A stretch of DNA of 64,000 nucleotides from Synechococcus sp. MEDNS5 (GTDB lineage Bacteria; Cyanobacteriota; Cyanobacteriia; PCC-6307; Cyanobiaceae), in NCBI RefSeq assembly GCF_014279875.1, contig NZ_CP047952.1, forward strand, positions 930,001 to 994,000. The letters run 5' to 3'. Shown one piece after another: positions 1 through 64,000 of this stretch. Within the stretch, counting starts at the first letter, position 1, and every line of letters starts with the position of its first letter. Below the pieces are notes generated by a model. It was not told the origin of the DNA. It searched no databases and saw only the letters and a program-made list of their open reading frames with translations. The position numbers were made by a program, and so were the translations under genes.

Positions 1-468
1 CAGGTGAAGGCATCGCCTGATCAGGATCAGCTCCTTGGGATCATCACGGATGCTCCCCAGAGCGGGCCTGATGGGCAATTGACGGTGCCGAGCGTTGCTG
101 TTGTTGATGCTGCTGGGAAACCTCTGGTGTTTGTACGCAGCGGCAGCACGTACGACCCGGTGTTCGTACGTCTCGGGGCGGCAACGAACGACCGCATTGT
201 TGTTCTGGAGGGTGTGACTGCCGATGAACAGGTGGTTGTTTCAGGAGCTCTTTCGCTTTACGCCGAGTCTCAGAAGCGGGATCGTGTTCCGGTTGAAAAG
301 AGTCCAACAAGCACCGCAGTGGCCGAATCGGGCCAGGCTGCAGTTGAGCCTGTACAAAACAGTGCCCCTGCATGGATTCTCCCCGGAGGCATCGTTGTTG
401 CTGTGTTGTTCATTCTCGGTGTGGTGGTCGGAGTTCGCAGTCGTGGTTCTGGATCCAAGCAAGGTTGA
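1..468 (+). CDS. RND efflux periplasmic adaptor (membrane-fusion protein), C-terminal part
   Basis: The frame is open at the left edge of the window, so only the C-terminal 155 or so residues are seen. The visible part matches the distal domain of HlyD/CusB-type adaptors: a GKPLVFV strand, then VFVRLGAATNDR and a VVVSGALSLYAES ending. These proteins bridge an inner-membrane RND pump to an outer-membrane channel. Unusually there is an extra Pro/Ala linker and a C-terminal hydrophobic helix (AWILPGGIVVAVLFILGVVV) followed by a basic tail, so the protein may also be anchored at its C-terminus. The RND permease gene starts 12 bases after its stop, which supports a single efflux operon. Substrate is unknown; heavy-metal export is a guess from the permease type. 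Confidence 0.8.
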   Translation, partial: QVKASPDQDQLLGIITDAPQSGPDGQLTVPSVAVVDAAGKPLVFVRSGSTYDPVFVRLGAATNDRIVVLEGVTADEQVVVSGALSLYAESQKRDRVPVEKSPTSTAVAESGQAAVEPVQNSAPAWILPGGIVVAVLFILGVVVGVRSRGSGSKQG

Positions 469-480
469 TCGGATGCATCA

Positions 481-2079
481 ATGTTGACCAAGCTGCTCAA
501 TGCCATCCTGCGTGGTTCGATTGCACGCCGTTGGTTTGTCGTTGGCTGCTCGATTCTGATCAGTGTTTGGGGCGTTCTGAACGTTGTTCAGATGCCTCTG
601 GATGTATTCCCCCCCTTTGCGCCACCACAGGTGGAGATTCAAACGGCTGCTCCTGGTCTTGCACCGGAGCAGGTTGAGCGCCAGATCAGTGCGCCCATTG
701 AGGCGGCTGTGAATGGTTTGCCGGGTGTTGAGGTAGTGCGCTCGGCATCCAAGCCTGGCCTCTCGATGGTGCAGGTGGTGTTTCGCAATGCATCGCAGTT
801 GCAGAACGCCCGGCAGTTGGTGTCGGAACGTTTGCAGCAGCTCCGCACCCAGTTGCCAGCGTCGGCCGATTCGCCGGACATCTCCCCGCCCCTTTCGCCC
901 CTCGGCACCGTTCTCCAATACGCCTTCACGCTGCCTGATTCGGCGACGGCAGAGGAGCAATTGCGATTGCGCTCGTTGGTTCAAACCACCTATGAAAATG
1001 CGCTGCTCGCCATCCCTGGCGTCGCTCAGGTGACGATCTACGGCGGTGACCTGCCGCAGACACAAGTGCAGCTGAATCTGGAGGCTCTGCAGCAGCGCAA
1101 TCTTGCTCTCTCTGATGTCGTTGAGGCAGCTCGCGCATCACAGTTCAACGGCCGCGGTGGTGTTCAGATTGCTGGCGGGCAAGAACGTTTAATCCTTCCT
1201 CCCTCCTTCAGCACGGCCAGTGCTGATTTGGAAAGGGCACCGTTGCGTTCAGCGACCGATCAGATCATCGCGTTGGGCGATGTCGCTGAGATCCGCCCCG
1301 GTGCTGCCTTGCGGCGTGGCGAAGCCACCTTCAATGCCAAGCCAGCGGTGGTGTTGATGATCAACAAGCAACCCGATGTGGACACTCCGCAGCTGACGCA
1401 AGCTGTAGAACAACGGGTTGAACAGCTGAATGCCTCCCTGCCGAAGGGTGTGGAGGTGCGCCAGACGTTCCGTCAGGCCCAGTTCATCGATATTGCTATC
1501 CGCAATGTGAGCGAATCACTGCTGCTGGGCGTTGTGATTGTGGCGGCTGTGTTGGTGCTGTTTCTGATGAACTGGCGCACTGCTTTGATCACTCTCAGTG
1601 CCATTCCGTTGTCGTTGTTGGTTGGTCTGTTGTTGATGCGCGGGCTTGGGCTTCAGCTCAACACCATGACCCTTGGTGGTTTGGTGGTGGCCATCGGATC
1701 GGTGGTCGACGATGCCATCGTTGACATGGAGAACTGCTATCGGGGGCTGCGCCGCAATCGGCAGTTGCCGCTGCCCCAAGACCCCTTGGACGTGGTGTTT
1801 TGCACTTCTGTGGAAGTCCGTCAGCCGGTGCTGTTTTCCACCCTGATCATCGTTGTGGTGTTTGCTCCAATCTTCACGCTCACGGGCGTGGAAGGGCGCA
1901 TTTTTATGCCGATGGGCATTGCTTACGTTCTGTCGATTGTGGCGTCGACGCTTGTGGCGCTCACTCTTTCACCGGCCTTGTGTGCTCTGTTGCTGAGTCG
2001 GGCGCCGCTGCCGGCGAACACCTCTTGGGTTGAGGGCACAGCGGAGCGGCTCTACAAGCCGATTCTCAACATCGCTTGA
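481..2079 (+). pseudogene. RND efflux permease, N-terminal half (gene interrupted by in-frame TGA)
   Basis: This is the first 532 residues of a CusA/CzcA-like RND pump, an inner-membrane proton-driven exporter. It has the first membrane helix (residues about 15-32), the first porter domain, and then helices 2-6. The helix-4 proton-relay region is clear (VVDDAIVDMEN, around residues 410-420). The reading frame ends at TGA 2077-2079, but the same frame continues directly into the second half of the pump (2080-3585) with no shift, and together they give about 1,034 codons, the usual RND length. The break falls just before helix 7. An RND protein cut here would lack its second porter domain and is unlikely to pump unless the stop is read through or is a sequencing error. 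Confidence 0.85.
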
Positions 2080-2097
2080 ACCAAGCCACGTCGCGTT

Positions 2098-3585
2098 TTG
2101 GCCCTTGCCATGGCTTTTGTACTGGCTGCTGTGTTGATCCTTCCAGGCCTTGGGCGGGTGTTCCTGCCGGAGTTTCGCGAGCAGTCGCTTGTGAATTCAA
2201 TGGTTCTCTACCCCGGTGTGTCTCTCGAAATGACAACCCGCGCAGGCAAGGTTCTCTCAGAACGTCTCCAGTCCAGTGCAGATGTGAGCTGGATTCAAGT
2301 GCGCTCCGGGCGTGCACCAGGAGATGCCGATGGTGCAGGAGTGAATATCGCTCATGTGGATCTGGAATTGATTGATCAGGCCATGGCGGATCGCCCTGCT
2401 GCCATCGCGCGTATACGTGAGGCGTTTCTTGCTCTACCTGGTGTGGCCCCCAACATCGGTGGGTTCATCTCCCATCGGATGGATGAAGTGCTTTCTGGCG
2501 TACGCAGTGCCATCGCCATCAAGATTTCGGGCCCTGATTTGAATGAACTGCGCCGTCTAGGCGAACAGGTTCGCGATGTGGTGGGGGAGGTTCCAGGCGT
2601 GGTGGATCTGCAACTTGAGCCTCTGCTGCCGGTGCCCCAGATCCAGCTGACCATTGATCGTGAACGGGCACTTGAGGAAGGGGTGAGTCTTGCAACGCTT
2701 GCGGAAGCGACAGACGTTGCCCTGCATGGTGCACTCATCAGTCCTGCTGAGCCCGCCAGTGGCCGCTTTCCCCTGGTTGTGACCCTGTCTCCTTTGCAAC
2801 GTGGTGATCTGGATGCCTTGCGCAGTGTGCCGATTCGAACCGCTTCAGGTGTACTGCAACCGCTCGGCGACTTTGTGGTGGTGAAGTCGACCCGTGGCCC
2901 GAACGAGATCAACCGTGAGGATGTGGCTCGACGGATCGTGGTGTCAGCCAACGTTGCCGGCCGCCCCTTGGGGCCGGTGGTGAATGACATTCGCAGCCAG
3001 GTGAGCAAGTCGGTGACGCTGCCGGCTGGGTACGCCATTCGCTACGGAGGCCAGTTCGAATCTGAACAACGCGCAACCCGCGCATTGGTTGTCTACAGCG
3101 GTTTGGCTGCGGTTCTGATCGCCTTGTTGATGTTGGTTGTGGTGGGCTCGTGGCCTGCCACGGTTGCGATCTTGATCAATCTTCCCCTTGCCCTTGTGGG
3201 TGGTCTGGTCGCTGTTCTGCTCAGCGGCGGTGTGCTGTCGGTGGCCTCACTCATCGGTTTCATCACCTTGTTTGGAGTCGCCGTTCGCAATGGCCTTCTG
3301 CTGGTGGACAACTTCAATCGACGCCATCAACGCGGTGAGCCGCAAATGGAGTTGATCTGCAATGGCAGCCTGGAGAGGCTCAACGCAATCTTGATGACGG
3401 CACTGACGTCATCACTGGGCATGTTGCCGTTGGCTCTTGCTTTTGGCGCCGGTAATGAAATTCTTCAGCCCCTTGCCATCGTTGTGCTCGGAGGTTTGAT
3501 CACTTCCACAATGCTCACGCTGGTGGTGATTCCGGCTTTGTATGCCCGCTATGGACGTTGGCTTCTTCCTGCCACCGTTCGCTGA
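2098..3585 (+). pseudogene. RND efflux permease, C-terminal half (same frame after the TGA)
   Basis: This is the second half of the same RND pump: helix 7 (MALAMAFVLAAVLILPGL), the second porter domain, then helices 8-12 near the end (from ALVVYSGLAAVLIALLMLVV onward). The frame is the same as that of the first half, and codons 2080-2097 (TKPRRV) also read as pump sequence, so this is one gene with one nonsense codon. The first usable start after the stop is TTG 2098, in a poor context. No further stop or frameshift is seen, which argues for a recent mutation or a base-call error rather than long decay. No downstream gene follows on this strand. Confidence 0.85.
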
Positions 3586-3745
3586 CTCATTGGTGCCTGC
3601 AGAATTACTGCAGTAACAGGCGGATCCTTGCGGAAAGACTCGATTTCAAAGGTGAAGTTTCGAGCAGGCCCGTGAATTTCTGCACAACCTCCGTCTTTGC
3701 GCGCTGCTGATCTGTTTGAGAGAGATCACTTGAACGAACGTTGCA

Positions 3746-4012
3746 TCACCGCTGTGGCTTGAAAAGCATCAGTGCACCAGAAACCGTGACGATAACGGTG
3801 AGTGCTCCGAGCAGCATTGGATAGAAGGGCTGGAGGTTCAGAACACCAAAGTTCCCCGTGTGGATCTTGAGAAGCCAGAAGGCATCAATCTCTTGCTCCA
3901 AGAGCAAGCTGTAAAGAGACCCTGTGCCGGCTGTGATCAGCAATGGGAGAGCGGCGATCGGAACGAGCCAACGATGAACTTTGCGTGCCCTTCGTGAAAA
4001 GTGTTGACTCAT
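3746..4012 (-). CDS. Small membrane protein, PepSY-associated TM-like
   Basis: An 88-residue protein with a basic start (MSQHFSRRARKVHRW) and two predicted membrane helices: WLVPIAALPLLITAGTGSLY (about 15-34) and a C-terminal LLGALTVIVTVSGALMLF. The RKVHRWL...P.LI...TGS pattern resembles the short PepSY-associated membrane proteins found near metal and redox genes, but the match is by eye only. It is the last gene of a three-gene minus-strand set; its ATG overlaps the stop of the DUF3721 gene by 4 bases, implying translational coupling. It converges on the broken RND pump. Confidence 0.6.
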   Translation of the reverse strand: MSQHFSRRARKVHRWLVPIAALPLLITAGTGSLYSLLLEQEIDAFWLLKIHTGNFGVLNLQPFYPMLLGALTVIVTVSGALMLFKPQR

Positions 4013-4245
4013 TGCTTGCGCAGCTGTGTGTGGAGTTCGCGCTCATCAGCACAGGGCATCCACTTCCCATTGTTTTGATGCACAGTTGTGCAGCCGATTT
4101 GTTGCGCGCGGATTTTAGCTTCTGCTTGGGTGGCATAAATTCCTTTGCTATGGCTCCACCCTGGTTCAGGCCGAGCTGCAACGAACAGGCCAATCACAGT
4201 GATACCCATCGCCAACTGCTGGAATCTGCAAGCCATTGCGCTCAT
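4009..4245 (-). CDS. DUF3721 domain protein, probably exported
   Basis: A 78-residue protein with an N-terminal hydrophobic stretch (QLAMGITVIGLFVAARPEP, about 10-28) that could be a signal peptide. The DUF3721 core follows: YATQAEAKIRAQQIGC, then HQNNGKWMPC, with the two cysteines typical of the family. DUF3721 is a short domain of unknown function found mainly in marine cyanobacteria. Both ends overlap neighbouring genes by 4 bases (stop with the TM protein at 4009-4012, start with the upstream gene at 4242-4245), so the three are almost surely one mRNA. Confidence 0.7.
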   Translation of the reverse strand: MSAMACRFQQLAMGITVIGLFVAARPEPGWSHSKGIYATQAEAKIRAQQIGCTTVHQNNGKWMPCADERELHTQLRKQ

Positions 4246-4499
4246 CGGCCTTCGCAGTGTTCGACTGCTTTGAGGTAGTGCAGTTGGCCGGGGCTGTTCC
4301 GATTTCCAGGGTTGATTGCCTGTCGCATGCTGATCTGAACATCAACACAACGGTTATAACGGTGCATCTTCACGGCCTGTGGGATCAACAAGACGGCGAT
4401 TGCCAGAAGGCTGAGGCTGCTGATGGCGGCCAGCAGCGGAACCGCATGAGCCCGCACCATCTCCAGAGCCGGTAACTGCTGTTGGCTGTGGTCGTTCAT
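4242..4499 (-). CDS. Hypothetical small membrane protein
   Basis: An 85-residue protein with one clear membrane helix (HAVPLLAAISSLSLLAIAVLLIP, about 18-40) followed by a soluble tail with two cysteines (NRCVDVQI and AVEHCEG). The family is not recognised. It is the first gene of the minus-strand trio ending at 3746, and its stop overlaps the DUF3721 start. The topology suggests a short C-terminal domain outside the membrane that could hold a disulfide. Confidence 0.5.
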   Translation of the reverse strand: MNDHSQQQLPALEMVRAHAVPLLAAISSLSLLAIAVLLIPQAVKMHRYNRCVDVQISMRQAINPGNRNSPGQLHYLKAVEHCEGR

Positions 4500-4828
4500 C
4501 GGACCTTTGATATCAATTCATTTTGGCTTGATTGTGGCGTTTCATGCCTGCCGGCTAACTTATGTTTCAGTTCTATGGAAATTAAGCCTGAACGGCTTAA
4601 GGGTATGAACCCTGGGTTTGGCTAAGCATCAGTTCGTTCTGGTGAGAGACTACCCCCTTGTCAGCACGGCTTGAGCAACCCGTTAAACACCAACGGATGC
4701 TCAGATACCGAGGCATCGAGATGTGGATCAACCTGCAAAAGAATGCACGATCAGGACCAAATTTTTTTGTGGCTTGAGTATCGTTTCAATCAAATAAAAA
4801 CGACTCAAACCAGAGTTTTTTCATTTTC
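4500..4828. promoter_or_regulatory. Divergent intergenic region with a perfect 7-bp palindrome
   Basis: This 329-bp gap separates the minus-strand trio from the plus-strand DUF1254 gene, so it should hold both promoters. A perfect inverted repeat TTAAGCC-5 bp-GGCTTAA lies at 4582-4600, a reasonable size for a dimeric regulator site. Just before the DUF1254 ATG (4796-4821) is a weak hairpin (ACTC/GAGT flanked by A and T runs). The region is much more A+T-rich than the neighbouring core genes. The short open frame at 4671-4853 has no supporting feature. Confidence 0.35.
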
Positions 4829-5344
4829 ATGCGTGCTCTCCCGATCGCTTTGACCTTGGGCCTTTTGTTTGGCGGATTGGCTGAGCGAGGACCGATCGCC
4901 CATGCTCAATCCGTTGATGTCACAACCATCAAAGATGAACTCAGCCCCCGTGAATTTAGGGCCTATGGAGAAAGTTCACCTAAGAAACTGAAATCTCGCA
5001 TTGGTGAACTCACATTCACCAAGGGCGGTTTTGCAGGCGGTTACCCCAGTCTTGAGACCATCGATACTCTTAAGAATGAGCTCGATTTTCAAAAGGCAAC
5101 ACAGGCGTACATCTGGGCCGTTCCGATTGTCAGTTATGCCCGATGGCTTGAGTCCCATGAAGAGCTTTTCGGTGCCAAAGATGGCCAGATTGTGCGGCTC
5201 ACCTCTCCTAAAGCGAAGCAGGGAATTCTGACGGCAAATGCCACGACTCCCTATGCGGTTGCCTTTGCCGATCTCTCTAGAACAGGGCCACTGGTTTTTG
5301 ACATTCCCAAAGGACTGTCAGCAGGGGTTGTCAATGACATCTGA
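4829..5344 (+). pseudogene. DUF1254/DUF1214 protein, N-terminal part (in-frame TGA)
   Basis: This is the first 171 residues of a DUF1254/DUF1214 family protein. A signal peptide (LPIALTLGLLFGG...AHAQS, cut near residue 25) targets it to the periplasm or outside. The DUF1254 part follows (YIWAVPIVSYARW and a TPYAVAFADLSRTGPLVFDIP strand pair). The frame stops at TGA 5342-5344 after GVVNDI, but the same frame resumes at once with QRGIHDFGMSGPDQG, which is the continuation of this domain. The family usually has an aromatic residue here, and the neighbouring paralogue has Phe, so TGG to TGA is the simplest explanation. Function of the family is unknown. Confidence 0.8.
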
Positions 5345-5368
5345 CAGCGTGGCATTCATGATTTCGGG

Positions 5369-6388
5369 ATGTCTGGTCCGGATCAGGGCAATGGCGCGAA
5401 GCTGCTCGTCCTTGCGCCTCAGATGGCCATCCCCGATGGTTTGGATACCAAGGAGTACACCGTCATTCGCAATGGCTCCAACATTGCGTTTTTTGGGATC
5501 AGGGCTCTGATGCCTGATCCTGCTGAGGCGGATCAGCTGTTATCAAGTTTCCGCATCTTTCCCTATGCAGAACGTGCCAATCCCACCCTGAATCCGATCA
5601 TTGATGTGGATGAAAGCACGGAGTGGGGGCAATGGCAGCCCCATGGGATGGTCTACTGGAAGGCATTGAAAAAAATCATGGATCGCGAAGTTTTTGAAGA
5701 TCGCGATCGCTTCTTTTTGAGCATGCTCGCTTCGCTTGGTCTGGAGAAGGGCCAACCCTTACAGCTCACGGCGACTCAGGCTGAGATCTTGAAAGAAGCT
5801 GCCGTGATCGGTGAGGCCATGCTCAAATCGATCACCTTTGACAAGCCCTTCTCAAATAATGATCTTTACAAGGGCACGAACTGGGATCAGCTGATGGTGG
5901 TCACGGTGGATGACCGAGATGGTGATATGGATCAGCTGTATCGCAGGGCTGCCTTTACCTGGGAGGCTGTTTCAAGGGGCAAGGCTTATTACATTGAGAA
6001 GGCAGGCATCGGACAGCAATACCGGACGGCTTACAAGGATGGCAATGGCAACTTTTTGGAAGGCGACAAGCACTACAAGCTGACGATGCCGCCCAACGCG
6101 CCTGCGGAGGTGTTCTGGTCGATTGTGGTTTATGACGTCAATTCGCGCACGCTGATTCTCAACGATGAAGGCAGGGCTGCACTGAGCTCAAGAACAGGTC
6201 TGATTGAGAACGACGATGGTTCAGTGACGATGCACTTCAGCCCTGAATTGCCGGACGGCGTTAAAAAAGCCAATTGGATTCAGACCAATCCCAAGGAGAG
6301 CTGGTTCTCCTATCTGCGCTTTTACGGACCGACTCAGGCCTATTTCGATCAGACCTATCCCTTGCAGGACATCATGCCTGTGAACTAA
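5369..6388 (+). pseudogene. DUF1254/DUF1214 protein, C-terminal part (same frame after the TGA)
   Basis: This is the remainder of the gene that starts at 4829; the coding sequence really resumes at 5345 in the same frame, and ATG 5369 is only the first start after the stop. It holds the end of DUF1254 (GPDQGNGAKLLVLAPQM), a middle helical part, and the C-terminal DUF1214 domain (FWSIVVYDVNSRTLI and WIQTNPKESWFSYLRFYGP, which ends the fold). The total with the first part is about 519 codons, close to the intact 505-residue paralogue downstream. This fragment alone has no signal peptide and would stay in the cytoplasm if translated. No other disruption is seen. Confidence 0.8.
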
Positions 6389-6402
6389 CGATTGCATGAG
6401 AA

Positions 6403-6419
6403 AGCCCCACCAAGGGGCT
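6403..6419 (+). other. GC-rich hairpin between the two DUF1254 genes
   Basis: AGCCCC-5 nt-GGGGCT forms a short perfect stem 15 bases after the stop of the first DUF1254 gene. No T-run follows, so it is a weak terminator at best; it may instead protect or process an mRNA spanning both genes. Confidence 0.3.
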
Positions 6420-6512
6420 GCTACCAGAAGGGCTACTCGGGGTGCGAGATCAGTCCTTCCTGTTACATCAATGTCTTCAGGCATTCCAACTCAACAATTA
6501 GGACATTAAAGA

Positions 6513-8030
6513 ATGAAAACCAAGCACTTCATCCTCACCGCCGCATGTCTTGCAGGATCAATTGCCGTTTCACCCCTTCAAGCGCAGGAGAGTCCAACCT
6601 ATAAAGCGAAGGTTCCCGAGGTATTGCTAACTCCCGACAAGATGGAGAGCAGCTATCTCGGTGAACTGAGATTTCAAGACGGTTTTCCAACGAAGGACAC
6701 TGCCTCCAAAGTGAGCTACTTCGTAGATATCTCCCGTGCGGTCGAACTGTTCATCAATGGAACGCCAGCCGCTTCGATGTATGGAATGCTGAACGGGCAC
6801 GTCAAAATCGGTCTTAAGCCCAACCACTCAATAGGGATCACTGAGCAGTTGATGAATGCCCGTTCCCTGTGGCTCACGCCACAGACGACCACGCCTTACG
6901 TGCATGCGGAAATCGATGTGAAAGACGGACCCGTGGTGATCGAGATCGGCACACCGGTTCTCGGTTTTGTGAATGATGCCTTCTTCCGTTATGTCACGGA
7001 CCTGGGGGTGGTCGGTGCCGACAAGGGCAAGGGAGGCAAATACCTCTTGGTGGGCCCTGACTATGAAGGGGAGATTCCCGAAGGATATTTCGTCTCCAAG
7101 ACATCGACCTATCGTCATTGGGCGTTGATGCGTATTGCCGCCAAGCCCGGTGAAACCAAAGAGGCCATTGAGGCCTTCAAGAAAACCTTCAAGATTTACC
7201 CGCTTGCCGACGCCAACAATCCCGAGCCGACTGGGTTTATCAATCTGTCAAACAAGCAATACAACACTATTCATGCCAATGATGCGAGCATTTATGACGA
7301 GCTCAATGAAGTGATTCAGTATGAGCCCGCGACCGCTTGGGATCCTGAGCTAGTAGGGCTGGCTGGAGCGATTGGCATCAAAAAAGGACAGACGTTCAAG
7401 CCGGACGATCGGATGAAGACAATCCTCACCGAGGCTTCCACCATCGCCAATGCCTATGCCAGGACCGTCGTCTTCAGCCCTCGCAATCAAGAGGTTTACT
7501 TCTATCCCGGGAAGCGTCAGTGGTATTCACCTCTGGCTGGAGGGAGCCATGAGTTTCTCAACAATGGCGAGCGAGTGTTAGATGATCGCCTGATCTTTTA
7601 CTACTACGCCACGGGCAGCACCCCGATGATGGTCAAGCCAATGGTTGGCAAGGGTTCGGTCTATGCGATGGCAACCACTGATGGCAATGGCGTGCCTCTG
7701 AATGGAGCGATGACCTACAAGGTGACGTTGCCAGCTCCGATCCCGGCCAAAGACTTCTGGTCCTTCATGGTCTACGACAATCAGACACGTTCGATCCTCG
7801 AAACCGATCAAGTTACCGGTGGTTTGGATAGCAACTCAAAAGGCGTGAAACTAAATGATGATGGGTCTGCGACCGTTTACTTCGGCCCCAAGGCACCGGA
7901 AGGACAAGACGGTAATTGGGTGCAGACCATGCCCGGCAAGGGATACAACGCAATCCTTCGTCTTTACGGCCCGCTTGAACCATGGTTCGAAAAAAGCTGG
8001 ATGCCAGGCGACTTCGAATCAGTTAAATAG
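6513..8030 (+). CDS. Exported DUF1254/DUF1214 domain protein
   Basis: An intact 505-residue member of the DUF1254/DUF1214 family. It has a signal peptide (KHFILTAACLAGSIAVSP..LQAQ, cut near residue 25). The DUF1254 half contains TTPYVHAEIDVKDGPVVIEI and FRYVTDLGVVGADKGKGGKY. The DUF1214 half near the end contains FWSFMVYDNQTRSIL and GNWVQTMPGKGYNAILRLYGP. It is a diverged paralogue of the interrupted gene just upstream, 124 bp away, so a tandem duplication is likely. The family is widespread in bacteria and has no established reaction. The ATG is followed immediately by a classic signal sequence, which fixes the start. Confidence 0.85.
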   Translation: MKTKHFILTAACLAGSIAVSPLQAQESPTYKAKVPEVLLTPDKMESSYLGELRFQDGFPTKDTASKVSYFVDISRAVELFINGTPAASMYGMLNGHVKIGLKPNHSIGITEQLMNARSLWLTPQTTTPYVHAEIDVKDGPVVIEIGTPVLGFVNDAFFRYVTDLGVVGADKGKGGKYLLVGPDYEGEIPEGYFVSKTSTYRHWALMRIAAKPGETKEAIEAFKKTFKIYPLADANNPEPTGFINLSNKQYNTIHANDASIYDELNEVIQYEPATAWDPELVGLAGAIGIKKGQTFKPDDRMKTILTEASTIANAYARTVVFSPRNQEVYFYPGKRQWYSPLAGGSHEFLNNGERVLDDRLIFYYYATGSTPMMVKPMVGKGSVYAMATTDGNGVPLNGAMTYKVTLPAPIPAKDFWSFMVYDNQTRSILETDQVTGGLDSNSKGVKLNDDGSATVYFGPKAPEGQDGNWVQTMPGKGYNAILRLYGPLEPWFEKSWMPGDFESVK

Positions 8031-8190
8031 CTGGTCAAATATCATGCCTTAAATGCATACAGATAAACGCACCACTTGCTTAGAGAGTAGTGCTGTTCTG
8101 CGCCGCGGTTGGTGCTTTCCCCCTGGTCTGATCCATTCCTCTGCAGAATCACTGCATTGATGGGGAGCGTGGTGGCTGGAGCTGGTGTGA

Positions 8191-8695
8191 ATCCTGCTGA
8201 TCAGCGCTGGGGTTTCTGGCCGCTGCTGCCACATAGCTCTCAGTCACAGGAAGTGGTCTGAGGGGCTTGTCCCTGAGTTGTCCCTGGAATTTTGTGCAAG
8301 TGGGCTGGATGGTGTGCAACTGCAGCCCCGAGCACTCACGCCGATGCGTGATGGCCGCTTTCTCGATTCGACGTGTTCAGAGATGAACCAAGACTGCAAG
8401 GGCAGCTGGCGCATCAACAACATCACCTATCGCGATGAGCCGGGTTATCAGCTCAGGGCAATGCTGAGATACAACTGAACCCCAGCGTTGCCTTCAACAG
8501 TTGATTTTTGAGGACGTCAAGGGCAGAGATTTGAAGCCTGAAGTCATCAGCCTTCAAGGACTGGATCTTTACCGAAACGATGTTGATAGCAAAAGACTGT
8601 TCATCAAGTTTCAGGAGAATTCGTCAAGCCAGCTGAGCGGGGCTTTTACAATGAATGTCAGCGTGGTTTCTGAATGGATCCTTCCAAATCGTTAA
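8191..8695 (+). pseudogene. Possible decayed gene, two overlapping-frame fragments
   Basis: Between the DUF1254 gene and the DUF2157 gene there is no normal gene. Two open stretches in different frames read like parts of one polar, strand-rich protein: 8191-8478 (with SWRINNITYRDEPGYQLR, ending at TGA) and 8480-8695 (KGRDLKPEVISLQGLDLYRN to SEWILPNR). A one-base shift near 8478 would join them. The last 22 bases overlap the start of the DUF2157 gene. No family is recognised; this could be chance. From 8031 to 8190 nothing coding is seen. Confidence 0.3.
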
Positions 8696-9843
8696 GTGAT
8701 CAGCTGCGCCGGTGGTTGCAAGCTGAGCTGATCGATGCCGATATGGCCGAAGCGATTCAGCGATGGGAAGACTCCCAGCTCAATCAGTCAAAGCATTCAT
8801 CGGTGCGTCATTTGACTGTGCCAATTCGTTTAACGATTCTGCTGGGTTCACTGCTGTTGGCTGCTGGCTTACTGCTTTTCGTCTCAGCTCACTGGGATCA
8901 GATGCCACCGTTGTGGCGCGTGAGCCTGCTTCTGTTCATCGTGATCGCTCTTCACGCTGGTGGTGCTTGGTTTTCTGAGCGTTTTCAGCTGATGGCACTT
9001 GGCTTGCACGCAGTTGGCACGATGGCTTTTGGTGCGGGAGTGTTTCTCTGCGCTCAGATTTTCCACCTCGATGTCCTCTGGTCGTTCCGTTGGGGCCTAC
9101 TGCTCTGGTCCTTTGGAGCCGCAGCCGGGTGGATGTTGTTGCGGCAGTGGCCCCAATTGGCCTTACTTTCACTGCTTCTGCCTGGATGGATCAGCGCACT
9201 GATCATCGTCGAAGTGGATCGGTTTTCGAGCTCTGAAGCGGACTGGGCCGTCGTTCCAATTGCTGCTGGTGCACTTCTGACTGCTTTGACATATTTCACA
9301 GCACCTGATCGAACGCCATTGACCCCCGCTCGCTCGGTGTTGATGTGGATAGGTGGTCTTGCTCTGGTGCCGGCAGCAGTGACTTGGGCTGTAGTGGCGA
9401 CGGGTATGGATTTACCTGCTTTGGGACAGCCGCTTTGGTTGTCATTGCTGGTCTGGGTCGTGACGCTGGGTGGGCCGGTCATCCTTGGTTGGTGGCTACG
9501 ACCCCATCGCTTTTGGCCCCTGGCTCTTGCAGCGATCTGGATGGTCCTCGATCTTGTGATCCAGGTTCAAGGATTCAGTGTGCTGAGTTTTGCTTGGTGG
9601 GGGGTCGGGTCTGTGGGCTTGATGCTTTGGGGAAGTACTGAGGCCCGAGCAGAGCGGGTGAACATCGGCATCGTTCTGCTCGCTACCACGCTGATTGGCT
9701 TCTATTTCACTGAGGTGATCGGTCGTTTTGATCGCTCACTCTCCCTTTTGGGGCTTGGCATGTTCTTTTTAGTTGGTGGATGGGGCTTAAACAGATTGCG
9801 ACAAGCTCTGCTTCCCAATCTTCCTCCCAATCCTCCGTCATAG
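8674..9843 (+). CDS. DUF2157 domain multi-pass membrane protein
   Basis: A 389-residue protein. A short soluble N-terminus (SDQLRRWLQAELIDADMAEAIQRW) has the form of the DUF2157 start, which often carries a short helical motif, followed by about ten hydrophobic helices from residue 50 to the end (for example LTILLGSLLLAAGLLLFVSA and WRVSLLLFIVIALHAGGAWF). DUF2157 proteins are inner-membrane proteins of unknown function. The next gene, 5 bases downstream, encodes a GDYXXLXY protein, the usual partner of DUF2157 in other bacteria, which supports both calls. The start ATG 8674 overlaps the decayed fragment upstream. Confidence 0.8.
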   Translation: MDPSKSLSDQLRRWLQAELIDADMAEAIQRWEDSQLNQSKHSSVRHLTVPIRLTILLGSLLLAAGLLLFVSAHWDQMPPLWRVSLLLFIVIALHAGGAWFSERFQLMALGLHAVGTMAFGAGVFLCAQIFHLDVLWSFRWGLLLWSFGAAAGWMLLRQWPQLALLSLLLPGWISALIIVEVDRFSSSEADWAVVPIAAGALLTALTYFTAPDRTPLTPARSVLMWIGGLALVPAAVTWAVVATGMDLPALGQPLWLSLLVWVVTLGGPVILGWWLRPHRFWPLALAAIWMVLDLVIQVQGFSVLSFAWWGVGSVGLMLWGSTEARAERVNIGIVLLATTLIGFYFTEVIGRFDRSLSLLGLGMFFLVGGWGLNRLRQALLPNLPPNPPS

Positions 9844-9848
9844 ATGTC

Positions 9849-10376
9849 ATGAACAGTCGAGTTCGATGGAGACCAGGTCTTCTACTTGCTGGTGTTCAAG
9901 CCGCCCTGATGCTTTCAACTGGGTTGCTGTTTTGGTTCGATCGTCAGATCAGTCCTAGAGCCTGGGTGCCAACGGCACCAGTTGATCCAAACCTGCCGAT
10001 TCGAGGGCGTTACATCACCTTGAATATGGTGGTGCCTTTTGTTCCGACCAGGTCGGACGTTTCTACCCTTGACCTAGTTGGATCCTGGCAACATGTGAAG
10101 CTTCGCGTTGAGGCGGATCGGCTTCAGGCTGTACAGAAGGTTCGAGCAGGATTAAACAATCATCTCGGAGAAATCCGGCTGAGTGAGGGATCGCTGGTAG
10201 TTAATCCTGGGCCAGAATTAGCCTTTTTTATTCCACCCGATGTCAAGGATCCTTCAATCCGAACGGATGGCAGCACCCTTTGGGTTGAAGTGACACTGCC
10301 TGCTTTAGGAGCTCCAAGACCGATTCAACTTGGTATCGAGAAGGATGGCCGGATTGAACCCTTGGCATTGCGCTGA
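9849..10376 (+). CDS. GDYXXLXY domain membrane-anchored protein
   Basis: A protein of about 175 residues with one N-terminal membrane helix (LLLAGVQAALMLSTGLLFWF, about 10-30). The hallmark motif appears in the form GRYITLNM, a variant of GDYXXLXY. The C-terminal half is a strand-rich domain predicted to face the periplasm. ATG 9849 is chosen because it follows the DUF2157 stop by 5 bases and places the helix at the N-terminus. Function is unknown; the conserved pairing with DUF2157 suggests they act as one envelope complex. Confidence 0.75.
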   Translation: MNSRVRWRPGLLLAGVQAALMLSTGLLFWFDRQISPRAWVPTAPVDPNLPIRGRYITLNMVVPFVPTRSDVSTLDLVGSWQHVKLRVEADRLQAVQKVRAGLNNHLGEIRLSEGSLVVNPGPELAFFIPPDVKDPSIRTDGSTLWVEVTLPALGAPRPIQLGIEKDGRIEPLALR

Positions 10377-10500
10377 AGCAATGATTCGAGGAACGAGGTT
10401 GTGCCTTGTACTTTGAAGATCGGTCAACACCTCGCACTAATCTCGAAAGGTCGACTTAACGTCGCCTTGGTTATCCGCATAACTCAGCAGACTGTGGGGA

Positions 10501-11694
10501 TTGAACTTGGTCTTGGTGAGAGCAAACGGCGTTGAATCTGAGGACCAACACTGGCCCTGGTGGCCGCTGCTGCCGCTCTACCCCTATGGCCGGCGAGCCA
10601 CGCATGCCGAAGAGCTTATTTCCGGTGAGGTCTGGAGCTTTGAGCAGCTTCAAGGGGTGTATTACGTGGCTGTGCCGATTCGTCTCACGGTGGTGAGGGT
10701 TCCCGGCGGGTTGATGTTGGTGAATCCCCTGCCGCCCACCCGGGAGCTGCTGAAGAAACTCGCGGATCTTGAGGCTGTGCATGGCCCCGTGCAGACCATC
10801 GTGATGCCGACGGCATCGGGGCTCGAGCACAAGCTTCCTCTTGGCCCCCTGGCTCGCGCGTTCCCGCAGGCCGATCTGTGGGTGTGCCCTGGCCAGTGGA
10901 GTTTCCCTGTGCAACTTCCCCTCAGCTGGTTAGGAGTGCCGAAACGTCGCACCCGGGTTCTGCTCGACGACGGGGTGCCCCATCCAGAGATCTGCAACTG
11001 GGTCTCTCTCGGTCCACTGGACCTCGGCGTGGGGCGATTTCAGGAGATCAGCTGTTTTCACCGTCCTTCCGGGGCCCTTCTGGTGACCGATGCACTGGTG
11101 GGGATCAGTGCTGAGCCCTCCGCGGTGTTCGATCCAGACCCCACCCCGCTGTTGTTCCATGCCCGCGAGCGGGGCGATGAGCCGCTTCTGGATTCAGTTG
11201 AAGCACGCCGTCGCGGTTGGGCCCGGCTTGTGCTGTTCGCCTCCTACTTGAGGCCGGAACCGCTGGACGTTCCTTCGTTGCAACAGGTGCTTCGCCAGGC
11301 GTTTCGTCCCGGTTTGCGCTCGCCCCGTGAGCACTTCGGGCTCTATCCTTTTTCCTGGAAGGACGGCTGGCAACAGGCGGCGGCGGCCTTGATGGGGGAC
11401 CCTGCACCGCGTCTGCAGGTCGCTCCGGTTTTGGAGCGGTTAGTACTGCCGAGGGCTCGCCAAGCCTTGCTCCGTTGGTTGGATGCATTGGCAGGCCTTG
11501 ACTCCATGCGTTGGCTTGTGCCGGCGCACTACAGCGCCCCTCTTGTGTTCACCCCTGAGGTGGCCGCTGGCTTTAAAGAGGAGCTTCTCCAGAGGCCCTG
11601 GGCTCCAGATCAGGCCAGCTGGACCTTTCTTGCAGGGATCGACAGAACGCTGCTGCGCACCAAGCTGGTGCCGCAGGACCCGTTCACAGATTGA
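10501..11694 (+). CDS. DUF4336 domain protein
   Basis: A 397-residue protein recognised by WPWWPLLPLYPYGRR near the N-terminus and EVWSFEQLQGVYYVAVPIRLTV next. DUF4336 proteins occur in cyanobacteria and plants and have a metallo-beta-lactamase-like outline, but the canonical HxHxDH metal site is not visible here, so enzymatic activity is uncertain. The start is unclear: TTG 10501 is the most upstream option, TTG 10507, TTG 10513 and GTG 10516 are also in frame, and no good ribosome site is seen. The last 11 bases overlap the convergent DUF760 gene. Confidence 0.7.
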   Translation: MNLVLVRANGVESEDQHWPWWPLLPLYPYGRRATHAEELISGEVWSFEQLQGVYYVAVPIRLTVVRVPGGLMLVNPLPPTRELLKKLADLEAVHGPVQTIVMPTASGLEHKLPLGPLARAFPQADLWVCPGQWSFPVQLPLSWLGVPKRRTRVLLDDGVPHPEICNWVSLGPLDLGVGRFQEISCFHRPSGALLVTDALVGISAEPSAVFDPDPTPLLFHARERGDEPLLDSVEARRRGWARLVLFASYLRPEPLDVPSLQQVLRQAFRPGLRSPREHFGLYPFSWKDGWQQAAAALMGDPAPRLQVAPVLERLVLPRARQALLRWLDALAGLDSMRWLVPAHYSAPLVFTPEVAAGFKEELLQRPWAPDQASWTFLAGIDRTLLRTKLVPQDPFTD

Positions 11695-12037
11695 GTTCGT
11701 CGTCTGGGCCGATGGCCATCTCATCGTCGCCGAACATCGCTTCTTCCAGTTCCTTGCGCTGCTCCATCTGACGCAGGAAGTATCCCGTCATCATTGCGGA
11801 AGCAAGCATGTTGGCCAGGTTGTCGCGATTGGCGGTGACCTTCACCTCGAACTGCTCTCCGGGAAGCATCCCCAGCAGCCCCTGCACGTTGTGACGGATC
11901 ACATCCTGAATGTCGTTGCTGGCTGATTTCGCCACACGTTGCAGTACATCAGGAGATTGATCCTGCAGGTACTGAATCAATCCGTTGACGGGCTGTCCGT
12001 CCTGGCTGTCTGTGGTCAGGAATTCTGGGTTGAACAT
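11684..12037 (-). CDS. DUF760 domain protein
   Basis: A 117-residue soluble protein. The DUF760 core is seen as NGLIQYLQDQSPDVLQRVAKS followed by DIQDVIRHNVQGLLGMLP and a helical LANMLASAMMTGYFLRQMEQR. The C-terminus is acidic. Related proteins are found across cyanobacteria and in chloroplasts; the function is unknown. The start is set at ATG 12037, which gives the family length; the frame stays open upstream into lepB, but that part is out of frame with lepB and not family-like. It lies 14 bases downstream of lepB and is probably co-transcribed. Confidence 0.8.
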   Translation of the reverse strand: MFNPEFLTTDSQDGQPVNGLIQYLQDQSPDVLQRVAKSASNDIQDVIRHNVQGLLGMLPGEQFEVKVTANRDNLANMLASAMMTGYFLRQMEQRKELEEAMFGDDEMAIGPDDELNL

Positions 12038-12051
12038 CCCGCCGCTCTCTG

Positions 12052-12669
12052 TCAGGACCCTGAACCTATCGCAGCTGTGTGCTGCATCACAGCTGCATCC
12101 GGGAGTGAGAACCGAATCGGACCGAACCGTGCCAGTGGCCAGTAACGCCAAACCGCTGTTCCAATCACAAGGTTGTCTGGTAGGGGTCCCCACAGGTGGG
12201 AATCGAGGCTGGCATTGCGGTTGTCGCCCATCACCCACAACGCTCCATCCGGCACGGTGACGTGCGGCATGGCGTAGTTGATCGCTTCGTTCAGCCAGGG
12301 CTCGTTCACCACACTGTTGTTGCGCAGCAGCTGTCCATCGCGGACCTCGAGCTGATCGCCTGGCAAACCCACCACCCGTTTGATCAGCGCTGCATCCGGG
12401 TCATAGCCTGCAGCCACGAGCTGGGGGGGGACGCCGAACACGACGATGCTGTTGAGGGGCAGCGTCTGGTGTGTGGCGCGATCGAATCGCGGCCTCAGCT
12501 TCTCCACCAGAATCCGATCCTGCAGCTGCAGGGTTGGCAGCATCGACCCCGATGGGATCCAACGGGGTTCCAGCACCTGCCATCGCAGCAGTAGTGCCAG
12601 AAGAACCCACAGGAGCAGGGAGAACCAGCCACTGCGGCGTGGGTCGGACTGATCGGGTTGGCTGGGCAT
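12052..12669 (-). CDS. lepB: Signal peptidase I
   Basis: This inner-membrane serine protease removes signal peptides from exported preproteins. It has one N-terminal membrane helix (WFSLLLWVLLALLLRW, about 15-30). The catalytic serine is in IPSGSMLPTL (Ser42), the general-base lysine is in ALIKRVVGLPGD (Lys97), and the MGDNRNASLDSHLWGPLP box lies near the end. The start is placed at ATG 12669 (205 residues); ATG 12711 would add 14 unconserved residues and crowd the divergent menD gene. It is followed by the DUF760 gene on the same strand. Confidence 0.9.
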   Translation of the reverse strand: MPSQPDQSDPRRSGWFSLLLWVLLALLLRWQVLEPRWIPSGSMLPTLQLQDRILVEKLRPRFDRATHQTLPLNSIVVFGVPPQLVAAGYDPDAALIKRVVGLPGDQLEVRDGQLLRNNSVVNEPWLNEAINYAMPHVTVPDGALWVMGDNRNASLDSHLWGPLPDNLVIGTAVWRYWPLARFGPIRFSLPDAAVMQHTAAIGSGS

Positions 12670-12728
12670 CGAGGGGGGGCCCAGGGGGCAGACGCTGAAC
12701 GAGGATCGCATCAGCGCCGACGACTGGT

Positions 12729-14498
12729 CTGAGCCACGCCACCGCCAATCTCAGGGCCGCCGTCAGCCTGCTGGCCCATCTGCAGCACCGGGGACTTCAG
12801 CAGATTGTTCTCTGCCCTGGCAGCCGCTCCGCTCCTCTGGCCCTTGCGGCCGGCGGCTTGGCCAGGCAGGGGGGGCTGACGTTGGTGACCGCGATCGATG
12901 AGCGTTCAGCTGGTTTTCATGCCCTTGGGCTCGCCCTGGCGTCCGGTCGTGCCACAGCGGTGATCACCACGTCTGGGACGGCTGTGGCCAATCTTCTGCC
13001 CGCAGCCGTCGAGGCTGATCGTTCCTGCATTCCCCTGCTGCTGCTCACGGCCGACCGACCGACGCGCCTGAAGGACTGCGGCGCCAACCAAACCGTGAAT
13101 CAGGAGCAGTTTCTTGCTCCTGTTTGCCGCGCGTTTCTGAGCACCCCAGGCGAGGGGCTTCACCACCAGGGCGACGTTCAGCTGCAGACCCTGGCGTCGA
13201 CGCTCTGGGAGAGGGCGCTGGGATCGGCTGGGCCCGTGCACCTGAATGTGCCGTTTGAGGAACCACTCCATCCCAGCGAGAGCGAGCAGCAGGCGTTTTG
13301 GTCGGCGTGGCAACCCCTGTCTGGCGTTGGTGGCGAGCGTTGTCCTGCTGAGCCACTCCCCACACCCTGGGATGGTCCGGTTCCGGACTGGTCCCGTCCG
13401 GGCGTGGTGGTGGCAGGACCCTGGCGTGGTCTGAAGGCGGACCTTCCGGCTTACCAGCGGGCGTTGCAGGAGTTGGCCCTCACCAGCGGCTGGCCTGTTC
13501 TGTTGGATCCTCTGGCTGCTGCACCCCAGGACCTACCGGGGGTGATCCGCCATTGGGACCTGATGTTGCCGGCCGGATTGCCCACGCCTAAGCCGTCGCT
13601 TCAGGTGTTGCGCCTCGGTCCTCTCCCGGCCAGCCGCCGGCTTGAAGCCTGGCTGCGCGCGCTGGGACCAGGCCAACTGCTGATCAGCGAGGGAGACTGC
13701 CGCGGCCTCGACCCCCTGGGCCTGGCAGACCAGTGCAGCCTTGGGCTCTCCAGTTGGTGGCAAAGTTTCTCCCCCCAGCAGGTGTGCTCTGGGGAATGCC
13801 CCAGCGCCTTGCTCACGGCCTGGCGTGCTCTGGAGGCGGTCGTGGAGCGTGCGCTTGCCCAGCCGTTCCCCCAGGCAGGCCCCGTCAGCGAACCGGCCTT
13901 GATGCGGCGTCTGCCTCGGTTGTTGCCGCCAGCCCTGCCGGTGATGCTGGCCGCCAGCAGTCCCGTGCGGGACTGGCAGGCCTTTGCGGCTGCAGATTCC
14001 GGCCAACGCCGTTGCTTCAGTTTCCGCGGAGCCTCCGGCATCGATGGGACCCTGTCCCTTGCCGTCGGTCTTTCTCGGGAGCTCGGCCCCCTGCTGCTGC
14101 TCACTGGCGATCTGGCTCTCCTGCATGACAGCAATGGCTGGCTGCTGGCGTCGGCCTCAGCACCACCTTTGTTGGTGCTGCTGATTGATAACGGCGGCGG
14201 CGGCATCTTCGGGCAACTGCCGATTCCAACCGGCTCGGCAGCTGAGTTCGACCATCTGTTCGCCATGCCCCAGGCGGTGGATCCGCTGGCGTTGGCCAGG
14301 GCTCACGGTGTGCCCACCCGTCAGCTGGCCTGCCTTGAGGATTTGCCCCATGCCCTGGAGTGGGGACTGGACCAGAGGCGACCAGTGCTGCTGCGGGTCT
14401 GCACGAACCGGATTGCTGATGCCGCTTTGCGGCAGACGTTGCGGCGACAGGTGCAGCAGGCGCTCTGCGGTGATCAAGGCAGTACAAAAGAAGACTGA
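12729..14498 (+). CDS. menD: 2-succinyl-5-enolpyruvyl-6-hydroxy-3-cyclohexene-1-carboxylate synthase
   Basis: MenD is a thiamine-diphosphate enzyme that joins 2-oxoglutarate to isochorismate in phylloquinone synthesis, needed for photosystem I. The family N-terminus ([28 protein letters not shown]) is plainly encoded at 12744-12857, then [30 protein letters not shown] and [11 protein letters not shown]. The C-terminal cofactor motif is [12 protein letters not shown]. No ATG, GTG or TTG lies in frame between the upstream stop (TGA 12696-12698) and TTG 12858, and TTG 12858 would delete the PGSRS motif. CTG 12729 is offered as a provisional start; an unseen frameshift in the G-rich stretch upstream is another possibility. 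menB follows 14 bases after the stop. Confidence 0.85.
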
Positions 14499-14512
14499 TC
14501 CTCTCCGCCTCT

Positions 14513-15388
14513 ATGGCTGATCCCACCTCCCGATCCGTGCTTCCTGGTGATCCGGGCGTGGTGTGGCACCCCTGGGGGGACTACAGCGATGTGCTGTTGG
14601 ATCGAGCCCAGCCGGGCATCGCGCGGGTGGCCATCAATCGCCCGCACAAGCGCAACGCCTTTCGCCCGCGCACGGTGGTGGAACTCTGTGATGCCTTCAC
14701 CCGCATCCGCGATGACAGCAGCATCGGCGTTGTGCTGTTCACCGGCGTTGGTCCTGCGGATGACGGTGGCTACGCCTTCTGCGCCGGCGGCGACCAGAGT
14801 GTGCGTGGTGATGGCGGCTATCTCGATGAGGAAGGCCTGCCTAGGCTGAATGTGCTCGATCTGCAGCGGATCATTCGCAGCCTCCCCAAGGTGGTGATCG
14901 CCCTGGTGGCTGGGTATGCCATCGGTGGGGGGCAGGTGCTGCATCTGCTCTGTGATCTCAGCCTTGCCGCAGAGAATGCCGTGTTCGGACAGACCGGCCC
15001 GCGGGTCGGCAGCTTTGATGGCGGTTTCGGTGCGGGCTATCTGGCCCGGGTCGTGGGTCAACGCAAGGCCAGGGAAATCTGGTTTCTCTGCCGTCGCTAT
15101 GGGGCGGAGGAGGCCCTGCGAATGGGATTGATCAATGCCATCGTTCCGCTGCACAAGCTCGAAGCCGAAGGCGTGCGTTGGGCTCAGGAGGTCCTTCAGC
15201 ACAGCCCCACGGCGATTCGCTGCCTGAAAGCCGCCTTCAATGCCGAAACCGATGGCCTGGCAGGCATTCAGGAACTGGCCGGTCAGGCCACCCATCTCTT
15301 CTACCGAACGGAGGAGGGGCAGGAGGGGCGCAACGCGTTCCTTGAGAAGCGGGATCCTGATTTCTCAGGCTCCCCCTGGCTCCCTTAG
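14513..15388 (+). CDS. menB: 1,4-dihydroxy-2-naphthoyl-CoA synthase
   Basis: MenB is a crotonase-fold enzyme that closes the second ring of the naphthoquinone from o-succinylbenzoyl-CoA. The 291-residue length is usual. The crotonase oxyanion-hole and substrate segments are visible: [58 protein letters not shown] and a C-terminal [13 protein letters not shown]. Together with menD it forms a two-gene phylloquinone unit; the other men genes lie outside the window. Confidence 0.93.
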
Positions 15389-15427
15389 CTAAAAAAGTTG
15401 CATCGTTCACCTCGTTTCGGCGCCGCG

Positions 15428-16084
15428 ATGCTCCAACGCATCCTTCCAGCAACCATCGGACTGCTCGCCCTGGCTGCGCTCACTCCGCTGCCCTTGATGC
15501 GGTCTGTTCAGGCGGCGGAAGTTTCCAAGGCTGAAGTCGATGAGGCTCCAGCACAACGGGAACCGGATCCGATTCCTCCCCTTGCGGCACCGGTCAGCGA
15601 TGCCGATTCGATGGCCCGCGTCCCTTCGGATCTTTTGCAGCGTGTGGGTCTGCAGCTCGTGCTCGATCGCCAGCACCGGCAGGTGCTTGTGCTCCACGAT
15701 GGTTTGCTAACGCGCCGATTCCCTGCGGCCGTGGGCACGGTCGGCTGGGAAACTCCTGCCGGGCGGTTCCGGGTGATGCAGATGGTGAAGGAGCCGGTAT
15801 GGACCCATCCCGTAAGCGGTGAACTGCTGGGCCCCGAGGTGGAAACCAACCCGCTGGGATCCCGTTGGATCGGATTCCATCGCGACTGCAAGGGCCGCAC
15901 AGGCTGGGATGGTGAGCAGTATCTCGATATCGACGGCTGCACGGTGGCGGGGTTTCACGGCACCCCCTACCGCTGGACGGTGGGACGGGCCGTGTCCCAT
16001 GGCTGTGTGCGTCTCTACGAAGAGAACGTTCAGGAGATTTTTGAGATGGTGCGGGTCGGCACTCCGGTGACAGTGCTCCCTTGA
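15428..16084 (+). CDS. L,D-transpeptidase (YkuD domain), exported
   Basis: A 218-residue protein with an N-terminal signal or anchor sequence (ILPATIGLLALAALTPLPLM...VQAAE). The catalytic site of the YkuD family is clear near the C-terminus: GFHGTPYRW, then SHGCVRLYEENV with the active cysteine. These enzymes make 3-3 crosslinks in peptidoglycan or attach proteins to it. ATG 15428 is preferred over TTG 15398 because it places the signal sequence at the start. It sits between menB and glgA with small gaps, in a cluster that also holds murF. Confidence 0.87.
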   Translation: MLQRILPATIGLLALAALTPLPLMRSVQAAEVSKAEVDEAPAQREPDPIPPLAAPVSDADSMARVPSDLLQRVGLQLVLDRQHRQVLVLHDGLLTRRFPAAVGTVGWETPAGRFRVMQMVKEPVWTHPVSGELLGPEVETNPLGSRWIGFHRDCKGRTGWDGEQYLDIDGCTVAGFHGTPYRWTVGRAVSHGCVRLYEENVQEIFEMVRVGTPVTVLP

Positions 16085-16145
16085 CCGACCTCTGAACCCA
16101 GCTGAATACGCTTAAAGTCGCGCCGCCCAACCGGTTTGACTGACC

Positions 16146-17720
16146 ATGCGCGTGCTCTTTGCTGCCGCTGAATGTGCACCGATGGTGAAGGTGGGCGGCA
16201 TGGGCGATGTGGTCGGCTCGCTGCCGCCGGCCCTGGCGCAGCTCGGTCACGATGTGCGCCTGATCATGCCTGGCTACGGCAAGCTCTGGAGCTCTCTGGA
16301 TATCCCTGCGGAACCGATCTGGCGGGCCCAGACCATGGGCACGGAATTCGCTGTCTTCGAGACGCGACACCCCACGAATGGTTTACCGCTTTACCTGGTG
16401 GGTCACCCCGTCTTCGATCCCGAGCGGATCTACGGCGGCGAGGATGAAGACTGGCGGTTCACCTTTTTTGCCAGTGCAGCGGCCGAATTCTCCTGGAACG
16501 TCTGGAAGCCCCAGGTTCTGCATTGCCACGACTGGCACACCGGCATGATTCCGGTGTGGATGCACCAGGACCCTGAGATCAGCACGGTGTTCACGATCCA
16601 TAACCTCAAGTACCAGGGACCCTGGCGCTGGAAGCTGGATCGCATCACCTGGTGTCCCTGGTACATGCAGGGAGACCACACCATGGCGGCTGCGCTTCTT
16701 TACGCCGAGGGGGTTAACGCCGTGTCGCCCACCTATGCCCAGGAAATTCGCACCTCTGAATACGGCGAGAAGTTGGAGGGTTTGCTCAACTACATCTCAG
16801 GAAAGTTGCGCGGCATTCTCAACGGCATCGATCTAGAGGCCTGGAATCCAGCTACCGACAAGGCTCTGCCCGAGAACTTCAGCTCCACCAACCTGGCTGG
16901 GAAAGCCACCTGCAAACAGGTCCTGCAGGAACGCATGGGACTGGCTGTGAACCCTGACACCTTCCTGGTGGGCATGGTGAGCCGTCTGGTGGATCAAAAG
17001 GGAGTGGATCTGCTGCTGCAAGTGGCCGATCGCCTGCTCGCCTACACCGACTCGCAGATTGTTGTTCTCGGAACCGGGGATCGCGGTCTGGAGTCCGGTC
17101 TGTGGCAACTGGCCTCACGCCACCCAGGGCGTGTTGCTGTCTTCCTTGCCTACGACGACGCTCTCTCGCGTTTGATCTATGCAGGAAGCGATGCCTTCCT
17201 GATGCCCAGCCGCTTTGAACCCTGCGGCATTAGCCAGCTCTATGCGATGCGCTACGGCTGCGTGCCTGTGGTGCGCAAGGTCGGCGGGTTGGTGGATACG
17301 GTGCCTCCCCACGATCCCCGGCAGAAGACCGGAACGGGATTCTGCTTTGACCGGTTTGAACCTGTGGATTTCTATACCGCTTTGGTTAGGGCCTGGGAGG
17401 CCTTCCGCCATCAGGAGAGTTGGAAGGAGCTTCAGCGGCGCGGGATGGAGCAGGATTACAGCTGGGCCCGCTCAGCATTGGAGTACGACCATCTGTACCG
17501 CGACGTCTGCGGTCTCAAGGAGCCCAGTCCTGATGCCGCTGCGGTGGAACAGTTCTCCCAGGGGCAGGAGGCCGATCCCTCCCGTCACGGTGGATCCCCA
17601 CAGGCTCTCTCACCCTCTGATGAAGGCCCCATTGAGAGCAGCGAGCAATTCGGTGCTTCCAGGCCGGTGCGCACCAGTCGCAACCCTCTCGCCAGGCTGC
17701 TCGGCAAACAGCGACGATGA
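16146..17720 (+). CDS. glgA: Glycogen synthase (ADP-glucose type)
   Basis: GlgA adds glucose from ADP-glucose to growing alpha-1,4-glucan, the main carbon store of these cells. It is a GT5 glycosyltransferase of 524 residues. The KxGG substrate-binding motif is KVGGMGDV (Lys15), and the second domain has VDQKGVDLL and [20 protein letters not shown]. The last 65 or so residues (from [10 protein letters not shown]) are low-complexity and outside the catalytic fold, a tail that is not needed for the family signature. Starts at ATG in a compact gene run. Confidence 0.94.
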
Positions 17721-17726
17721 TCGTCT

Positions 17727-18452
17727 ATGGCTGAACCCCAGGACAAAGGCGCCTTACCAGCTCCCTACCAGAGTCCATGGGAAGCCTTGCGCCGTGATGT
17801 GCCCGCTGCGCTGGCCGATCTGCGTCTTCGGGCTCAGGAACTCTGGCGACGCAATCGAGAGGGAGATCTCTCCACACCGGGGTTCTGGCCCCAGGATCTG
17901 GCCCCGTTGTTCTGGCCGCTGCTCCTGGTGCTAGTCGTCTCCTTGCTGGTGTTGGGGGGACTGCAACTCAAGGGAGCGCTAGCACCTGGGGAGGACCCCG
18001 AGCCTCCAGGCATCGAGCGCATTCTCACCACACCGCTGCCCGAGGCCAGACCTCTGGCAGCGATCCCGGAGCCTGAGCTACCCGATCCCATGGTTGCTGA
18101 CCCTGTGGTTGCTGACCCTGTGGCCGCCGAGCCGGAGCCCCCGCTGTTGCAGGTCACGCCCCTCCTAAGCCTTCTCGCTGCTGTGGATCGTGATTCCGCC
18201 ATCCCGGAGGGTCTGCTGCTGACAGCGCAACCGGTTCCGGAGCGCAATGGGGCTGTGCTCACGCTTGATACCAAGCAGTGGCTGGCCCTTGCGCCATCCC
18301 AACGGCATGATCGCGCTGAAGCCTGGTGGCAACAGCTTCAGGAGGAGGGGTATGACGATCTCACCCTTGAGGATGCTGGCCACCATCTGCTGGCAAGGCC
18401 ATCCCGCGTCGGCAGAGGCATGATCATGTTCGATCCGCAGAAAACACCGTGA
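17727..18452 (+). CDS. Hypothetical single-pass membrane protein
   Basis: A 241-residue protein. The first 65 residues are soluble and charged, followed by one membrane helix (LFWPLLLVLVVSLLVLGGLQL, about 70-90) and a Pro/Glu/Asp-rich linker holding a short repeat (ADPVVADPVAAEPEPP). A small folded domain follows (ESRDS-like helix, then ALAPSQRHDRAEAWWQQLQEEGYDDL). No family is recognised. Its stop overlaps the murF start by 4 bases, so the two are translated together, and a role at the cell envelope would fit but is inference only. Confidence 0.65.
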   Translation: MAEPQDKGALPAPYQSPWEALRRDVPAALADLRLRAQELWRRNREGDLSTPGFWPQDLAPLFWPLLLVLVVSLLVLGGLQLKGALAPGEDPEPPGIERILTTPLPEARPLAAIPEPELPDPMVADPVVADPVAAEPEPPLLQVTPLLSLLAAVDRDSAIPEGLLLTAQPVPERNGAVLTLDTKQWLALAPSQRHDRAEAWWQQLQEEGYDDLTLEDAGHHLLARPSRVGRGMIMFDPQKTP

Positions 18453-19864
18453 CACTGCAGCTCTCCCAGCTGGTGGAGCTCTGGGGGCAGCCCCTCTGGA
18501 CGGGTGGGCCATTACCGGATCTGTCCAAGGCCCTCGGACCGGTCTGCACCGACAGCCGCACGCTGGAGCCAGGATCGTTTTTCATCCCACTGCGGGGGGA
18601 GCGATTCGATGGTCATCGCTTTCTCAGCACTGCTGTTGAGAGAGGAGCTCAGGCTGCCTTCGTGGCCAGCGATTGCGCCCATGCAGTACCAGGCGGCCTG
18701 CTGCACTGGAAAGTGGCGGATACGCTCGAGGCCTACCAACAGCTGGCCACCCTCCATCGCCGCCAACTGAACGCAGCCGTGGTGGCGGTGACCGGATCGG
18801 CCGGAAAGACCACCACCCGTGAATTGATTCGCTCGGCGCTGGCTCCCCTGGGCGATGTGCAAGCCAGCGATAGCAACAACAACAACGACATCGGTGTGCC
18901 CCTCACCCTTCTTGGTGCCCACCGCGGCCATGCGGCGGTGGTTGTGGAGATGGGCATGCGTGGAGCCGGTGAGATTGAACGTCTCTCGTGTTGTGCTGAA
19001 CCGGAGATCGCTGTGATCACCAATATCGGCACGGCGCATATCGGACGGCTTGGGAGCCGTGCGGCCATTGCTTCCGCCAAATGTGAAATCACCGCGGCAC
19101 TGTCAACGCGTGGCGTTGTGGTGATTCCGGCTGGTGATGCGCTTCTGGAGGATGCGTTGTCGAGGTGCTGGACGGGCCGCATTTTGCGCGTGGCCCTCGA
19201 GGGGGATGAGCCCGAGGATGGCCCTGAGGTGAGTGGACTGACCTCAGGAGCTCTTCCGGCTCCCGATCTTGTGGGTAATTTTCAGCTGGAGGATCAGTTG
19301 CTCGCGTTTCAAGGAATGCGGTTTCGCTGTCCTCTCGAGGGGCGACACAATGCCCGTAATTTCATGCTGGCTCTGGCGGTCGCCTTGGAACTCAAGGTGC
19401 CCCTGCAATCCCTCGAGGCCATCGATGTTGCGATGACGGGCGGACGGAACAGACGCCTGGCTGTGGGCGGCGTTTCCCTGCTCGATGAGACCTACAACGC
19501 GTCACCGGAAGCGGTGTTTGCAGCCCTGGAGTTGCTCGCTCACCAACCGGGAGGTCGTTTTGCGGTTTTGGGAACCATGCTGGAGCTCGGCAGTCGCAGC
19601 GTTGAATTGCACCAGAGGGTGGCTCAGAAGGTTGTTGACCTCAAGCTTGATGGACTGGTGGTCGTCGCAGGCGGTGAAGAAGGCGACGCGATGGAAGCCA
19701 CCGCTGGCTCCCTCGCCCGTTTTGAAAGGGTTCAGACTCCTGAACAGGCGGCCCTTCCTCTGGCGGGTTGGTTGAAGCCTGGAGACACAGTGCTTCTCAA
19801 GGCCAGCCGTGGAGTGGCGCTGGAGCGCCTGATTCCTCCCCTGCAGACCAAGCTGATCGGGTGA
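18449..19864 (+). CDS. murF: UDP-MurNAc-tripeptide--D-alanyl-D-alanine ligase
   Basis: MurF is the cytoplasmic ATP-dependent ligase that adds D-Ala-D-Ala to complete the peptidoglycan precursor stem. It is 471 residues. The Mur-ligase N-domain is followed by the P-loop GSAGKTTTRE (residues 116-125), SNNNNDIGVPLTLL and the adenine-side EGRHNARNFMLALAVA; LLDETYNASPEAV marks the C-domain. The start is GTG 18449, overlapping the previous stop. Its own stop abuts the convergent gene at 19865 with no gap. Confidence 0.93.
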   Translation: MTLQLSQLVELWGQPLWTGGPLPDLSKALGPVCTDSRTLEPGSFFIPLRGERFDGHRFLSTAVERGAQAAFVASDCAHAVPGGLLHWKVADTLEAYQQLATLHRRQLNAAVVAVTGSAGKTTTRELIRSALAPLGDVQASDSNNNNDIGVPLTLLGAHRGHAAVVVEMGMRGAGEIERLSCCAEPEIAVITNIGTAHIGRLGSRAAIASAKCEITAALSTRGVVVIPAGDALLEDALSRCWTGRILRVALEGDEPEDGPEVSGLTSGALPAPDLVGNFQLEDQLLAFQGMRFRCPLEGRHNARNFMLALAVALELKVPLQSLEAIDVAMTGGRNRRLAVGGVSLLDETYNASPEAVFAALELLAHQPGGRFAVLGTMLELGSRSVELHQRVAQKVVDLKLDGLVVVAGGEEGDAMEATAGSLARFERVQTPEQAALPLAGWLKPGDTVLLKASRGVALERLIPPLQTKLIG

Positions 19865-20059
19865 TCAGGCGGCAACCAGGCTGGAGTGGCCTTCTTCGCA
19901 GCGGATCAGATCGATGGCGTTGGGATGGTCTTTGATGTACTTGATCATCTCCATGGCCAGGACCCGAGCCTCAAAAGCATCGCCGGCGTAATAGCAGCCT
20001 TCGATGCGATTGCTGTTGGCATCGCGGTAGCGCACGGTGTAGCGCTTGTGATCGTGCAT
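19865..20059 (-). CDS. Hypothetical small cyanobacterial protein
   Basis: A 64-residue soluble protein (YTVRYRDANSNRIEGCYYAGDAFEARVLAMEMIKYI). It has no signal or membrane segment. It looks like the small conserved proteins common in marine picocyanobacteria, but no named family is recognised. It is convergent with murF with zero spacing. A 184-bp gap to glmU upstream (20060-20243), A+T-rich and with no other gene, is likely to hold its own promoter. Confidence 0.6.
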   Translation of the reverse strand: MHDHKRYTVRYRDANSNRIEGCYYAGDAFEARVLAMEMIKYIKDHPNAIDLIRCEEGHSSLVAA

Positions 20060-20243
20060 GGATCCAGTGGATGGATACTTCCAACCTCACGCATGAATGG
20101 CCTTTTGCCATCATCAGTTCGTGAAGAGAATCTGGTGATTTGAATAAGTTTCTTGGGGGTTAATTCTTCCTTGATCTTTTCTTCTCAGAGGCGCAATTTG
20201 ATGCGGAATCGCTGACTCTTAATCCAGCACAATCACGTTTTTT

Positions 20244-21587
20244 TCAGGAATTCCAGCCCTCTTTCACCCATTGTTTGGCACGCCCCAGGGCCAGGGAACC
20301 ATTCGCAACATCCTTGGTGATCGTGGAACCAGCACCGATCGTCACATCGTTGCCGATGGTGACCGGGGCGACCAGAACCGAATTGGCTCCCGTCTTGCTT
20401 CGGTCTCCGATCACGGTGCGGTGTTTGTTGACACCGTCGTAATTCGCGGTGATCGTTCCAGCGCCCACATTCACGTCTGCTCCAAGCTCTGCATCACCGA
20501 TGTAGCTCAGGTGGTTCACCTTGCTGCCCGCGCCCAGGGTGCTCTTCTTCACTTCAACGAAGTTGCCGATACGGCAACCTTCACCGATGTCTGCCGCCGG
20601 CCTCAGGTTGGCAAAGGGGCCAATCGCCACATCTCGGGCGACTTTGGCGCCGCGAATCACCGAATGCAGCACGGTGACATTTTCGGCCAGCTCGGAATCT
20701 TCAAGCAGGCTGCCAGGTCCGAGGCGGCAGTTGTCGCCGATGCTGCACACACCGCGCAGATGGGTCTGGGGTTCGATCACAACGTCGCGTCCAAACCGGC
20801 AGGACTCACTCAGGGTGCAGCTGGCTGGATCCACGAAGGTCACGCCCTGATCCATCCAGTGTTCGCGCAGGCGCTGCTGGAGGAGCGTTTCGCACTGGGC
20901 CAGCTGACGTCGGTTGTTGATTCCGTTCACTTCATCGGCATCCGCCACCTCCAGATGCATGGCCCGCTCCAGCATTGAGACGGTATCGGTGAGATACAGC
21001 TCACCCTGGTCGTTGTCGGTGCTGAGGTTGGGCAGCACGTCCAGGAGCTTGCTCCAGTTGAAGCAGTAGATGCCGGCGTTGGTCAGGGTGTTGCGTCGCT
21101 GCGCTTCCGTGCAATCACGATGCTCAACAATGGCGCTCACCCGCCCGTCGTCATCGGCGAAGACGCGCCCGTATCCAGTTGGATCCTCCAGCCGCGCAGT
21201 GAGCAATGTCACGTCGGCACCGCTGTTGCGGTGCGTTGCCACCAGCTGCTCAATGGTTTCGGCCCGAAGCAGGGGAACGTCTCCATTCAGGACCAGCAAT
21301 TCCCCGCTAAAGCTCTGAAGGGGAGCGATTAATTGCTGAACGGCGTGTCCGGTTCCGTTCTGCGGTTGCTGGAGAACGAATTCCAAACCTCCGAGATGAT
21401 TCAGTTGCTCCTCCACGCGTTCGGCTTGATGCCCCACGATCAGGATCCGGCGTTCTGGTGCCAGCGTTCTGGCACTGGCGAGCACCCGTTCCACCAGCGT
21501 GGCTCCTGCCAGGGGCTGCAGCACCTTCGGCAGCGCACTCTTCATTCGAGTGCCTTTTCCTGCGGCCAGAACGGCAACGGCGAGCAT
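20244..21587 (-). CDS. glmU: Bifunctional UDP-GlcNAc pyrophosphorylase / GlcN-1-P acetyltransferase
   Basis: GlmU acetylates glucosamine-1-phosphate and joins it to UTP, giving UDP-GlcNAc for cell wall and lipopolysaccharide. The N-terminal nucleotidyltransferase has [27 protein letters not shown] and NGDVPLL. The C-terminal part is a left-handed beta-helix with hexapeptide repeats (for example [12 protein letters not shown] and [17 protein letters not shown]). ATG 21587 gives 447 residues, the family length; the frame is open upstream only because it overlaps the methyltransferase gene on the same strand. Confidence 0.95.
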
Positions 21588-21621
21588 GGTCTGCAGAACG
21601 AACCCGGGGAATCTACCGGCA

Positions 21622-22545
21622 TCAGCTGGTGGCGTCTTGCCGCCACCTCCTTTGCCAGGCATTGGTCGCTTCGAGGTTGCAGCTCGCCTGTTCCAGGCTC
21701 CGTCGCCGCAGGATGACAGCGCTGTCGTCAGCGCTGCTGGGATCACGAAAAGGCACGGCAGCACGGGTGTGGAGGTGCTCTTCCTCCATAGCCAACAGCG
21801 CTCTCCAGCCCGGTCCAGCAACTGGAATCGGCGGTCCGGGCCGCACGGCCATCGTGCCGCTGCTCCAGCCTGGCCGTTCACCGGGAGCTGGCAGGAGCGA
21901 CAACAGCGTCAAACCGTTTCGTCGCAGGCTGGCCCTCACCGCCGCTGAACGGCTGTAGGTCAGCAGACGTCCGCCTGCTGCCAGACGTCCGGCCAGGTCT
22001 GCCAGGAACTCTTCAGTCCATAACTCTGGACAGCGCTGCGGTGAGAAGGCGTCCTGGAGGATCAGATCAAAACACTGGTCTCCGGGGATCTCCTGCAGCA
22101 TGCGCCGGGCGTCTCCCCAGAGCAGCTCGCCGCTGCTTCGGTTGTGATGCCAACCCCCGTGATCACGCATCTGTTCGAGGATCTGCAGGACGGATGGCGA
22201 CCAGCTGCTGCGGAATTCCGGCTGGGCTAAGGCCAGCTCCAGAGGTCGCCGGTCAAGCTCCAGCCCCCACCACATCAGCTCTGGAGCTGGTGAGGGCAGC
22301 GCTTCCAGCACCGCGGCGCTGTTGTATCCAAGCCCGACGCAGACATCCAGAACCCTGAGCGGTGTCCCGTTGCGGAATCGCTCCAGCTGGGCTGGCACGG
22401 CGAACTTGGCAATGGCTTCGTTGCGGGCCCCGGCGGAGTTGTGAAAGGCCTCACCAAACCGCTCGCTTTGCAGGCTGAAACTCCCGTCCGCAGTCGGATA
22501 GGCGTGCAGTGGTCCGAGGTCAGGTCCGCAGTCGGGCAAGGTCAT
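21622..22545 (-). CDS. MnmC-like SAM-dependent methyltransferase
   Basis: A methyltransferase of about 307 residues. The SAM-binding motif is [15 protein letters not shown], and [22 protein letters not shown] is the signature of the MnmC2/DUF752 domain that methylates 5-aminomethyl-2-thiouridine at the tRNA wobble base. The FAD-oxidase half of bifunctional MnmC is absent, so the enzyme is single-domain. Substrate is inferred from the family. The ATG start at 22545 lies inside the end of aroA, overlapping it by 26 bases, so translation is likely coupled. Confidence 0.75.
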
Positions 22546-23839
22546 CCCAGAACGAGGGGTAAGACACCGCCGCGGCCTCGCTTCGATCCAGTGTTGAGTC
22601 ACCGCTGGCTAGCAGCGATGCCACCGCCAAACTCATTGCCACGCGGTGATCCGTTTCACTGTCCAACTCCGCCCCTCGCAGGGGACGGCCTCCGCGAATC
22701 ACCAGACCGTCGGGAGTTTCAACGATGTCAGCGCCCATGGCCTTGAGTTGACGGGCCATCACGGCCAGGCGATCTGTTTCCTTCACTCGAAGCTCGGCGG
22801 CTCCGCTGATGTGGCTTTCGCCGTCGCAAAAACAGGCCGCCACCGTGAGGATCGGCACTTCATCCAACAGCCTGGGCATGATCTCCTCCCCGAAGCGGAA
22901 TGGTTGCAGTGGGCCGCAGGTCACGCGCAGATCGCCGACGGGCTCTCCAGCCACATCGCGGCGGTTGAGCACCTCGATCTTCGCTCCCATCTGTTCCAGC
23001 ACATCCAGCACGCCGGTGCGGGTGGGGTTCAACCCCACGTTCTCCACGGTGAGATCAGCGCCTGGAACCAGGGCACCGGCCACCAGCCAGAAGGCTGCCG
23101 AACTGATATCGCCTGGGACCACCACGTGCTGTCCCTTCAGCTGAGAACCTGGCTGCACAAGGATGTGTCGCCCCATTTCTCCTCCCACGCTGAGATCGGC
23201 TCCGAACGCTTTCAGCATGCGCTCGCTGTGGTCTCTGGAGGGAGCGGGTTCGATCACTGTGGTGGCACCTTCGGCGGTGAGTGCCGCCAGCAGCAATGCC
23301 GATTTCACCTGGGCACTGGCCACAGGGGTTCCCACCACGGCCCCCCGCAGCCGGCGACCCTGCACCGCTAACGGCGCATAGTTGCCATCACCACGGCCTC
23401 GGACCTCGGCGCCGAGCATGGCCAGGGGGTGGCCCACACGTTGCATCGGTCGTCTGCGTAGTGAGGCATCACCGGTGAGAACGAAGTGGCGCCCGTGACG
23501 GCCTGCCAGCAGCCCGAGCATCAGGCGCATGGTGGTGCCGGAGTTGCCGCAGTCGAGCACGGTGTCTGGCTCCTGCAGTCCATCGAGGCCGACTCCGGTG
23601 ACGCGGATTAAGTCACCTTCAGCAATCGGGCTGATGGCAGCTCCCATCGCCCTCAGGCAGGCGGCGGTGCTGATTGGGTCTTCCGCAGGAAGTAAGCCTT
23701 CGATGGTGGTTTCACCCTCGGCAATGGCTCCGAACAGCAGGGCCCTGTGGGAGATCGACTTGTCTCCCGGGACCCTGACACGCCCCTTGAGGCTTCCGCC
23801 TGCTTTCAATTCACGGGCAGCGGCGGTGGATCCCGTCAC
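22520..23839 (-). CDS. aroA: 3-phosphoshikimate 1-carboxyvinyltransferase (EPSP synthase)
   Basis: AroA transfers enolpyruvate from PEP to shikimate-3-phosphate in the aromatic pathway. The protein has 439 residues. The first substrate motif is [20 protein letters not shown], the second is [19 protein letters not shown], and [13 protein letters not shown] follows. The C-terminal site has [22 protein letters not shown] 23839 is used because it comes right before the conserved region, and the ubiD gene ends 5 bases upstream; the open frame beyond overlaps ubiD. Confidence 0.93.
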
Positions 23840-23844
23840 GTGGT

Positions 23845-25425
23845 TCAGGAAGGTTTGGATGCCCGCGATCCTATGGGTCGGTTCTGCAGGAGAGCATCGA
23901 GGGCGTAGCCGAACAGGCTCGGATCCGGCTCTTGAGCCGCCAGATCGTCCAGCCCCAGTTCCTCCAGCCGGTCTGACACCCGTTGTTCGAGATCCTCGGG
24001 GCGGCTCAGGGGCTCTCCCCAGTCGTGATTTTTCTCCGGGCCGATCTTGGTGGTGGCATCGATGGCCATGCGTCCGCCCAGGCCAAGCTGCTCGCTGGCG
24101 AAGTCGAGGGTGTCGAATGGCGTGTTCTCGAGCACAAAGAGATCCCGCTGCGGGTCCACCTGAGCAGCGATGGCCCAAACAACCTGCCTGGGATCACGCA
24201 CATTCAGATGGCTGTCGATCACCACAACAAATTTGGTGTACGTGAACTGGGGAAGTGCACTCCAGAAGGCCATGGCCGCCCGCTTTGCTTGCCCTGGATA
24301 GGCCTTGTCGATCGAGATCACCGCCAGCTTGTAGCTGAGGGCTTCCATAGGCAGGAAGAAATCCTTGATTTCAGGAATTTGTTGCCTCAGGATCGGCGTG
24401 TAGATCCTGTTGAGAGCGATCGCCAGCATCGCTTCTTCCTTTGGTGGCCGGCCGCTGAACGTGGTGAGGAAGATCGGATCACGGCGCTGTGTCATGCAGT
24501 GGAAGCGCACCAGGGGGGAGTCTTCGACGCCGCCGTAGAACCCCATGTGATCGCCGAAGGGGCCGTCAGGCAGGACCTCACCAGGAGTGATCGTTCCTTC
24601 CAGCACCACCTCGCTGTGGCTTGGGACCTGCAGATCGAGGGTCTTGCAGGGTGAGAGCCGAACCCCTTCGCCCGCATAGATCCCTGCGAAAAGCCACTCA
24701 CTCAGTTGCACGGGGATCGGAGTGGCCGCGGCCATCACCAGCAGTGGGTGCACGCCGATGGCCACAGCTACCTCGAGTTTTTTGCCCATGGCTGCGGCTT
24801 TGCGCAGGTGGCGCGCACCACCACGCACGCTCAACCAGTGCACCGTCATGGTGTTGACCGATTGCCTTTGCAGCCGATACACGCCAACGTTCGGCACTCC
24901 GGTTTCCGGGTCCTTGGTGATCACCAGTCCGAGGGTGATCACGCCGCCTGCATCCCCTGGCCAGGGCCTGATCAGAGGGATCTGGCCGAGATCAACCTCA
25001 TCCCCTTTGAAAATCTGTTGGCGGCATGGAGGCAGCAGATCCCGGTCGGGTCGTGCTTTCACCAGATCCCAGAAGACCCGCGCGAACTTCTTGGTTTCTC
25101 CAAGCCCTTTGGGAGGACGGGGCTGTTGCAGCAGGGCCAGCCGCTCTCCAAGCTCCTCCAGTTGCTCTGGCCGCTCGAGGCCCATGCTCCACACCACCCG
25201 TTCCACCGTTCCGAGCAGGTTCACGGCCACCGGCATGGAGGAGCCGATCACGTTCTCGAAGAGAAGCGCCGGCCCACCATTGGCCAGAACGCGATCGGCG
25301 ATGGCGGCCAGTTCAAGATCGGGATCGACGGGAGCCTGGATCCGCCTCAGTTGTCCACGCTCTTCCAAGAGTTGGATGAAGGAACGCAGATCCCGGGTGC
25401 CGGGGCCGGGGCGGAACAGAGCCAT
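23845..25425 (-). CDS. UbiD family decarboxylase
   Basis: A 526-residue protein of the UbiD family, prenylated-FMN-dependent decarboxylases. The N-terminal part ([18 protein letters not shown]) and the [20 protein letters not shown] core fit the family. [18 protein letters not shown], near the active site, is also present. In bacteria UbiD acts on an intermediate of quinone synthesis; here it could serve plastoquinone, but the substrate is not fixed by the sequence. It heads the ubiD-aroA-methyltransferase-glmU minus-strand run and is divergent from comB. Confidence 0.85.
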
Positions 25426-25477
25426 GAAGACAACACCTCAGCGGTGGGTGGTCTCGGTACTGTGACGCACGCGGATC

Positions 25478-26230
25478 ATGAGCGTGGCCATGCAGCTTTC
25501 CTATTTCCATGTGGCGGCCGATGTTCCTGATGCCATTGGCGCGCCGGATGGACCTGATGCTGCTGTGGTGATTGATGTGCTGCGTGCCACCACCACCATC
25601 GCCTGGGCACTCCATAACGGAGCCGAGGCGGTTCAGGCCTTCGCCGATCTGGATGAGCTGCGCTTGCAGTCGCGAAACTGGCCTGAGCAATCCCGTTTGC
25701 TGCTGGGAGAGCGAGGCGGCCAGATGCTTGAAGGATTCGATCTCGGGAATTCTCCTGTTGCTGTGATTCCGGAAGTGGTGCAGGGAAAACGCCTGTTCAT
25801 GAGCACCACCAATGGCACGCGCGCTCTTCAGCGGGTGCGTGATGTGTCCGTGGTGATGACGGTGGCTCTCCCCAACCGCCTGGCGGTGGCGCAGCGACTC
25901 CTGCACGACAAACCGGAGCGTCTGTGGATGGTGGGCAGTGGATGGGAAGGCACCTATTCACTTGAGGATTCTCTGGCGGCAGGGGCACTGGCCGAGGCAC
26001 TGGTGGCTTCAGGAGCCCAGGTCGCCAACGATGAACTGCAGGCGGCCCTGGCCCTTTGGGCGCAGTGGAAGCACGACCCTGAGGCCTGCTTGCGCGTCGC
26101 GTCCCACGGCCAGCGACTGACGCGCCTGGGGAATCACGACGCCGATTTCAGTTGCTGCGCCGGTCTGGATCAGTTGAGTGTGGTGCCAACGCAGACTGAA
26201 CCAGGGGTTTTAAGAGCCATCCACGTCTGA
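25478..26230 (+). CDS. comB: 2-phosphosulfolactate phosphatase family protein
   Basis: A 250-residue ComB-type phosphatase. Residues [16 protein letters not shown] (near the N-terminus), [17 protein letters not shown] and [11 protein letters not shown] match the ComB active-site segments. ComB takes phosphate off 2-phosphosulfolactate in archaeal coenzyme M synthesis. Cyanobacteria do not make coenzyme M, so the substrate here is open. ATG 25478 and ATG 25490 ([11 protein letters not shown]) are both possible starts; the second matches the family N-terminus. It begins a plus-strand run that continues through the prenyl synthase gene. Confidence 0.82.
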
Positions 26231-26261
26231 GCAGCCATACCATTTGCATCGACCGCATTCG

Positions 26262-27089
26262 ATGGCTGTGAGTGATTTTCTGGCGGCTGCCGTGCAACTC
26301 ACCAGCACGTCAGATCCCGAGACCAACTTCAGTGCTGCTGAAGAACAGATTGATCTGGCGGCCCGTCGGGGCGCTGAGCTGATCGGACTTCCTGAGAATT
26401 TCGCCTTCATCGGTGAACCTGAGCAGCGTCTCGCGATCGCACCGGCACTCGCCGATCAGGCGTCCCAGTTCCTGATCACCATGGCGCGTCGCTACCAGGT
26501 GGTGATTCTCGGCGGGGGATTTCCCGTTCCAGTGGGTGATGGTGCTCACACATGGCAGAGAGCTCAGTTGGTGGGACGGGATGGTCAAATCCTTGCCAGT
26601 TACGACAAAATCCACCTCTTCGATGTGGACCTGCCCGACGGAAGTTCCTACAGGGAATCCAGCAGTTTCACCCCTGGTTACACCCTTCCTCCGGTGGTGG
26701 ATGTGCCTGGACTGTGTCGGGTGGGGGTGTCCATTTGCTACGACGTGCGCTTCCCTGAGCTCTATCGCCATCTCGTCGGCGCCGGAGCCGAGTTGCTGAT
26801 GATTCCAGCTGCGTTTACGGCTTTCACGGGTAAAGACCACTGGCAGGTGCTGCTGCAGGCCCGTGCGATCGAGAACACGGCTTATGTGCTCGCTCCAGCG
26901 CAGACAGGCAGCGATGGCGCTCGTCGGTTCAGCCATGGTCATTCCATGGTGATCGATCCTTGGGGCACCGTTCTGGCCGATGCCGGTGTGTCCCAGGGCG
27001 CTGCCGTCGCTCCAGTGGATCTGGATCACCTCGCGCGCATTCGCAGTCAGATGCCTTGCCTGCAGCACCGCCGAACCACGGTGTTCTGA
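26262..27089 (+). CDS. Carbon-nitrogen hydrolase (nitrilase superfamily, Nit-like)
   Basis: A 275-residue cytosolic amidase-fold protein. The catalytic triad is visible: Glu45 in LIGLPENFAF, lysine in SYDKIHLFDVDLP, and cysteine in GVSICYDVRFPELYR. Nit1/Nit2-type enzymes often repair deaminated glutathione or hydrolyse omega-amides, which is a reasonable expectation here, not proof. ATG 26262 gives a clean N-terminus (MAVSDFLAAAVQLTST). The amidase gene follows 8 bases later. Confidence 0.85.
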   Translation: MAVSDFLAAAVQLTSTSDPETNFSAAEEQIDLAARRGAELIGLPENFAFIGEPEQRLAIAPALADQASQFLITMARRYQVVILGGGFPVPVGDGAHTWQRAQLVGRDGQILASYDKIHLFDVDLPDGSSYRESSSFTPGYTLPPVVDVPGLCRVGVSICYDVRFPELYRHLVGAGAELLMIPAAFTAFTGKDHWQVLLQARAIENTAYVLAPAQTGSDGARRFSHGHSMVIDPWGTVLADAGVSQGAAVAPVDLDHLARIRSQMPCLQHRRTTVF

Positions 27090-27097
27090 GCTTGGTC

Positions 27098-28189
27098 ATG
27101 CCCCGGCTGCCCCGTCGTTTCACCGCACTGCTACTTGCTGCTGCTCTGCAGTCGGCGGGATGGTTCGTGGGCTTGCCCGTTCGGGCGGCCAGTGCTTTAG
27201 CGGCCTGGTCCTTTGGAAAGGATGGGGTTCTGCAGCTGCGCACGTCCACCGGTGCGCGTCTGGACGCGTTCTTCGAGGCCGGTGATCGTCGTCAGGGGCC
27301 GCGGGTTTGGATTGATTTTCCTGGTGAGCTCAGCCGTCCGAGGCGGATTCCAGGGTCGGGGCCGGTTCGTGAGATCCGCCTTGGCAAGCCAACGCCTGGA
27401 GCCACCCGGCTTGTGATCGAGTTTCAGCAGGGGGTGACGCTTGACCCCGGGAACCTGCGGCTGGTGGGGACGGCACCGGATCGATGGAAATTGATGTTTG
27501 AGGGGCTTCCCACCCAGGGGTTGCGGTCGATCGGCGAAGGGGATCTCAACCGTGCCAGCAGCGGGCGCTGGGGCGGCGTGCGCATCCGGCCGACACAAAC
27601 ACCTGTGAACGCTGCGGGCTTGCCTGACGTAGCCAGAGGGCGCTACCGGGTTGTGGTGGATCCAGGCCATGGAGGTCCTGACCCCGGTGCTGTGGGCATC
27701 AACGGAATTCGTGAGGCTGAGATCGTTCTCGATATCTCCTTGCAGGTCGCCCGCCTTCTGGAAGCCAAAGGCGTTCAGGTGACCCTGACGCGCACGGCTG
27801 AAGTGGATGTAGACCTGCCACCACGGGTCTCACTGGCGAATCGGATTGGGGCCACAGCGTTCGTCAGCATTCATGCGAATGCGATCAGCATGTCGCGCCC
27901 GGATGTGAACGGAATCGAGACTTTCTACTTCTCCGATCCGCGATCGGCCCGTCTTGCGGCCCATATCCAGCAGCAAGTGCTCAATGTGTCGCCAGGCAGC
28001 CCGAACCGAGGCGTGCGTCGGGGCCGATTCTTTGTGATTCGACGCACCACCATGCCGGCAGCTCTGGTGGAAACGGGATTTGTGACTGGTGATATCGATG
28101 CAGCTCGGCTCGCCACAGCGTCCCATCGCCGCAGGCTGGCACTGGCGATTGCAGCCGGCATTCTTGAGTATCTGCAGGGGGTCCGTTGA
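27098..28189 (+). CDS. N-acetylmuramoyl-L-alanine amidase (AmiC type), exported
   Basis: A 363-residue peptidoglycan hydrolase that cuts the bond between muramic acid and the stem peptide, mostly at division. It has a signal peptide (FTALLLAAALQSAGWFVG..VRAAS), an AMIN domain of beta strands (about 35-150), then a zinc-dependent Amidase_3 domain: VVVDPGHGGPDPGAVG, REAEIVLDISLQVARLLE, FVSIHANAI and a PAALVETGFVTG ending. ATG 27098 was chosen. The stop overlaps murI by 4 bases, so two wall genes are coupled. Confidence 0.9.
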   Translation: MPRLPRRFTALLLAAALQSAGWFVGLPVRAASALAAWSFGKDGVLQLRTSTGARLDAFFEAGDRRQGPRVWIDFPGELSRPRRIPGSGPVREIRLGKPTPGATRLVIEFQQGVTLDPGNLRLVGTAPDRWKLMFEGLPTQGLRSIGEGDLNRASSGRWGGVRIRPTQTPVNAAGLPDVARGRYRVVVDPGHGGPDPGAVGINGIREAEIVLDISLQVARLLEAKGVQVTLTRTAEVDVDLPPRVSLANRIGATAFVSIHANAISMSRPDVNGIETFYFSDPRSARLAAHIQQQVLNVSPGSPNRGVRRGRFFVIRRTTMPAALVETGFVTGDIDAARLATASHRRRLALAIAAGILEYLQGVR

Positions 28190-28992
28190 CCATCCGTCTC
28201 GGTTTGTTTGACAGCGGCCTGGGGGGGCTAACGGTGCTTCGGCGTGTGCTCGAACGCCATGGGGGAGTCCCCACGATCTATCTGGGAGACACGGCCCGGG
28301 TCCCCTACGGCAGTCGTTCTCCATCCGAGATCCGCGCTATCGCTTCCGAAGTCGTCGGCTGGCTCCGTCATCAGCAGGTCACCACTGTGGTGATGGCCTG
28401 CAACACCACCAATGCTCTCGCCCGGGATGTGGCTGAAGGGCAGGCCGGTGTTCCAGTGGTCGGTCTCATCGGCGCCGCTGCCGCCATGGTGCAGGAGTCG
28501 CGGGTGGGTGTGTTGGCCACTCCAGCGACCGTCGCATCCGGTGCTTACAGAGAAAGCATCGAAGCCCTTCATCCGGGAACGCTTGTGGTGCAGCAGGCCT
28601 GTCCGGACTTCGTTCCGCTCATCGAGGCAGGGGACCTGAGCTGTGACGATCTGCGCAGTGCAGCCATTGGCTATCTCCAGCCTCTTCTGGAGGCCTCGGT
28701 GCAATCAATAGTGCTGGGTTGTACCCATTACCCGCTGCTCCTTCCCCTCCTCTCCAACTTGTTGCCTGATTCGATCCGATTGATCGATCCAGCACTGGGA
28801 GTGGCAAGCCAGCTCGATGCTCTTCTCGGCAAGCCGTTGCCAGGTGGCCTCGATCAGCCGCTGGCCCTGGAGGCCACCCGCATCTGTGTGACATCGGATC
28901 CGCAGGGATTCGCTGATCGTGCGACGCCCTGGCTGGGGCAATGCCCGCAGGTCGAACAGATTCTTCTGCAGTCTCCGGTCGATGCCTTCTAG
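28186..28992 (+). CDS. murI: Glutamate racemase
   Basis: MurI makes D-glutamate for peptidoglycan. The 268-residue protein has LGLFDSGLGGLTVLR at the start, the first catalytic cysteine in MACNTTNALA and the second in LGCTHYPLLLP. The start is TTG 28186 in a TTGA overlap with the amidase stop, a common arrangement here. It lies directly before the prenyl synthase. Confidence 0.93.
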   Translation: MTIRLGLFDSGLGGLTVLRRVLERHGGVPTIYLGDTARVPYGSRSPSEIRAIASEVVGWLRHQQVTTVVMACNTTNALARDVAEGQAGVPVVGLIGAAAAMVQESRVGVLATPATVASGAYRESIEALHPGTLVVQQACPDFVPLIEAGDLSCDDLRSAAIGYLQPLLEASVQSIVLGCTHYPLLLPLLSNLLPDSIRLIDPALGVASQLDALLGKPLPGGLDQPLALEATRICVTSDPQGFADRATPWLGQCPQVEQILLQSPVDAF

Positions 28993-29014
28993 GATCTCGC
29001 CACCGAGGGGACCC

Positions 29015-29986
29015 ATGACCACCGTCACCGAGTTGCTGCAGCCGGTCGAGGCGGATCTCGAGATTCTTCTGAGCGATCTGCGCAGTTTGATCGGTGCAGG
29101 ACATCCGATTTTGCAAGCTGCTGCTGAACATCTGTTCAGCGCTGGGGGTAAGCGATTAAGACCGGGGATCGTGCTCCTCGTTTCACGAGGCTTATCCCCT
29201 GATGGAGAGCTCTCGCCGAGGCATCGACGTCTGGCAGAGATCACGGAGATGATCCACACGGCTTCTCTCGTTCACGACGATGTGGTGGATGAAGCGGGAA
29301 CGCGACGGGGTGTGGAAACGGTCCACAGCCGTTTCAACCATCGCGTCGCTGTTCTTGCTGGTGATTTTCTGTTCGCACAGGCCAGCTGGCACCTTGCCAA
29401 TCTGGACAATCTCGATGTGGTGAAGCTCCTAAGCCGCGTGATCATGGATCTGGCTGATGGAGAGGTGAAGCAGGGATTGTTCCGATACGACACTGGGCAG
29501 ACCTTTGAGACCTACCTCGAGAAGAGCTACTGCAAAACAGCTTCCCTCATTGCCAACAGCGCCAGGGCGGCCGGCGTTCTCAGTGGTTGTACCGAGCCTC
29601 AGTTGGAATCTCTTTACCACTACGGCCGGCAACTGGGATTGGCCTTTCAGGTCGTTGACGACATTCTCGATTTCACTGGGAGTGATCAGCAGCTCGGCAA
29701 GCCCGCGGCCAGTGATCTGTCCAGCGGTTACCTCACCGCTCCAGCGCTTTACGCGCTCGAAGAAAATCCTTCTCTCGGCGTGTTGATTGAGAGGGAATTC
29801 AGCAACGAGGGTGATCTCGATGAAGCCCTTCGGATCGTGCGTCAGTCCGATGCGATCGCTCGTACCCGTCAGCTTGCTGAACGTTTTGCGCAGGAATCCC
29901 GCGAGGCCCTGAGCTGGCTGCCGGAATCCACTTGCCGCACGGCCTTGCTCGAATTGCCTGACTTTGTGCTCAGTCGCCTGTACTGA
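29015..29986 (+). CDS. sds: Long-chain polyprenyl diphosphate synthase (solanesyl type)
   Basis: A 323-residue trans-prenyltransferase that extends isoprenoid chains, most likely to the C45 tail of plastoquinone. The first aspartate-rich motif is HDDVVDEAGTRRG (Asp88, Asp89, Asp92) and the second is VDDILDFTGSDQQLGK. GGKRLRPGIVLLVS marks the substrate-binding helix. ATG 29015 comes after GAGGGG, a fair ribosome site. The last 17 bases overlap the convergent HAD gene. Chain length is inferred from the lineage, not from the motifs. Confidence 0.87.
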   Translation: MTTVTELLQPVEADLEILLSDLRSLIGAGHPILQAAAEHLFSAGGKRLRPGIVLLVSRGLSPDGELSPRHRRLAEITEMIHTASLVHDDVVDEAGTRRGVETVHSRFNHRVAVLAGDFLFAQASWHLANLDNLDVVKLLSRVIMDLADGEVKQGLFRYDTGQTFETYLEKSYCKTASLIANSARAAGVLSGCTEPQLESLYHYGRQLGLAFQVVDDILDFTGSDQQLGKPAASDLSSGYLTAPALYALEENPSLGVLIEREFSNEGDLDEALRIVRQSDAIARTRQLAERFAQESREALSWLPESTCRTALLELPDFVLSRLY

Positions 29987-30671
29987 ACACTGTTCGCAAG
30001 CGCTTCTCCACCTCGGAGAGTGCCTGAATCCTGGTGATTCCCTCGGAGTTGATGGGCTTAGAAAGTCCAACCGATGGCATGAGGCGCCACACGTTGCAGC
30101 CAGCGAGTTGCGCCGATCGACAACCGGCATCGGAGTCTTCGAAAGCCCAGCAATTCTCCGGTCGCACATTCAGCTTCAAGGCTCCCAGCTGGTATGGGTC
30201 TGGAGCCGGTTTTCCAGCCTTCAGTGCGCTGTCGTCTCCACAAACCTGCACTTGCAACAGATTCACCCAGGAATGGTGACGGATCTTCTGTCGCAAGGAG
30301 TTTTGATCACTGCTGGTGACCAGTGCCATCGGCCGATTCAGGGAACGGATGTACCGCACGAGAGACTCGGCTCCCGGCATCGCCGGGGCTGCGGTCATCA
30401 GATCAGTGGCAAGCGGTTGACGCACCGCGAGCAATTGCTCGGGGCTGATGGGCTGACTGATCCAGGAACAGACCAGCCGGGCGTTCTCCTGCCGACGCTG
30501 GCCTTGCAGCTGCGCAAGCTGTGCATCGGTCAAAACAGTCCCAAAGTGTGATGCCGCTTGCTGCCATGCGATCGCATGCAGGGGTTCAGTATCCAGAAGG
30601 ACACCATCCAGGTCGAAAAGAAATGCCTCAGGAACTGAGGTTCCATAAAGCGTTGACGCCGGCTCAGGCAT
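29970..30671 (-). CDS. HAD superfamily hydrolase (phosphoglucomutase/phosphatase-like)
   Basis: A 233-residue protein with all HAD motifs: FLFDLDGVLLDTEPLH (nucleophile Asp and second Asp), VTSSDQNS, KAGKPAPDPYQLGA and FEDSDAGCRSAQLAG. The insertion of an alpha-helical cap after motif 1 is the type found in beta-phosphoglucomutase and small-sugar phosphatases. The exact substrate cannot be told. ATG 30671 was chosen (MPEPAST); upstream in-frame residues are not family-like. It is convergent with the prenyl synthase gene. Confidence 0.8.
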   Translation of the reverse strand: MPEPASTLYGTSVPEAFLFDLDGVLLDTEPLHAIAWQQAASHFGTVLTDAQLAQLQGQRRQENARLVCSWISQPISPEQLLAVRQPLATDLMTAAPAMPGAESLVRYIRSLNRPMALVTSSDQNSLRQKIRHHSWVNLLQVQVCGDDSALKAGKPAPDPYQLGALKLNVRPENCWAFEDSDAGCRSAQLAGCNVWRLMPSVGLSKPINSEGITRIQALSEVEKRLRTVFSTGD

Positions 30672-30823
30672 GCGAGCCAATCTGCTCCTTTCCGCATTCT
30701 GCAGCTGCTGGCTTCTGGGTTCAATCAAGGTGAAAGGAACCTGGCAACGCTTGGCAACGACGCACTGTCGATGGCGCTTCGTGCTGGATAACCTTGCCGA
30801 GACACTGCAAGCGGCTGCTGGCG

Positions 30824-32794
30824 ATGAGCGAAGGTTCCACGATCGAAAGCGTGCTCAAGGAACAGCGCGTTTTCGCTCCGCCCATTGAGCTCACTCAGTC
30901 AGCCCGGATTGGAGGCATGGATGCCTACCAGGCCATGGCCGATGCGGCCAGAACGGATCCGGAAACGTTCTGGGGCAATGCGGCTCGCCAGGAACTCGAT
31001 TGGTTCACACCGTTTGATCAGGTCCTCGATTGGTCCAACCCTCCCTTCGCTCGCTGGTTCCAGGGAGGCACCACCAACCTCTCTCACAATTGTCTTGACC
31101 GCCATCTTCACGGTGAAACGGCCGACAAGACTGCCCTGATCTGGGAGGGGGAACCCGGCGATGTCCGCCGTTTCACCTACAGAGAACTGCATGCTGAGGT
31201 GTGCAAGGCAGCCAACGCGCTCAAGTCCATGGGCATTGGCAAAGGGGATCTGGTGGCCCTCTACATGCCGATGGTTCCGGAAGCGGCCATCGCCATGCTG
31301 GCCTGCGCTCGCATCGGAGCTCCCCATTCAGTGGTGTTCGGAGGCTTCTCTGCAGAAGCGCTTCGGGACCGGTTGATCGATGGTGAGGCCAAGGCCGTGA
31401 TCACCGCCGACGGTGGCTTCCGCAAGGACAAGCCCGTTTCTCTGAAACCTGCCGTTGATGCTGCTCTCGCCGACGGTTCCTGCCCATCGGTGACCTCCGT
31501 GCTGGTGGTGCAGCGCACCAAACAGCCAGTGGACATGGTGGAGGGCCGCGATCAGTGGTGGCATGCGCTGGTGGATGGTCAGTCCCGCGAATGCCCCGCC
31601 GAGCCGATGGAGAGCGAAGATCGGCTCTTTGTGCTCTACACGTCGGGATCCACCGGCAAACCCAAGGGTGTTGTGCACACCACCGCGGGTTACAACCTGT
31701 GGGCCCATCTCACGTTTCAGTGGATCTTCGATCTCCGCGATAACGACGTGTATTGGTGCACAGCGGATGTGGGTTGGATCACCGGTCACAGCTACATCGT
31801 GTACGGCCCGCTGTCCAATGGGGCCACCACGGTGATGTACGAGGGAGCTCCACGACCTTCCAAACCGGGAGCTTTCTGGGAGTTGATCCAGAAGCATGGG
31901 GTCACGATCTTCTACACCGCTCCCACGGCGATCCGGGCCTTCATGAAGAACGGCCGGACCGTGCCTGATCAGTTCGACATGAGCAGCCTGCGACTGCTCG
32001 GAACTGTTGGCGAACCCATCAACCCCGAAGCCTGGATGTGGTATCGCGATGTGATCGGCGGTGGCCGCTGCCCGATCATCGACACCTGGTGGCAGACCGA
32101 AACGGGTGGTGTGATGATCAGCCCTCTCCCCGGAGCCACCCCCACCAAGCCCGGCTCAGCGACCCTTCCACTTCCCGGCATCGAAGCCGATGTGGTGGAC
32201 GCCGATGGCAACAGTGTGGCCGCCAATGAAGGGGGTTACCTGATCGTGCGCCGTCCTTGGCCAGGGATGATGCGAACCGTTCATGGCAATCCTGAGCGGT
32301 TCCGCCAGAGCTACTGGGAACATATCCGTCCTGAGGATGGCAGCCACATCTACTTCGCAGGCGATGGCGCCCGACGGGATGCTGATGGTTACTTCTGGGT
32401 GATGGGACGCGTGGATGACGTCATCAACGTCTCCGGTCATCGTCTCGGCACCATGGAAATCGAATCAGCCTTGGTCAGTCACCCTGCGGTGGCTGAGGCC
32501 GCTGTGGTCGGTCGTCCTGATGATCTGAAAGGCGAGGGCATCGTGGCGTTCGTCACCCTTGAGACAGATCGCGAAGCCAGTGATGCCCTGATCGCTGAGT
32601 TGCGGGCCCATGTGGGCACCGAAATCGGTCCGATCGCTCGCCCCGATGAAATCCGCTGCAGCGATGCCCTTCCTAAGACGCGCAGTGGCAAGATCATGCG
32701 CCGGATTCTTAGAGCGCTTGCCGCTGGGGAGGATGTGACAGGTGACACCAGCACCCTGGAAGATCGTTCCGTGCTGGATCGTTTGAGGGCCTGA
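30824..32794 (+). CDS. acs: Acetyl-CoA synthetase
   Basis: Acs activates acetate with ATP and CoA through an acetyl-adenylate. The 656-residue protein has the adenylate-forming motif [15 protein letters not shown], a WWQTETGG motif, and the C-terminal lysine in [14 protein letters not shown], which is often acetylated to regulate the enzyme. ATG 30824 ([11 protein letters not shown]) is preferred to TTG 30794. Upstream 30672-30823 is the spacer to the divergent HAD gene and contains nothing else recognisable. Confidence 0.95.
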
Positions 32795-32796
32795 TC

Positions 32797-33522
32797 TCAG
32801 GCCCACGCAACCAGAAGGTCGACCAACCGCCGGATCCGTCGGCTACGACTTGGGTCATCAGCCCAGTCGCCAAGAAGTCCTTGCCGGAGTCCTGCACTCG
32901 CGGGGGTGAGGTGATCGCCTGATGTCTGCACGAAGCGGCTTTGGTCCCCGGGTCTGCGCTGGAGAGCCTGAATCAGATCATCACTTTGATCGAGGGCATC
33001 GTCTCCGAAACGTACGACAAGATTGCGGTCCTGCCTGTAAAAACGCTCGATCATGTTGAGCGTTTCCGTTGGACCTGGGCTGAACTCAGTGACCACACCG
33101 AGCTTCGGAGCGAGGGTCCCGAGCAGGGGAATGGAGCGGTCGGCCTTGAAGTTGTTGAAGCTCAGTGCTGCAAGACCGCTGCAGCCGCGCCCATCATCCG
33201 GAGCGAGGAGATGGAGCTTGCAGCCGAGACTATGGCCCAGTCGCAACGGCATGAACGAGTTGTTCAGCCGCTCCTCAAGGAGGCGTCGGCACTGCCTCAG
33301 CTGCTGCCAACCCTCGCGGGCCTGAAGCTGGTGGTCGAAGCCAGGAACGTAACTCCAGGCGTGAACGGCATAGCCCTCATCCGCCAACCATTCCAAGAGG
33401 CGTCGGTAGCTAATCTGGGGACTGGTGGCGAGATAACTACCACCGATAAAGTCCACGAGCCCGCGGACGGAGTCTGTCGGCCACAGACACCAGCACTGTT
33501 CACGTCGCTGCCAACGGTTCAC
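32797..33522 (-). CDS. DUF1350 family protein (alpha/beta-hydrolase-like)
   Basis: A 241-residue protein of the cyanobacterial and plant DUF1350 family (GLVDFIGGSYLATSPQISYR, then GYAVHAWSYVPGFDHQLQ). RLGHSLGCKLHLL has the look of a serine nucleophile elbow (GHSLG), so it may be an alpha/beta hydrolase, but no substrate is known. Its ATG overlaps the stop of bcp by 4 bases, so the two are co-translated. It ends 3 bases past the acs stop, convergent. Confidence 0.82.
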   Translation of the reverse strand: MNRWQRREQCWCLWPTDSVRGLVDFIGGSYLATSPQISYRRLLEWLADEGYAVHAWSYVPGFDHQLQAREGWQQLRQCRRLLEERLNNSFMPLRLGHSLGCKLHLLAPDDGRGCSGLAALSFNNFKADRSIPLLGTLAPKLGVVTEFSPGPTETLNMIERFYRQDRNLVVRFGDDALDQSDDLIQALQRRPGDQSRFVQTSGDHLTPASAGLRQGLLGDWADDPSRSRRIRRLVDLLVAWA

Positions 33523-33977
33523 CTTGCGGCCAGAGCGCGCACGACCGACTCTGCCTCCTTCACGTGGGCCGGTCCATCGAGAAGGTTGTTGAAAACCAGT
33601 TGGATCATTCCCTTCTGATCAATCACATAAGTCACCCTTGCCGGAAGGAGTCCGAAGGTTTTGGGCACTCCGAAGGCTCTTTTCAGGCTTTCAGTTTTGT
33701 CGCTCAAAAGCGGAAACGGCAATTGGTGGCGTTCTGCGAACCGCCTGTGACTCACGGCGTCATCACCACTCACTCCCCAAACTTCAGCCCCCAGTGCTGT
33801 GAGATTGCCGTGGTGATCCCGGAACGTGCAGGCTTCCGCTGTACAGCCTGGAGTGTCGTCTTTCGGATAGAAGAACAGAACAAGAATCCGGCCATTGAGG
33901 TCTTCAAGCCGGCGCATCTGACCGTCTTGATCTTCGAGAGCGAAGCTCGGGGCTGCATCGCCAATCTTCAAAGCCAT
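33519..33977 (-). CDS. bcp: Thioredoxin-dependent peroxiredoxin (Bcp/PrxQ)
   Basis: A 152-residue peroxiredoxin that reduces peroxides with thioredoxin electrons, as PrxQ does in chloroplasts. The peroxidatic cysteine is Cys45 in KDDTPGCTAEACTFRD and the resolving cysteine is Cys50, the spacing typical of Bcp. The conserved N-terminus (GDAAPSFALEDQDG) is present. It is divergent from the exonuclease gene across 83 bp. Confidence 0.93.
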   Translation of the reverse strand: MALKIGDAAPSFALEDQDGQMRRLEDLNGRILVLFFYPKDDTPGCTAEACTFRDHHGNLTALGAEVWGVSGDDAVSHRRFAERHQLPFPLLSDKTESLKRAFGVPKTFGLLPARVTYVIDQKGMIQLVFNNLLDGPAHVKEAESVVRALAAR

Positions 33978-34060
33978 TGGATACCAGCACTGATTTGAGC
34001 TTAGGAAGCGATTGCCGTTGACGAGAGAATGAGCTCGCTGAGATCTGATGGCCCCCTCCC

Positions 34061-34879
34061 ATGACTGACAGTGCCCTGGAGTCTGGTCAATTGGATCTTC
34101 TGCAGGGTTTTCAATCGCCGTCCCATCACCTGCGCCCGAGCGAGCAGCCGGCCATCTCAGAACTCTCTCCGGAGGTGCCCCCTTCCCGTCTGCTGATTGT
34201 TGACACCGAAACGACAGGGCTGGATGCCGATCGTGATCAGTGCCTCGAACTTGGAGCGATTCTGTTTTCCGTCCCCCATCGTCAGGTGCTGGCTCAGATG
34301 TCGTGTCTGCTGCCGGTCGATCACAATCCCGCTGAGTCGATCAATCGAATCCCGGCAGAGGTCAGCCGCGTGGATCAGCCCTGGGGTGATGGGCTGGCTT
34401 GGTTTGAGCACCTGATGGAGAGCGCGGATTATCTGGTGGCTCACAACGCAGCCTTTGATCGGCAGTGGTTCGGTCGCGGTGCTTTGCCAGAGGCGAAGCG
34501 TCCCTGGCTTTGCACCCTCGAAGACATCCGTTGGCCTGAAGCGCGCAATCTGAGAGCCAGGCCTTCGGTGATCGACCTTGCCCTGGCCTATGGAATTCCT
34601 GTGTGGTCAGCGCATCGGGCTCTAACGGATTGCACTTATCTGGCTGAGGTGTTTCAGCGCTGCGACGACCTGGAGTTGCTGATTGCCCATGCCCTAGAAC
34701 CGCGTCGTCTCGTGCGTGCCCAGGTGTCCTACGACCAGCGCCATCTGGCCAAAGAGGCAGGCTTCCGCTGGAACGAACCCGTCAAGGGCGCCTGGGCCAG
34801 GCGGCTTTCGGAGCGGGAGGAGCGGGAGCTTCCCTTCACCGTGGTGCCGGTGGACGCTGTGTTGCCACAAGCATCCTGA
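34061..34879 (+). CDS. DnaQ-like 3'-5' exonuclease domain protein
   Basis: A 272-residue protein. The DEDDh exonuclease core is complete: LLIVDTETTGLDADRDQCLELGAI (Asp and Glu), VAHNAAFDRQW (Asp), and SAHRALTDCTYL (His and Asp). After the nuclease domain comes a C-terminal extension of 70 or so residues (QVSYDQRHLAKEAGFRWNEP..WARRL) that is common in cyanobacterial members. It could be a proofreading-like or RNA-degrading nuclease; it is not shown to be the DNA polymerase III epsilon subunit, because it lacks a recognised polymerase-binding region. Confidence 0.82.
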   Translation: MTDSALESGQLDLLQGFQSPSHHLRPSEQPAISELSPEVPPSRLLIVDTETTGLDADRDQCLELGAILFSVPHRQVLAQMSCLLPVDHNPAESINRIPAEVSRVDQPWGDGLAWFEHLMESADYLVAHNAAFDRQWFGRGALPEAKRPWLCTLEDIRWPEARNLRARPSVIDLALAYGIPVWSAHRALTDCTYLAEVFQRCDDLELLIAHALEPRRLVRAQVSYDQRHLAKEAGFRWNEPVKGAWARRLSEREERELPFTVVPVDAVLPQAS

Positions 34880-34884
34880 TTTGC

Positions 34885-34920
34885 TTCAGCAGTCCGAAGC
34901 CACACGGGTTTTTTGCTGAA
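34885..34920 (+). terminator. Possible terminator hairpin after the exonuclease gene
   Basis: A perfect 7-bp inverted repeat TTCAGCA / TGCTGAA spans 34885-34920, starting 6 bases after the stop. The T-run (TTTTTT, 34909-34914) lies inside the loop side rather than after the stem, so the fit to a normal terminator is poor. Confidence 0.3.
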
Positions 34921-34949
34921 CAGGGCACCGCAGGGGCCACCCTAACGGT

Positions 34950-35255
34950 ATGAAAGCGTCGACCCACCGCCATTCCGTTCGTTTGCGCCTTCAGCGATGG
35001 CAGCAGGTCAGAACCTGGGCGCGTTTGATCCGGGAAGCGGAATGCCTGTGGCACGTCGATGTACGCGAGCTCAAACGTCTTGGAGCATTGGAACTTTCCC
35101 AACTCCTGAATGAGGTTCCTTCGTGTCAGCGCAGTCGGGTGAATCGTTGGCTCACCCGTTACAGCGTGTCGACCCGTCTTCCTTTTGAGAGCAGCGGATC
35201 GGGCTCGCGTTCATGCAGCTCGCCTTGGACCAAAGATGAGTCTTGGCGGCCCTGA
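34950..35255 (+). CDS. Hypothetical protein upstream of pstS
   Basis: A 101-residue basic protein (many Arg, LRLQRWQQVRTWARLIREAE near the start) with no signal or membrane helix. The middle (DVRELKRLGALELSQLLNEV) looks helical. No family is recognised. It ends 18 bp before the Pho box of pstS, so it is probably transcribed on its own. Coding is supported by length and frame, not by homology. Confidence 0.45.
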   Translation: MKASTHRHSVRLRLQRWQQVRTWARLIREAECLWHVDVRELKRLGALELSQLLNEVPSCQRSRVNRWLTRYSVSTRLPFESSGSGSRSCSSPWTKDESWRP

Positions 35256-35273
35256 ACTGGCTTCGCGAACATC

Positions 35274-35291
35274 CTTAACCTACTGCTAACG
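35274..35291 (+). promoter_or_regulatory. Two-repeat Pho box upstream of pstS
   Basis: CTTAACC at 35274 and the related GCTAACG at 35285 are spaced 11 bases start to start, the phasing of PhoB binding repeats, and the first copy matches the cyanobacterial Pho-box core (CTTAACCT). They lie 56-73 bases before the pstS ATG, where activation by PhoB under phosphate starvation is expected. The second repeat is imperfect, and a third was not seen. Confidence 0.6.
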
Positions 35292-35346
35292 ACCAAATCC
35301 GTTTCGGTTAGCTACTCCTAGGACGCCGATTTCTCCCAGGCTTCCC

Positions 35347-36327
35347 ATGAGCTTCGCCAAGAAGGCTCTCATTTTTTCCTCTTTGCTGGCTCTTGGAGCC
35401 GGCGTTTCCGCTTCTGCCGCTGATCGTCTGAACGGCGCTGGTGCGTCTTTCCCCGCCAAGATCTATCAGCGCTGGTTCGCTGAGCTGGCCAAGGCCGGTG
35501 GTCCTCAGGTCAACTATCAAGCTGTTGGATCCGGTTCCGGTCGTAAGGCTTTCATCGACCAGACCGTGAACTTCGGTGCTTCTGATGATCCGATGAAGCC
35601 CAAGGACATGGCCAAGGTGAAGCGCGGTGTGGTGCAGATCCCCATGGTGGGTGGCACCATCGCCTTCGGTTACAACAAGCCCGGCTGCAACCTCAAGCTG
35701 ACCCAAAAGCAGGCTGTTCAGGTGGCGATCGGCAAGATCACCAACTGGAAGCAGCTTGGTTGCGCCCCCGGCAACATCACCTGGGTGCACCGTTCCGACG
35801 GTTCCGGCACCACCAAGGCCTTCACCAACTCCATGCAGGCCTTCTCTTCCGAGTGGACCCTGGGCACCGGCAAGTCTGTCAAGTGGCCCGGTAAGAACGC
35901 TGTGGGTGCCAAGGGCAACTCCGGCGTCGCTGGCACCATTCAGAACAAGGTTGGCGCCATCGGTTACGTCAACCAGTCCTACATCAAGGGCAATGTTGTT
36001 GCTGCTGCATTGCAGAACAAGTCTGGTGAATACCTCAAGCCCTCTGTGAAGGCTGGTGCCACCGCGCTGAACGGCATCAAGCTTGATTCCAACCTGGCTG
36101 GCAAGAACCCCAACCCTTCCGCCAAGGGTGCTTATCCCATCGCCACCCTCACTTGGGTGCTGGCTTACAAGACCGGCAACGGCAAGAACACCGATGCCAT
36201 CAAGGAAGCCTTCAACTTCATGCTGAGCGACAAGGCCCAGAACCAGGCCCCCAAGCTCGGCTTTGTTCCTCTGAAAGGCGGCATCCTCAGCAAGGCCAAG
36301 GCTGCTGTGAACAAGATCGGCAAGTGA
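35347..36327 (+). CDS. pstS: Phosphate ABC transporter substrate-binding protein
   Basis: PstS captures phosphate in the periplasm for the Pst importer. The 326-residue protein has a signal peptide (KKALIFSSLLALGAGVSASA, cut at residue 24 or so). The mature part begins DRLNGAGASFPAKIYQRWF, and the phosphate-site segments are QAVGSGSGRKAFI, FGASDDPM and WVHRSDGSGTTKAF. It is preceded by a Pho box and followed by a strong terminator, so it is a single-gene unit. Genes for PstA, PstB and PstC are not in the window. Confidence 0.95.
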   Translation: MSFAKKALIFSSLLALGAGVSASAADRLNGAGASFPAKIYQRWFAELAKAGGPQVNYQAVGSGSGRKAFIDQTVNFGASDDPMKPKDMAKVKRGVVQIPMVGGTIAFGYNKPGCNLKLTQKQAVQVAIGKITNWKQLGCAPGNITWVHRSDGSGTTKAFTNSMQAFSSEWTLGTGKSVKWPGKNAVGAKGNSGVAGTIQNKVGAIGYVNQSYIKGNVVAAALQNKSGEYLKPSVKAGATALNGIKLDSNLAGKNPNPSAKGAYPIATLTWVLAYKTGNGKNTDAIKEAFNFMLSDKAQNQAPKLGFVPLKGGILSKAKAAVNKIGK

Positions 36328-36360
36328 TTCTTTGAATCACCTTCACTGATCGGATGAACG

Positions 36361-36385
36361 AGGAGGGGGCAACCCCTCCTTTTTC
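36361..36385 (+). terminator. Strong rho-independent terminator of pstS
   Basis: AGGAGGGG, a short loop, CCCCTCCT and then TTTTT form a perfect 8-bp GC-rich stem with a T-run, 33 bases after the pstS stop. It should stop the highly expressed pstS mRNA before the regulator gene. Confidence 0.85.
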
Positions 36386-36499
36386 ATGTTTCCTTTATCT
36401 TTCTGATTTTTTAGGAGAGCCTTAAAGCACTGATCCCCATCTCTTTGCCTGCGAGGGATGTTGTGCTCCATACACTTTGTTGTATCGAGAGCTTCAGCC

Positions 36500-37132
36500 A
36501 TGGTCTCTGCTCCTCAGTCCGCTTCCAGCCGTCGTGACGGCTTTCTTGAGCTTCTGGAGAACAGTTTTCAGAAGCGCAATCTCGTGCATCTTTCCGCGGG
36601 AAGTGTGGTGCCATTGCTCAAGAACAGCCTTTGGCTGGTGGTGAGAGGCATGGTGAAGCTCGGTGCTGTTTCCGTTCATGGTGACGAGCTTTTGCTGGGC
36701 CTGGCCGGACCGAATGAGCCGTTCGGTGAACCTCTGAGCACCGTTGAGGCCTATGAAGCCGTCACTCTCACGGATTGTGATCTCCTTTGCGTGACGATGG
36801 CGGAAGTTGGCGAATCGTCAGATCTGGCCAGAGCACTTCTCGATGCTGTTGTTCTGCGCTACAGGCAATCGGAATATCTGCTCTCGCTTCTTGGCTTACG
36901 CCGCGTTGAAGAACGGGTTCGCGGCTTTCTTGAATTGCTGGCTCAGGATTACGGTCAGCCCTGTGATGAAGGATTGCGCCTGAATCTTCGTCTGACCCAT
37001 CAGGAAATGGCGAGCGCCTTGAGCACCACACGCGTAACGGTGACTCGCGTGATCGGCCTTCTCAGGGATGAGGGTTGGCTCAAGATTGACGCCCATCGCC
37101 ACCTTGTGATCACCCATCTTCCCAAGAAATAA
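36500..37132 (+). CDS. ptrA: CRP/FNR family regulator, PtrA-like
   Basis: A 210-residue transcription factor. The N-terminal cNMP-type sensor barrel runs from about residue 10 to 110 (NLVHLSAGSVVPLLKNSLWLVVRGMVKLG). The C-terminal winged helix-turn-helix has LTHQEMASALSTTRVTVTRVIGLLRDEGW. Known cyclic-nucleotide contact residues are not obvious, so the ligand is open. In marine Synechococcus the CRP-family regulator PtrA lies next to pstS and acts in phosphate stress; position and domain match, so the name is offered by context. ATG 36500 is preferred (MVSAPQSASSRRD). Confidence 0.75.
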   Translation: MVSAPQSASSRRDGFLELLENSFQKRNLVHLSAGSVVPLLKNSLWLVVRGMVKLGAVSVHGDELLLGLAGPNEPFGEPLSTVEAYEAVTLTDCDLLCVTMAEVGESSDLARALLDAVVLRYRQSEYLLSLLGLRRVEERVRGFLELLAQDYGQPCDEGLRLNLRLTHQEMASALSTTRVTVTRVIGLLRDEGWLKIDAHRHLVITHLPKK

Positions 37133-37191
37133 ATCATCGGGATTGTCAGGCCCAGGGAGTCTCCCTAGAAAAGACCTGATGGCTCAAAGCT

Positions 37192-37458
37192 TTGGCTGAT
37201 TCCTTGTTTCCTTTGGTTCTGTTGGCCCTTCATGCAGTGCAGGGCTATTGGTATGCAGGCCTGTTGATTGCCATTCTGTTCTCACTGTTTGGTGTGCAGG
37301 CGATTGATCCGTCTGCCAAAGGGTGGTCTCACCCCCTGTTCCGATTGGTGATCATTCCCGGCGTGTCACTGTTCTGGCCGCTTCTGCTTGTGCGCTGGTT
37401 GCGCCGTCAGGGGCCACCGCGGGAGCGCAATGCCCATCGCCTTGCTTTGCGGTCATGA
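37192..37458 (+). CDS. Small membrane protein, first gene of a redox operon
   Basis: An 88-residue protein with two membrane helices (YWYAGLLIAILFSLFGVQAI and LFRLVIIPGVSLFWPLLLV) and a basic C-terminus (RWLRRQGPPRERNAHR). No family is recognised. The start is uncertain: TTG 37192 or TTG 37204. Its stop overlaps the next ATG in ATGA (37455-37458), tying it to the three genes downstream. Confidence 0.55.
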   Translation: MADSLFPLVLLALHAVQGYWYAGLLIAILFSLFGVQAIDPSAKGWSHPLFRLVIIPGVSLFWPLLLVRWLRRQGPPRERNAHRLALRS

Positions 37459-37967
37459 TTCGATCCCATCGCATCACGCACAGGCGGCTGTTTCCGCTGA
37501 TTGCGGTTCTTGCACTTGTGCTGTCTGTTTCGGCTTTGGCTCTCCGTCCGGCTGTCCCCGTTTCGTCCTCTGAATCAGCCCCGCTATATCAGTCACTCGG
37601 TTTTTCAACTGCGTCGCTTTCGGCTTCCAGAAGCGTTCGGGTCAAGGTGAATGGACGTCCCGTTCTGCTCGGTTATCAAGAGGCATCATCGGCTCAGCCA
37701 ACGCTGTTGATCCAACCCCAGCAAATTCAACCCGAGGCCCAGGTGCAGGTCTTGTGGACCAGCGGCGATGTCTCTGATGAAACTCTCCCTTCGGCGGTGT
37801 TTCTCGGTGAGCTTTCTGGCGAATCGGCCCTTGCCTTGCCTTTGCCAAGTGAATTTTCCCCTGATCGCCCCGGCCAGCTTCTGTTCCGCAGCCTTCCTTT
37901 GGCCAAAACCCTTGGATCCGTTGATCTGGCAGCGCTTCCTTCCAACCTGTTTCAGGAGAGTCGCTGA
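37455..37967 (+). CDS. Exported or membrane-anchored hypothetical protein
   Basis: A 170-residue protein. A basic start (MIRSHRITHRR) and a helix (LFPLIAVLALVLSVSALAL, about 12-30) act as a signal anchor; the rest is a periplasmic domain of beta strands (SRSVRVKVNGRPVLLGY, AQVQVLWTSGDVSDETLP). No cysteines or metal motifs are seen in the soluble part. It is coupled to the upstream gene by a 4-base overlap and is followed by the Rieske fusion gene 2 bases later. Role unknown. Confidence 0.6.
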   Translation: MIRSHRITHRRLFPLIAVLALVLSVSALALRPAVPVSSSESAPLYQSLGFSTASLSASRSVRVKVNGRPVLLGYQEASSAQPTLLIQPQQIQPEAQVQVLWTSGDVSDETLPSAVFLGELSGESALALPLPSEFSPDRPGQLLFRSLPLAKTLGSVDLAALPSNLFQESR

Positions 37968-37969
37968 TC

Positions 37970-39079
37970 ATGGGTCATCCCTATCAAGCCGTTCAGTGGA
38001 CCCGTAAGAAACTGATTTACGACGGCATTCTTCTTGCCCTGGTGATGGGCTATCTGCTGGTGTTCACCCAGATCACCTATGCATTGAATCGTGCTGTTGG
38101 TTCCGTTGCTGAATGGGAAGGGGTCGAAATCAGGGCTTATGGAAGCGCCGCCTTCATCCTTCTGAGCATCATCCTCTGCATCGGTCCCCTCAGTCGTTTG
38201 AACAAGCGTTTTCACGTGCTGCTGTTTAACCGGCGACACATGGGTGTTCTCGCTTTTCTGCTGGCACTGTTTCATGTGCATGGCTTCCGTTTGCCAGCTC
38301 AACCTTTTCAAGCCCTCGGACTGTCTGTTCCCAAAATTCCTTTTCAGTTCTTTGGTGCCCTGCCCTGGTACAACGATTTCGGCGATCTCGATCCCCTTGT
38401 GTCCCTTTTCGTGGGGAATCGCCATTTCGACAGTCTCACCTTTTTCCCGTTTGAACTTCTCGGGCTTGGGGCTCTGCTGGTGATGTTCGTGATGGCGGCC
38501 ACCAGCCACGACTTCTGGCTTGTGAATCTCACCCCGCCGATCTGGAAGGGAATTCACATGGCTGTGTATGTCGCCTATGCATTGCTTGTCGGACACATCC
38601 TCCTTGGTCCTCTTCAGACCAACCGTGACCCTTGGCTAACGGCGCTGGCTCTGGTGTCGTTCGTGTGCGTGATCGGGCTCCATCTCATCAGTGGCTGGCG
38701 GGAACGCAAGGCCGATCGGTCCCTTGATTCCTCACCGGATGCTTTCGCTGTGGAGGGGTTTGTGGATGTGATGGCGCTCGATGATCTTGACGACGAGTGC
38801 GGCACACCGGTGGTGATCCGCGGTGAGCGTGTCGCCCTGTTCCGTCAGGGCGATGCGGTCTACGCCCTCAGTAATGTCTGCGCCCATCAGAACGGCCCTC
38901 TGGCCGACGGTCGCCTCAGCCATGGCTGTGTGGTGTGTCCATGGCATGGCTGGGAGTACCGCGCTGAAACCGGTGTTTCCCCACCCCCGTTTGCCGAACG
39001 TGTACCGGTGTTCCCCGTTCGCATTCAAGAGGGCCGGGTGTATGTGGCGCTCCAGCCCGTTCTCAATGCAGTGAGTTGA
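37970..39079 (+). CDS. Ferric-reductase-like membrane domain fused to a Rieske [2Fe-2S] domain
   Basis: A 369-residue fusion. The N-terminal two thirds hold six membrane helices (from LIYDGILLALVMGYLLVF to ALVSFVCVIGLHLI) with histidines placed for heme binding in the helix pairs: His90, His102/104, His196 and His209, the arrangement of the ferric-reductase/MsrQ membrane fold. The C-terminus (about 280-360) is a Rieske domain: CAHQNGP (Cys304, His306) and CPWHGWEY (Cys323, His326). Electrons could pass between a Rieske cluster and membrane hemes. No FAD/NADPH domain is present, so it is not a normal NADPH oxidase. The partner and substrate are unknown. Confidence 0.8.
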   Translation: MGHPYQAVQWTRKKLIYDGILLALVMGYLLVFTQITYALNRAVGSVAEWEGVEIRAYGSAAFILLSIILCIGPLSRLNKRFHVLLFNRRHMGVLAFLLALFHVHGFRLPAQPFQALGLSVPKIPFQFFGALPWYNDFGDLDPLVSLFVGNRHFDSLTFFPFELLGLGALLVMFVMAATSHDFWLVNLTPPIWKGIHMAVYVAYALLVGHILLGPLQTNRDPWLTALALVSFVCVIGLHLISGWRERKADRSLDSSPDAFAVEGFVDVMALDDLDDECGTPVVIRGERVALFRQGDAVYALSNVCAHQNGPLADGRLSHGCVVCPWHGWEYRAETGVSPPPFAERVPVFPVRIQEGRVYVALQPVLNAVS

Positions 39080-39084
39080 TCGTC

Positions 39085-39843
39085 ATGTCACAGCGCAATA
39101 CACCCTTCTTTGTTCATTACCTGCCACTGCCGCCAGAGCTGCGTGCCTTTGTGATTTGGCTTGTGTTCGGCCTCAGTGTTCTCACGTTGATTCTTTCGAT
39201 TGTGGTTCCGGCCCTGCAGGACCAGTTCGGCCCTGGCTGGCGGCAACCAACCCGGGAGATCAGTGGGCTGCTCCTCGATGGTCCTGGTGCACCGCAAGTG
39301 CTGATCCCGAGGCCTGATGGGGAAGGCGAGACTGCCTATTCCAGGGTTCTTCTCGCCAGCACCCGTAAGCTCGCCCCCCCTGCATCGGTGATGGATAAGA
39401 CCGGTGAGTGGGTGAAACTTCGCGGCGCCCTGTTTTCGAATGGCACTCTGACGGTGATGAATACCAATCGCGCCGGGGTCCTGGATGCACCCCTTTCGGA
39501 CCAACCGGTTCCCACCGAGCCGAATTCCCTGGGGACCTTCGCGCTCAAAGGCGAGATCATCGACGCCAAATGTTTTTCCGGTGTGATGAAACCCGGTGCT
39601 GGTAAGACCCACCTCGGTTGTGCCGTCCGCTGCATTAGTGGAGGAGTGCCAGCCATGTTCCATACCCGCAATGCACAGGGACAGGAACTGGATCTTCTGC
39701 TTGTTGATGAGAAGGGTGATGCTGTCAACGACAGAGTGCTTGATCGCGTTGCCCTGCCTTTGGAGATCCGCGGGGAAGTGCTGAAGTTGAATGATCTCCT
39801 GTTACTGCGTGCCGACCCATCCACATACCGCTCGCTGCTCTGA
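39085..39843 (+). CDS. Membrane-anchored protein with a conserved Cys/His motif
   Basis: A 252-residue protein with one membrane helix (FVIWLVFGLSVLTLILSIVVP, about 22-42) and a periplasmic or cytoplasmic domain. Its striking part is KCFSGVMKPGAGKTHLGCAV followed by RCISGGVPAMF, giving Cys163-x12-His176-x2-Cys179-x3-Cys183, a possible metal- or cofactor-binding cluster. The family is not named here. ATG 39085 is preferred to TTG 39076. It is the last gene of the operon and follows the Rieske fusion by 5 bases, so it is probably its functional partner. Confidence 0.65.
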   Translation: MSQRNTPFFVHYLPLPPELRAFVIWLVFGLSVLTLILSIVVPALQDQFGPGWRQPTREISGLLLDGPGAPQVLIPRPDGEGETAYSRVLLASTRKLAPPASVMDKTGEWVKLRGALFSNGTLTVMNTNRAGVLDAPLSDQPVPTEPNSLGTFALKGEIIDAKCFSGVMKPGAGKTHLGCAVRCISGGVPAMFHTRNAQGQELDLLLVDEKGDAVNDRVLDRVALPLEIRGEVLKLNDLLLLRADPSTYRSLL

Positions 39844-39876
39844 ACGTCTTCGTTGTTTCGTCTATCCATTGAGTTC

Positions 39877-40875
39877 ATGCTTTCTCCCCAGCTCGAGGTT
39901 CTTTTCTCGCGATCTCTGGCATCACTTCGCCCGGTGATCGTTTCGTTCCTGATCGTTCATGCCATGAGTCTCAGTGGCGGACTCGATCAGGCGTTATCGC
40001 CCTGCAACGTGCTGTTGGTCGGTAATTTCTGCGCCGCGATGCTCGTGCTGACCTTGTTCAAACCGGCATCGATTCTGAGGGAGATTTCTGAGCTGCCCTG
40101 GTCGATCAAAGGCTTGATGCTTCTGGATGGTGCTCTGACAGCCCTGATCTCGGCATTGATTTTCACTGGACTTGAATACACCACTGCCAGCAACGCCATC
40201 CTCATCGGCCGCATGGCCCCGGTTCTGTACGCGTTGATTGGTGCCCTTGCTCTGGGAACCGTGTTGGCAAGGCCTGTCTGGATTGGCAATGGCTTCATCA
40301 TTGTCGGCGTGTTGATGATTGTGTTGTTCAGTACCGGTGGCAATGTGAACAAAGGCGATGCGATGATGATTGCCTCCACATTTGTCTTTTCGATTGTTTC
40401 AATTATCGGCAAAAAGCTTGTCGCAAGAAAAATTTCGATGCCTGTGTTGCTCTTCGCTAGGAATCTATCGGGGAGTGTGATTTTCTTCTTCGTTGCGATA
40501 TATCTGTTCGGTGTTCATCACTTCGCGGATGTTTTCGCTGGCTCGTTATGGATGGTGATGGTGGTCTATGCCGGCTTAATCATCGTTGTGTCCCAATGGC
40601 TTTGGTATAAAGCGTCTGCCGAGTTGAGCTCTGTGAGCATGGGACGTTGGGCTTCGCCTGCCCCGCTTGTAGGCCTCACTTTTGCCTACTTTGTGAATAA
40701 CAACATCCCCGACAGCAAGCAGTTAATCGCTGGGGTTGTGATTCTGGTGGGGATTGCCATCACCACCTTCGGTAAGCCAGCGCCCGGGACGCAAGTCGCT
40801 GAGGACAAGCGTGAAACCAGCAGCAAGGCTGATCTCTTGATGCAGGGGGACAACGTCGTTTCGCCGTCCGTATGA
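39877..40875 (+). CDS. EamA/DMT family transporter
   Basis: A 332-residue protein with ten predicted membrane helices in two EamA repeats (GLMLLDGALTALISALIFTG and IASTFVFSIVSIIGKKLV). DMT proteins export or import amino acids, nucleotide sugars and other small solutes. The tail from about 300 on (KPAPGTQVAEDKRETSS) is soluble. ATG 39877 is favoured over TTG 39853. Its stop overlaps the next ATG (ATGA, 40872-40875), so it forms an operon with the ATP-grasp/GNAT and dioxygenase-like genes and may export their product. Confidence 0.8.
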   Translation: MLSPQLEVLFSRSLASLRPVIVSFLIVHAMSLSGGLDQALSPCNVLLVGNFCAAMLVLTLFKPASILREISELPWSIKGLMLLDGALTALISALIFTGLEYTTASNAILIGRMAPVLYALIGALALGTVLARPVWIGNGFIIVGVLMIVLFSTGGNVNKGDAMMIASTFVFSIVSIIGKKLVARKISMPVLLFARNLSGSVIFFFVAIYLFGVHHFADVFAGSLWMVMVVYAGLIIVVSQWLWYKASAELSSVSMGRWASPAPLVGLTFAYFVNNNIPDSKQLIAGVVILVGIAITTFGKPAPGTQVAEDKRETSSKADLLMQGDNVVSPSV

Positions 40876-41183
40876 CGGTGGGCATTGGTGTGATCTGCGA
40901 TGCCCTGGCCTATCGCGATCAGCCCGGATCTGACGTGATCCGCTTCTATCAGGCCTTGGCCAGAGATCAGGCGTTTGAGTCGTTTCACCTCCCTCTGCCC
41001 GCCCTGCGAGCGTCATTGGAAACAGGCGACTCAGGCAGGCTTTCTGCTCTTCGCCTCAGCGACCGAGCTGCGGCCAGCCTCTGGACGGCGGAGCCTCAAA
41101 GCGCTCTGCAGCTCCTGCCTGCAGAGCGCTTTGACCTGCTGTTCTGTAGAACGCTGAAGCCTTTTCCCCCCCGTCACCTCTAA
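40872..41183 (+). pseudogene. GSH-synthetase-like ATP-grasp/GNAT protein, N-terminal part (in-frame TAA)
   Basis: The first 103 residues of a larger protein. They form a small alpha/beta domain like the N-terminal part of glutathione synthetase-type ATP-grasp proteins (MTVGIGVICDALAYRDQPGS; FDLLFCRTLKPFPPRHL). TAA 41181-41183 stops the frame, but the next 398 codons in the same frame continue the protein (LLRQLEPLTRFLNRPSSKI), which carries the catalytic domains. GAA, CAA or AAA changed by one base would explain the stop. The ATG at 40872 overlaps the transporter stop. Confidence 0.75.
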
Positions 41184-42380
41184 TTGCTGCGGCAGCTTGA
41201 GCCATTGACGCGCTTTCTGAACCGGCCCTCCAGCAAGATCCGGCAGCTGGCTTCTTGGTTCCTGGCTGATATCGCTGGATCCTTCACCCCACCATCACGG
41301 TTGATCCGCTCGTCTGAGGCCCTTGCTGAAGTTCTTGATCTCTGGGGAGACGTCGTGATCAAGCGACCGAACAGCACCCAAGGCCGAGGTGTATCCCGCT
41401 TGCGTCGATCCGGTCGGGCTGTGCAGTTGAGTCAGGGGTTGCGCGAGGTCGAGACCTTTCCCTCTCTGGAACCTGTCATGGGCTTGATCGGTGATGTCTC
41501 CGAGGAATGGTTGGTCATGCCGTTTCTCTCTGGCACTTGCAAGGGCGACAAACGCGTTCTGGTGGTGGATGGGGAGGTCATCGCCGGGTATCGCCGTCGC
41601 TCGAGGAGTGGTCACTGGATCAACAATGTGTCCTTTGATGCCGCTTGTGAACTGGAAGCGGTCTCGGAGGACGAGCGTTGCGTCGTTGCATCCACGGCTC
41701 CGTCGTATCGATCGATGGGGATGCGGGTGCTTGGTTACGACTTTCTCACTGGTGACAGGGGAGAGCCCGTGGTGAGCGAGATCAATGTGGGCAACATTGG
41801 CGGTTTTTCAAGGGTGACTGACCTGGGTGGTCCAGATGCCATGCAGCAATTGTTGGGGTGGATGCGGCTTTTCGGTCAGTCCGAAGGCGACCTGTTGATC
41901 GAGTCAGCCCAGACTCACCATGCAGCAGCGATGGCAGCGATCTACCAGCAGTCGGTTGACCAGGGCGGCGTCACCATGGACGCCGGCTTGATCACGGCAG
42001 AGTCCTTTCGGCAGCGGTTGAGCGCCTGCGGCGAGAGGTCTGGCTTTTGGGTGCTCACACTTGGAGGGGAGGTGCTGGGGTGGACGGAGTTGCGAGCCTA
42101 TTCGCCGCGCTGGGGTTATCGCTTCACGGCAGAAACATCAACCTATGTGCATGCGTCTGCACGGGGAAGGGGATTGGGTTCCAAGCTTCAGGGTTTTGTG
42201 ATTGGTCAAGCACGAGAGATGCGTTACAGACATTTGGTGGCCAAAGTTGTGTCCAAGAATGACCAGAGTGTGGCGTTTCACTTGAGGCATGGCTTTGAGC
42301 ATGTCGGCATTCAGAAAGAGGTGGGATTTCTTGGGAATTCGTGGCACGATGTTGTGATCCTTCAGTGCTTGTTGGTCTGA
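41184..42380 (+). pseudogene. ATP-grasp domain fused to a GNAT acetyltransferase (after the TAA)
   Basis: The rest of the same gene; the open frame begins directly after the TAA. Residues 1-240 of this part form the ATP-grasp fold: the linker NRPSSKIRQLASW, the phosphate loop KRPNSTQGRGVSRL, GDKRVLVVDGEVIAG and the Mg site SEINVGNIGGFSRV, resembling glutathione synthetase. The last 150 residues are a GNAT domain with the acetyl-CoA loop ASARGRGLGSKL and an ending FHLRHGFEHVGIQKEVGF like that of phosphinothricin-type N-acetyltransferases. Together the fusion could ligate an amino acid and acetylate it. Without the first 103 residues and with only weak starts, function is doubtful unless the stop is an error. 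Confidence 0.75.
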
Positions 42381-42381
42381 G

Positions 42382-43053
42382 ATGGCTGTGCCTGGATCAG
42401 TGCTTGGCATGTCTTGGCGTCTGCAAGCGCTGATTGCATCAATTGGTGAGCAGCCCCCCTCGAGCCTTGCCCGTCTCGAGCGTTCTGTCGCTGATGCTGG
42501 ACTTATTGAGCAGGATCTCCTGCCATGGGCAGATTTCAGCCACCCGGTTGAAGATAGTTACGGGCGGCGATTGATCTGGAAATCTGATTTTGTTGAGCTC
42601 ATGGTTATGAGCTGGATCCCTGGAGATTTTAGTGCGATTCATGATCATGGAACGGCCCACTGGGGGGTAGTCCAGTCTTTTGGACCTGCAACGCATTCGC
42701 TGTTTAGGCTGAATGGATCCCAACTTGAATTTGATCGCCAGAGTGATTACAAGCCTGGTCAGATTCAAACGGTGGATCATCGGCTGATCCATCAGATGGG
42801 CAATGCCAGTGGGCGAGCTTTTGTAAGCTTGCATCTCTATGCGGCTCTCCAGCCACTGGCCACAATCACCGCCAATGCCCGTGTGTTTGATGTGGTGGAA
42901 GGGGTGATCCAGTTCACTGATGGGGGTGTGTTCTTTGCCTTGCCTGATCGTCAGGTGAAACGTCAGCTCACGGGACTGAAGGCCAATCCATCGCTCATCT
43001 CCCATCAACGTCGGTTGCGGGATGCGCGTCTGCACGTGATGGCCCAGGCCTGA
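42382..43053 (+). CDS. Cysteine-dioxygenase-like cupin protein
   Basis: A 223-residue protein of the cysteine dioxygenase family, iron enzymes that oxidise a thiol to a sulfinate. The likely iron ligands are His87 and His89 in AIHDHGTAHWG and His137 in LIHQMGN, the spacing of the family. The mammalian Cys-Tyr crosslink cysteine is absent, as in many bacterial members, so the substrate could be another thiol such as 3-mercaptopropionate. The start lies one base after the ATP-grasp/GNAT stop, giving a three-gene operon. Confidence 0.8.
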   Translation: MAVPGSVLGMSWRLQALIASIGEQPPSSLARLERSVADAGLIEQDLLPWADFSHPVEDSYGRRLIWKSDFVELMVMSWIPGDFSAIHDHGTAHWGVVQSFGPATHSLFRLNGSQLEFDRQSDYKPGQIQTVDHRLIHQMGNASGRAFVSLHLYAALQPLATITANARVFDVVEGVIQFTDGGVFFALPDRQVKRQLTGLKANPSLISHQRRLRDARLHVMAQA

Positions 43054-43055
43054 GC

Positions 43056-43082
43056 AAAAAAAAATCCCTCCGAAGAGGGATT
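43056..43082 (-). terminator. Rho-independent terminator of tRNA-Pro
   Basis: Read on the minus strand, AATCCCTC-TTCG-GAGGGATT is followed by a run of nine T, a textbook terminator 25 bases past the tRNA 3' end. On the plus strand the same stem, after the dioxygenase-like gene, has no T-run, so its action there is uncertain. Confidence 0.85.
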
Positions 43083-43107
43083 CAATGCCTTGAAGGCGAC
43101 GGTGAAA

Positions 43108-43184
<77 letters not shown>

Positions 43185-43195
43185 GAATCAAGTTA

Positions 43196-43543
43196 TCACA
43201 AGGCATCCACGGTTTTGATCCGTCTGTGGATCCGAGTGAGAAGACGGGCGGTGAGCCGCTCTCTTGAGTCGCCTGCGTACCCCCAGATCCGTAGTTCTCT
43301 GGACAGCTCCCGCAGCTCTCGCATCGCCATGGAGGCCAGCTGCAGCTCCGGCAAGGTTCTCCAGGCCCGCGACGTCATCGGCAACGGCGCTTTCGCTCCC
43401 CGCTCACCAAGGTTGATCGTGCCGTCAGCGATCCATTCCGGGATCAGCACCACAAGCACGGCAATCAGCCCGTAGAGCTCGACAAGCCCCTTGGGCAGGG
43501 GATGGAGGCGACGCCTTGCGGATGGCTTGGGAGGGGATGACAC
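43196..43543 (-). CDS. Hypothetical protein with one membrane segment and a basic C-terminus
   Basis: About 115 residues from GTG 43543 (SSPPKPSARRRLHPLPKGLVELYGLIAVLVVLIPEWI). One hydrophobic segment lies at about 19-35, followed by a helical part ending in many Arg (ELRELSRELRIWGYAGDSRERLTARLLTRIHRR), which looks like a helix-turn-helix or SAP-like motif but is unconfirmed. A longer version from ATG 43636 would overlap the small gene upstream (43557-43736) in another frame; GTG 43543, 13 bases after that gene stops, fits better. Confidence 0.55.
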   Translation of the reverse strand: MSSPPKPSARRRLHPLPKGLVELYGLIAVLVVLIPEWIADGTINLGERGAKAPLPMTSRAWRTLPELQLASMAMRELRELSRELRIWGYAGDSRERLTARLLTRIHRRIKTVDAL

Positions 43544-43556
43544 AGAACTTTCGTGG

Positions 43557-43736
43557 TCAAATTGCGAGGGTTCCTGGCTTGGTCGGACCTCGATCGAGCT
43601 TTGGCCCCGAGTCTCGCCAAAGGAAGGGCTGGCCATCCGTGGATGGTGCTCGGAGAGAGAACGCCAGGGTGAACACCATGAGTACCGTCGCGGCCAGGAT
43701 GGCGATGACCCAGCGATCCGGGAGGGTTCGGTTCAC
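43557..43736 (-). CDS. 59-residue single-pass membrane protein, candidate small gene
   Basis: GTG 43736 overlaps the msrA stop in GTGA, the pattern of coupled genes in this window. It encodes a helix (RWVIAILAATVLMVFTLAFSL, about 8-28) and a short polar tail (RAPSTDGQPFLWRDSGPKLD). It is shorter than most gene finders' cut-off. Evidence is the overlap, the amphipathic start and the way it leaves room for the next gene. No family is recognised. Confidence 0.5.
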   Translation of the reverse strand: MNRTLPDRWVIAILAATVLMVFTLAFSLRAPSTDGQPFLWRDSGPKLDRGPTKPGTLAI

Positions 43737-44455
43737 GGGTTCAGCGCGATCGGACTGTTGTCACCACGCAGCACGCAATGGCTGATCGACCAGTCGTAGT
43801 GACTCCAAACTTTTTCCGGCAGCCGGTAATCGGCTCCATCGAAGTTCCCGAGACGCACACCCGTGGGCATGGCCGAACAGTAAGGCCTGCTCCCTGGCCT
43901 CGCCAGATATTGCTGGTGATAAGCCTCGGCGAAGTAATAAGGGCGATCGGCGGCGATCTCCGTGGTGATCTCACCGTGCCCAGCTTCCGACAAGGCGTTC
44001 TGATACCAGGCACGGCTGGCCTGAACCAACTGCATCTGGCGGGCATTCGTTGTGTAGATCGCCGATCGGTACTGACTGCCGCGGTCATTCCCCTGGCGAT
44101 CTCCCTGGGTGGGGTCGTGACACTCCCAGAAGAGTTTGAGCAAGTCACTCACATCGATGGCAGGTGCGCTCCACACCACGCGCACCACTTCCGTATGACC
44201 GGTTCGGCCGCTGCAGACCTGGTCGTAGCTCGGATGATCCGTCTGCCCGCCTGCGTACCCCACAGACGTTGAAATCACGCCTGGAAGTCTCCAGAACCCT
44301 TTCTCAGCGCCCCAGAAGCAGCCGCAGCCGAACACGATCTCTTCCTGATCGTCCATCAGGGGCGCCCGCAGTGGCGAACCGAGCACGACATGGCGCTCAA
44401 TGCCATCACCCTGCTCAGGTGTCCCAGTGGACCCTGTCAACCAGTTGGGAAGCAT
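43733..44455 (-). CDS. msrA: Peptide-methionine (S)-S-oxide reductase
   Basis: MsrA repairs oxidised methionine with thioredoxin electrons. The catalytic cysteine lies in IVFGCGCFWGAEKGFWRL. GVISTSVGYAGG, HTEVVRVVW and GDRQGNDRGSQYRSAIYT are the conserved substrate motifs. Methionine-binding YFAEAYHQQYL follows. The 240-residue protein has a 37-residue N-terminal extension before the domain, which may be an overlong start; a later start at M34 (MDDQEE) is possible. The small gene at 43557 follows directly. Confidence 0.93.
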   Translation of the reverse strand: MLPNWLTGSTGTPEQGDGIERHVVLGSPLRAPLMDDQEEIVFGCGCFWGAEKGFWRLPGVISTSVGYAGGQTDHPSYDQVCSGRTGHTEVVRVVWSAPAIDVSDLLKLFWECHDPTQGDRQGNDRGSQYRSAIYTTNARQMQLVQASRAWYQNALSEAGHGEITTEIAADRPYYFAEAYHQQYLARPGSRPYCSAMPTGVRLGNFDGADYRLPEKVWSHYDWSISHCVLRGDNSPIALNP

Positions 44456-44479
44456 GGCAAGGACATATCAGAACCCAAA

Positions 44480-44737
44480 TTAGGTCGTTGATCCTGGATC
44501 CAGGCGGATGTGGTTGAGCAAAGTGGTGACAAAGGCAAAGAGCAGGAATGGAAGGCTCAGAACGAGAATCAGTCCCACACCCACCAGGGCAAACAGAGGT
44601 CTTGACGATCCCATGAGCGCAAGTCCTGAAGCGAGGCTCACGAAGATCACAGCCATCCAGGCCAGGATTTGGCCGTAGATATCACCGAACGTGAGCGTGC
44701 AGCGAACGTGAAAGGGGGTGTCGTTGCCTGACGTCAT
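44480..44737 (-). CDS. Small two-helix membrane protein
   Basis: An 85-residue protein with two hydrophobic helices (QILAWMAVIFVSLASGLALMG and LFALVGVGLILVLSLPFLLF). The N-terminus is polar (MTSGNDTPFHVRCTLTFGD). The family is not recognised. It lies between the ABC exporter and msrA on the same strand, 24 bases before msrA. Confidence 0.6.
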   Translation of the reverse strand: MTSGNDTPFHVRCTLTFGDIYGQILAWMAVIFVSLASGLALMGSSRPLFALVGVGLILVLSLPFLLFAFVTTLLNHIRLDPGSTT

Positions 44738-44809
44738 GATTCCAGGGCAGTGAACTCAGCTAAGCCGAGAGCGGCAGCTTTGTCCGCCGTTCATTGCGCA
44801 AGCTTTGCG

Positions 44810-46561
44810 TCAGGCCACAGATTCCAGCCGTTCCTCGGCCTGTTCCCGCTCCCAGAGACTGCGGTAAAGCCCCTTTTCTTGAATCAGTTGGTTGTGATGG
44901 CCTTGCTGCACGAGGCGTCCCTCCTCGAGCACGAGGATGCGATCGCACGCAGCAGCAGCAGAGAGCTGGTGACTGATCATCACCACGGTCCGTTGGGTCT
45001 GACGTCGCACCGATGTCAGGATTTCTGCGGCCGTGTTGTTGTCCACGCTAGCGAGCGCATCATCGAGCACCAGCACAGGACATTCCATCAACAGAGCCCG
45101 GCCCAGGGCTGTGCGCTGACGCTGGCCTCCACTGAGTGTGATTCCCCGTTCTCCCACGAGGGTGCTCATCCCGTCTGGGAAGCCCCGCACATCGCTCATT
45201 AATCGCGCTTGCTCCGCAGCGGACTCCACCCTGTCCATGGAGGCCTGAGGTTCCCCGTACCGGAGATTGTCCGCAAGGGTATTTGTGAAGAGATAGCCCT
45301 CCTGGGGGACGAGAGCGAGCTGAGCGCGCAGATCTTCGAGCCGAAGTCTGGTGACGTCGTGGCCATCGAGGAACAGCTCTCCAGCCGGTACGTCCACCAT
45401 TCGGCCGAGGGCTCTTGCCAGGGTCGTCTTTCCGCACCCGACGGGTCCCACCACAGCCACGAGTTCTCCAGCTCGAATGCGGAAGCTGAGTCCGTTCAAC
45501 GTGTCCTGAGCACTGTCTTCGTATCGGATGTGCAGGTTGCGGGCCTCAAGCTCGCCACGCACTGGCTGTTGAAGGGTGGTCAGTTGGCCGCTGTCGCGGA
45601 TCAAAGGTTGTCTCGAGAGGAGTTCCTCCACCCGTTCGAGGCTCACCTGGCCGGTCTGAAAGGTGTTCAGGGTGAAGCCCAGCACAGCCGTCGGGATGAC
45701 CAGCCGTTCCACATACAGAATCAGGGCGACGAGCCCGCCGATCGACAGTGTCCCCTGCTGAAGCTGGCCACTGCCGAGGGCCAGAAGCAGGAGAAGAGAG
45801 ATTGAGGAAATTCCCTGAAGCAGCGGAAAGAGAGTGCTTTGGGATCTGGCCAGTTGGATCGCGGAATCGCGATAGCGGCGATTGCGGGAACTGAACGCAT
45901 CGAGTTCCTGATCTTCCTGGTTGTAGATCTTGATGGCGGCGATGCCTGAGAGGTCTTCCTGGATCAGTTCGCTCAGACCTGATAACGCCTCCTGCTGCCG
46001 GCGCTGCTGATGCATCATTCTTCGTCCGAACAGTCGGACGGATCCCAGCATCACGGGGTAAAGCGCAATGGCTGCCACGGTGAGTCCTGGATCAATCGCC
46101 AGCATGGCCGGCAGGGTGAATGCGTAGGCCAACGCGGTGTTCGTGAGACTGAGCACGGCAAAACCAAGCAGCCGGCGAACGTTCTCCACATCACTGGTGG
46201 CTCTGCTGATCACCTCCCCACTGCCGGTTTTTTGAACCCAGCCGGGCTCCTGTTGCAGCATCTGGTCAAAGAGTTTCTGGCGCAGCTCCACCTCCACCTG
46301 CCGCCCCACGCCGAACACGAGTTGACGGGAAATCAACCGCACCACCGCCATCGAACTCGCCAGGAGAACGATCCAGCCGGCCTGGGTCAGCACATCCGAC
46401 AGCGCAAAATCGTTCTGAAGGTCGTCCACCACCCGTCGGACTTCCAAGGGAATGGTGACGCTGAGAATGTTCACCACCACAAGAGCGATGGCGCCCAGCA
46501 TCACCGTGCGTCGGTGAGGTTTCAGGTAGCGGCCGATCAGATCGAGGCGGAAGGCGGCCAT
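44810..46561 (-). CDS. ABC exporter, membrane and ATPase domains fused
   Basis: A 583-residue half-transporter of the MsbA/multidrug type. The first 320 residues hold six membrane helices (for example AIALVVVNILSVTIPLEV and GWIVLLASSMAVVRLI). The ATPase domain has the Walker A GPVGCGKTTLA, the ABC signature TLSGGQRQRTALG and the Walker B VLVLDDALASVD with a following SHQLSAAAACD. It should work as a homodimer, exporting a lipid, peptide or drug; substrate is unknown. The Walker B aspartate is followed by Asp instead of the usual catalytic Glu (LDDA), which may slow ATP hydrolysis. Confidence 0.88.
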   Translation of the reverse strand: MAAFRLDLIGRYLKPHRRTVMLGAIALVVVNILSVTIPLEVRRVVDDLQNDFALSDVLTQAGWIVLLASSMAVVRLISRQLVFGVGRQVEVELRQKLFDQMLQQEPGWVQKTGSGEVISRATSDVENVRRLLGFAVLSLTNTALAYAFTLPAMLAIDPGLTVAAIALYPVMLGSVRLFGRRMMHQQRRQQEALSGLSELIQEDLSGIAAIKIYNQEDQELDAFSSRNRRYRDSAIQLARSQSTLFPLLQGISSISLLLLLALGSGQLQQGTLSIGGLVALILYVERLVIPTAVLGFTLNTFQTGQVSLERVEELLSRQPLIRDSGQLTTLQQPVRGELEARNLHIRYEDSAQDTLNGLSFRIRAGELVAVVGPVGCGKTTLARALGRMVDVPAGELFLDGHDVTRLRLEDLRAQLALVPQEGYLFTNTLADNLRYGEPQASMDRVESAAEQARLMSDVRGFPDGMSTLVGERGITLSGGQRQRTALGRALLMECPVLVLDDALASVDNNTAAEILTSVRRQTQRTVVMISHQLSAAAACDRILVLEEGRLVQQGHHNQLIQEKGLYRSLWEREQAEERLESVA

Positions 46562-46599
46562 CGGAGATCCTGAACAGACAACAACCTAGGCATCAGTCG

Positions 46600-46947
46600 A
46601 TGCGTCAGGCTGCGGCCAATCGCGTTCGTAGCGTGTCCGATTCCGGTGATCAGAACCATCCTCTCGAGGCGATCGACCGCGACACGGTGGATCGCCTTTT
46701 GGCTTGCGAACCCCCAGGCGACCAAGACGTCACTGACCTGGCACGGCTTTTCATGCGCTACGAGACCTTTCCTGGCGCTGCCTCCCTTCGTCATGATCTC
46801 GATCGAGTGTTGACCTTTTGGGGCATGTCCCGCGATGACCTCAACAGCCGGGCGCGGGGGCTTTGGTCCGCTGGCTTCCGTCCCGGTCAGTCCGAAGCGG
46901 ACGAGGTGGGATCGGGATTCGATGCTCAGCAATCCGACAGTCCGTGA
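46600..46947 (+). CDS. DUF3288 family protein
   Basis: A 115-residue soluble protein of a cyanobacterial family. The core matches: NHPLEAIDRDTVDRLLACEPPGDQDVTDLARLFMRYETFPGAASLRHD with conserved charges and FPGA, followed by LDRVLTFWGMSRDDL. The function is unknown. The start is ATG 46600, divergent from the ABC exporter (38 bp away). It is followed by a strong terminator before trpD. Confidence 0.8.
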   Translation: MRQAAANRVRSVSDSGDQNHPLEAIDRDTVDRLLACEPPGDQDVTDLARLFMRYETFPGAASLRHDLDRVLTFWGMSRDDLNSRARGLWSAGFRPGQSEADEVGSGFDAQQSDSP

Positions 46948-46994
46948 CGCCGGGACACAGAGATGCCAGAAGAACTGGTCACCGGATTCATTCT

Positions 46995-47023
46995 GGGTAA
47001 TAGTGGATTGATCCCCATTACCC
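46995..47023 (+). other. Stem-loop directly before the trpD-side terminator
   Basis: GGGTAAT and ATTACCC form a perfect 7-bp stem, with an inner GGAT/ATCC pair. It ends 2 bases before the next hairpin. As two adjacent hairpins before trpD they could be a leader structure, but nothing here proves regulation. Confidence 0.4.
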
Positions 47024-47025
47024 GG

Positions 47026-47055
47026 CCCGGCGTGCTCAAGCACCCGGGTTTTTTT
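47026..47055 (+). terminator. Rho-independent terminator upstream of trpD
   Basis: CCCGG-C-GTGCT-CA-AGCAC-CCGGG followed by seven T gives a strong stem and T-run. It terminates the DUF3288 mRNA, and it lies only 40 bases before the trpD ATG, so a trpD message must start either between them or read through. Confidence 0.8.
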
Positions 47056-47095
47056 CTGTTCACGGGTCGCCGTGAATCGTCACAGGCTCTATTTC

Positions 47096-48142
47096 ATGGT
47101 TTCTTCGCCCATTTCCTGGTCCAAGCGTCTGGATCATCTGCTCAACGGCGGTGTTTTCAGTCATGCCGAGGCCACAGAGCTGATGGAAGCCTGGCTTGAG
47201 GAAGGGCTTACACCTGTTCAGACAGGTGCTTTCCTTGCTGCCCTGCGGTCCAGGGGAGTGGATGGAACCGAACTGGGAGCGATGGCGACCGTGCTGCGCC
47301 AGGCCAGCCTTCTGCCTTGTGAACGACCGTCCCTGCGCATGGTGGATACCTGTGGCACCGGTGGAGATGGCGCGGACACCTTCAACATTTCCACAGCTGT
47401 GGCGTTCACCGCTGCCGCCTGCGGCGCCACCGTGGCGAAGCATGGCAACCGCAGTGCGAGTGGCAAGGTCGGTTCTGCCGATGTACTTGAGGGGTTAGGT
47501 CTCCATCTCAAGGCTCCCGCTGCGCAAGTTGTGAAGGCCTTACCAGCCACCGGAGTGACCTTTCTGTTCGCTCCTGCTTGGCATCCCGCACTGGTGAATC
47601 TCGCCCCTTTGCGCAAGAGCCTGGGGGTGAGGACGGTATTCAACCTGCTTGGCCCTCTGGTCAATCCCCTGCGCCCCGATGGCCAGGTGCTCGGTGTAGC
47701 GACCGATGATCTGCTTGACCCGATGGCCGAGGCTCTGCGCTCGTTGGGGCAGGACCGGGCTGTGGTGGTGCATGGATCAGGCGGTTTGGACGAGGCCTCC
47801 CTGGTCGGCCCCAATCCTGTGCGCATCCTTGAGAAGGGCCATCTGCGCTCGGAATGGATTGCTCCTGAGGATCTGGGTTTGCATCAGGCACCGCTCGAAG
47901 CCCTGCGCGGTGGTGATCTGATGTGTAACCAGACCATCCTTGAGGAGCTGCTGAAGGGGCGCGGCAGTCAGGCGCAGAACGAGGTGGTGGCGTTCAACAC
48001 AGCGCTTGTGCTCTGGGTCGCTGGTGTGGAAAGCGATTTCAGGCACGCTGCCCAGAAGGCTCTCGCTGCCCTCGCCCAGGGCTCTCCATGGTCCCGCATG
48101 GAACAGCTACGCGATGCTCTGTCCCCTGCCAAGGAAGAATGA
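47096..48142 (+). CDS. trpD: Anthranilate phosphoribosyltransferase
   Basis: TrpD joins anthranilate to PRPP in tryptophan synthesis. The 348-residue protein has the glycine-rich PRPP motif [15 protein letters not shown], the [18 protein letters not shown] region and [22 protein letters not shown] 47096 is preferred over GTG 47072, which is closer to the terminator. Not in a trp operon here; it is followed by carA. Confidence 0.94.
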
Positions 48143-48176
48143 AGGTGTCCGACGTGCTGAAGGGATCGGTTCGACA

Positions 48177-49322
48177 ATGATTGAAGCCTCTTCCGCGAAC
48201 ACGGCGATGCTGATGCTCGCTGATGGAACCGTGTTCCAGGGTTTGGCCTGCGGAGCTTTGGGGAGTGTCGTGGGTGAGGTGGTCTTCAACACGGGGATGA
48301 CCGGGTATCAGGAGGTGATGACGGACCCCAGCTATTCGGGTCAGCTGGTCACGTTCACCTACCCAGAGCTGGGCAATACCGGCGTGAATGATCACGACCA
48401 AGAGGCAGATCACGCCCACGTGCGTGGATTGATTGCCCGTCAGCTGTCTCCGGTTTCCAGCAATTGGCGCTCAACCCGGAGTCTGCAGGCCTGGCTGGAA
48501 CAGCAGGGTGTGGTTGGCATTCAGGGAATCGACACCCGTGCCCTGGTGCGCCATCTGCGTGAAACGGGCGCCATGAACGGCATCATCTCTTCCTCAGGGC
48601 GCACCCCGGCCGATCTGCGCGAGGAGCTTCGCGCTGCTCCCTCCATGGAGGGGCTCAACCTTGCCGATCGGGTGTCCACGCCAAAGGCGTACAACTGGGA
48701 GAAACCCTGCAGCGTGGCGTTTGACCGCCGTCTGCAACCCAGCCGTGGCGAGCGGCCCTTCCGTGTTGTGGCGATTGATTTCGGCATTAAGAGGGCCATT
48801 CTCGATCGGCTTGTGAGTCATGGTTGTGCCGTCACGGTGCTGCCTGCCTCAGTGGATCTCAACACCGTTCTGGCCCATGAGCCCGATGGTGTGTTCCTGT
48901 CCAACGGACCGGGTGACCCCGCGGCCGTCACCCATGGCATCGATTTGGCCCGTGGTCTTCTGGAGCATCGAACGCTGCCATTGTTCGGAATTTGTCTCGG
49001 TCATCAGATTCTCGGCTTGGCCATCGGTGGCGAAACGTTCAAGCTCGGCTACGGCCATCGCGGACTCAACCATCCCTGCGGCACCACGGGTCAGGTGGAG
49101 ATCACCAGCCAGAACCATGGTTTTGCTCTGGATGCTTCAAGCCTTCCCCTGGACCAGGTGGAGATCACCCATCTGAATCTCAACGACCGCACGGTTGCGG
49201 CGATGGCCCATCGTTACCAACCGGTCTTCAGCGTTCAATACCACCCAGAAGCCAGTCCTGGTCCCCACGACGCGGATCATCATTTCTCTCGATTCGTCAC
49301 ACTGATGTCGGATCGCCGTTGA
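48177..49322 (+). CDS. carA: Carbamoyl-phosphate synthase small (glutaminase) subunit
   Basis: CarA hydrolyses glutamine and passes ammonia to CarB for arginine and pyrimidine synthesis. The 381-residue protein has the N-terminal small-subunit domain ([28 protein letters not shown]) and the class I glutaminase domain: nucleophile Cys in [24 protein letters not shown], and the His/Glu pair in [17 protein letters not shown]. The start is ATG 48177; the open frame further upstream overlaps trpD. The large subunit is outside the window. Confidence 0.94.
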
Positions 49323-49332
49323 TCCGTGGTCT

Positions 49333-49752
49333 GTGCTGGTGAGCATCCCTACACTTCGCACGACGCGATCCAGGGGGTCTGTTCCCATCACTGAACTCCA
49401 GCGACTGACTGTTTCCCTACGTGGCGGCTTCGAGCAGAAGGATGGGTGTCTGGTTTTTCACTTCACCGGACAGCTGGATGCCTACTCCGAGAAGCAGTTT
49501 CTCAGCTATGTGGCGGATGTTCTCAAGGCCAATGCCTCCCCAACGGTTCTCGACCTGAGCAAGATCGACTTCCTCGATTCATCCGGTCTGGGTGCTCTTG
49601 TGCAGCTTGCCAAGCAGTGCAAAGACGCCAAACGCAGTTTCGTGATGGTGGGCAATGCCCGAGTCACCCAAACGGTGAAGCTGGTCAGGCTTGAAGAGTT
49701 TCTGCACCTCGTGAACGATCTTCAGACGGCCTTCACCCAGCTGGCCGCTTGA
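49333..49752 (+). CDS. STAS domain protein (anti-sigma factor antagonist type)
   Basis: A 139-residue protein whose last 110 residues form a STAS fold: LVFHFTGQLDAYSEKQFL, then LDLSKIDFLDSSGLGALVQL with the serine that anti-sigma kinases phosphorylate. No membrane part is present, so it is a stand-alone switch protein. The start is unclear; GTG 49333 adds an unconserved 25 residues. Its stop overlaps the Mini-III start in TTGA. Confidence 0.82.
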   Translation: MLVSIPTLRTTRSRGSVPITELQRLTVSLRGGFEQKDGCLVFHFTGQLDAYSEKQFLSYVADVLKANASPTVLDLSKIDFLDSSGLGALVQLAKQCKDAKRSFVMVGNARVTQTVKLVRLEEFLHLVNDLQTAFTQLAA

Positions 49753-50159
49753 GCGACTGGATCCGGCTGCAGCAGGCCCTTCCTTCGCAATCCGCAGATC
49801 TAGGTCCTCTCCAGCTCGCCTGGCTCGGTGATGCGGTCTGGGAACTCCATCAACGGTTGCGTCACTGTCGCAGACCGGGCCGCTCTGCAGACCTCCACCG
49901 CGCTGTGGTGTCGGAGGTTCGAGCTGATGCGCAGGCGCTCGCTTTAGAACGCCTTCAGCCCCTGCTCACCGAGTTGGAATGCGATCTCGTGCGTCGTGGC
50001 CGCAACCGTGCCGGGAAGGGGCCCCGCGGTGGCGACCCTGCCGCTTATGGAAAGGCCACGGGATTTGAGACAATGGTGGGCTGGCTCTTTCTTCACAATC
50101 CGGCTCGGCTAGCCCAGCTTCTGGATCGCCTTGAGGAGACCGAATCATCCCTGTCATAA
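49749..50159 (+). CDS. mrnC: Mini-ribonuclease III-like protein
   Basis: A 136-residue RNase III catalytic domain without a dsRNA-binding domain. LGPLQLAWLGDAVWELHQRLRH holds the first acidic residues, and GRNRAGKGPRGGDPAAYGKATGFETMVGWLFLH holds the remainder of the metal site. Mini-III trims 23S rRNA ends in Bacillus. Start is TTG 49749. It leads straight into rlmB, an rRNA methylase, which fits a ribosome role. Confidence 0.85.
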   Translation: MSDWIRLQQALPSQSADLGPLQLAWLGDAVWELHQRLRHCRRPGRSADLHRAVVSEVRADAQALALERLQPLLTELECDLVRRGRNRAGKGPRGGDPAAYGKATGFETMVGWLFLHNPARLAQLLDRLEETESSLS

Positions 50160-50170
50160 CCATCGATCCC

Positions 50171-51565
50171 ATGAGCTCCCGCTTTGACCGCCGCCCGTCC
50201 CGTCCTCCCCGCGGCGCAGGCCCTGGTGGCGGACGTCCGTCCCGAGGCGGACCACGTGGCAGGTCGTCTCGTATGGACGAGGGAGGGGCAGGATTGCGTC
50301 GACGTGATCGCAGCGATGAGCGTGATGCATCCCCCTGGCGTGGTGAGCGCGACGACGGGGATGCAAGGCGACGAGGGCCTGCACGCAGTGATTCCCGCGA
50401 CTTCAGACGATCCGGAGAGCGTGCAGGCGTGCGCTCGCTGGATGGTGCTGGACGAGGACGCCGCGATCAACGCAGTAACGACCGTCGCTTCTCAGAACGC
50501 AACCGTGCACTGCCGCTGGGTAGCCGACCGCAGCGATCGGAGCGCCCTGACCGCCCTGACCGCCCTGACCGCCCCGGCCGCCCTGACCGCTCTGGCCGCC
50601 CGGATCGTCGTTTTGAGGAGAAGCCCCGAGGCGAAGCCAGTTCTCACTCCGCTGATCCCGTTGCTGACGATCTTCTCTGGGGCCGTCACGCCACCCAGGC
50701 AGCCCTGGAAGCCGGTCGTCCCATTCACCGCATCTGGTGCACCAGTGAGATGCGCAGCGCACCGCGGTTCATGCAGCTGCTGAGAGACGCCAAGTCCTCC
50801 GGGGTGCTGGTGGAGGAGGTGACGTGGGCCCGACTGGCTCAGATGACCGGTGGCGCTGTTCATCAAGGCATCGCCCTGCAGACCGCTGCTGCCGACACCC
50901 TGGATCTTGCTGATCTTGTCGAGGGGTGTGCCGCCCTTCAGGAAGCTCCTTTGCTGTTGGCACTAGATGGTCTGACTGATCCCCACAATCTGGGCGCCAT
51001 CGTTCGCTCAGCAGAGGCCCTCGGCGCCCACGGCGTGGTGCTTCCGCAGCGCCGTAGTGCGGGATTGACCGGGTCTGTGGCCAAGGTGGCGGCTGGAGCC
51101 CTGGAGCACCTCCCCGTTGCGAGGGTGGTGAACCTGAACCGATCGTTGGAAACCCTGAAAGACGCGGGCTACCGGGTGGTGGGTCTTGCTGAAGAGGGCG
51201 ACCAGACGCTTGAGGAGGTTGACCTGGACGGTCCGCTGGTGGTGGTGACCGGTTCAGAGGGCCAAGGATTGTCGATGTTGACGCGCCGCCATTGCGATCA
51301 GCTGATCCGCATTCCCCTTCGAGGCATCACGCCGAGCCTTAATGCGTCGGTTGCGACCGCCCTTTGTCTTTATGAGGTGGCCCGTCGCAGTTGGATGAAA
51401 GGCCTCCGCGGTCAGAACCCTTCACCCCAGATCGTGCGCCCCAAAGTGCTGGCAGCACCCAAGCCCGACAGTGGCGTGACGGCGCAGGAAACGGTGCTTG
51501 ATCTTCAACTTGAACGTTCGACCGATCTGGCAACACCGAGTTTCGATGGGAGTGTTGAACTTTGA
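50171..51565 (+). CDS. rlmB: 23S rRNA (guanosine-2'-O-)-methyltransferase RlmB-like, with Arg-rich N-terminus
   Basis: A 464-residue SPOUT-family methyltransferase. The catalytic half starts near residue 165: substrate domain LLWGRHATQAALEAGRPI, then LALDGLTDPHNLGAIVRSAE, VVVTGSEGQGLSML, and the knot motif IPLRGITPSLNASVATALCLYEV. The first 155 residues are very rich in Arg, Gly, Asp and Ser (RGGPRGRSSR and a run of RPD repeats) and are not part of the enzyme fold; they look like an RNA-binding, disordered tail. The tail is encoded by tandem 9-base repeats at 50542-50604. Confidence 0.9.
   Translation: MSSRFDRRPSRPPRGAGPGGGRPSRGGPRGRSSRMDEGGAGLRRRDRSDERDASPWRGERDDGDARRRGPARSDSRDFRRSGERAGVRSLDGAGRGRRDQRSNDRRFSERNRALPLGSRPQRSERPDRPDRPDRPGRPDRSGRPDRRFEEKPRGEASSHSADPVADDLLWGRHATQAALEAGRPIHRIWCTSEMRSAPRFMQLLRDAKSSGVLVEEVTWARLAQMTGGAVHQGIALQTAAADTLDLADLVEGCAALQEAPLLLALDGLTDPHNLGAIVRSAEALGAHGVVLPQRRSAGLTGSVAKVAAGALEHLPVARVVNLNRSLETLKDAGYRVVGLAEEGDQTLEEVDLDGPLVVVTGSEGQGLSMLTRRHCDQLIRIPLRGITPSLNASVATALCLYEVARRSWMKGLRGQNPSPQIVRPKVLAAPKPDSGVTAQETVLDLQLERSTDLATPSFDGSVEL
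50542..50604 (+). repeat. Seven tandem 9-base units inside rlmB
   Basis: Units like CCGCCCTGA repeat seven times in frame and encode RPD or RPG/RSG tripeptides. The length is a multiple of three, so changes in copy number keep the frame. It is coding, not a CRISPR array or satellite. Confidence 0.9.
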
Positions 51566-51617
51566 AAGCCAGGAGTTCTGAATCGAGGCACAATGGCATC
51601 GACTTCATCGCTCCGCC

Positions 51618-51863
51618 ATGAGCCCGCTGAACAGACCGATGCGCTCCCTTGCCAACGGTCTTGGATTCGCTTGGTGGGCCAGAGTGCAGACGCAGAGCCC
51701 TGATGTGACCTATTGGTACGGGCCTTTTGTGCGTCGTTCCAGTCTTGAGGAAGCCCTCCAAGGTTTTCTTGCAGATCTCTCGTCGGAGTCGCCTGCAGCC
51801 ATCGAGCATTCATTGATCCGTTGCCGTCGCACAGAGCCGTTCACGATCGAGTCCCAGTCCTGA
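51618..51863 (+). CDS. DUF1816 domain protein
   Basis: An 81-residue protein with the DUF1816 pattern GFAWWARVQTQSPDVTYWYGPF and SSLEEALQGFLADL. The family is restricted to cyanobacteria and distantly resembles the CpcD-type linker fold of phycobilisome proteins, but no function is proven. It stands alone between rlmB and gatA. Confidence 0.8.
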   Translation: MSPLNRPMRSLANGLGFAWWARVQTQSPDVTYWYGPFVRRSSLEEALQGFLADLSSESPAAIEHSLIRCRRTEPFTIESQS

Positions 51864-51921
51864 GAGGGCCTTTTGTCTCTCGACTGGCTGATAGCGTCTC
51901 AACTGCACGAAAATCCTGACC

Positions 51922-53385
51922 ATGGCGATCGCCGAATGGCGTCAGCAACTGGCGAGCGGAGAGGTTTCAGCGAGGGAGCTCACCGACCACCATCTGGCCA
52001 GGATTGAAGCGGTAGAACCTGGACTTCATGCTTTCCTTGAGGTCACCGCGGAGCGGGCTAGGGCTGATGCCGATCGCGTCGACGAAGCCAGGGCCTCCGG
52101 TGAGGACTTACCTCCGCTCGCGGGGATACCTCTGGCCATCAAGGACAACCTCTGTACACGGGGTGTGCGCACCACCTGTTCCAGTCGGATGCTGGAGCAT
52201 TTCGTGCCTCCCTATGAGTCCACGGTGACAGAACGCCTCTGGGCGGCCGGAGCCGTTTTGCTCGGTAAGACGAATCTCGATGAGTTCGCCATGGGTGGAT
52301 CCACGGAGACATCCGCCTTCGGTCCGACGGCGAACCCCTGGAATCCTGAGCATGTTCCCGGAGGAAGTTCCGGAGGCAGTGCCGCGGCTGTGGCGTCCGG
52401 CGAGTGTCTGGCCTCTATCGGTTCCGACACCGGCGGTTCCATTCGTCAGCCGGCATCGTTCTGCGGTGTGGTCGGTCTGAAGCCCACCTATGGACGCATC
52501 AGTCGTTATGGACTCGTTGCCTTTGCCAGCTCCCTCGATCAGGTCGGTCCCTTCAGCCACACCGTTGCCGACGCAGCGGAACTGCTTCAGGTGATGGCCG
52601 GCGCGGATCCCCGCGATTCCACGTGTCTCGATGCTCCCGTTCCGGATTACTGCGCGGCACTGGGGCGTCCAGTGGAAGGTCTGAAAGTTGGACTGGTGAA
52701 GGAATGCTTCGAGCAGGATGGATTGGATCCTCAGGTGAAAGCGTCCGTTCTCGCAGCGGCGCAGCAGCTTCAGGCTCTGGGAGCGGAACTGGTGGACGTG
52801 AGCTGTCCGCGTTTTAACGACGGGATCGCCACCTACTACGTGATTGCACCGTCGGAGGCTTCGGCCAACCTCGCCCGCTACGACGGTGTGAAGTATGGAT
52901 ACCGGACCGATGACGCGGCCTCACTGGCTGCCATGACCGCCCGCAGCCGTGCCGAAGGATTCGGCAGTGAGGTTCAGCGACGCATTTTGATCGGTACCTA
53001 TGCCTTGTCGGCGGGCTATGTGGATGCTTACTACAAGAAAGCCCAGCAGGTGCGCACGCTGATCCGGCGTGACTTTGATGCCGCGTTCCAGTCTGTGGAT
53101 GTGTTGCTCACGCCCACCGCTCCAGGCACAGCCTTCAGGAACGGTGCTCACGCCGATGATCCTCTGGCGATGTATCTGTCTGATTTGTTGACGATTCCGG
53201 CCAACCTCGCAGGCCTTCCGGCGATCAGCCTCCCCTGCGGCTTCGATACCGGTGGACTGCCGATCGGAGTGCAGCTGATCGGAAACGTGCTGGAGGAGCC
53301 TCTCCTTCTGCAGGTGGCTCATCAGTACGAACAGGTCGCTGATGTGATGAAAACCCGTCCGGAGGCGGCGTTCATCCCAGGTTGA
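51922..53385 (+). CDS. gatA: Glu-tRNA(Gln)/Asp-tRNA(Asn) amidotransferase subunit A
   Basis: GatA releases ammonia from glutamine so GatB can amidate mischarged Glu-tRNA(Gln). The 487-residue amidase has the catalytic triad: Lys74 in LAIKDNLC, cis-Ser149 in [14 protein letters not shown], and nucleophile Ser173 in [14 protein letters not shown]. The Glu-tRNA amidotransferase pattern [21 protein letters not shown] is clear. gatB and gatC are not in the window. Confidence 0.95.
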
Positions 53386-53454
53386 ATGCACTAGATGCGG
53401 TGTCGGCGAGTCGGCGGGACCGCTGCATCTTGCGCCGGCGCTTAGGCTGTGGGT

Positions 53455-56400
53455 ATGGCTTTCGTTCCCCTTCACAATCACAGCGACTACAGCCTGCTGG
53501 ACGGTGCCTCCCAACTGCCCCAGATGGTGGAGCGTGCCAAAGCGTTGGGCATGCCGGCACTGGCTCTAACGGACCATGGCGTGATGTACGGGGCTGTGGA
53601 ACTCCTGAAGCTTTGCAAGGGTGCGGGGATCAAGCCGATCATCGGCAATGAGATGTATGTCATCAATGGCTCCATTGATGACCCACAACCCAAAAAGGAG
53701 CGGCGGTATCACCTGGTTGTGCTGGCGAAGAATGCCGTCGGTTATCGGAATCTCGTCAAGCTCACCAGCATCAGTCACCTGCGCGGCATGCGTGGTCGGG
53801 GGATCTTCTCTCGCGCCTGCATCGACAAGCACCTTCTCAAGCAACACAGCGAGGGCCTGATCGTGGCAACCGCGTGCCTTGGCGGTGAGATTCCTCAGGC
53901 CATCATGCGAGAGAGGCCTGATGTGGCCAGGGACGTTGCCCGTTGGTACCAAGAGGTGTTCGGCGAGGATTTCTATCTTGAGATCCAGGATCACGGCTCT
54001 CCCGAAGACCGCATCGTGAATGTGGAGATCGTCAAGATCGCCCATGAGCTCGGAATTCAGGTGGTGGCCACGAACGATGCCCACTACCTAACCAGCAATG
54101 ATGTGGAAGCCCATGACGCCCTTCTCTGTGTGCTCACGGGCAAGCTGATCAGCGACGAGAAACGCCTTCGTTACACCGGCACTGAATATCTCAAGAGTGA
54201 AGAGGAGATGGGTCGGTTGTTTGCCGATCACCTCGATCCTGCTGTGGTGCAGGAAGCGATTGCCAACACCGTGTCCGTGGCGGAGAAAGTCGAGGAGTAC
54301 GACATTCTTGGTCGCTACCAGATGCCCCGCTTTCCGATTCCGGAGGGGCATACGCCGGTCACCTATCTACGCGAAGTGACTGAGCAGGGTCTGCGTGACC
54401 GGCTTGGATTGTCCAGCAACGACGCGATCGATGAGACCTATGCCGATCGTCTCGCCCATGAACTTCAGATCATGGAGCAGATGGGATTTCCGACCTACTT
54501 CCTTGTGGTGTGGGATTACATCCGTTTCGCGAGAGATCAGGGGATTCCTGTCGGTCCAGGCCGCGGCTCTGCTGCTGGCTCGCTGGTGGCTTACGCCCTT
54601 GGAATCACCAATATCGACCCGGTGAGTAATGGCTTGCTGTTTGAGCGCTTCTTGAACCCGGAACGCAAGTCGATGCCTGATATCGACACCGACTTCTGCA
54701 TTGAACGCCGGGGCGAGGTGATCGATTACGTCACGCGCCGTTATGGCGAGGAAAAAGTGGCGCAGATCATCACGTTCAACCGGATGACGTCGAAGGCTGT
54801 GCTCAAGGATGTGGCCAGGGTGCTGGATATTCCCTACGGCGATGCCGACCGCCTGGCGAAGCTCATCCCAGTGGTTCGCGGAAAACCAGCCAAGCTCAAG
54901 GCCATGATCGGTGATGAGTCGCCGAACCCTGAATTCAAGGAGAAGTACGACAAGGACCCTGTCGTACAACGTTGGGTTGATATGGCCATGCGCATTGAGG
55001 GCACCAACAAGACGTTCGGTGTGCACGCTGCCGGTGTGGTGATTGCCGCGGATCCCCTTGATGAGCTGGTCCCTCTGCAGCGCAACAACGACGGTCAGGT
55101 GATCACCCAGTACTTCATGGAGGACGTGGAGTCGATGGGTCTCCTCAAGATGGATTTCCTGGGTCTCAAAAACCTCACAATGATCGACAAGACCCTTGAG
55201 CTTGTTGCCCAGAGCACTGGGGAGCGGATTGATCCCGATCAGCTCCCTCCCCAGGATCAGGGAACCTTTGATCTCCTGGCCAGGGGTGACCTTGAAGGCA
55301 TTTTTCAGCTGGAGTCGACCGGGATGCGTCAGATCGTGCGCGATCTCAAACCGTCTTCTCTGGAGGATATTTCCTCAATCCTGGCGCTGTATCGCCCAGG
55401 ACCCCTCGATGCCGGCCTGATTCCCAAGTTCATCAACCGGAAGCACGGACGGGAGGCGATTGACTTCGCTCACAGCACCCTTGAGCCGATTCTCAGCGAA
55501 ACCTACGGAATCATGGTGTATCAGGAGCAGATCATGCGCATCGCCCAGGATCTTGCGGGTTACTCCCTGGGGGAAGCCGACCTTCTGCGCCGGGCCATGG
55601 GCAAGAAAAAGGTGTCGGAGATGCAGAAGCATCGGGGCATTTTTGTGAAGGGTGCCTCCGAGCGCGGTGTCGACGACAAGGTGGCCGATGAACTCTTCGA
55701 CCAGATGGTGCTCTTCGCTGAATACTGCTTCAACAAGAGTCATTCCACGGCCTATGGGGCGGTGACTTATCAGACCGCCTATCTCAAGGCGCACTATCCG
55801 GTGGCTTACATGGCTGCGCTGCTCACGGTGAATGCCGGTGCCAGTGACAAGGTGCAGCGTTACATCTCCAACTGCAACGCGATGGGCATTGAGGTGATGC
55901 CTCCGGATGTCAACGCATCAGGCACCGACTTCACCCCCCGCGATCAACGCATCCTGTTCGGCCTCTCCGCGGTGCGCAATCTTGGCGACGGAGCGATCCG
56001 TGCCCTGATTCGTTCTAGAGATGCGGATGGACCTTTTGAGTCCCTCGCCGATCTGTGCGATCGCGTGCCCTCCAGCGTGATCAATCGCCGCAGCCTCGAA
56101 TCACTGATTCACTGCGGTGCGATGGATGCCCTTGAGCCAGAGGCCAACCGTGCCCAGTTAATCGCTGATCTCGATCTGCTTCTGGACTGGGCGAATTCCC
56201 GTGCCAGGGATCGCGCCAGTGGTCAGGGCAATCTCTTCGATCTGATGGCAGGTTCTGCAGACGGGGATGCCGAGGCTCCATCTGACCTCAGCCTGGCGCC
56301 CAAAGCTGCGCCGGTGAAGGACTATCACCCCAGTGAAAAGCTCAAGCTTGAGAAAGATTTGGTTGGGTTCTACCTCTCTGACCATCCGCTCAAGCAGCTC

Positions 56401-56976
56401 ACCCCTCCGGCCCGACTGCTGGCTCCGATCGGGCTCGCTGGCCTCGAGGAGCAAGCGGATAAGGCCAAGGTGAGTGCGATTGCCATGGTGAGCGAAATGC
56501 GTCAGGTGACGACGCGAAAGGGTGACCGCATGGCGGTGCTTCAACTGGAGGATCTCACTGGTTCCTGTGAGGCGGTGGTCTTTCCCAAGAGTTACGCACG
56601 GCTTGCGGATCATCTGATTGCCGAAGCCCGCCTGCTGGTTTGGGCCGCTGTTGATCGCCGCGACGAGCGTGTCCAGCTGATTGTGGATGACTGCCGCGCC
56701 ATCGATGATTTGCGCCTGTTAATGGTGGAGCTGGATGCCGATCAGGCCAGTGATGTGGCTGTTCAGCACAAGCTGAGGGAATGCCTGCAGGCGTATCGTC
56801 CCGATCAGGATGAACTCGGCGTGCGCGTGCCGGTGGTGGCCGCCGTGCGACGGGGCTCGGATGTGCGCTATGTGCGCTTGGGGCCCCAATTCTGCGTTCG
56901 GGATGTTGCAGCTGCACAGAAGCATCTCTTGGAAAGCTCCTTCCGGGTCAGTTGCAGTGATCCGCTGTTGGTTTGA
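53455..56976 (+). CDS. dnaE: DNA polymerase III alpha subunit
   Basis: DnaE is the catalytic subunit of the replicative polymerase. The 1,173-residue protein begins with the PHP domain ([22 protein letters not shown]). The C-family polymerase core has [19 protein letters not shown] and [19 protein letters not shown] with the catalytic aspartates, then a helix-hairpin-helix region and an OB-fold ([24 protein letters not shown]). There is no split intein: the gene is one intact frame, unlike Synechocystis. ATG 53455 is preferred to GTG 53449. Confidence 0.95.
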
Positions 56977-57013
56977 AATTTGGTCTGAAAACGAGGCATT
57001 GAAGCGAGTGATT

Positions 57014-57391
57014 TCAACTCTGCTTCTGGGCTCGAATCGAACTGCGCAGTCTCTGCAAGTTGGGTTTGATGTGTTCGATGCCAAGCAGCGTTCCGGGTTG
57101 GGGTTCCCAGCTCGCTGACAACACTCCGAAACTCAGCCCGACCAGGCCAAGAAGAAAGAACAAGCCGGATGTGACCAGAGTGATTCCTGGGGGGATGTCA
57201 AGAATGCCCCGACTCACCAGCACGTAGCTGCCAACAAAAACACCCATCCCCATCAGGGAAGGTAAACCGGTCGCGATGGCCACCCTGCGGGCCATGCGAT
57301 TGGCCACATTTTTGGGAATCGGTTGATTGACAGAAGGGCTGGGTTCCGACCGGCGCGGTTCAAACGGTAGGGGATCGCGTCGTTCGGCCAT
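57014..57391 (-). CDS. PAM68 family photosystem II assembly protein
   Basis: A 125-residue protein with a basic, Pro-rich N-terminus (residues 1-30), then PKNVANRMARRVAIATGLPSLMG. Two membrane helices follow: LPSLMGMGVFVGSYVLV and ITLVTSGLFFLLGLVGLSFGV, and a soluble tail SASWEPQPGTLLGIEHIKPNL. This is the PAM68 (DUF3464) pattern; in plants and Synechocystis it acts in early PSII assembly. It follows rpsO on the same strand by 27 bases. Confidence 0.85.
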   Translation of the reverse strand: MAERRDPLPFEPRRSEPSPSVNQPIPKNVANRMARRVAIATGLPSLMGMGVFVGSYVLVSRGILDIPPGITLVTSGLFFLLGLVGLSFGVLSASWEPQPGTLLGIEHIKPNLQRLRSSIRAQKQS

Positions 57392-57418
57392 GACTCAGTA
57401 AATAACTGGAACCGCGGA

Positions 57419-57688
57419 TCAGCCGCGGATGCCCAGTTTGGCGATCAAGTCGCTGTAACGCTTCTCGCTCTTGCCTCGCACGTAGCCGAGCAGGCGCTTG
57501 CGCCGGCCGATCATCTTCAGAAGACCCTGACGGGATGAGAAGTCGTGGATGTTCTGCTGTAGGTGGCTGCTCAGCTTCGAGATGCGCTCTGTGAGCATGG
57601 CCACCTGAACCTCAGCCGATCCAGTGTCGGTGGCGTGAGTCTGATGAGCGTTGATCAGTTCTTGCTTTTCGGTGGTATCGAGCGACAT
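57419..57688 (-). CDS. rpsO: 30S ribosomal protein S15
   Basis: An 89-residue protein that binds the central domain of 16S rRNA early in 30S assembly. The family signature is [19 protein letters not shown], then [32 protein letters not shown] 57688 gives the standard length. It sits between ruvA and PAM68 in one strand run. Confidence 0.96.
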
Positions 57689-57742
57689 GCGCGGCGTCTG
57701 GCCCTGACAGTGCAAACAAACAATTTACTCTGCCGCGGGGCC

Positions 57743-58390
57743 CTAAGCGGATTGACTTAACCACTTCAGGCTTGCCCGTAACCAGGCGTCACCGTCATCC
57801 TCTGCAGGAACCTCGGTTCCTGAGGCCACGGCTCGCATGGCCCTGCGGATTTCAAGATCCTCATACCCCAGCGTTTCGAGGGTGATCTGAAGTTCCTTCA
57901 GGCATGGTTCGCCGAGAGGAACCTCCTTCACGTCGCTGCGGTCCACCAGGGACAGGCTCGGTTCCTGCAATGGTGCCCAGGCACCGAGGCGATCACGCAG
58001 TTCCACCGCGATCCGCTCAGCGGTGCGTTTGCCCACACCCTGCGCCTGGGTGAGGCGTTTCAGGTCACCATCAACGATCGCAGCCACGAGCTCTTCAACG
58101 CGGCAACAATCGAGTAAGGCCAGTGCCATCTGCGGACCAACCCCGTTGACGCCGATGAGGGTTCGGAACAGATCGCGTTCCTGTTGTTCGCAGAATCCGA
58201 ACAGGGTGGATCCATCGTCCCGCTGCACCTGGTGCACCCAGAGCGTGCAGCCGCTGCCATCCACTAGCTGGTTCTGATCTCTGGAGGTGAGCTGCACCTC
58301 GTAGCCGACTCCGCCGCAGGCGATCACCACCCCACGTCGACCACCCTGCTCCCAGCTCTGGATCCTTTCCCCCTGAAGCCAGCCGATCAT
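57743..58390 (-). CDS. ruvA: Holliday junction DNA helicase subunit RuvA
   Basis: RuvA binds four-way junctions and loads the RuvB motor. The 215-residue protein has the OB-fold N-domain ([13 protein letters not shown]), two helix-hairpin-helix motifs ([17 protein letters not shown] and [19 protein letters not shown]), and the RuvB-binding C-domain ([19 protein letters not shown]). The ATG at 58390 is the correct start; the open frame upstream runs antisense-frame through the transporter gene. Divergent from the lipoprotein gene. Confidence 0.95.
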
Positions 58391-58441
58391 GGGAGAGTTC
58401 CTGTTGAAGCCATGCTGCCTGATCTGTCGAGCCTGTCCTCC

Positions 58442-58879
58442 ATGCACGTGCCGTTTCGTCGCTGGCTCCGGACTGCGGCGTCGGTGCTGGTTTTTTTGAT
58501 TATCAGTGCCGGCCTGTCTGCATGCGTTGCTTCGGATCAGCCTCCCCGCTCCGTGCTGCTGAGTGCGCTGGGCCAGCAGATCCAGCTCACGCAGACGTCC
58601 ATCGCCCGTTCCCTCGATCTGGAGGCGGCCGGTGTTCCCGAGGTGAGCAGAGTGCGGCTTGAAGATCAGGATGCGATCCGCATCGGTGAGCAGAAAGGCG
58701 TGCATCTCACCGGTCGCTTCGACTGGCGGCTGCCCGGAGATGCCGTCAAGGTCGATAGTGCGTTCGAGCTGTACCTCGAACGGGGTGAACGGGGTGAAAG
58801 CTGGCGTCTGGCGATTCCCAGCGGGTCTGACGATGGTGCATCCCAGGCCTGGATCACCTATCCCCTCGCCATCGACTGA
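58442..58879 (+). CDS. Predicted lipoprotein
   Basis: A protein of about 145 residues from ATG 58442 (ATG 58412 is also in frame). A basic start and helix ([17 protein letters not shown]) end in a lipobox LSAC, so the cysteine is probably lipidated. The rest is a small beta-rich domain ([39 protein letters not shown]). The family is not recognised. Its last 22 bases overlap the convergent transporter gene. Confidence 0.65.
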
Positions 58880-59784
58880 CGGGCACTCAGGCTGATCAGT
58901 GTGGCTCCGAGAACGCAAAGCGCTCCAACAATCACTGTTCCTGTGATCGGCTCTGCGAAGAAGAGCACACCCCAGAGCGTGGCAAACACCACTTGGACGT
59001 AATTGATCGATGTGGCGCGTGCTGCTGGCAGTGCTGCTAGCCCCTGGGTGAGCCAGATCTGACCCATCTGGGTCAAAAGACCGACCCCGACGAGCCAGAC
59101 CCAGTCCATGCCACTTGGGAGGACCAGGCGGTTCACAAGGAGCGGCAGCGTTGCTGGCACAGAAACCAGGGGGAAATAAAACACAATCACCAGTGGATGC
59201 TCCCTGACGGACAGCTGGCGCACACTCACGTAGGCCAGGGCTGTCATCAGGGCTCCCCCAAGTCCAATCAGCGCAGCCATGGCAGGGAGTCCTGCCACAG
59301 ATTGCCCCATCCATTCGGGCTGAACCACCAGGATCACTCCAATCAGGCCCAGCACGATGGCCAGGCCAATGCGTTTGCGGATCGGTTCCTTGAGCAGAGC
59401 CCAGGCTGTGAGTGCCGTCAGCGTGGGATAGGTGTATTGGATCAGCGTCGCTGCCGCGAGGGGCAAGCTGGCCAGGGCCTGGAAGAAGAGCAGCAGCGCG
59501 ATAGTGCCGAGCGCCCCGCGCACCAGGAGGAGTCCTTTCTGATGCCCCCAGGGCGAGACGTTCACCTGCGCGAGCATCGTCAGCGTGATCGCGATGCTGA
59601 TCAGTGATCGGATCAACACAATCTCCGCCACGGGCAAACGGCCGCCGAGGTGCTTGACGCACACCGTCATCAAGCTGAAGGCCAGAGCTGCACCCAGCAG
59701 ATAGGTGCAGGCTTTCCACTCATGGGGCGACTGCGTTCCGCGGATCGCTGCCAGCAGGCTCCGCATCAACAGGTCCGCAATCAC
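58858..59784 (-). CDS. EamA/DMT family transporter
   Basis: A 308-residue protein with ten helices in two EamA domains ([39 protein letters not shown]). DMT proteins move metabolites across the inner membrane. The family name is solid, the substrate is not. It is divergent from dnaG (86 bp), and its end overlaps the lipoprotein gene. It is not related by operon to the EamA gene at 39877. Confidence 0.85.
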
Positions 59785-59870
59785 TCCGACAACCTTGCCA
59801 CCCGTCGGGTCGAACGGTTTTCAACAACGGATTTCTCGTCGCCAGCGCCAGGGTCTTCCACAATGGGCCA

Positions 59871-61952
59871 ATGGTCAGTGCCCGTCTGCATCCCCGAACC
59901 ATCGAGGCCGTCAAGGAGCGCGCCGACATCGTTGATGTGGTGGGTGAGCACGTTGTGCTCAAGAAGAAGGGCAGAGAGTTTGTTGGGATCTGCCCCTTCC
60001 ACGACGACAGCAAGCCGTCGATGACGGTGTCGCCGGCGAAGCAGTTCTATTACTGCTTCTCTTGCGGTGCCGGCGGCAACTCCATCAAGTTTCTGATGGA
60101 GTTTCAGCGCCAGAGCTTCAGCGATGTGGTGCTGGATCTTGCCCGTCGTTATCAATTGCCTGTGGAGACCGTGGACGGTCCCCAGCAGGAGCGTCTGAAA
60201 CAACAGCTGTCGCGTCGGGACACGTTGCATCGGGTGCTGGCGTTGGCGGCTGGTTGGTTTCGGAGCCAGCTGAAGGTTGCATCCGGTGCTGATGCGCTGC
60301 GTTACCTCCAAGACAAGCGTGGACTCAGTGACGCCACCCTTGAGCAGTTTGAACTGGGTTATGCGCCGGATCAGTGGGATGGTCTGCTGAAGCACCTCCA
60401 GCAGGTGGAGGGACTGGATCCTGGGCATCTCGAAGCTGCAGGCCTGGTGGTGCCCAGGAAAGGCGGCAATGGTTTCTATGACCGCTTCAGGCATCGGGTG
60501 ATGGTGCCGATCAAAGATCGCCAGGGACGGGTGATCGGTTTCGGCGGTCGCAGCCTTGATGGCACCGAACCCAAATACCTCAACTCTCCGGAAACCGAGG
60601 TGTTTGAGAAGGGCAAGCACTTGTTCGGCCTTGATCGGGCGGCATCAGCAATCCGCAAGGACGACCGTGCCGTTGTGGTGGAGGGTTACTTCGATGTGAT
60701 CGCCCTGCATGCTGCGGGCGTGACCAACGCCGTGGCGTCTCTGGGCACGGCCTTGAGCAGCCAGCAGATCACCCAGTTGTGCCGCTGCTGTGATGGCAAG
60801 CGCATCGTGCTGAACTTCGATGCTGATGGTGCCGGCGTTCGTGCTGCCAATCGCGCCATTGGCGAGGTGGAACAGCTGGCCCTTCAGGGACAGCTTGAGC
60901 TGCGGGTTCTTCACCTCCCTTCTGGAAAGGATCCCGATGAATTCCTCAAGGACCATGGAGCCGGTGACTACAGGGCCCTTCTGGACCAGGCACCGCTCTG
61001 GCTCGACTGGCAGATCGAGCAGGTGCTGGAGGGACGGGATCTCAGCAAGGCCGATCAGTTCCAACGCTCTGTTTCCGCCCTCGTGGAACTGCTGGGCAAG
61101 CTGCCTCAGTCGGCGATTCGCACCCATTACATCCAGCAGGTGTCCGAGCGCCTCAGCGGCGGTCAGGGGCGCTTGGCTCTTCAGCTGGAGGAGGACCTGC
61201 GTCAGCAGGTTCAGGGCCAGCGCTGGCATGGACGCTCAGCCCGTCATGAGAAATCCGGGGAAGCGAGTCAGCGAGAGCGTTGTGAAGCGGAGATCCTGCG
61301 CCTTTACCTGCATTGCCCCTCATACCGTGGCGCGATTCGGCAGGAGTTGCGCCGACGTGAACTCGAGGACTTCGCCCTGCAGCACCACCGTTTGCTCTGG
61401 TCTTGCCTCACGGAGCTGGAGGAAGGAAACCTTGGCAGTGTGCGCTTGGAATCAATCAGCCGTGGTGAGGATCGCGGTGATGAACTGGCTGATCTGGATC
61501 TGCCCCGCCTCCTCACCGATCAACTGCTTCTGGAAAACAGCACCCTCGTGACACGCCTCACACCACTGCTGGAACCAGGCGAGCTTCAGAAGGTCGCCCT
61601 GTCCCGGCCGATGGAACAGCTGCGGGGAACGGCCGCCATGCTCGAGCGTCAGAAAAGCCACAAGCGCTGCCGTCACCTGCTTGAGGCCTGGGCCGGGCAG
61701 CGGCTTCAGACGCTTGAACGTTGCATTGCCGTGCTGATCGATGAAGAGCGTGAGCAGCACCAGCCCCAAAATGTCGACATGGAGCAGCGGATTCAAGCCA
61801 TGTTCGACGATCTCAATGCCGAAGCACTGCGATTCCAGGAGCTGTATTACAGCGAACGCCGCCACATCCTGCATCTGGATCAACAGCGCTGCGCTGGCTA
61901 CGGCGACGGCATCGCTCCTGCGGCTTCGGATGCATCAGCCATGAGCGCCTGA
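59871..61952 (+). CDS. dnaG: DNA primase
   Basis: DnaG makes RNA primers at the replication fork. The 693-residue protein has the CHC2 zinc finger (Cys41, His44, Cys62, Cys65 in CPFHDDSKPS and CFSCGAGGN), a TOPRIM catalytic core (VVVEGYFDVIAL, NFDADGAGVRAANRA), and a long C-terminal helicase-binding part. The last 55 bases overlap the end of the convergent gene at 61898. Confidence 0.95.
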   Translation: MVSARLHPRTIEAVKERADIVDVVGEHVVLKKKGREFVGICPFHDDSKPSMTVSPAKQFYYCFSCGAGGNSIKFLMEFQRQSFSDVVLDLARRYQLPVETVDGPQQERLKQQLSRRDTLHRVLALAAGWFRSQLKVASGADALRYLQDKRGLSDATLEQFELGYAPDQWDGLLKHLQQVEGLDPGHLEAAGLVVPRKGGNGFYDRFRHRVMVPIKDRQGRVIGFGGRSLDGTEPKYLNSPETEVFEKGKHLFGLDRAASAIRKDDRAVVVEGYFDVIALHAAGVTNAVASLGTALSSQQITQLCRCCDGKRIVLNFDADGAGVRAANRAIGEVEQLALQGQLELRVLHLPSGKDPDEFLKDHGAGDYRALLDQAPLWLDWQIEQVLEGRDLSKADQFQRSVSALVELLGKLPQSAIRTHYIQQVSERLSGGQGRLALQLEEDLRQQVQGQRWHGRSARHEKSGEASQRERCEAEILRLYLHCPSYRGAIRQELRRRELEDFALQHHRLLWSCLTELEEGNLGSVRLESISRGEDRGDELADLDLPRLLTDQLLLENSTLVTRLTPLLEPGELQKVALSRPMEQLRGTAAMLERQKSHKRCRHLLEAWAGQRLQTLERCIAVLIDEEREQHQPQNVDMEQRIQAMFDDLNAEALRFQELYYSERRHILHLDQQRCAGYGDGIAPAASDASAMSA

Positions 61953-62884
61953 TTTAACCGGCTCCTGCAGAGTCGTTGCAGCAGAGGCATGGACTCGTCT
62001 GGCCACTGTTCTGTTCTGAGCAGTGTCTCCAGTTCCTGTGCTCGCTTGAGCACCATCCGGCATGCCGCGCCTTGATCACTGAGCTGCAGCTGCGACACAT
62101 ACACATGCGCTCTGGCCTGATCATGGGGCGCCCCGTTTGCGGAGAGTCCAAGCGCCTGCCGAAAGAGATCGGCATCAAAGGTTCCGAGCGAGGCCAGCAT
62201 TCCGAGGGCATCAGCGATCAGTTCGTCAAACAAATTGATGCGCATCTCGCCCACCAGTCGCCTGCAGGCGATGTGCGCCAGCTCGTGTTCGCGCCTCCAC
62301 TGCTGGGATTGGTTCAGCCAACGATCGTGGTCGGGATGGTCAGGAATGCGCTCTGCCGGAAGTGAGGCATAGGGCGCACGATGCAGCAGCAGGATTTGGC
62401 ACCGCGTCTTGGCACTGAGATCGCGGATCAGTCCCCAGTGAATCAAGCCGCTGATGGCCTGGGCATGCACCGTGGTTAACACCGGCACGTCTTCACAGCG
62501 AAAGGCGAGACATCGCACGATCAGCACGAAATCGTCGTGATCCTTGAGGGTGAGAACGGGGATCGCGCCGGTTGGATGCTCAGCGATCTCCAGCGTCAAG
62601 CCATCGGGATCCTTCAAGACAGGAGCCTGATTCATGTCCTCGGCGAGAGGCGCAGTCCCCTGCAGCACCAATCGTCTGTAGGCCTCTCCCTCTCGCACTC
62701 CTGTGCCGGGTTGGAGCAGAAGCTGGGGCAGGTCAAGACGCAGCCGGTTCCAGACCTCAGAGGGTGGTGTTGTATCGCACCATCGTCTCCACCAGATTTC
62801 CCGTTCGTCGGCAGGCAGCGGCAGTGGAGGCCAAGGCGTTTCAGCCCCCTTGAACGGTTGGCAGTACTCCTCGAGGGTCTGCAT
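61898..62884 (-). CDS. Hypothetical protein with an HELAH zinc-peptidase-like motif
   Basis: A 328-residue soluble protein. The most telling segment is WRREHELAHIACRRLVGEM (about 205-225): HELAH fits the HExxH zinc-binding signature of metallopeptidases, and a following LFDELIADALGMLASL has acidic residues that could serve as a further ligand. No signal is present. The family name is not recalled; similar proteins are restricted to cyanobacteria in my memory. ATG 62884 gives the start. It overlaps the end of dnaG by 55 bases in a convergent layout. Confidence 0.65.
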   Translation of the reverse strand: MQTLEEYCQPFKGAETPWPPLPLPADEREIWWRRWCDTTPPSEVWNRLRLDLPQLLLQPGTGVREGEAYRRLVLQGTAPLAEDMNQAPVLKDPDGLTLEIAEHPTGAIPVLTLKDHDDFVLIVRCLAFRCEDVPVLTTVHAQAISGLIHWGLIRDLSAKTRCQILLLHRAPYASLPAERIPDHPDHDRWLNQSQQWRREHELAHIACRRLVGEMRINLFDELIADALGMLASLGTFDADLFRQALGLSANGAPHDQARAHVYVSQLQLSDQGAACRMVLKRAQELETLLRTEQWPDESMPLLQRLCRSRLNQALMADASEAAGAMPSP

Positions 62885-62980
62885 AGGGGGATTGGAACTC
62901 TTTTCTTTGATTAGCCATGCATCGGTTTGCTCGGCGAAACCTGGCGTCAGCGACAATCCCATCGAACTCCTGAAAGCCTG

Positions 62981-63991
62981 ATGGGTGTTTTCGAGCGCTA
63001 TCTCAGTCTGTGGGTCGCTTTGGCGATCATTGCCGGTGTGGCCCTCGGTGCAGCGGTTCCCGCCTTGCCGGTGGCGATTGCATCGCTTGAAGTGGCTGGG
63101 ATCAACCTCCCGATCGCCCTGCTGATCTGGGGAATGATCTACCCGATGATGCTGGCGGTGGATTTTTCCGCGATCGGAGGTCTCAGCCGTCAGCCGCGCG
63201 GTCTGCTCATCACCGTTGCGGTGAACTGGCTGATCAAGCCGCTCACGATGACAGCGCTGGCCTGGCTGTTCATCCGCTTCCTGTTCGCTCACTGGATTCC
63301 TGCTGAACTCGGGGATCAGTACGTGGCCGGCATGATTCTGCTCGGCGTGGCCCCCTGCACGGCCATGGTGTTCGTTTGGAGTCGTCTCAGCGATGGAGAC
63401 GCCAATTACACCCTGGTGCAGGTGGCGGTGAACGACCTGATCATGGTGTTTGCGTTCGCTCCGATTGCAGCCCTGCTGCTCGGGGTGAGTGAGGTTCTTG
63501 TCCCTTGGGACACCCTGATCGCGGCTGTCGGATTGTTTGTTGTGGTTCCTCTGGCGGCCGGCTGGCTGACCCGGGTCTTTCTGCGGTCTTCGACTCGCAT
63601 CAGCACGCTTGAGCAGCGTCTGAAACCGCTCACCGTGGTGTGCCTCATCGGCACGGTGCTGCTGTTGTTCATGGTGCAGGCCGGCTCGATCTTGGCGGAT
63701 CCCCTGGCCATTGGGCTGATTGCCGTGCCTCTGATCCTTCAGACCTATCTGATCTTCTGGATCACGGCGCAGTGGATGCGGTTCTGGGGGCAGCCGCGTG
63801 TCATTGCTGCCCCGGGAGCCATGATCGGGGCTTCGAATTTCTTTGAGCTGGCTGTTGCCGTCGCGATCAGTCTGTTCGGTTTGCAGTCCGGTGCTGCCTT
63901 AGCCACTGTGGTGGGCGTGCTGGTGGAAGTGCCGGTCATGCTGTCGTTGGTGGCGATCGCCAACCGCAACCGTCGTCTGTTCCCTGTTTGA
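62981..63991 (+). CDS. acr3: ACR3-type arsenite efflux transporter
   Basis: A 336-residue protein with ten membrane helices. The ACR3 signature is visible: [26 protein letters not shown], and the cysteine in [15 protein letters not shown] that is essential for arsenite transport. It expels arsenite from the cell, using the proton gradient. ATG 62981 is chosen ([11 protein letters not shown]). It is divergent from the HELAH gene (96 bp). The last 9 bases of the window hold nothing that can be called. Confidence 0.9.
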
Positions 63992-64000
63992 GATGTCTGA

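Follow-up and report, generated by a model that had tools for sequence, protein, structure and literature searches.

Four adjoining genes, g1–g4, in the window (the whole stretch of 64,000 nucleotides of Synechococcus sp. MEDNS5 DNA that was analysed) are fairly likely to encode a trans-membrane electron conduit of an MsrQ, STEAP or NOX-like kind, in which a Rieske domain would feed electrons into two hemes b and from there into an extracytoplasmic OB protein that binds metal. The host genome is close to Synechococcus WH7803. All four genes are on the forward (+) strand. g1 (37192..37458, 88 aa, TTG start) overlaps g2 (37455..37967, 170 aa) by 4 bases, a gap of 2 bases separates g2 from g3 (37970..39079, 369 aa), and g4 (39085..39843, 252 aa, ATG start) follows; these ORF coordinates bear out an earlier sequence-only reading, which had noted that the genes overlap or nearly touch. 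The genes are under purifying selection, with dN/dS values for g1, g2, g3 and g4 of 0.13, 0.24, 0.067 and 0.098 against locus L002, and 0.20, 0.18, 0.057 and 0.060 against L003. A sigma-70 scan of positions 36300-39950 found no promoter-like site.

g3 is predicted to be a six-helix ferric-reductase-type (FRD) cytochrome b, putatively diheme, followed by a C-terminal cytosolic Rieske [2Fe-2S] domain. Pfam detected both parts, PF01794 Ferric_reduct (E 2.5e-13; 50.6 bits against a cut-off of 28) and PF00355 Rieske (E 4.2e-15; 55.9 bits). In Pfam and NCBIfam only FRD and Rieske families reached their cut-offs and no FAD or NADPH-binding domain was found, as expected from the earlier description of an FRD–Rieske fusion devoid of a FAD/NADPH part. 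The FRD superfamily is characterised by a pair of canonical heme histidines in TM3 and another in TM5. In a 90-row g3 alignment (the window copy plus 89 rows from loci), their counterparts H90/H102 and H196/H209, the predicted heme ligands on the basis of this alignment, are kept in every ungapped row: H196 and H209, as well as H180, occur in 90/90 rows, H102 in 89 and H90 in 87, with gaps in cut or split ORFs accounting for the remainder. H238 is present in 88 rows, and the Rieske ligands C304, H306, C323 and H326 in all 90. Loss of the heme histidines in homologues, named beforehand as a sign against this assignment, was not observed; they persist together with the Rieske ligands across five phyla.

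The predicted model of a natural g3–g4 fusion has six long helices ahead of the Rieske domain; a seventh helix and then two beta domains come after it. Its trans-membrane part matches STEAP1/4 and NOX5 with Z ~14 (rmsd 4.0-4.4 over 190-236 residues), a score to be read against the Z ~13 reached by unrelated helical bundles, and its Rieske part matches BphA3 with Z 15.6 (rmsd 1.9 over 105 residues). A profile of the FRD alignment retrieved no solved structure at E <= 10. With the ligands C-x-H ... C-x2-H and the Rieske fold both present, g3 is a member of the Rieske domain proteins, and, judging by the model, its Rieske domain belongs, like BphA3, to the cytosolic dioxygenase-ferredoxin type. 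We rejected a Rieske non-heme iron oxygenase, because g3 stops soon after the Rieske domain and no mononuclear-iron catalytic domain is matched. A relative of cytochrome bc/b6f is disfavoured, since the best Rieske matches are of the BphA3 type and the membrane part matches PF01794 rather than a bc-type cytochrome b.

g4 is predicted to consist of an N-terminal membrane anchor and two OB-like domains, the second of which carries the motif C163-x12-H176-x2-C179-x3-C183 and, in the alignments, the invariant residues D160, K162 and M168. Anchor and motif had been recognised in the sequence-only reading, and the motif proved general: the exact C-x12-H-x2-C-x3-C spacing is found in 87 of 89 g4 ORFs, the two exceptions (L004, L013) being ORFs cut by contig ends. 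The AlphaFold2 model of g4 has a mean pLDDT of 88.6. Foldseek returned no solved relative at E <= 0.001, a g4 profile matched no solved chain at E <= 10, and nothing in Pfam scored above threshold (a sub-threshold CcmD match had E 0.29). The likeness of the first OB-like domain to NlpE and potempin-type OB folds is limited to the fold (Z 7.4-7.9 over 77-80 residues, 9-11% sequence identity), and Z values below 8 may reflect a common arrangement. The g4 profile also matched, in the C-terminal part only, 21 stand-alone CHCC OB-like proteins (E 3e-23 to 2e-10) that contain the domain-defining pattern G-E-I/V-x-D-x-x-C ... H-x2-C-x3-C and, by eye, mostly start with signal-like sequences. Their neighbours in five Bacteroidota loci include no notable shared partner; in 5 of 7 Pseudomonadota loci, SCO1/SenC-type genes, which we take to encode a copper protein family, lie nearby.

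g1 and g2, for which no Pfam family was found at E <= 1, would be small membrane subunits of the complex. g1, also lacking an NCBIfam match, has two hydrophobic stretches and a conserved D-x-A ... FR ... PG ... LWP pattern, and of the 91 loci in the g3 cluster, 84 also contain a member of the g1 homologue cluster. g2 combines an N-terminal basic/His motif and one hydrophobic helix with a domain of ~110 aa that is probably extracytoplasmic. Inspection by eye revealed co-directional small ORFs with a g2-like N-terminal pattern in the slot between g1 and g3 in all five phyla; in other phyla the slot often holds a short form of ~37-60 aa.

A search for the same gene order in other genomes, suggested at the outset, showed that it is kept in five bacterial phyla; the other outcome named beforehand as refuting, genes never conserved together, was not observed either. 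Our sample of 1455 genomes from five groups, which includes centre genomes picked for having the operon, yielded 56 full-length g4 genes, C-terminal-only matches (G904, G249 and others) being left out of the count. g3 adjoins or is fused to g4 in all 56 cases, and g1 is nearly always present too; in the 51 hits that were fetched g3 is adjacent on the same strand, and the same holds for the other five (the window and the genomes of L019, L021, L029 and L030). A single g3–g4 protein occurs in 9 of 90 loci (five Bacteroidota, two Acidobacteriota and two Planctomycetota), and mapping this fusion onto the g3 tree takes at least 4 state changes. Of 399 relatives, 80 were kept: 34 were treated as full-type loci, some of them cut by contig ends, 45 match the Rieske part only, and L035, a Patescibacteria FRD–Rieske protein on a stretch without g1 or g4, was set apart and excluded from the 90 loci and the 90-row alignment. 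The tree contains 86 of the 90 rows, those of 300 residues or fewer being excluded. Its 24 cyanobacterial rows form one clade (support 98/94), inside which the 8 rows of the window's own g3 family form another (100/99). These clades, together with a deletion scar in L276, where g2 and all that follows it, up to and including most of the cupin gene, have been lost as one stretch and the g1 region and cupin end remain, disfavour a recent acquisition by this genus.

A single helix lies between the Rieske and OB domains in the fused model, which would place them on opposite sides of the membrane if this seventh helix spans it, and the signal-like N-termini of most stand-alone OB relatives suggest that the OB domains are outside. 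With the Rieske domain inside, the path would cross the membrane. The sequence-only reading of a periplasmic or membrane electron path is thereby kept and refined, while its unknown donor gives way to named candidates, none of them encoded beside this copy. In our scheme, whose topology, donor identity, direction of electron flow and heme and metal content are all inferred, a cytosolic reductant would reduce the Rieske [2Fe-2S] domain of g3, and the electron would pass through two hemes b, the inner one with predicted ligands H90/H196 and the outer one with H102/H209. It would then reach g4, where the second extracytoplasmic OB-like domain would hold a metal centre bound by C163, H176, C179, C183 and perhaps M168, before being handed to a final acceptor. 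Which metal g4 may bind is a guess from these ligands.

The match of the FRD part to STEAP metalloreductases would also fit a STEAP/FRE-like uptake reductase, in which electrons sent outward by g3 reduce ferric or cupric ions, either free or held on g4, for uptake by an importer. The SCO1/SenC-type genes near the stand-alone OB relatives and a sub-threshold ZIP-like match in L007 are in line with this, and passages of a survey of MsrQ-like flavinylation clusters tie some of them to the VIT1 iron transporter (PMC8238504). However, no metal importer was found among the annotated neighbours, which cover part of the recurring clusters, and those recurring in cyanobacteria encode EamA, ATP-grasp/GNAT and thiol-dioxygenase-like cupin proteins. 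A reductase of free ions would, moreover, need less than a tightly conserved CHCC protein, and we consider metal uptake unlikely.

Candidates for the donor of the proposed conduit are Rieske-tagged flavoenzymes, found nearby in 32 of the 90 loci and in all five phyla, with cyanobacteria contributing one locus; the other 58 have no Rieske-tagged enzyme within the stretch examined. They are of glutamate-synthase (GltS), pyruvate-oxidase (TPP enzyme) and FMN-reductase types, whose presence changes 14, 11 and 3 times, respectively, on the g3 tree, counts that are inflated by short contigs scored as absent. Their recurrence near the module suggests that they are interchangeable cytosolic donors, and where such an enzyme is encoded nearby (about one third of loci) it would reduce g3. 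The GltS type would carry FMN and a 3Fe-4S motif: its FMN-barrel region is retained across the family, together with an invariant C-x5-C-x4-C motif that is presumably the 3Fe-4S site. Rieske-GltS and g4 co-occur in 8 of 246 planctomycete genomes, with ~1.4 expected (Fisher p 7e-6, kinship ignored); in two of the eight (G923, G954) they are on different contigs or far apart. Since 11 of the 19 planctomycete genomes with Rieske-GltS lack g4 (10 of the 11 were fetched), Rieske-GltS has other partners, and in G904 (L286) a g4 fragment lies beside Rieske-GltS with no detectable g3. A search of the MEDNS5 genome for Rieske-GltS and Rieske-TPP found neither, so the donor here is probably a ferredoxin or flavoprotein encoded elsewhere.

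An inward flow is the opposite reading: g4 would oxidise an outside substrate, and electrons arriving at the Rieske domain by way of the hemes would power reductions in the cytosol, for example a reductive amination carried out by Rieske-GltS. Canonical GltS consumes electrons, and the retained FMN-barrel region and C-x5-C-x4-C motif agree with such a role; the pyruvate-oxidase-like and FMN-reductase-like families, by contrast, release them. Reversal is possible in principle in such systems according to the authors of one survey, in the passages concerned (PMC8238504), whereas passages of the FRD survey give outward reduction as the function of the superfamily (PMC3591440). We regard inward flow as distinctly unlikely.

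Returning to the outward conduit, we tentatively suggest that interchangeable Rieske-tagged flavoenzymes dock on one Rieske–cytochrome b subunit, with the Rieske domain as their common plug, and that the electrons reduce a new kind of extracytoplasmic metalloprotein whose OB-like domain has a 3-Cys/1-His centre, perhaps with copper. Taken jointly, these features could define an undescribed class of trans-membrane electron-transfer complex with GltS-, pyruvate-oxidase- and FMN-reductase-type flavoenzymes, a possibility that we take seriously while holding it short of probable. If true, five phyla, including some marine Synechococcus, would have in common a trans-membrane electron route without NADPH/FAD modules fused to the heme protein; orphan Rieske fusions of glutamate synthase, pyruvate-oxidase-like enzymes and FMN reductase would be explained as donors to one membrane subunit; and a first testable role would fall to the family of secreted OB-like proteins that share a conserved Cys/His site. 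The compact gene set and the natural single-chain g3–g4 versions make direct expression and measurement feasible.

The description of g1–g4 as an uncharacterised membrane redox operon holds, but its four-gene boundary was too narrow, as the unit in this lineage comprises seven co-directional genes. After g4 come, at gaps of 9, -4 and 1 bases, an EamA-family transporter gene (39853..40875, +; Pfam PF00892, E 3.3e-18), whose product is a probable small-molecule exporter, an ATP-grasp (glutathione-synthetase/RimK-like) and GNAT gene (40872..42380, +) with an in-frame stop here at 41181-41183, and, as the last gene of the extended operon, a cysteine-dioxygenase-like (CDO-like) cupin gene (42382..43053, +). 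In Synechococcus WH7803 the operon is free of such an interruption. All three genes recur with g1–g4 in other cyanobacteria: 12 loci, all of them from cyanobacteria, have an EamA homologue downstream of g4, the ATP-grasp/GNAT family is present in 12 (the intact homologue L002:9903-11411 has GSH-S_ATP, RimK and Acetyltransf matches) and the cupin family in 9 (L002:11413-12084 matches PF05995 CDO_I with E 3.3e-8). In Bacteroidota, Acidobacteriota and Planctomycetota, recurring neighbours are acyltransferases of OlsB-like (cluster in 5 loci) and OlsA-like (7 loci) kinds, annotated in L197 below NCBIfam cut-offs; a large alpha/beta-hydrolase-VTT protein that matches ATP-grasp weakly recurs as well. 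Such neighbours, and the loss of g2 to most of the cupin gene in a single stretch in L276, raise the option that g4, fed by g3, is an extracytoplasmic catalytic subunit that modifies an exported lipid or small thiol/peptide product of the ATP-grasp and acyltransferase neighbours. Yet they are absent downstream in loci with intact g1, g3 and g4 and enough sequence (e.g. L008, L011, L016, L033), and we know of no catalytic family among OB folds with CHCC sites; a modifying enzyme thus seems quite improbable.

Upstream, outside the conserved module, lie pstS, encoding a phosphate-binding protein (35347..36327, +; Pfam PF12849, E 2.4e-34), and ptrA, encoding a CRP/FNR-type phosphate-stress regulator (36458..37132, +), with matches (E <= 1e-30) in 18 of 23 congeneric genomes. 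That g1–g4 form a phosphate-starvation module under PtrA control is very improbable: although ptrA ends 59 bases before g1, no terminator-like site was found in the interval, and PtrA acts under PhoBR control as a regulator in severe P stress according to part of one study (PMC11098088), the pstS–ptrA pair occurs without g3 and g4 in L276-L279, ptrA and the operon are far apart in G012 and G018 (same genus, other operon lineage), and ptrA matches among 42 scanned loci are confined to L002, L003 and L082-L084. Full-length g3 is missing in 10 of the 14 ptrA-bearing genomes also searched for g3. The PtrA neighbour proposed in the sequence-only reading is real (NCBIfam NF053664 equivalog, 353 bits against a cut-off of 300), and the stress link drawn from it is weak; a general function as a PtrA/phosphate operon is rejected. 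The link to PtrA and pstS is one of position, confined to a single picocyanobacterial lineage, and amounts at most to local regulatory capture.

The FRD–Rieske architecture is already listed in the literature; the operon with its g4 partner and donors was not found described. Among the passages retrieved on the fusion, the cluster, MsrQ-type relatives and WH7803, only the FRD survey lists it, as architecture M4 of Zhang et al. 2013, whose Figure 3 legend gives Rieske (and FMN) as domains; section 12 and the other passages at hand contain no neighbourhood, g4 partner, donor set or function (PMC3591440). In the parts seen of two further papers, "Rieske" occurs only as an author name in the references (PMC5676040) or denotes a different gene, beside a guanidine cluster (PMC10119275).

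MsrQ (YedZ) in MsrPQ, and MsrQ-like proteins in flavinylation clusters, are likewise six-helix PF01794 cytochromes b that serve an extracytoplasmic partner encoded next to them, according to passages of the survey (PMC8238504). g3 differs in its score (32.9 bits against the NCBIfam MsrQ cut-off of 130), in its Rieske domain and in having an OB-like CHCC protein as partner where those systems have MsrP or an FMN-binding protein; neither MsrP, ApbE nor an FMN-binding extracytoplasmic protein was found among the neighbours annotated. It also keeps the first canonical histidine, H90, in 87/87 ungapped rows, where YedZ has an arginine, as stated in part of the FRD survey (PMC3591440). BphA3-type Rieske ferredoxins have the same fold and ligands as the Rieske domain of g3, which is instead fused to a membrane cytochrome, with no ring-hydroxylating oxygenase among the annotated neighbours. 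NOX, FRE and STEAP proteins, as long forms, have the four trans-membrane histidines in common with the FRD part of g3; in g3, a Rieske ferredoxin domain replaces the FAD/NADPH module of the NOX/FRE long forms, and a dedicated, anchored OB-like protein is its partner.

Four co-directional ORFs occupy the + strand of the 2.44 Mb genome where the sequence-only reading had placed four overlapping or nearly touching genes: g1 (37192–37458, 88 aa) overlaps g2 (37455–37967, 170 aa) by four bases, g3 (37970–39079, 369 aa) starts two bases downstream of the end of g2, and g4 (39085–39843, 252 aa from the ATG at 39085) follows after a five-base gap. dN/dS values of 0.057–0.24 across g1–g4 against two relatives indicate that all four are real genes. 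Pfam found PF01794 (Ferric_reduct) and PF00355 (Rieske) in g3, each scoring above its cut-off, but neither an FAD nor an NAD(P)H domain, in agreement with the proposed reductase–Rieske fusion lacking an FAD/NADPH part; g3 is 96% identical to its counterpart in Synechococcus WH7803. The same search gave no family at E ≤ 1 for g1 and g2, and nothing better than a sub-threshold match for g4.

The genes are conserved together over long distances. A first scan with g3 as query recovered 34 full-type loci and locus L035 among the best 80 of 399 relatives. A g4 profile was then searched against 1455 genomes (386 cyanobacterial, 345 Bacteroidota, 246 Planctomycetota, 299 Pseudomonadota and 179 Acidobacteriota), where each sample except the cyanobacterial one takes its phylum from a named centre locus, whose genome is included. 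Full-length matches numbered 56 (5, 12, 17, 7 and 15, respectively), and shorter matches to the C-terminal part of g4 alone were common. g3 adjoins g4 on the same strand in 51/51 fetched loci and g1 is present in 49, the two misses (L197, L244) being truncated by contig ends; the remaining five matches, the window and the genomes of L019, L021, L029 and L030, are arranged identically. By eye, loci of all five phyla have a small ORF separating g1 from g3, with a basic/histidine N-terminal pattern and a hydrophobic helix, so that g2 probably belongs to the conserved set, although some ORFs listed in this slot are unconvincing. In cyanobacteria and some others, this ORF has an additional domain of ~110 aa (by eye).

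We tabulated 90 loci: the 34 from the g3 scan (some incomplete, such as L034 without g3 and L006 without g4), four Rhizobium plasmid loci and 52 from genomes. In nine of them (five Bacteroidota, two Acidobacteriota, two Planctomycetota), g3 and g4 form a single polypeptide, and the fused state requires at least four changes on the g3 tree. Such recurrent fusion is good evidence for a joint function of the two proteins. L035 (6743–8071) encodes a 442-aa FRD-Rieske protein from Patescibacteria, with no g1 or g4 in the 15 kb examined, possibly a second FRD-Rieske lineage.

The ligand residues are equally well preserved. In the g3 alignment (90 rows, 89 loci plus the window), the assigned Rieske ligands C304, H306, C323 and H326 occur in every row, as do H180, H196 and H209; H90 (87 rows) and H102 (89) occur in all rows ungapped at those positions, and H238 in 88/90. 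No ungapped row has thus lost any of H90, H102, H196 or H209. FRD superfamily members bind two hemes through four histidines in TM3 and TM5 (PMC3591440). The C-x12-H-x2-C-x3-C motif, noticed at Cys163 of g4, is exact in 87/89 g4 ORFs, the two misses running into contig ends, and D160, K162, M168 and P170 are likewise invariant (alignments A1 and A3).

In an AlphaFold2 model (mean pLDDT 88.6), g4 begins with one long helix, followed by two domains rich in beta strands. A structure search placed the first next to OB folds (Z up to 7.9); the second was barely covered by that search, and we call it OB-like on the basis of strand order. For the fused protein of L025, the model (pLDDT 84.2, pTM 0.82) comprises six long helices, a Rieske domain, a seventh helix and two beta domains. 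The membrane part aligns with STEAP1, STEAP4 and NOX5 (Z about 14) and the Rieske part with BphA3 (Z 15.6), in line with the architecture proposed for g3. With a membrane-spanning seventh helix, the Rieske and OB domains would lie on opposite sides. Most of the 21 proteins matched solely by the C-terminal part of g4 have signal-like N-termini (by eye), suggesting that the OB side is outside and the Rieske side inside. The arginines and lysines of g3 in the N-terminus (12–14) and the 2–3 loop (76–89) agree with a Rieske domain inside under the positive-inside rule. We infer a cytosolic Rieske domain and extracytoplasmic OB domains.

Stand-alone CHCC OB-like proteins occur in 5/7 g4 genomes of the Pseudomonadota sample vs 2/292 others (Fisher p 2e-8, likely inflated by kinship) and in 2/15 g4 genomes of Acidobacteriota; no overlap was found in the Planctomycetota or Bacteroidota match lists. 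Five of the seven fetched Pseudomonadota loci with such proteins (L300–L304) contain a SCO1/SenC gene of one blast cluster, confirmed by Pfam in L301 and showing a C-x3-C-P motif in L300 and L304; L298 and L299 have no member of this cluster. The OB ORFs of L298 and L302 are missing from the ORF listing of these loci. SCO1 is a copper protein, which makes copper a candidate metal for the predicted CHCC site of g4.

Candidate donors lie nearby. In 32/90 loci, an extra gene near g1–g4 fuses Rieske to a flavoenzyme-type domain: a glutamate-synthase type with an invariant C-x5-C-x4-C (Rieske-GltS, 23 loci), a TPP enzyme closest to pyruvate oxidase (14) or an NADPH-dependent FMN-reductase type (9). 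As a group they span all five phyla, in cyanobacteria just at L007. Their presence changes 14, 11 and 3 times on the g3 tree, counts inflated by short contigs scored absent, which suggests repeated gain or loss. Among 246 planctomycete genomes, 19 have Rieske-GltS, 18 g4 (counting a fragment in G904) and eight both (odds ratio 15.8, Fisher p 7e-6, genomes treated as unrelated). However, the 11 genomes with Rieske-GltS and no g4 count against a strict link; around Rieske-GltS in the ten of them retrieved, nothing matches g1, FRD or g4, and in G954 and G923 the two are present but apart. In the window's genome we found neither Rieske-GltS nor Rieske-TPP, only a 1539-aa GltB-like ORF and TPP-enzyme ORFs, all without a Rieske part.

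Rieske-GltS is a wider orphan enzyme family. In the planctomycete loci L287–L296 it carries C-x5-C-x4-C, with no glutaminase domain match and no g1, FRD or g4 nearby. In L286, a C-terminal g4 fragment (7676–8083) adjoins Rieske-GltS in a 14-kb stretch where no g3 was found; it is a decayed or misassembled copy. At L012, a gene 1.7 kb upstream of g1 and antiparallel to it (2507–4258) encodes an FMN-reductase domain fused to a region weakly resembling ATP-grasp.

Other neighbours recur. Acyltransferase families, OlsB-like (five loci) and/or OlsA-like (seven), lie near g4 in L197, L198, L207, L219, L238, L239, L241 and L242, often accompanied by a large protein, which in L197 matches alpha/beta-hydrolase, VTT and, weakly, ATP-grasp; this set may encode an uncharacterised pathway for amino-acid lipids. 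Another set near g3–g4 consists of DinB-like, TANGO2-like and weakly ATP-grasp-like genes, in L025 and L235 (Pfam) and L024, L052 and L201 (blast clustering).

The four genes are contiguous as proposed, but in the window the unit does not end with them: an EamA transporter, an ATP-grasp/GNAT protein and a cysteine-dioxygenase-like cupin directly follow g4 (successive gaps 9, -4 and 1 bases). These families occur downstream of g4 at 12, 12 and nine loci, all cyanobacterial. An in-frame stop at 41181–41183 interrupts the ATP-grasp/GNAT gene, which is uninterrupted in L002, L003 and L245–L248, and reflects either recent loss or a sequencing error. L276 (G082, same genus; PtrA 94% identical) has no counterpart of window 37475–42788: g2, g3, g4, the EamA and ATP-grasp/GNAT genes and the bulk of the cupin gene are missing together as one stretch. 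A scar at about 4302–4310 joins what remains, the g1 region and ~80 residues at the end of the cupin; the gap is a loss rather than an empty site.

The stress link suggested by the PtrA/pstS neighbourhood is weak. The adjoining PtrA is genuine; published work on WH8102 presents PtrA as a regulator of severe P stress under PhoBR control (PMC11098088). However, pstS-ptrA also occurs without g3 and g4 (L276–L279), and in G012 and G018, which carry the other lineage of the operon, >1 Mb in contig coordinates separates ptrA from g3. PtrA is present in 18/23 genomes of the genus; 14 of these were also searched for g3, and a full-length copy is found in four but not in the other ten; full-length g3 occurs in 7/200 genomes of the order. 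A terminator-like hairpin lies between pstS and ptrA (36360–36385), whereas the search returned none between ptrA and g1, which makes read-through into g1 possible in the WH7803 lineage.

With moderate confidence, we favour g1–g4 as an outward trans-membrane electron conduit. This reading is built on the observed domains, ligands, gene order and fusion, and on a predicted topology and direction with putative cofactors and donors. Electrons would pass from a cytosolic reductant to the Rieske domain of g3, then to the inner heme, the outer heme and the predicted metal site of g4, and from there to some acceptor.

By its sequence, g3 is a member of the FRD superfamily. Having no FAD/NADPH part, it falls outside the NOX/FRE long forms, and it is not MsrQ, since it scores 32.9 bits vs a cut-off of 130 and keeps H90. 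The FRD-Rieske combination already appears in a figure legend of a 2013 survey (PMC3591440), and a 2021 survey of flavinylated systems includes MsrQ-like conduits with different partners (PMC8238504). In our literature search, we found no description of g1–g4 as a set, of the OB partner or of donors with a Rieske tag. YedZ/STEAP proteins have an arginine in place of the first heme histidine (PMC3591440), whereas g3 retains all four. The conduit of g1–g4 would work like MsrQ or STEAP.
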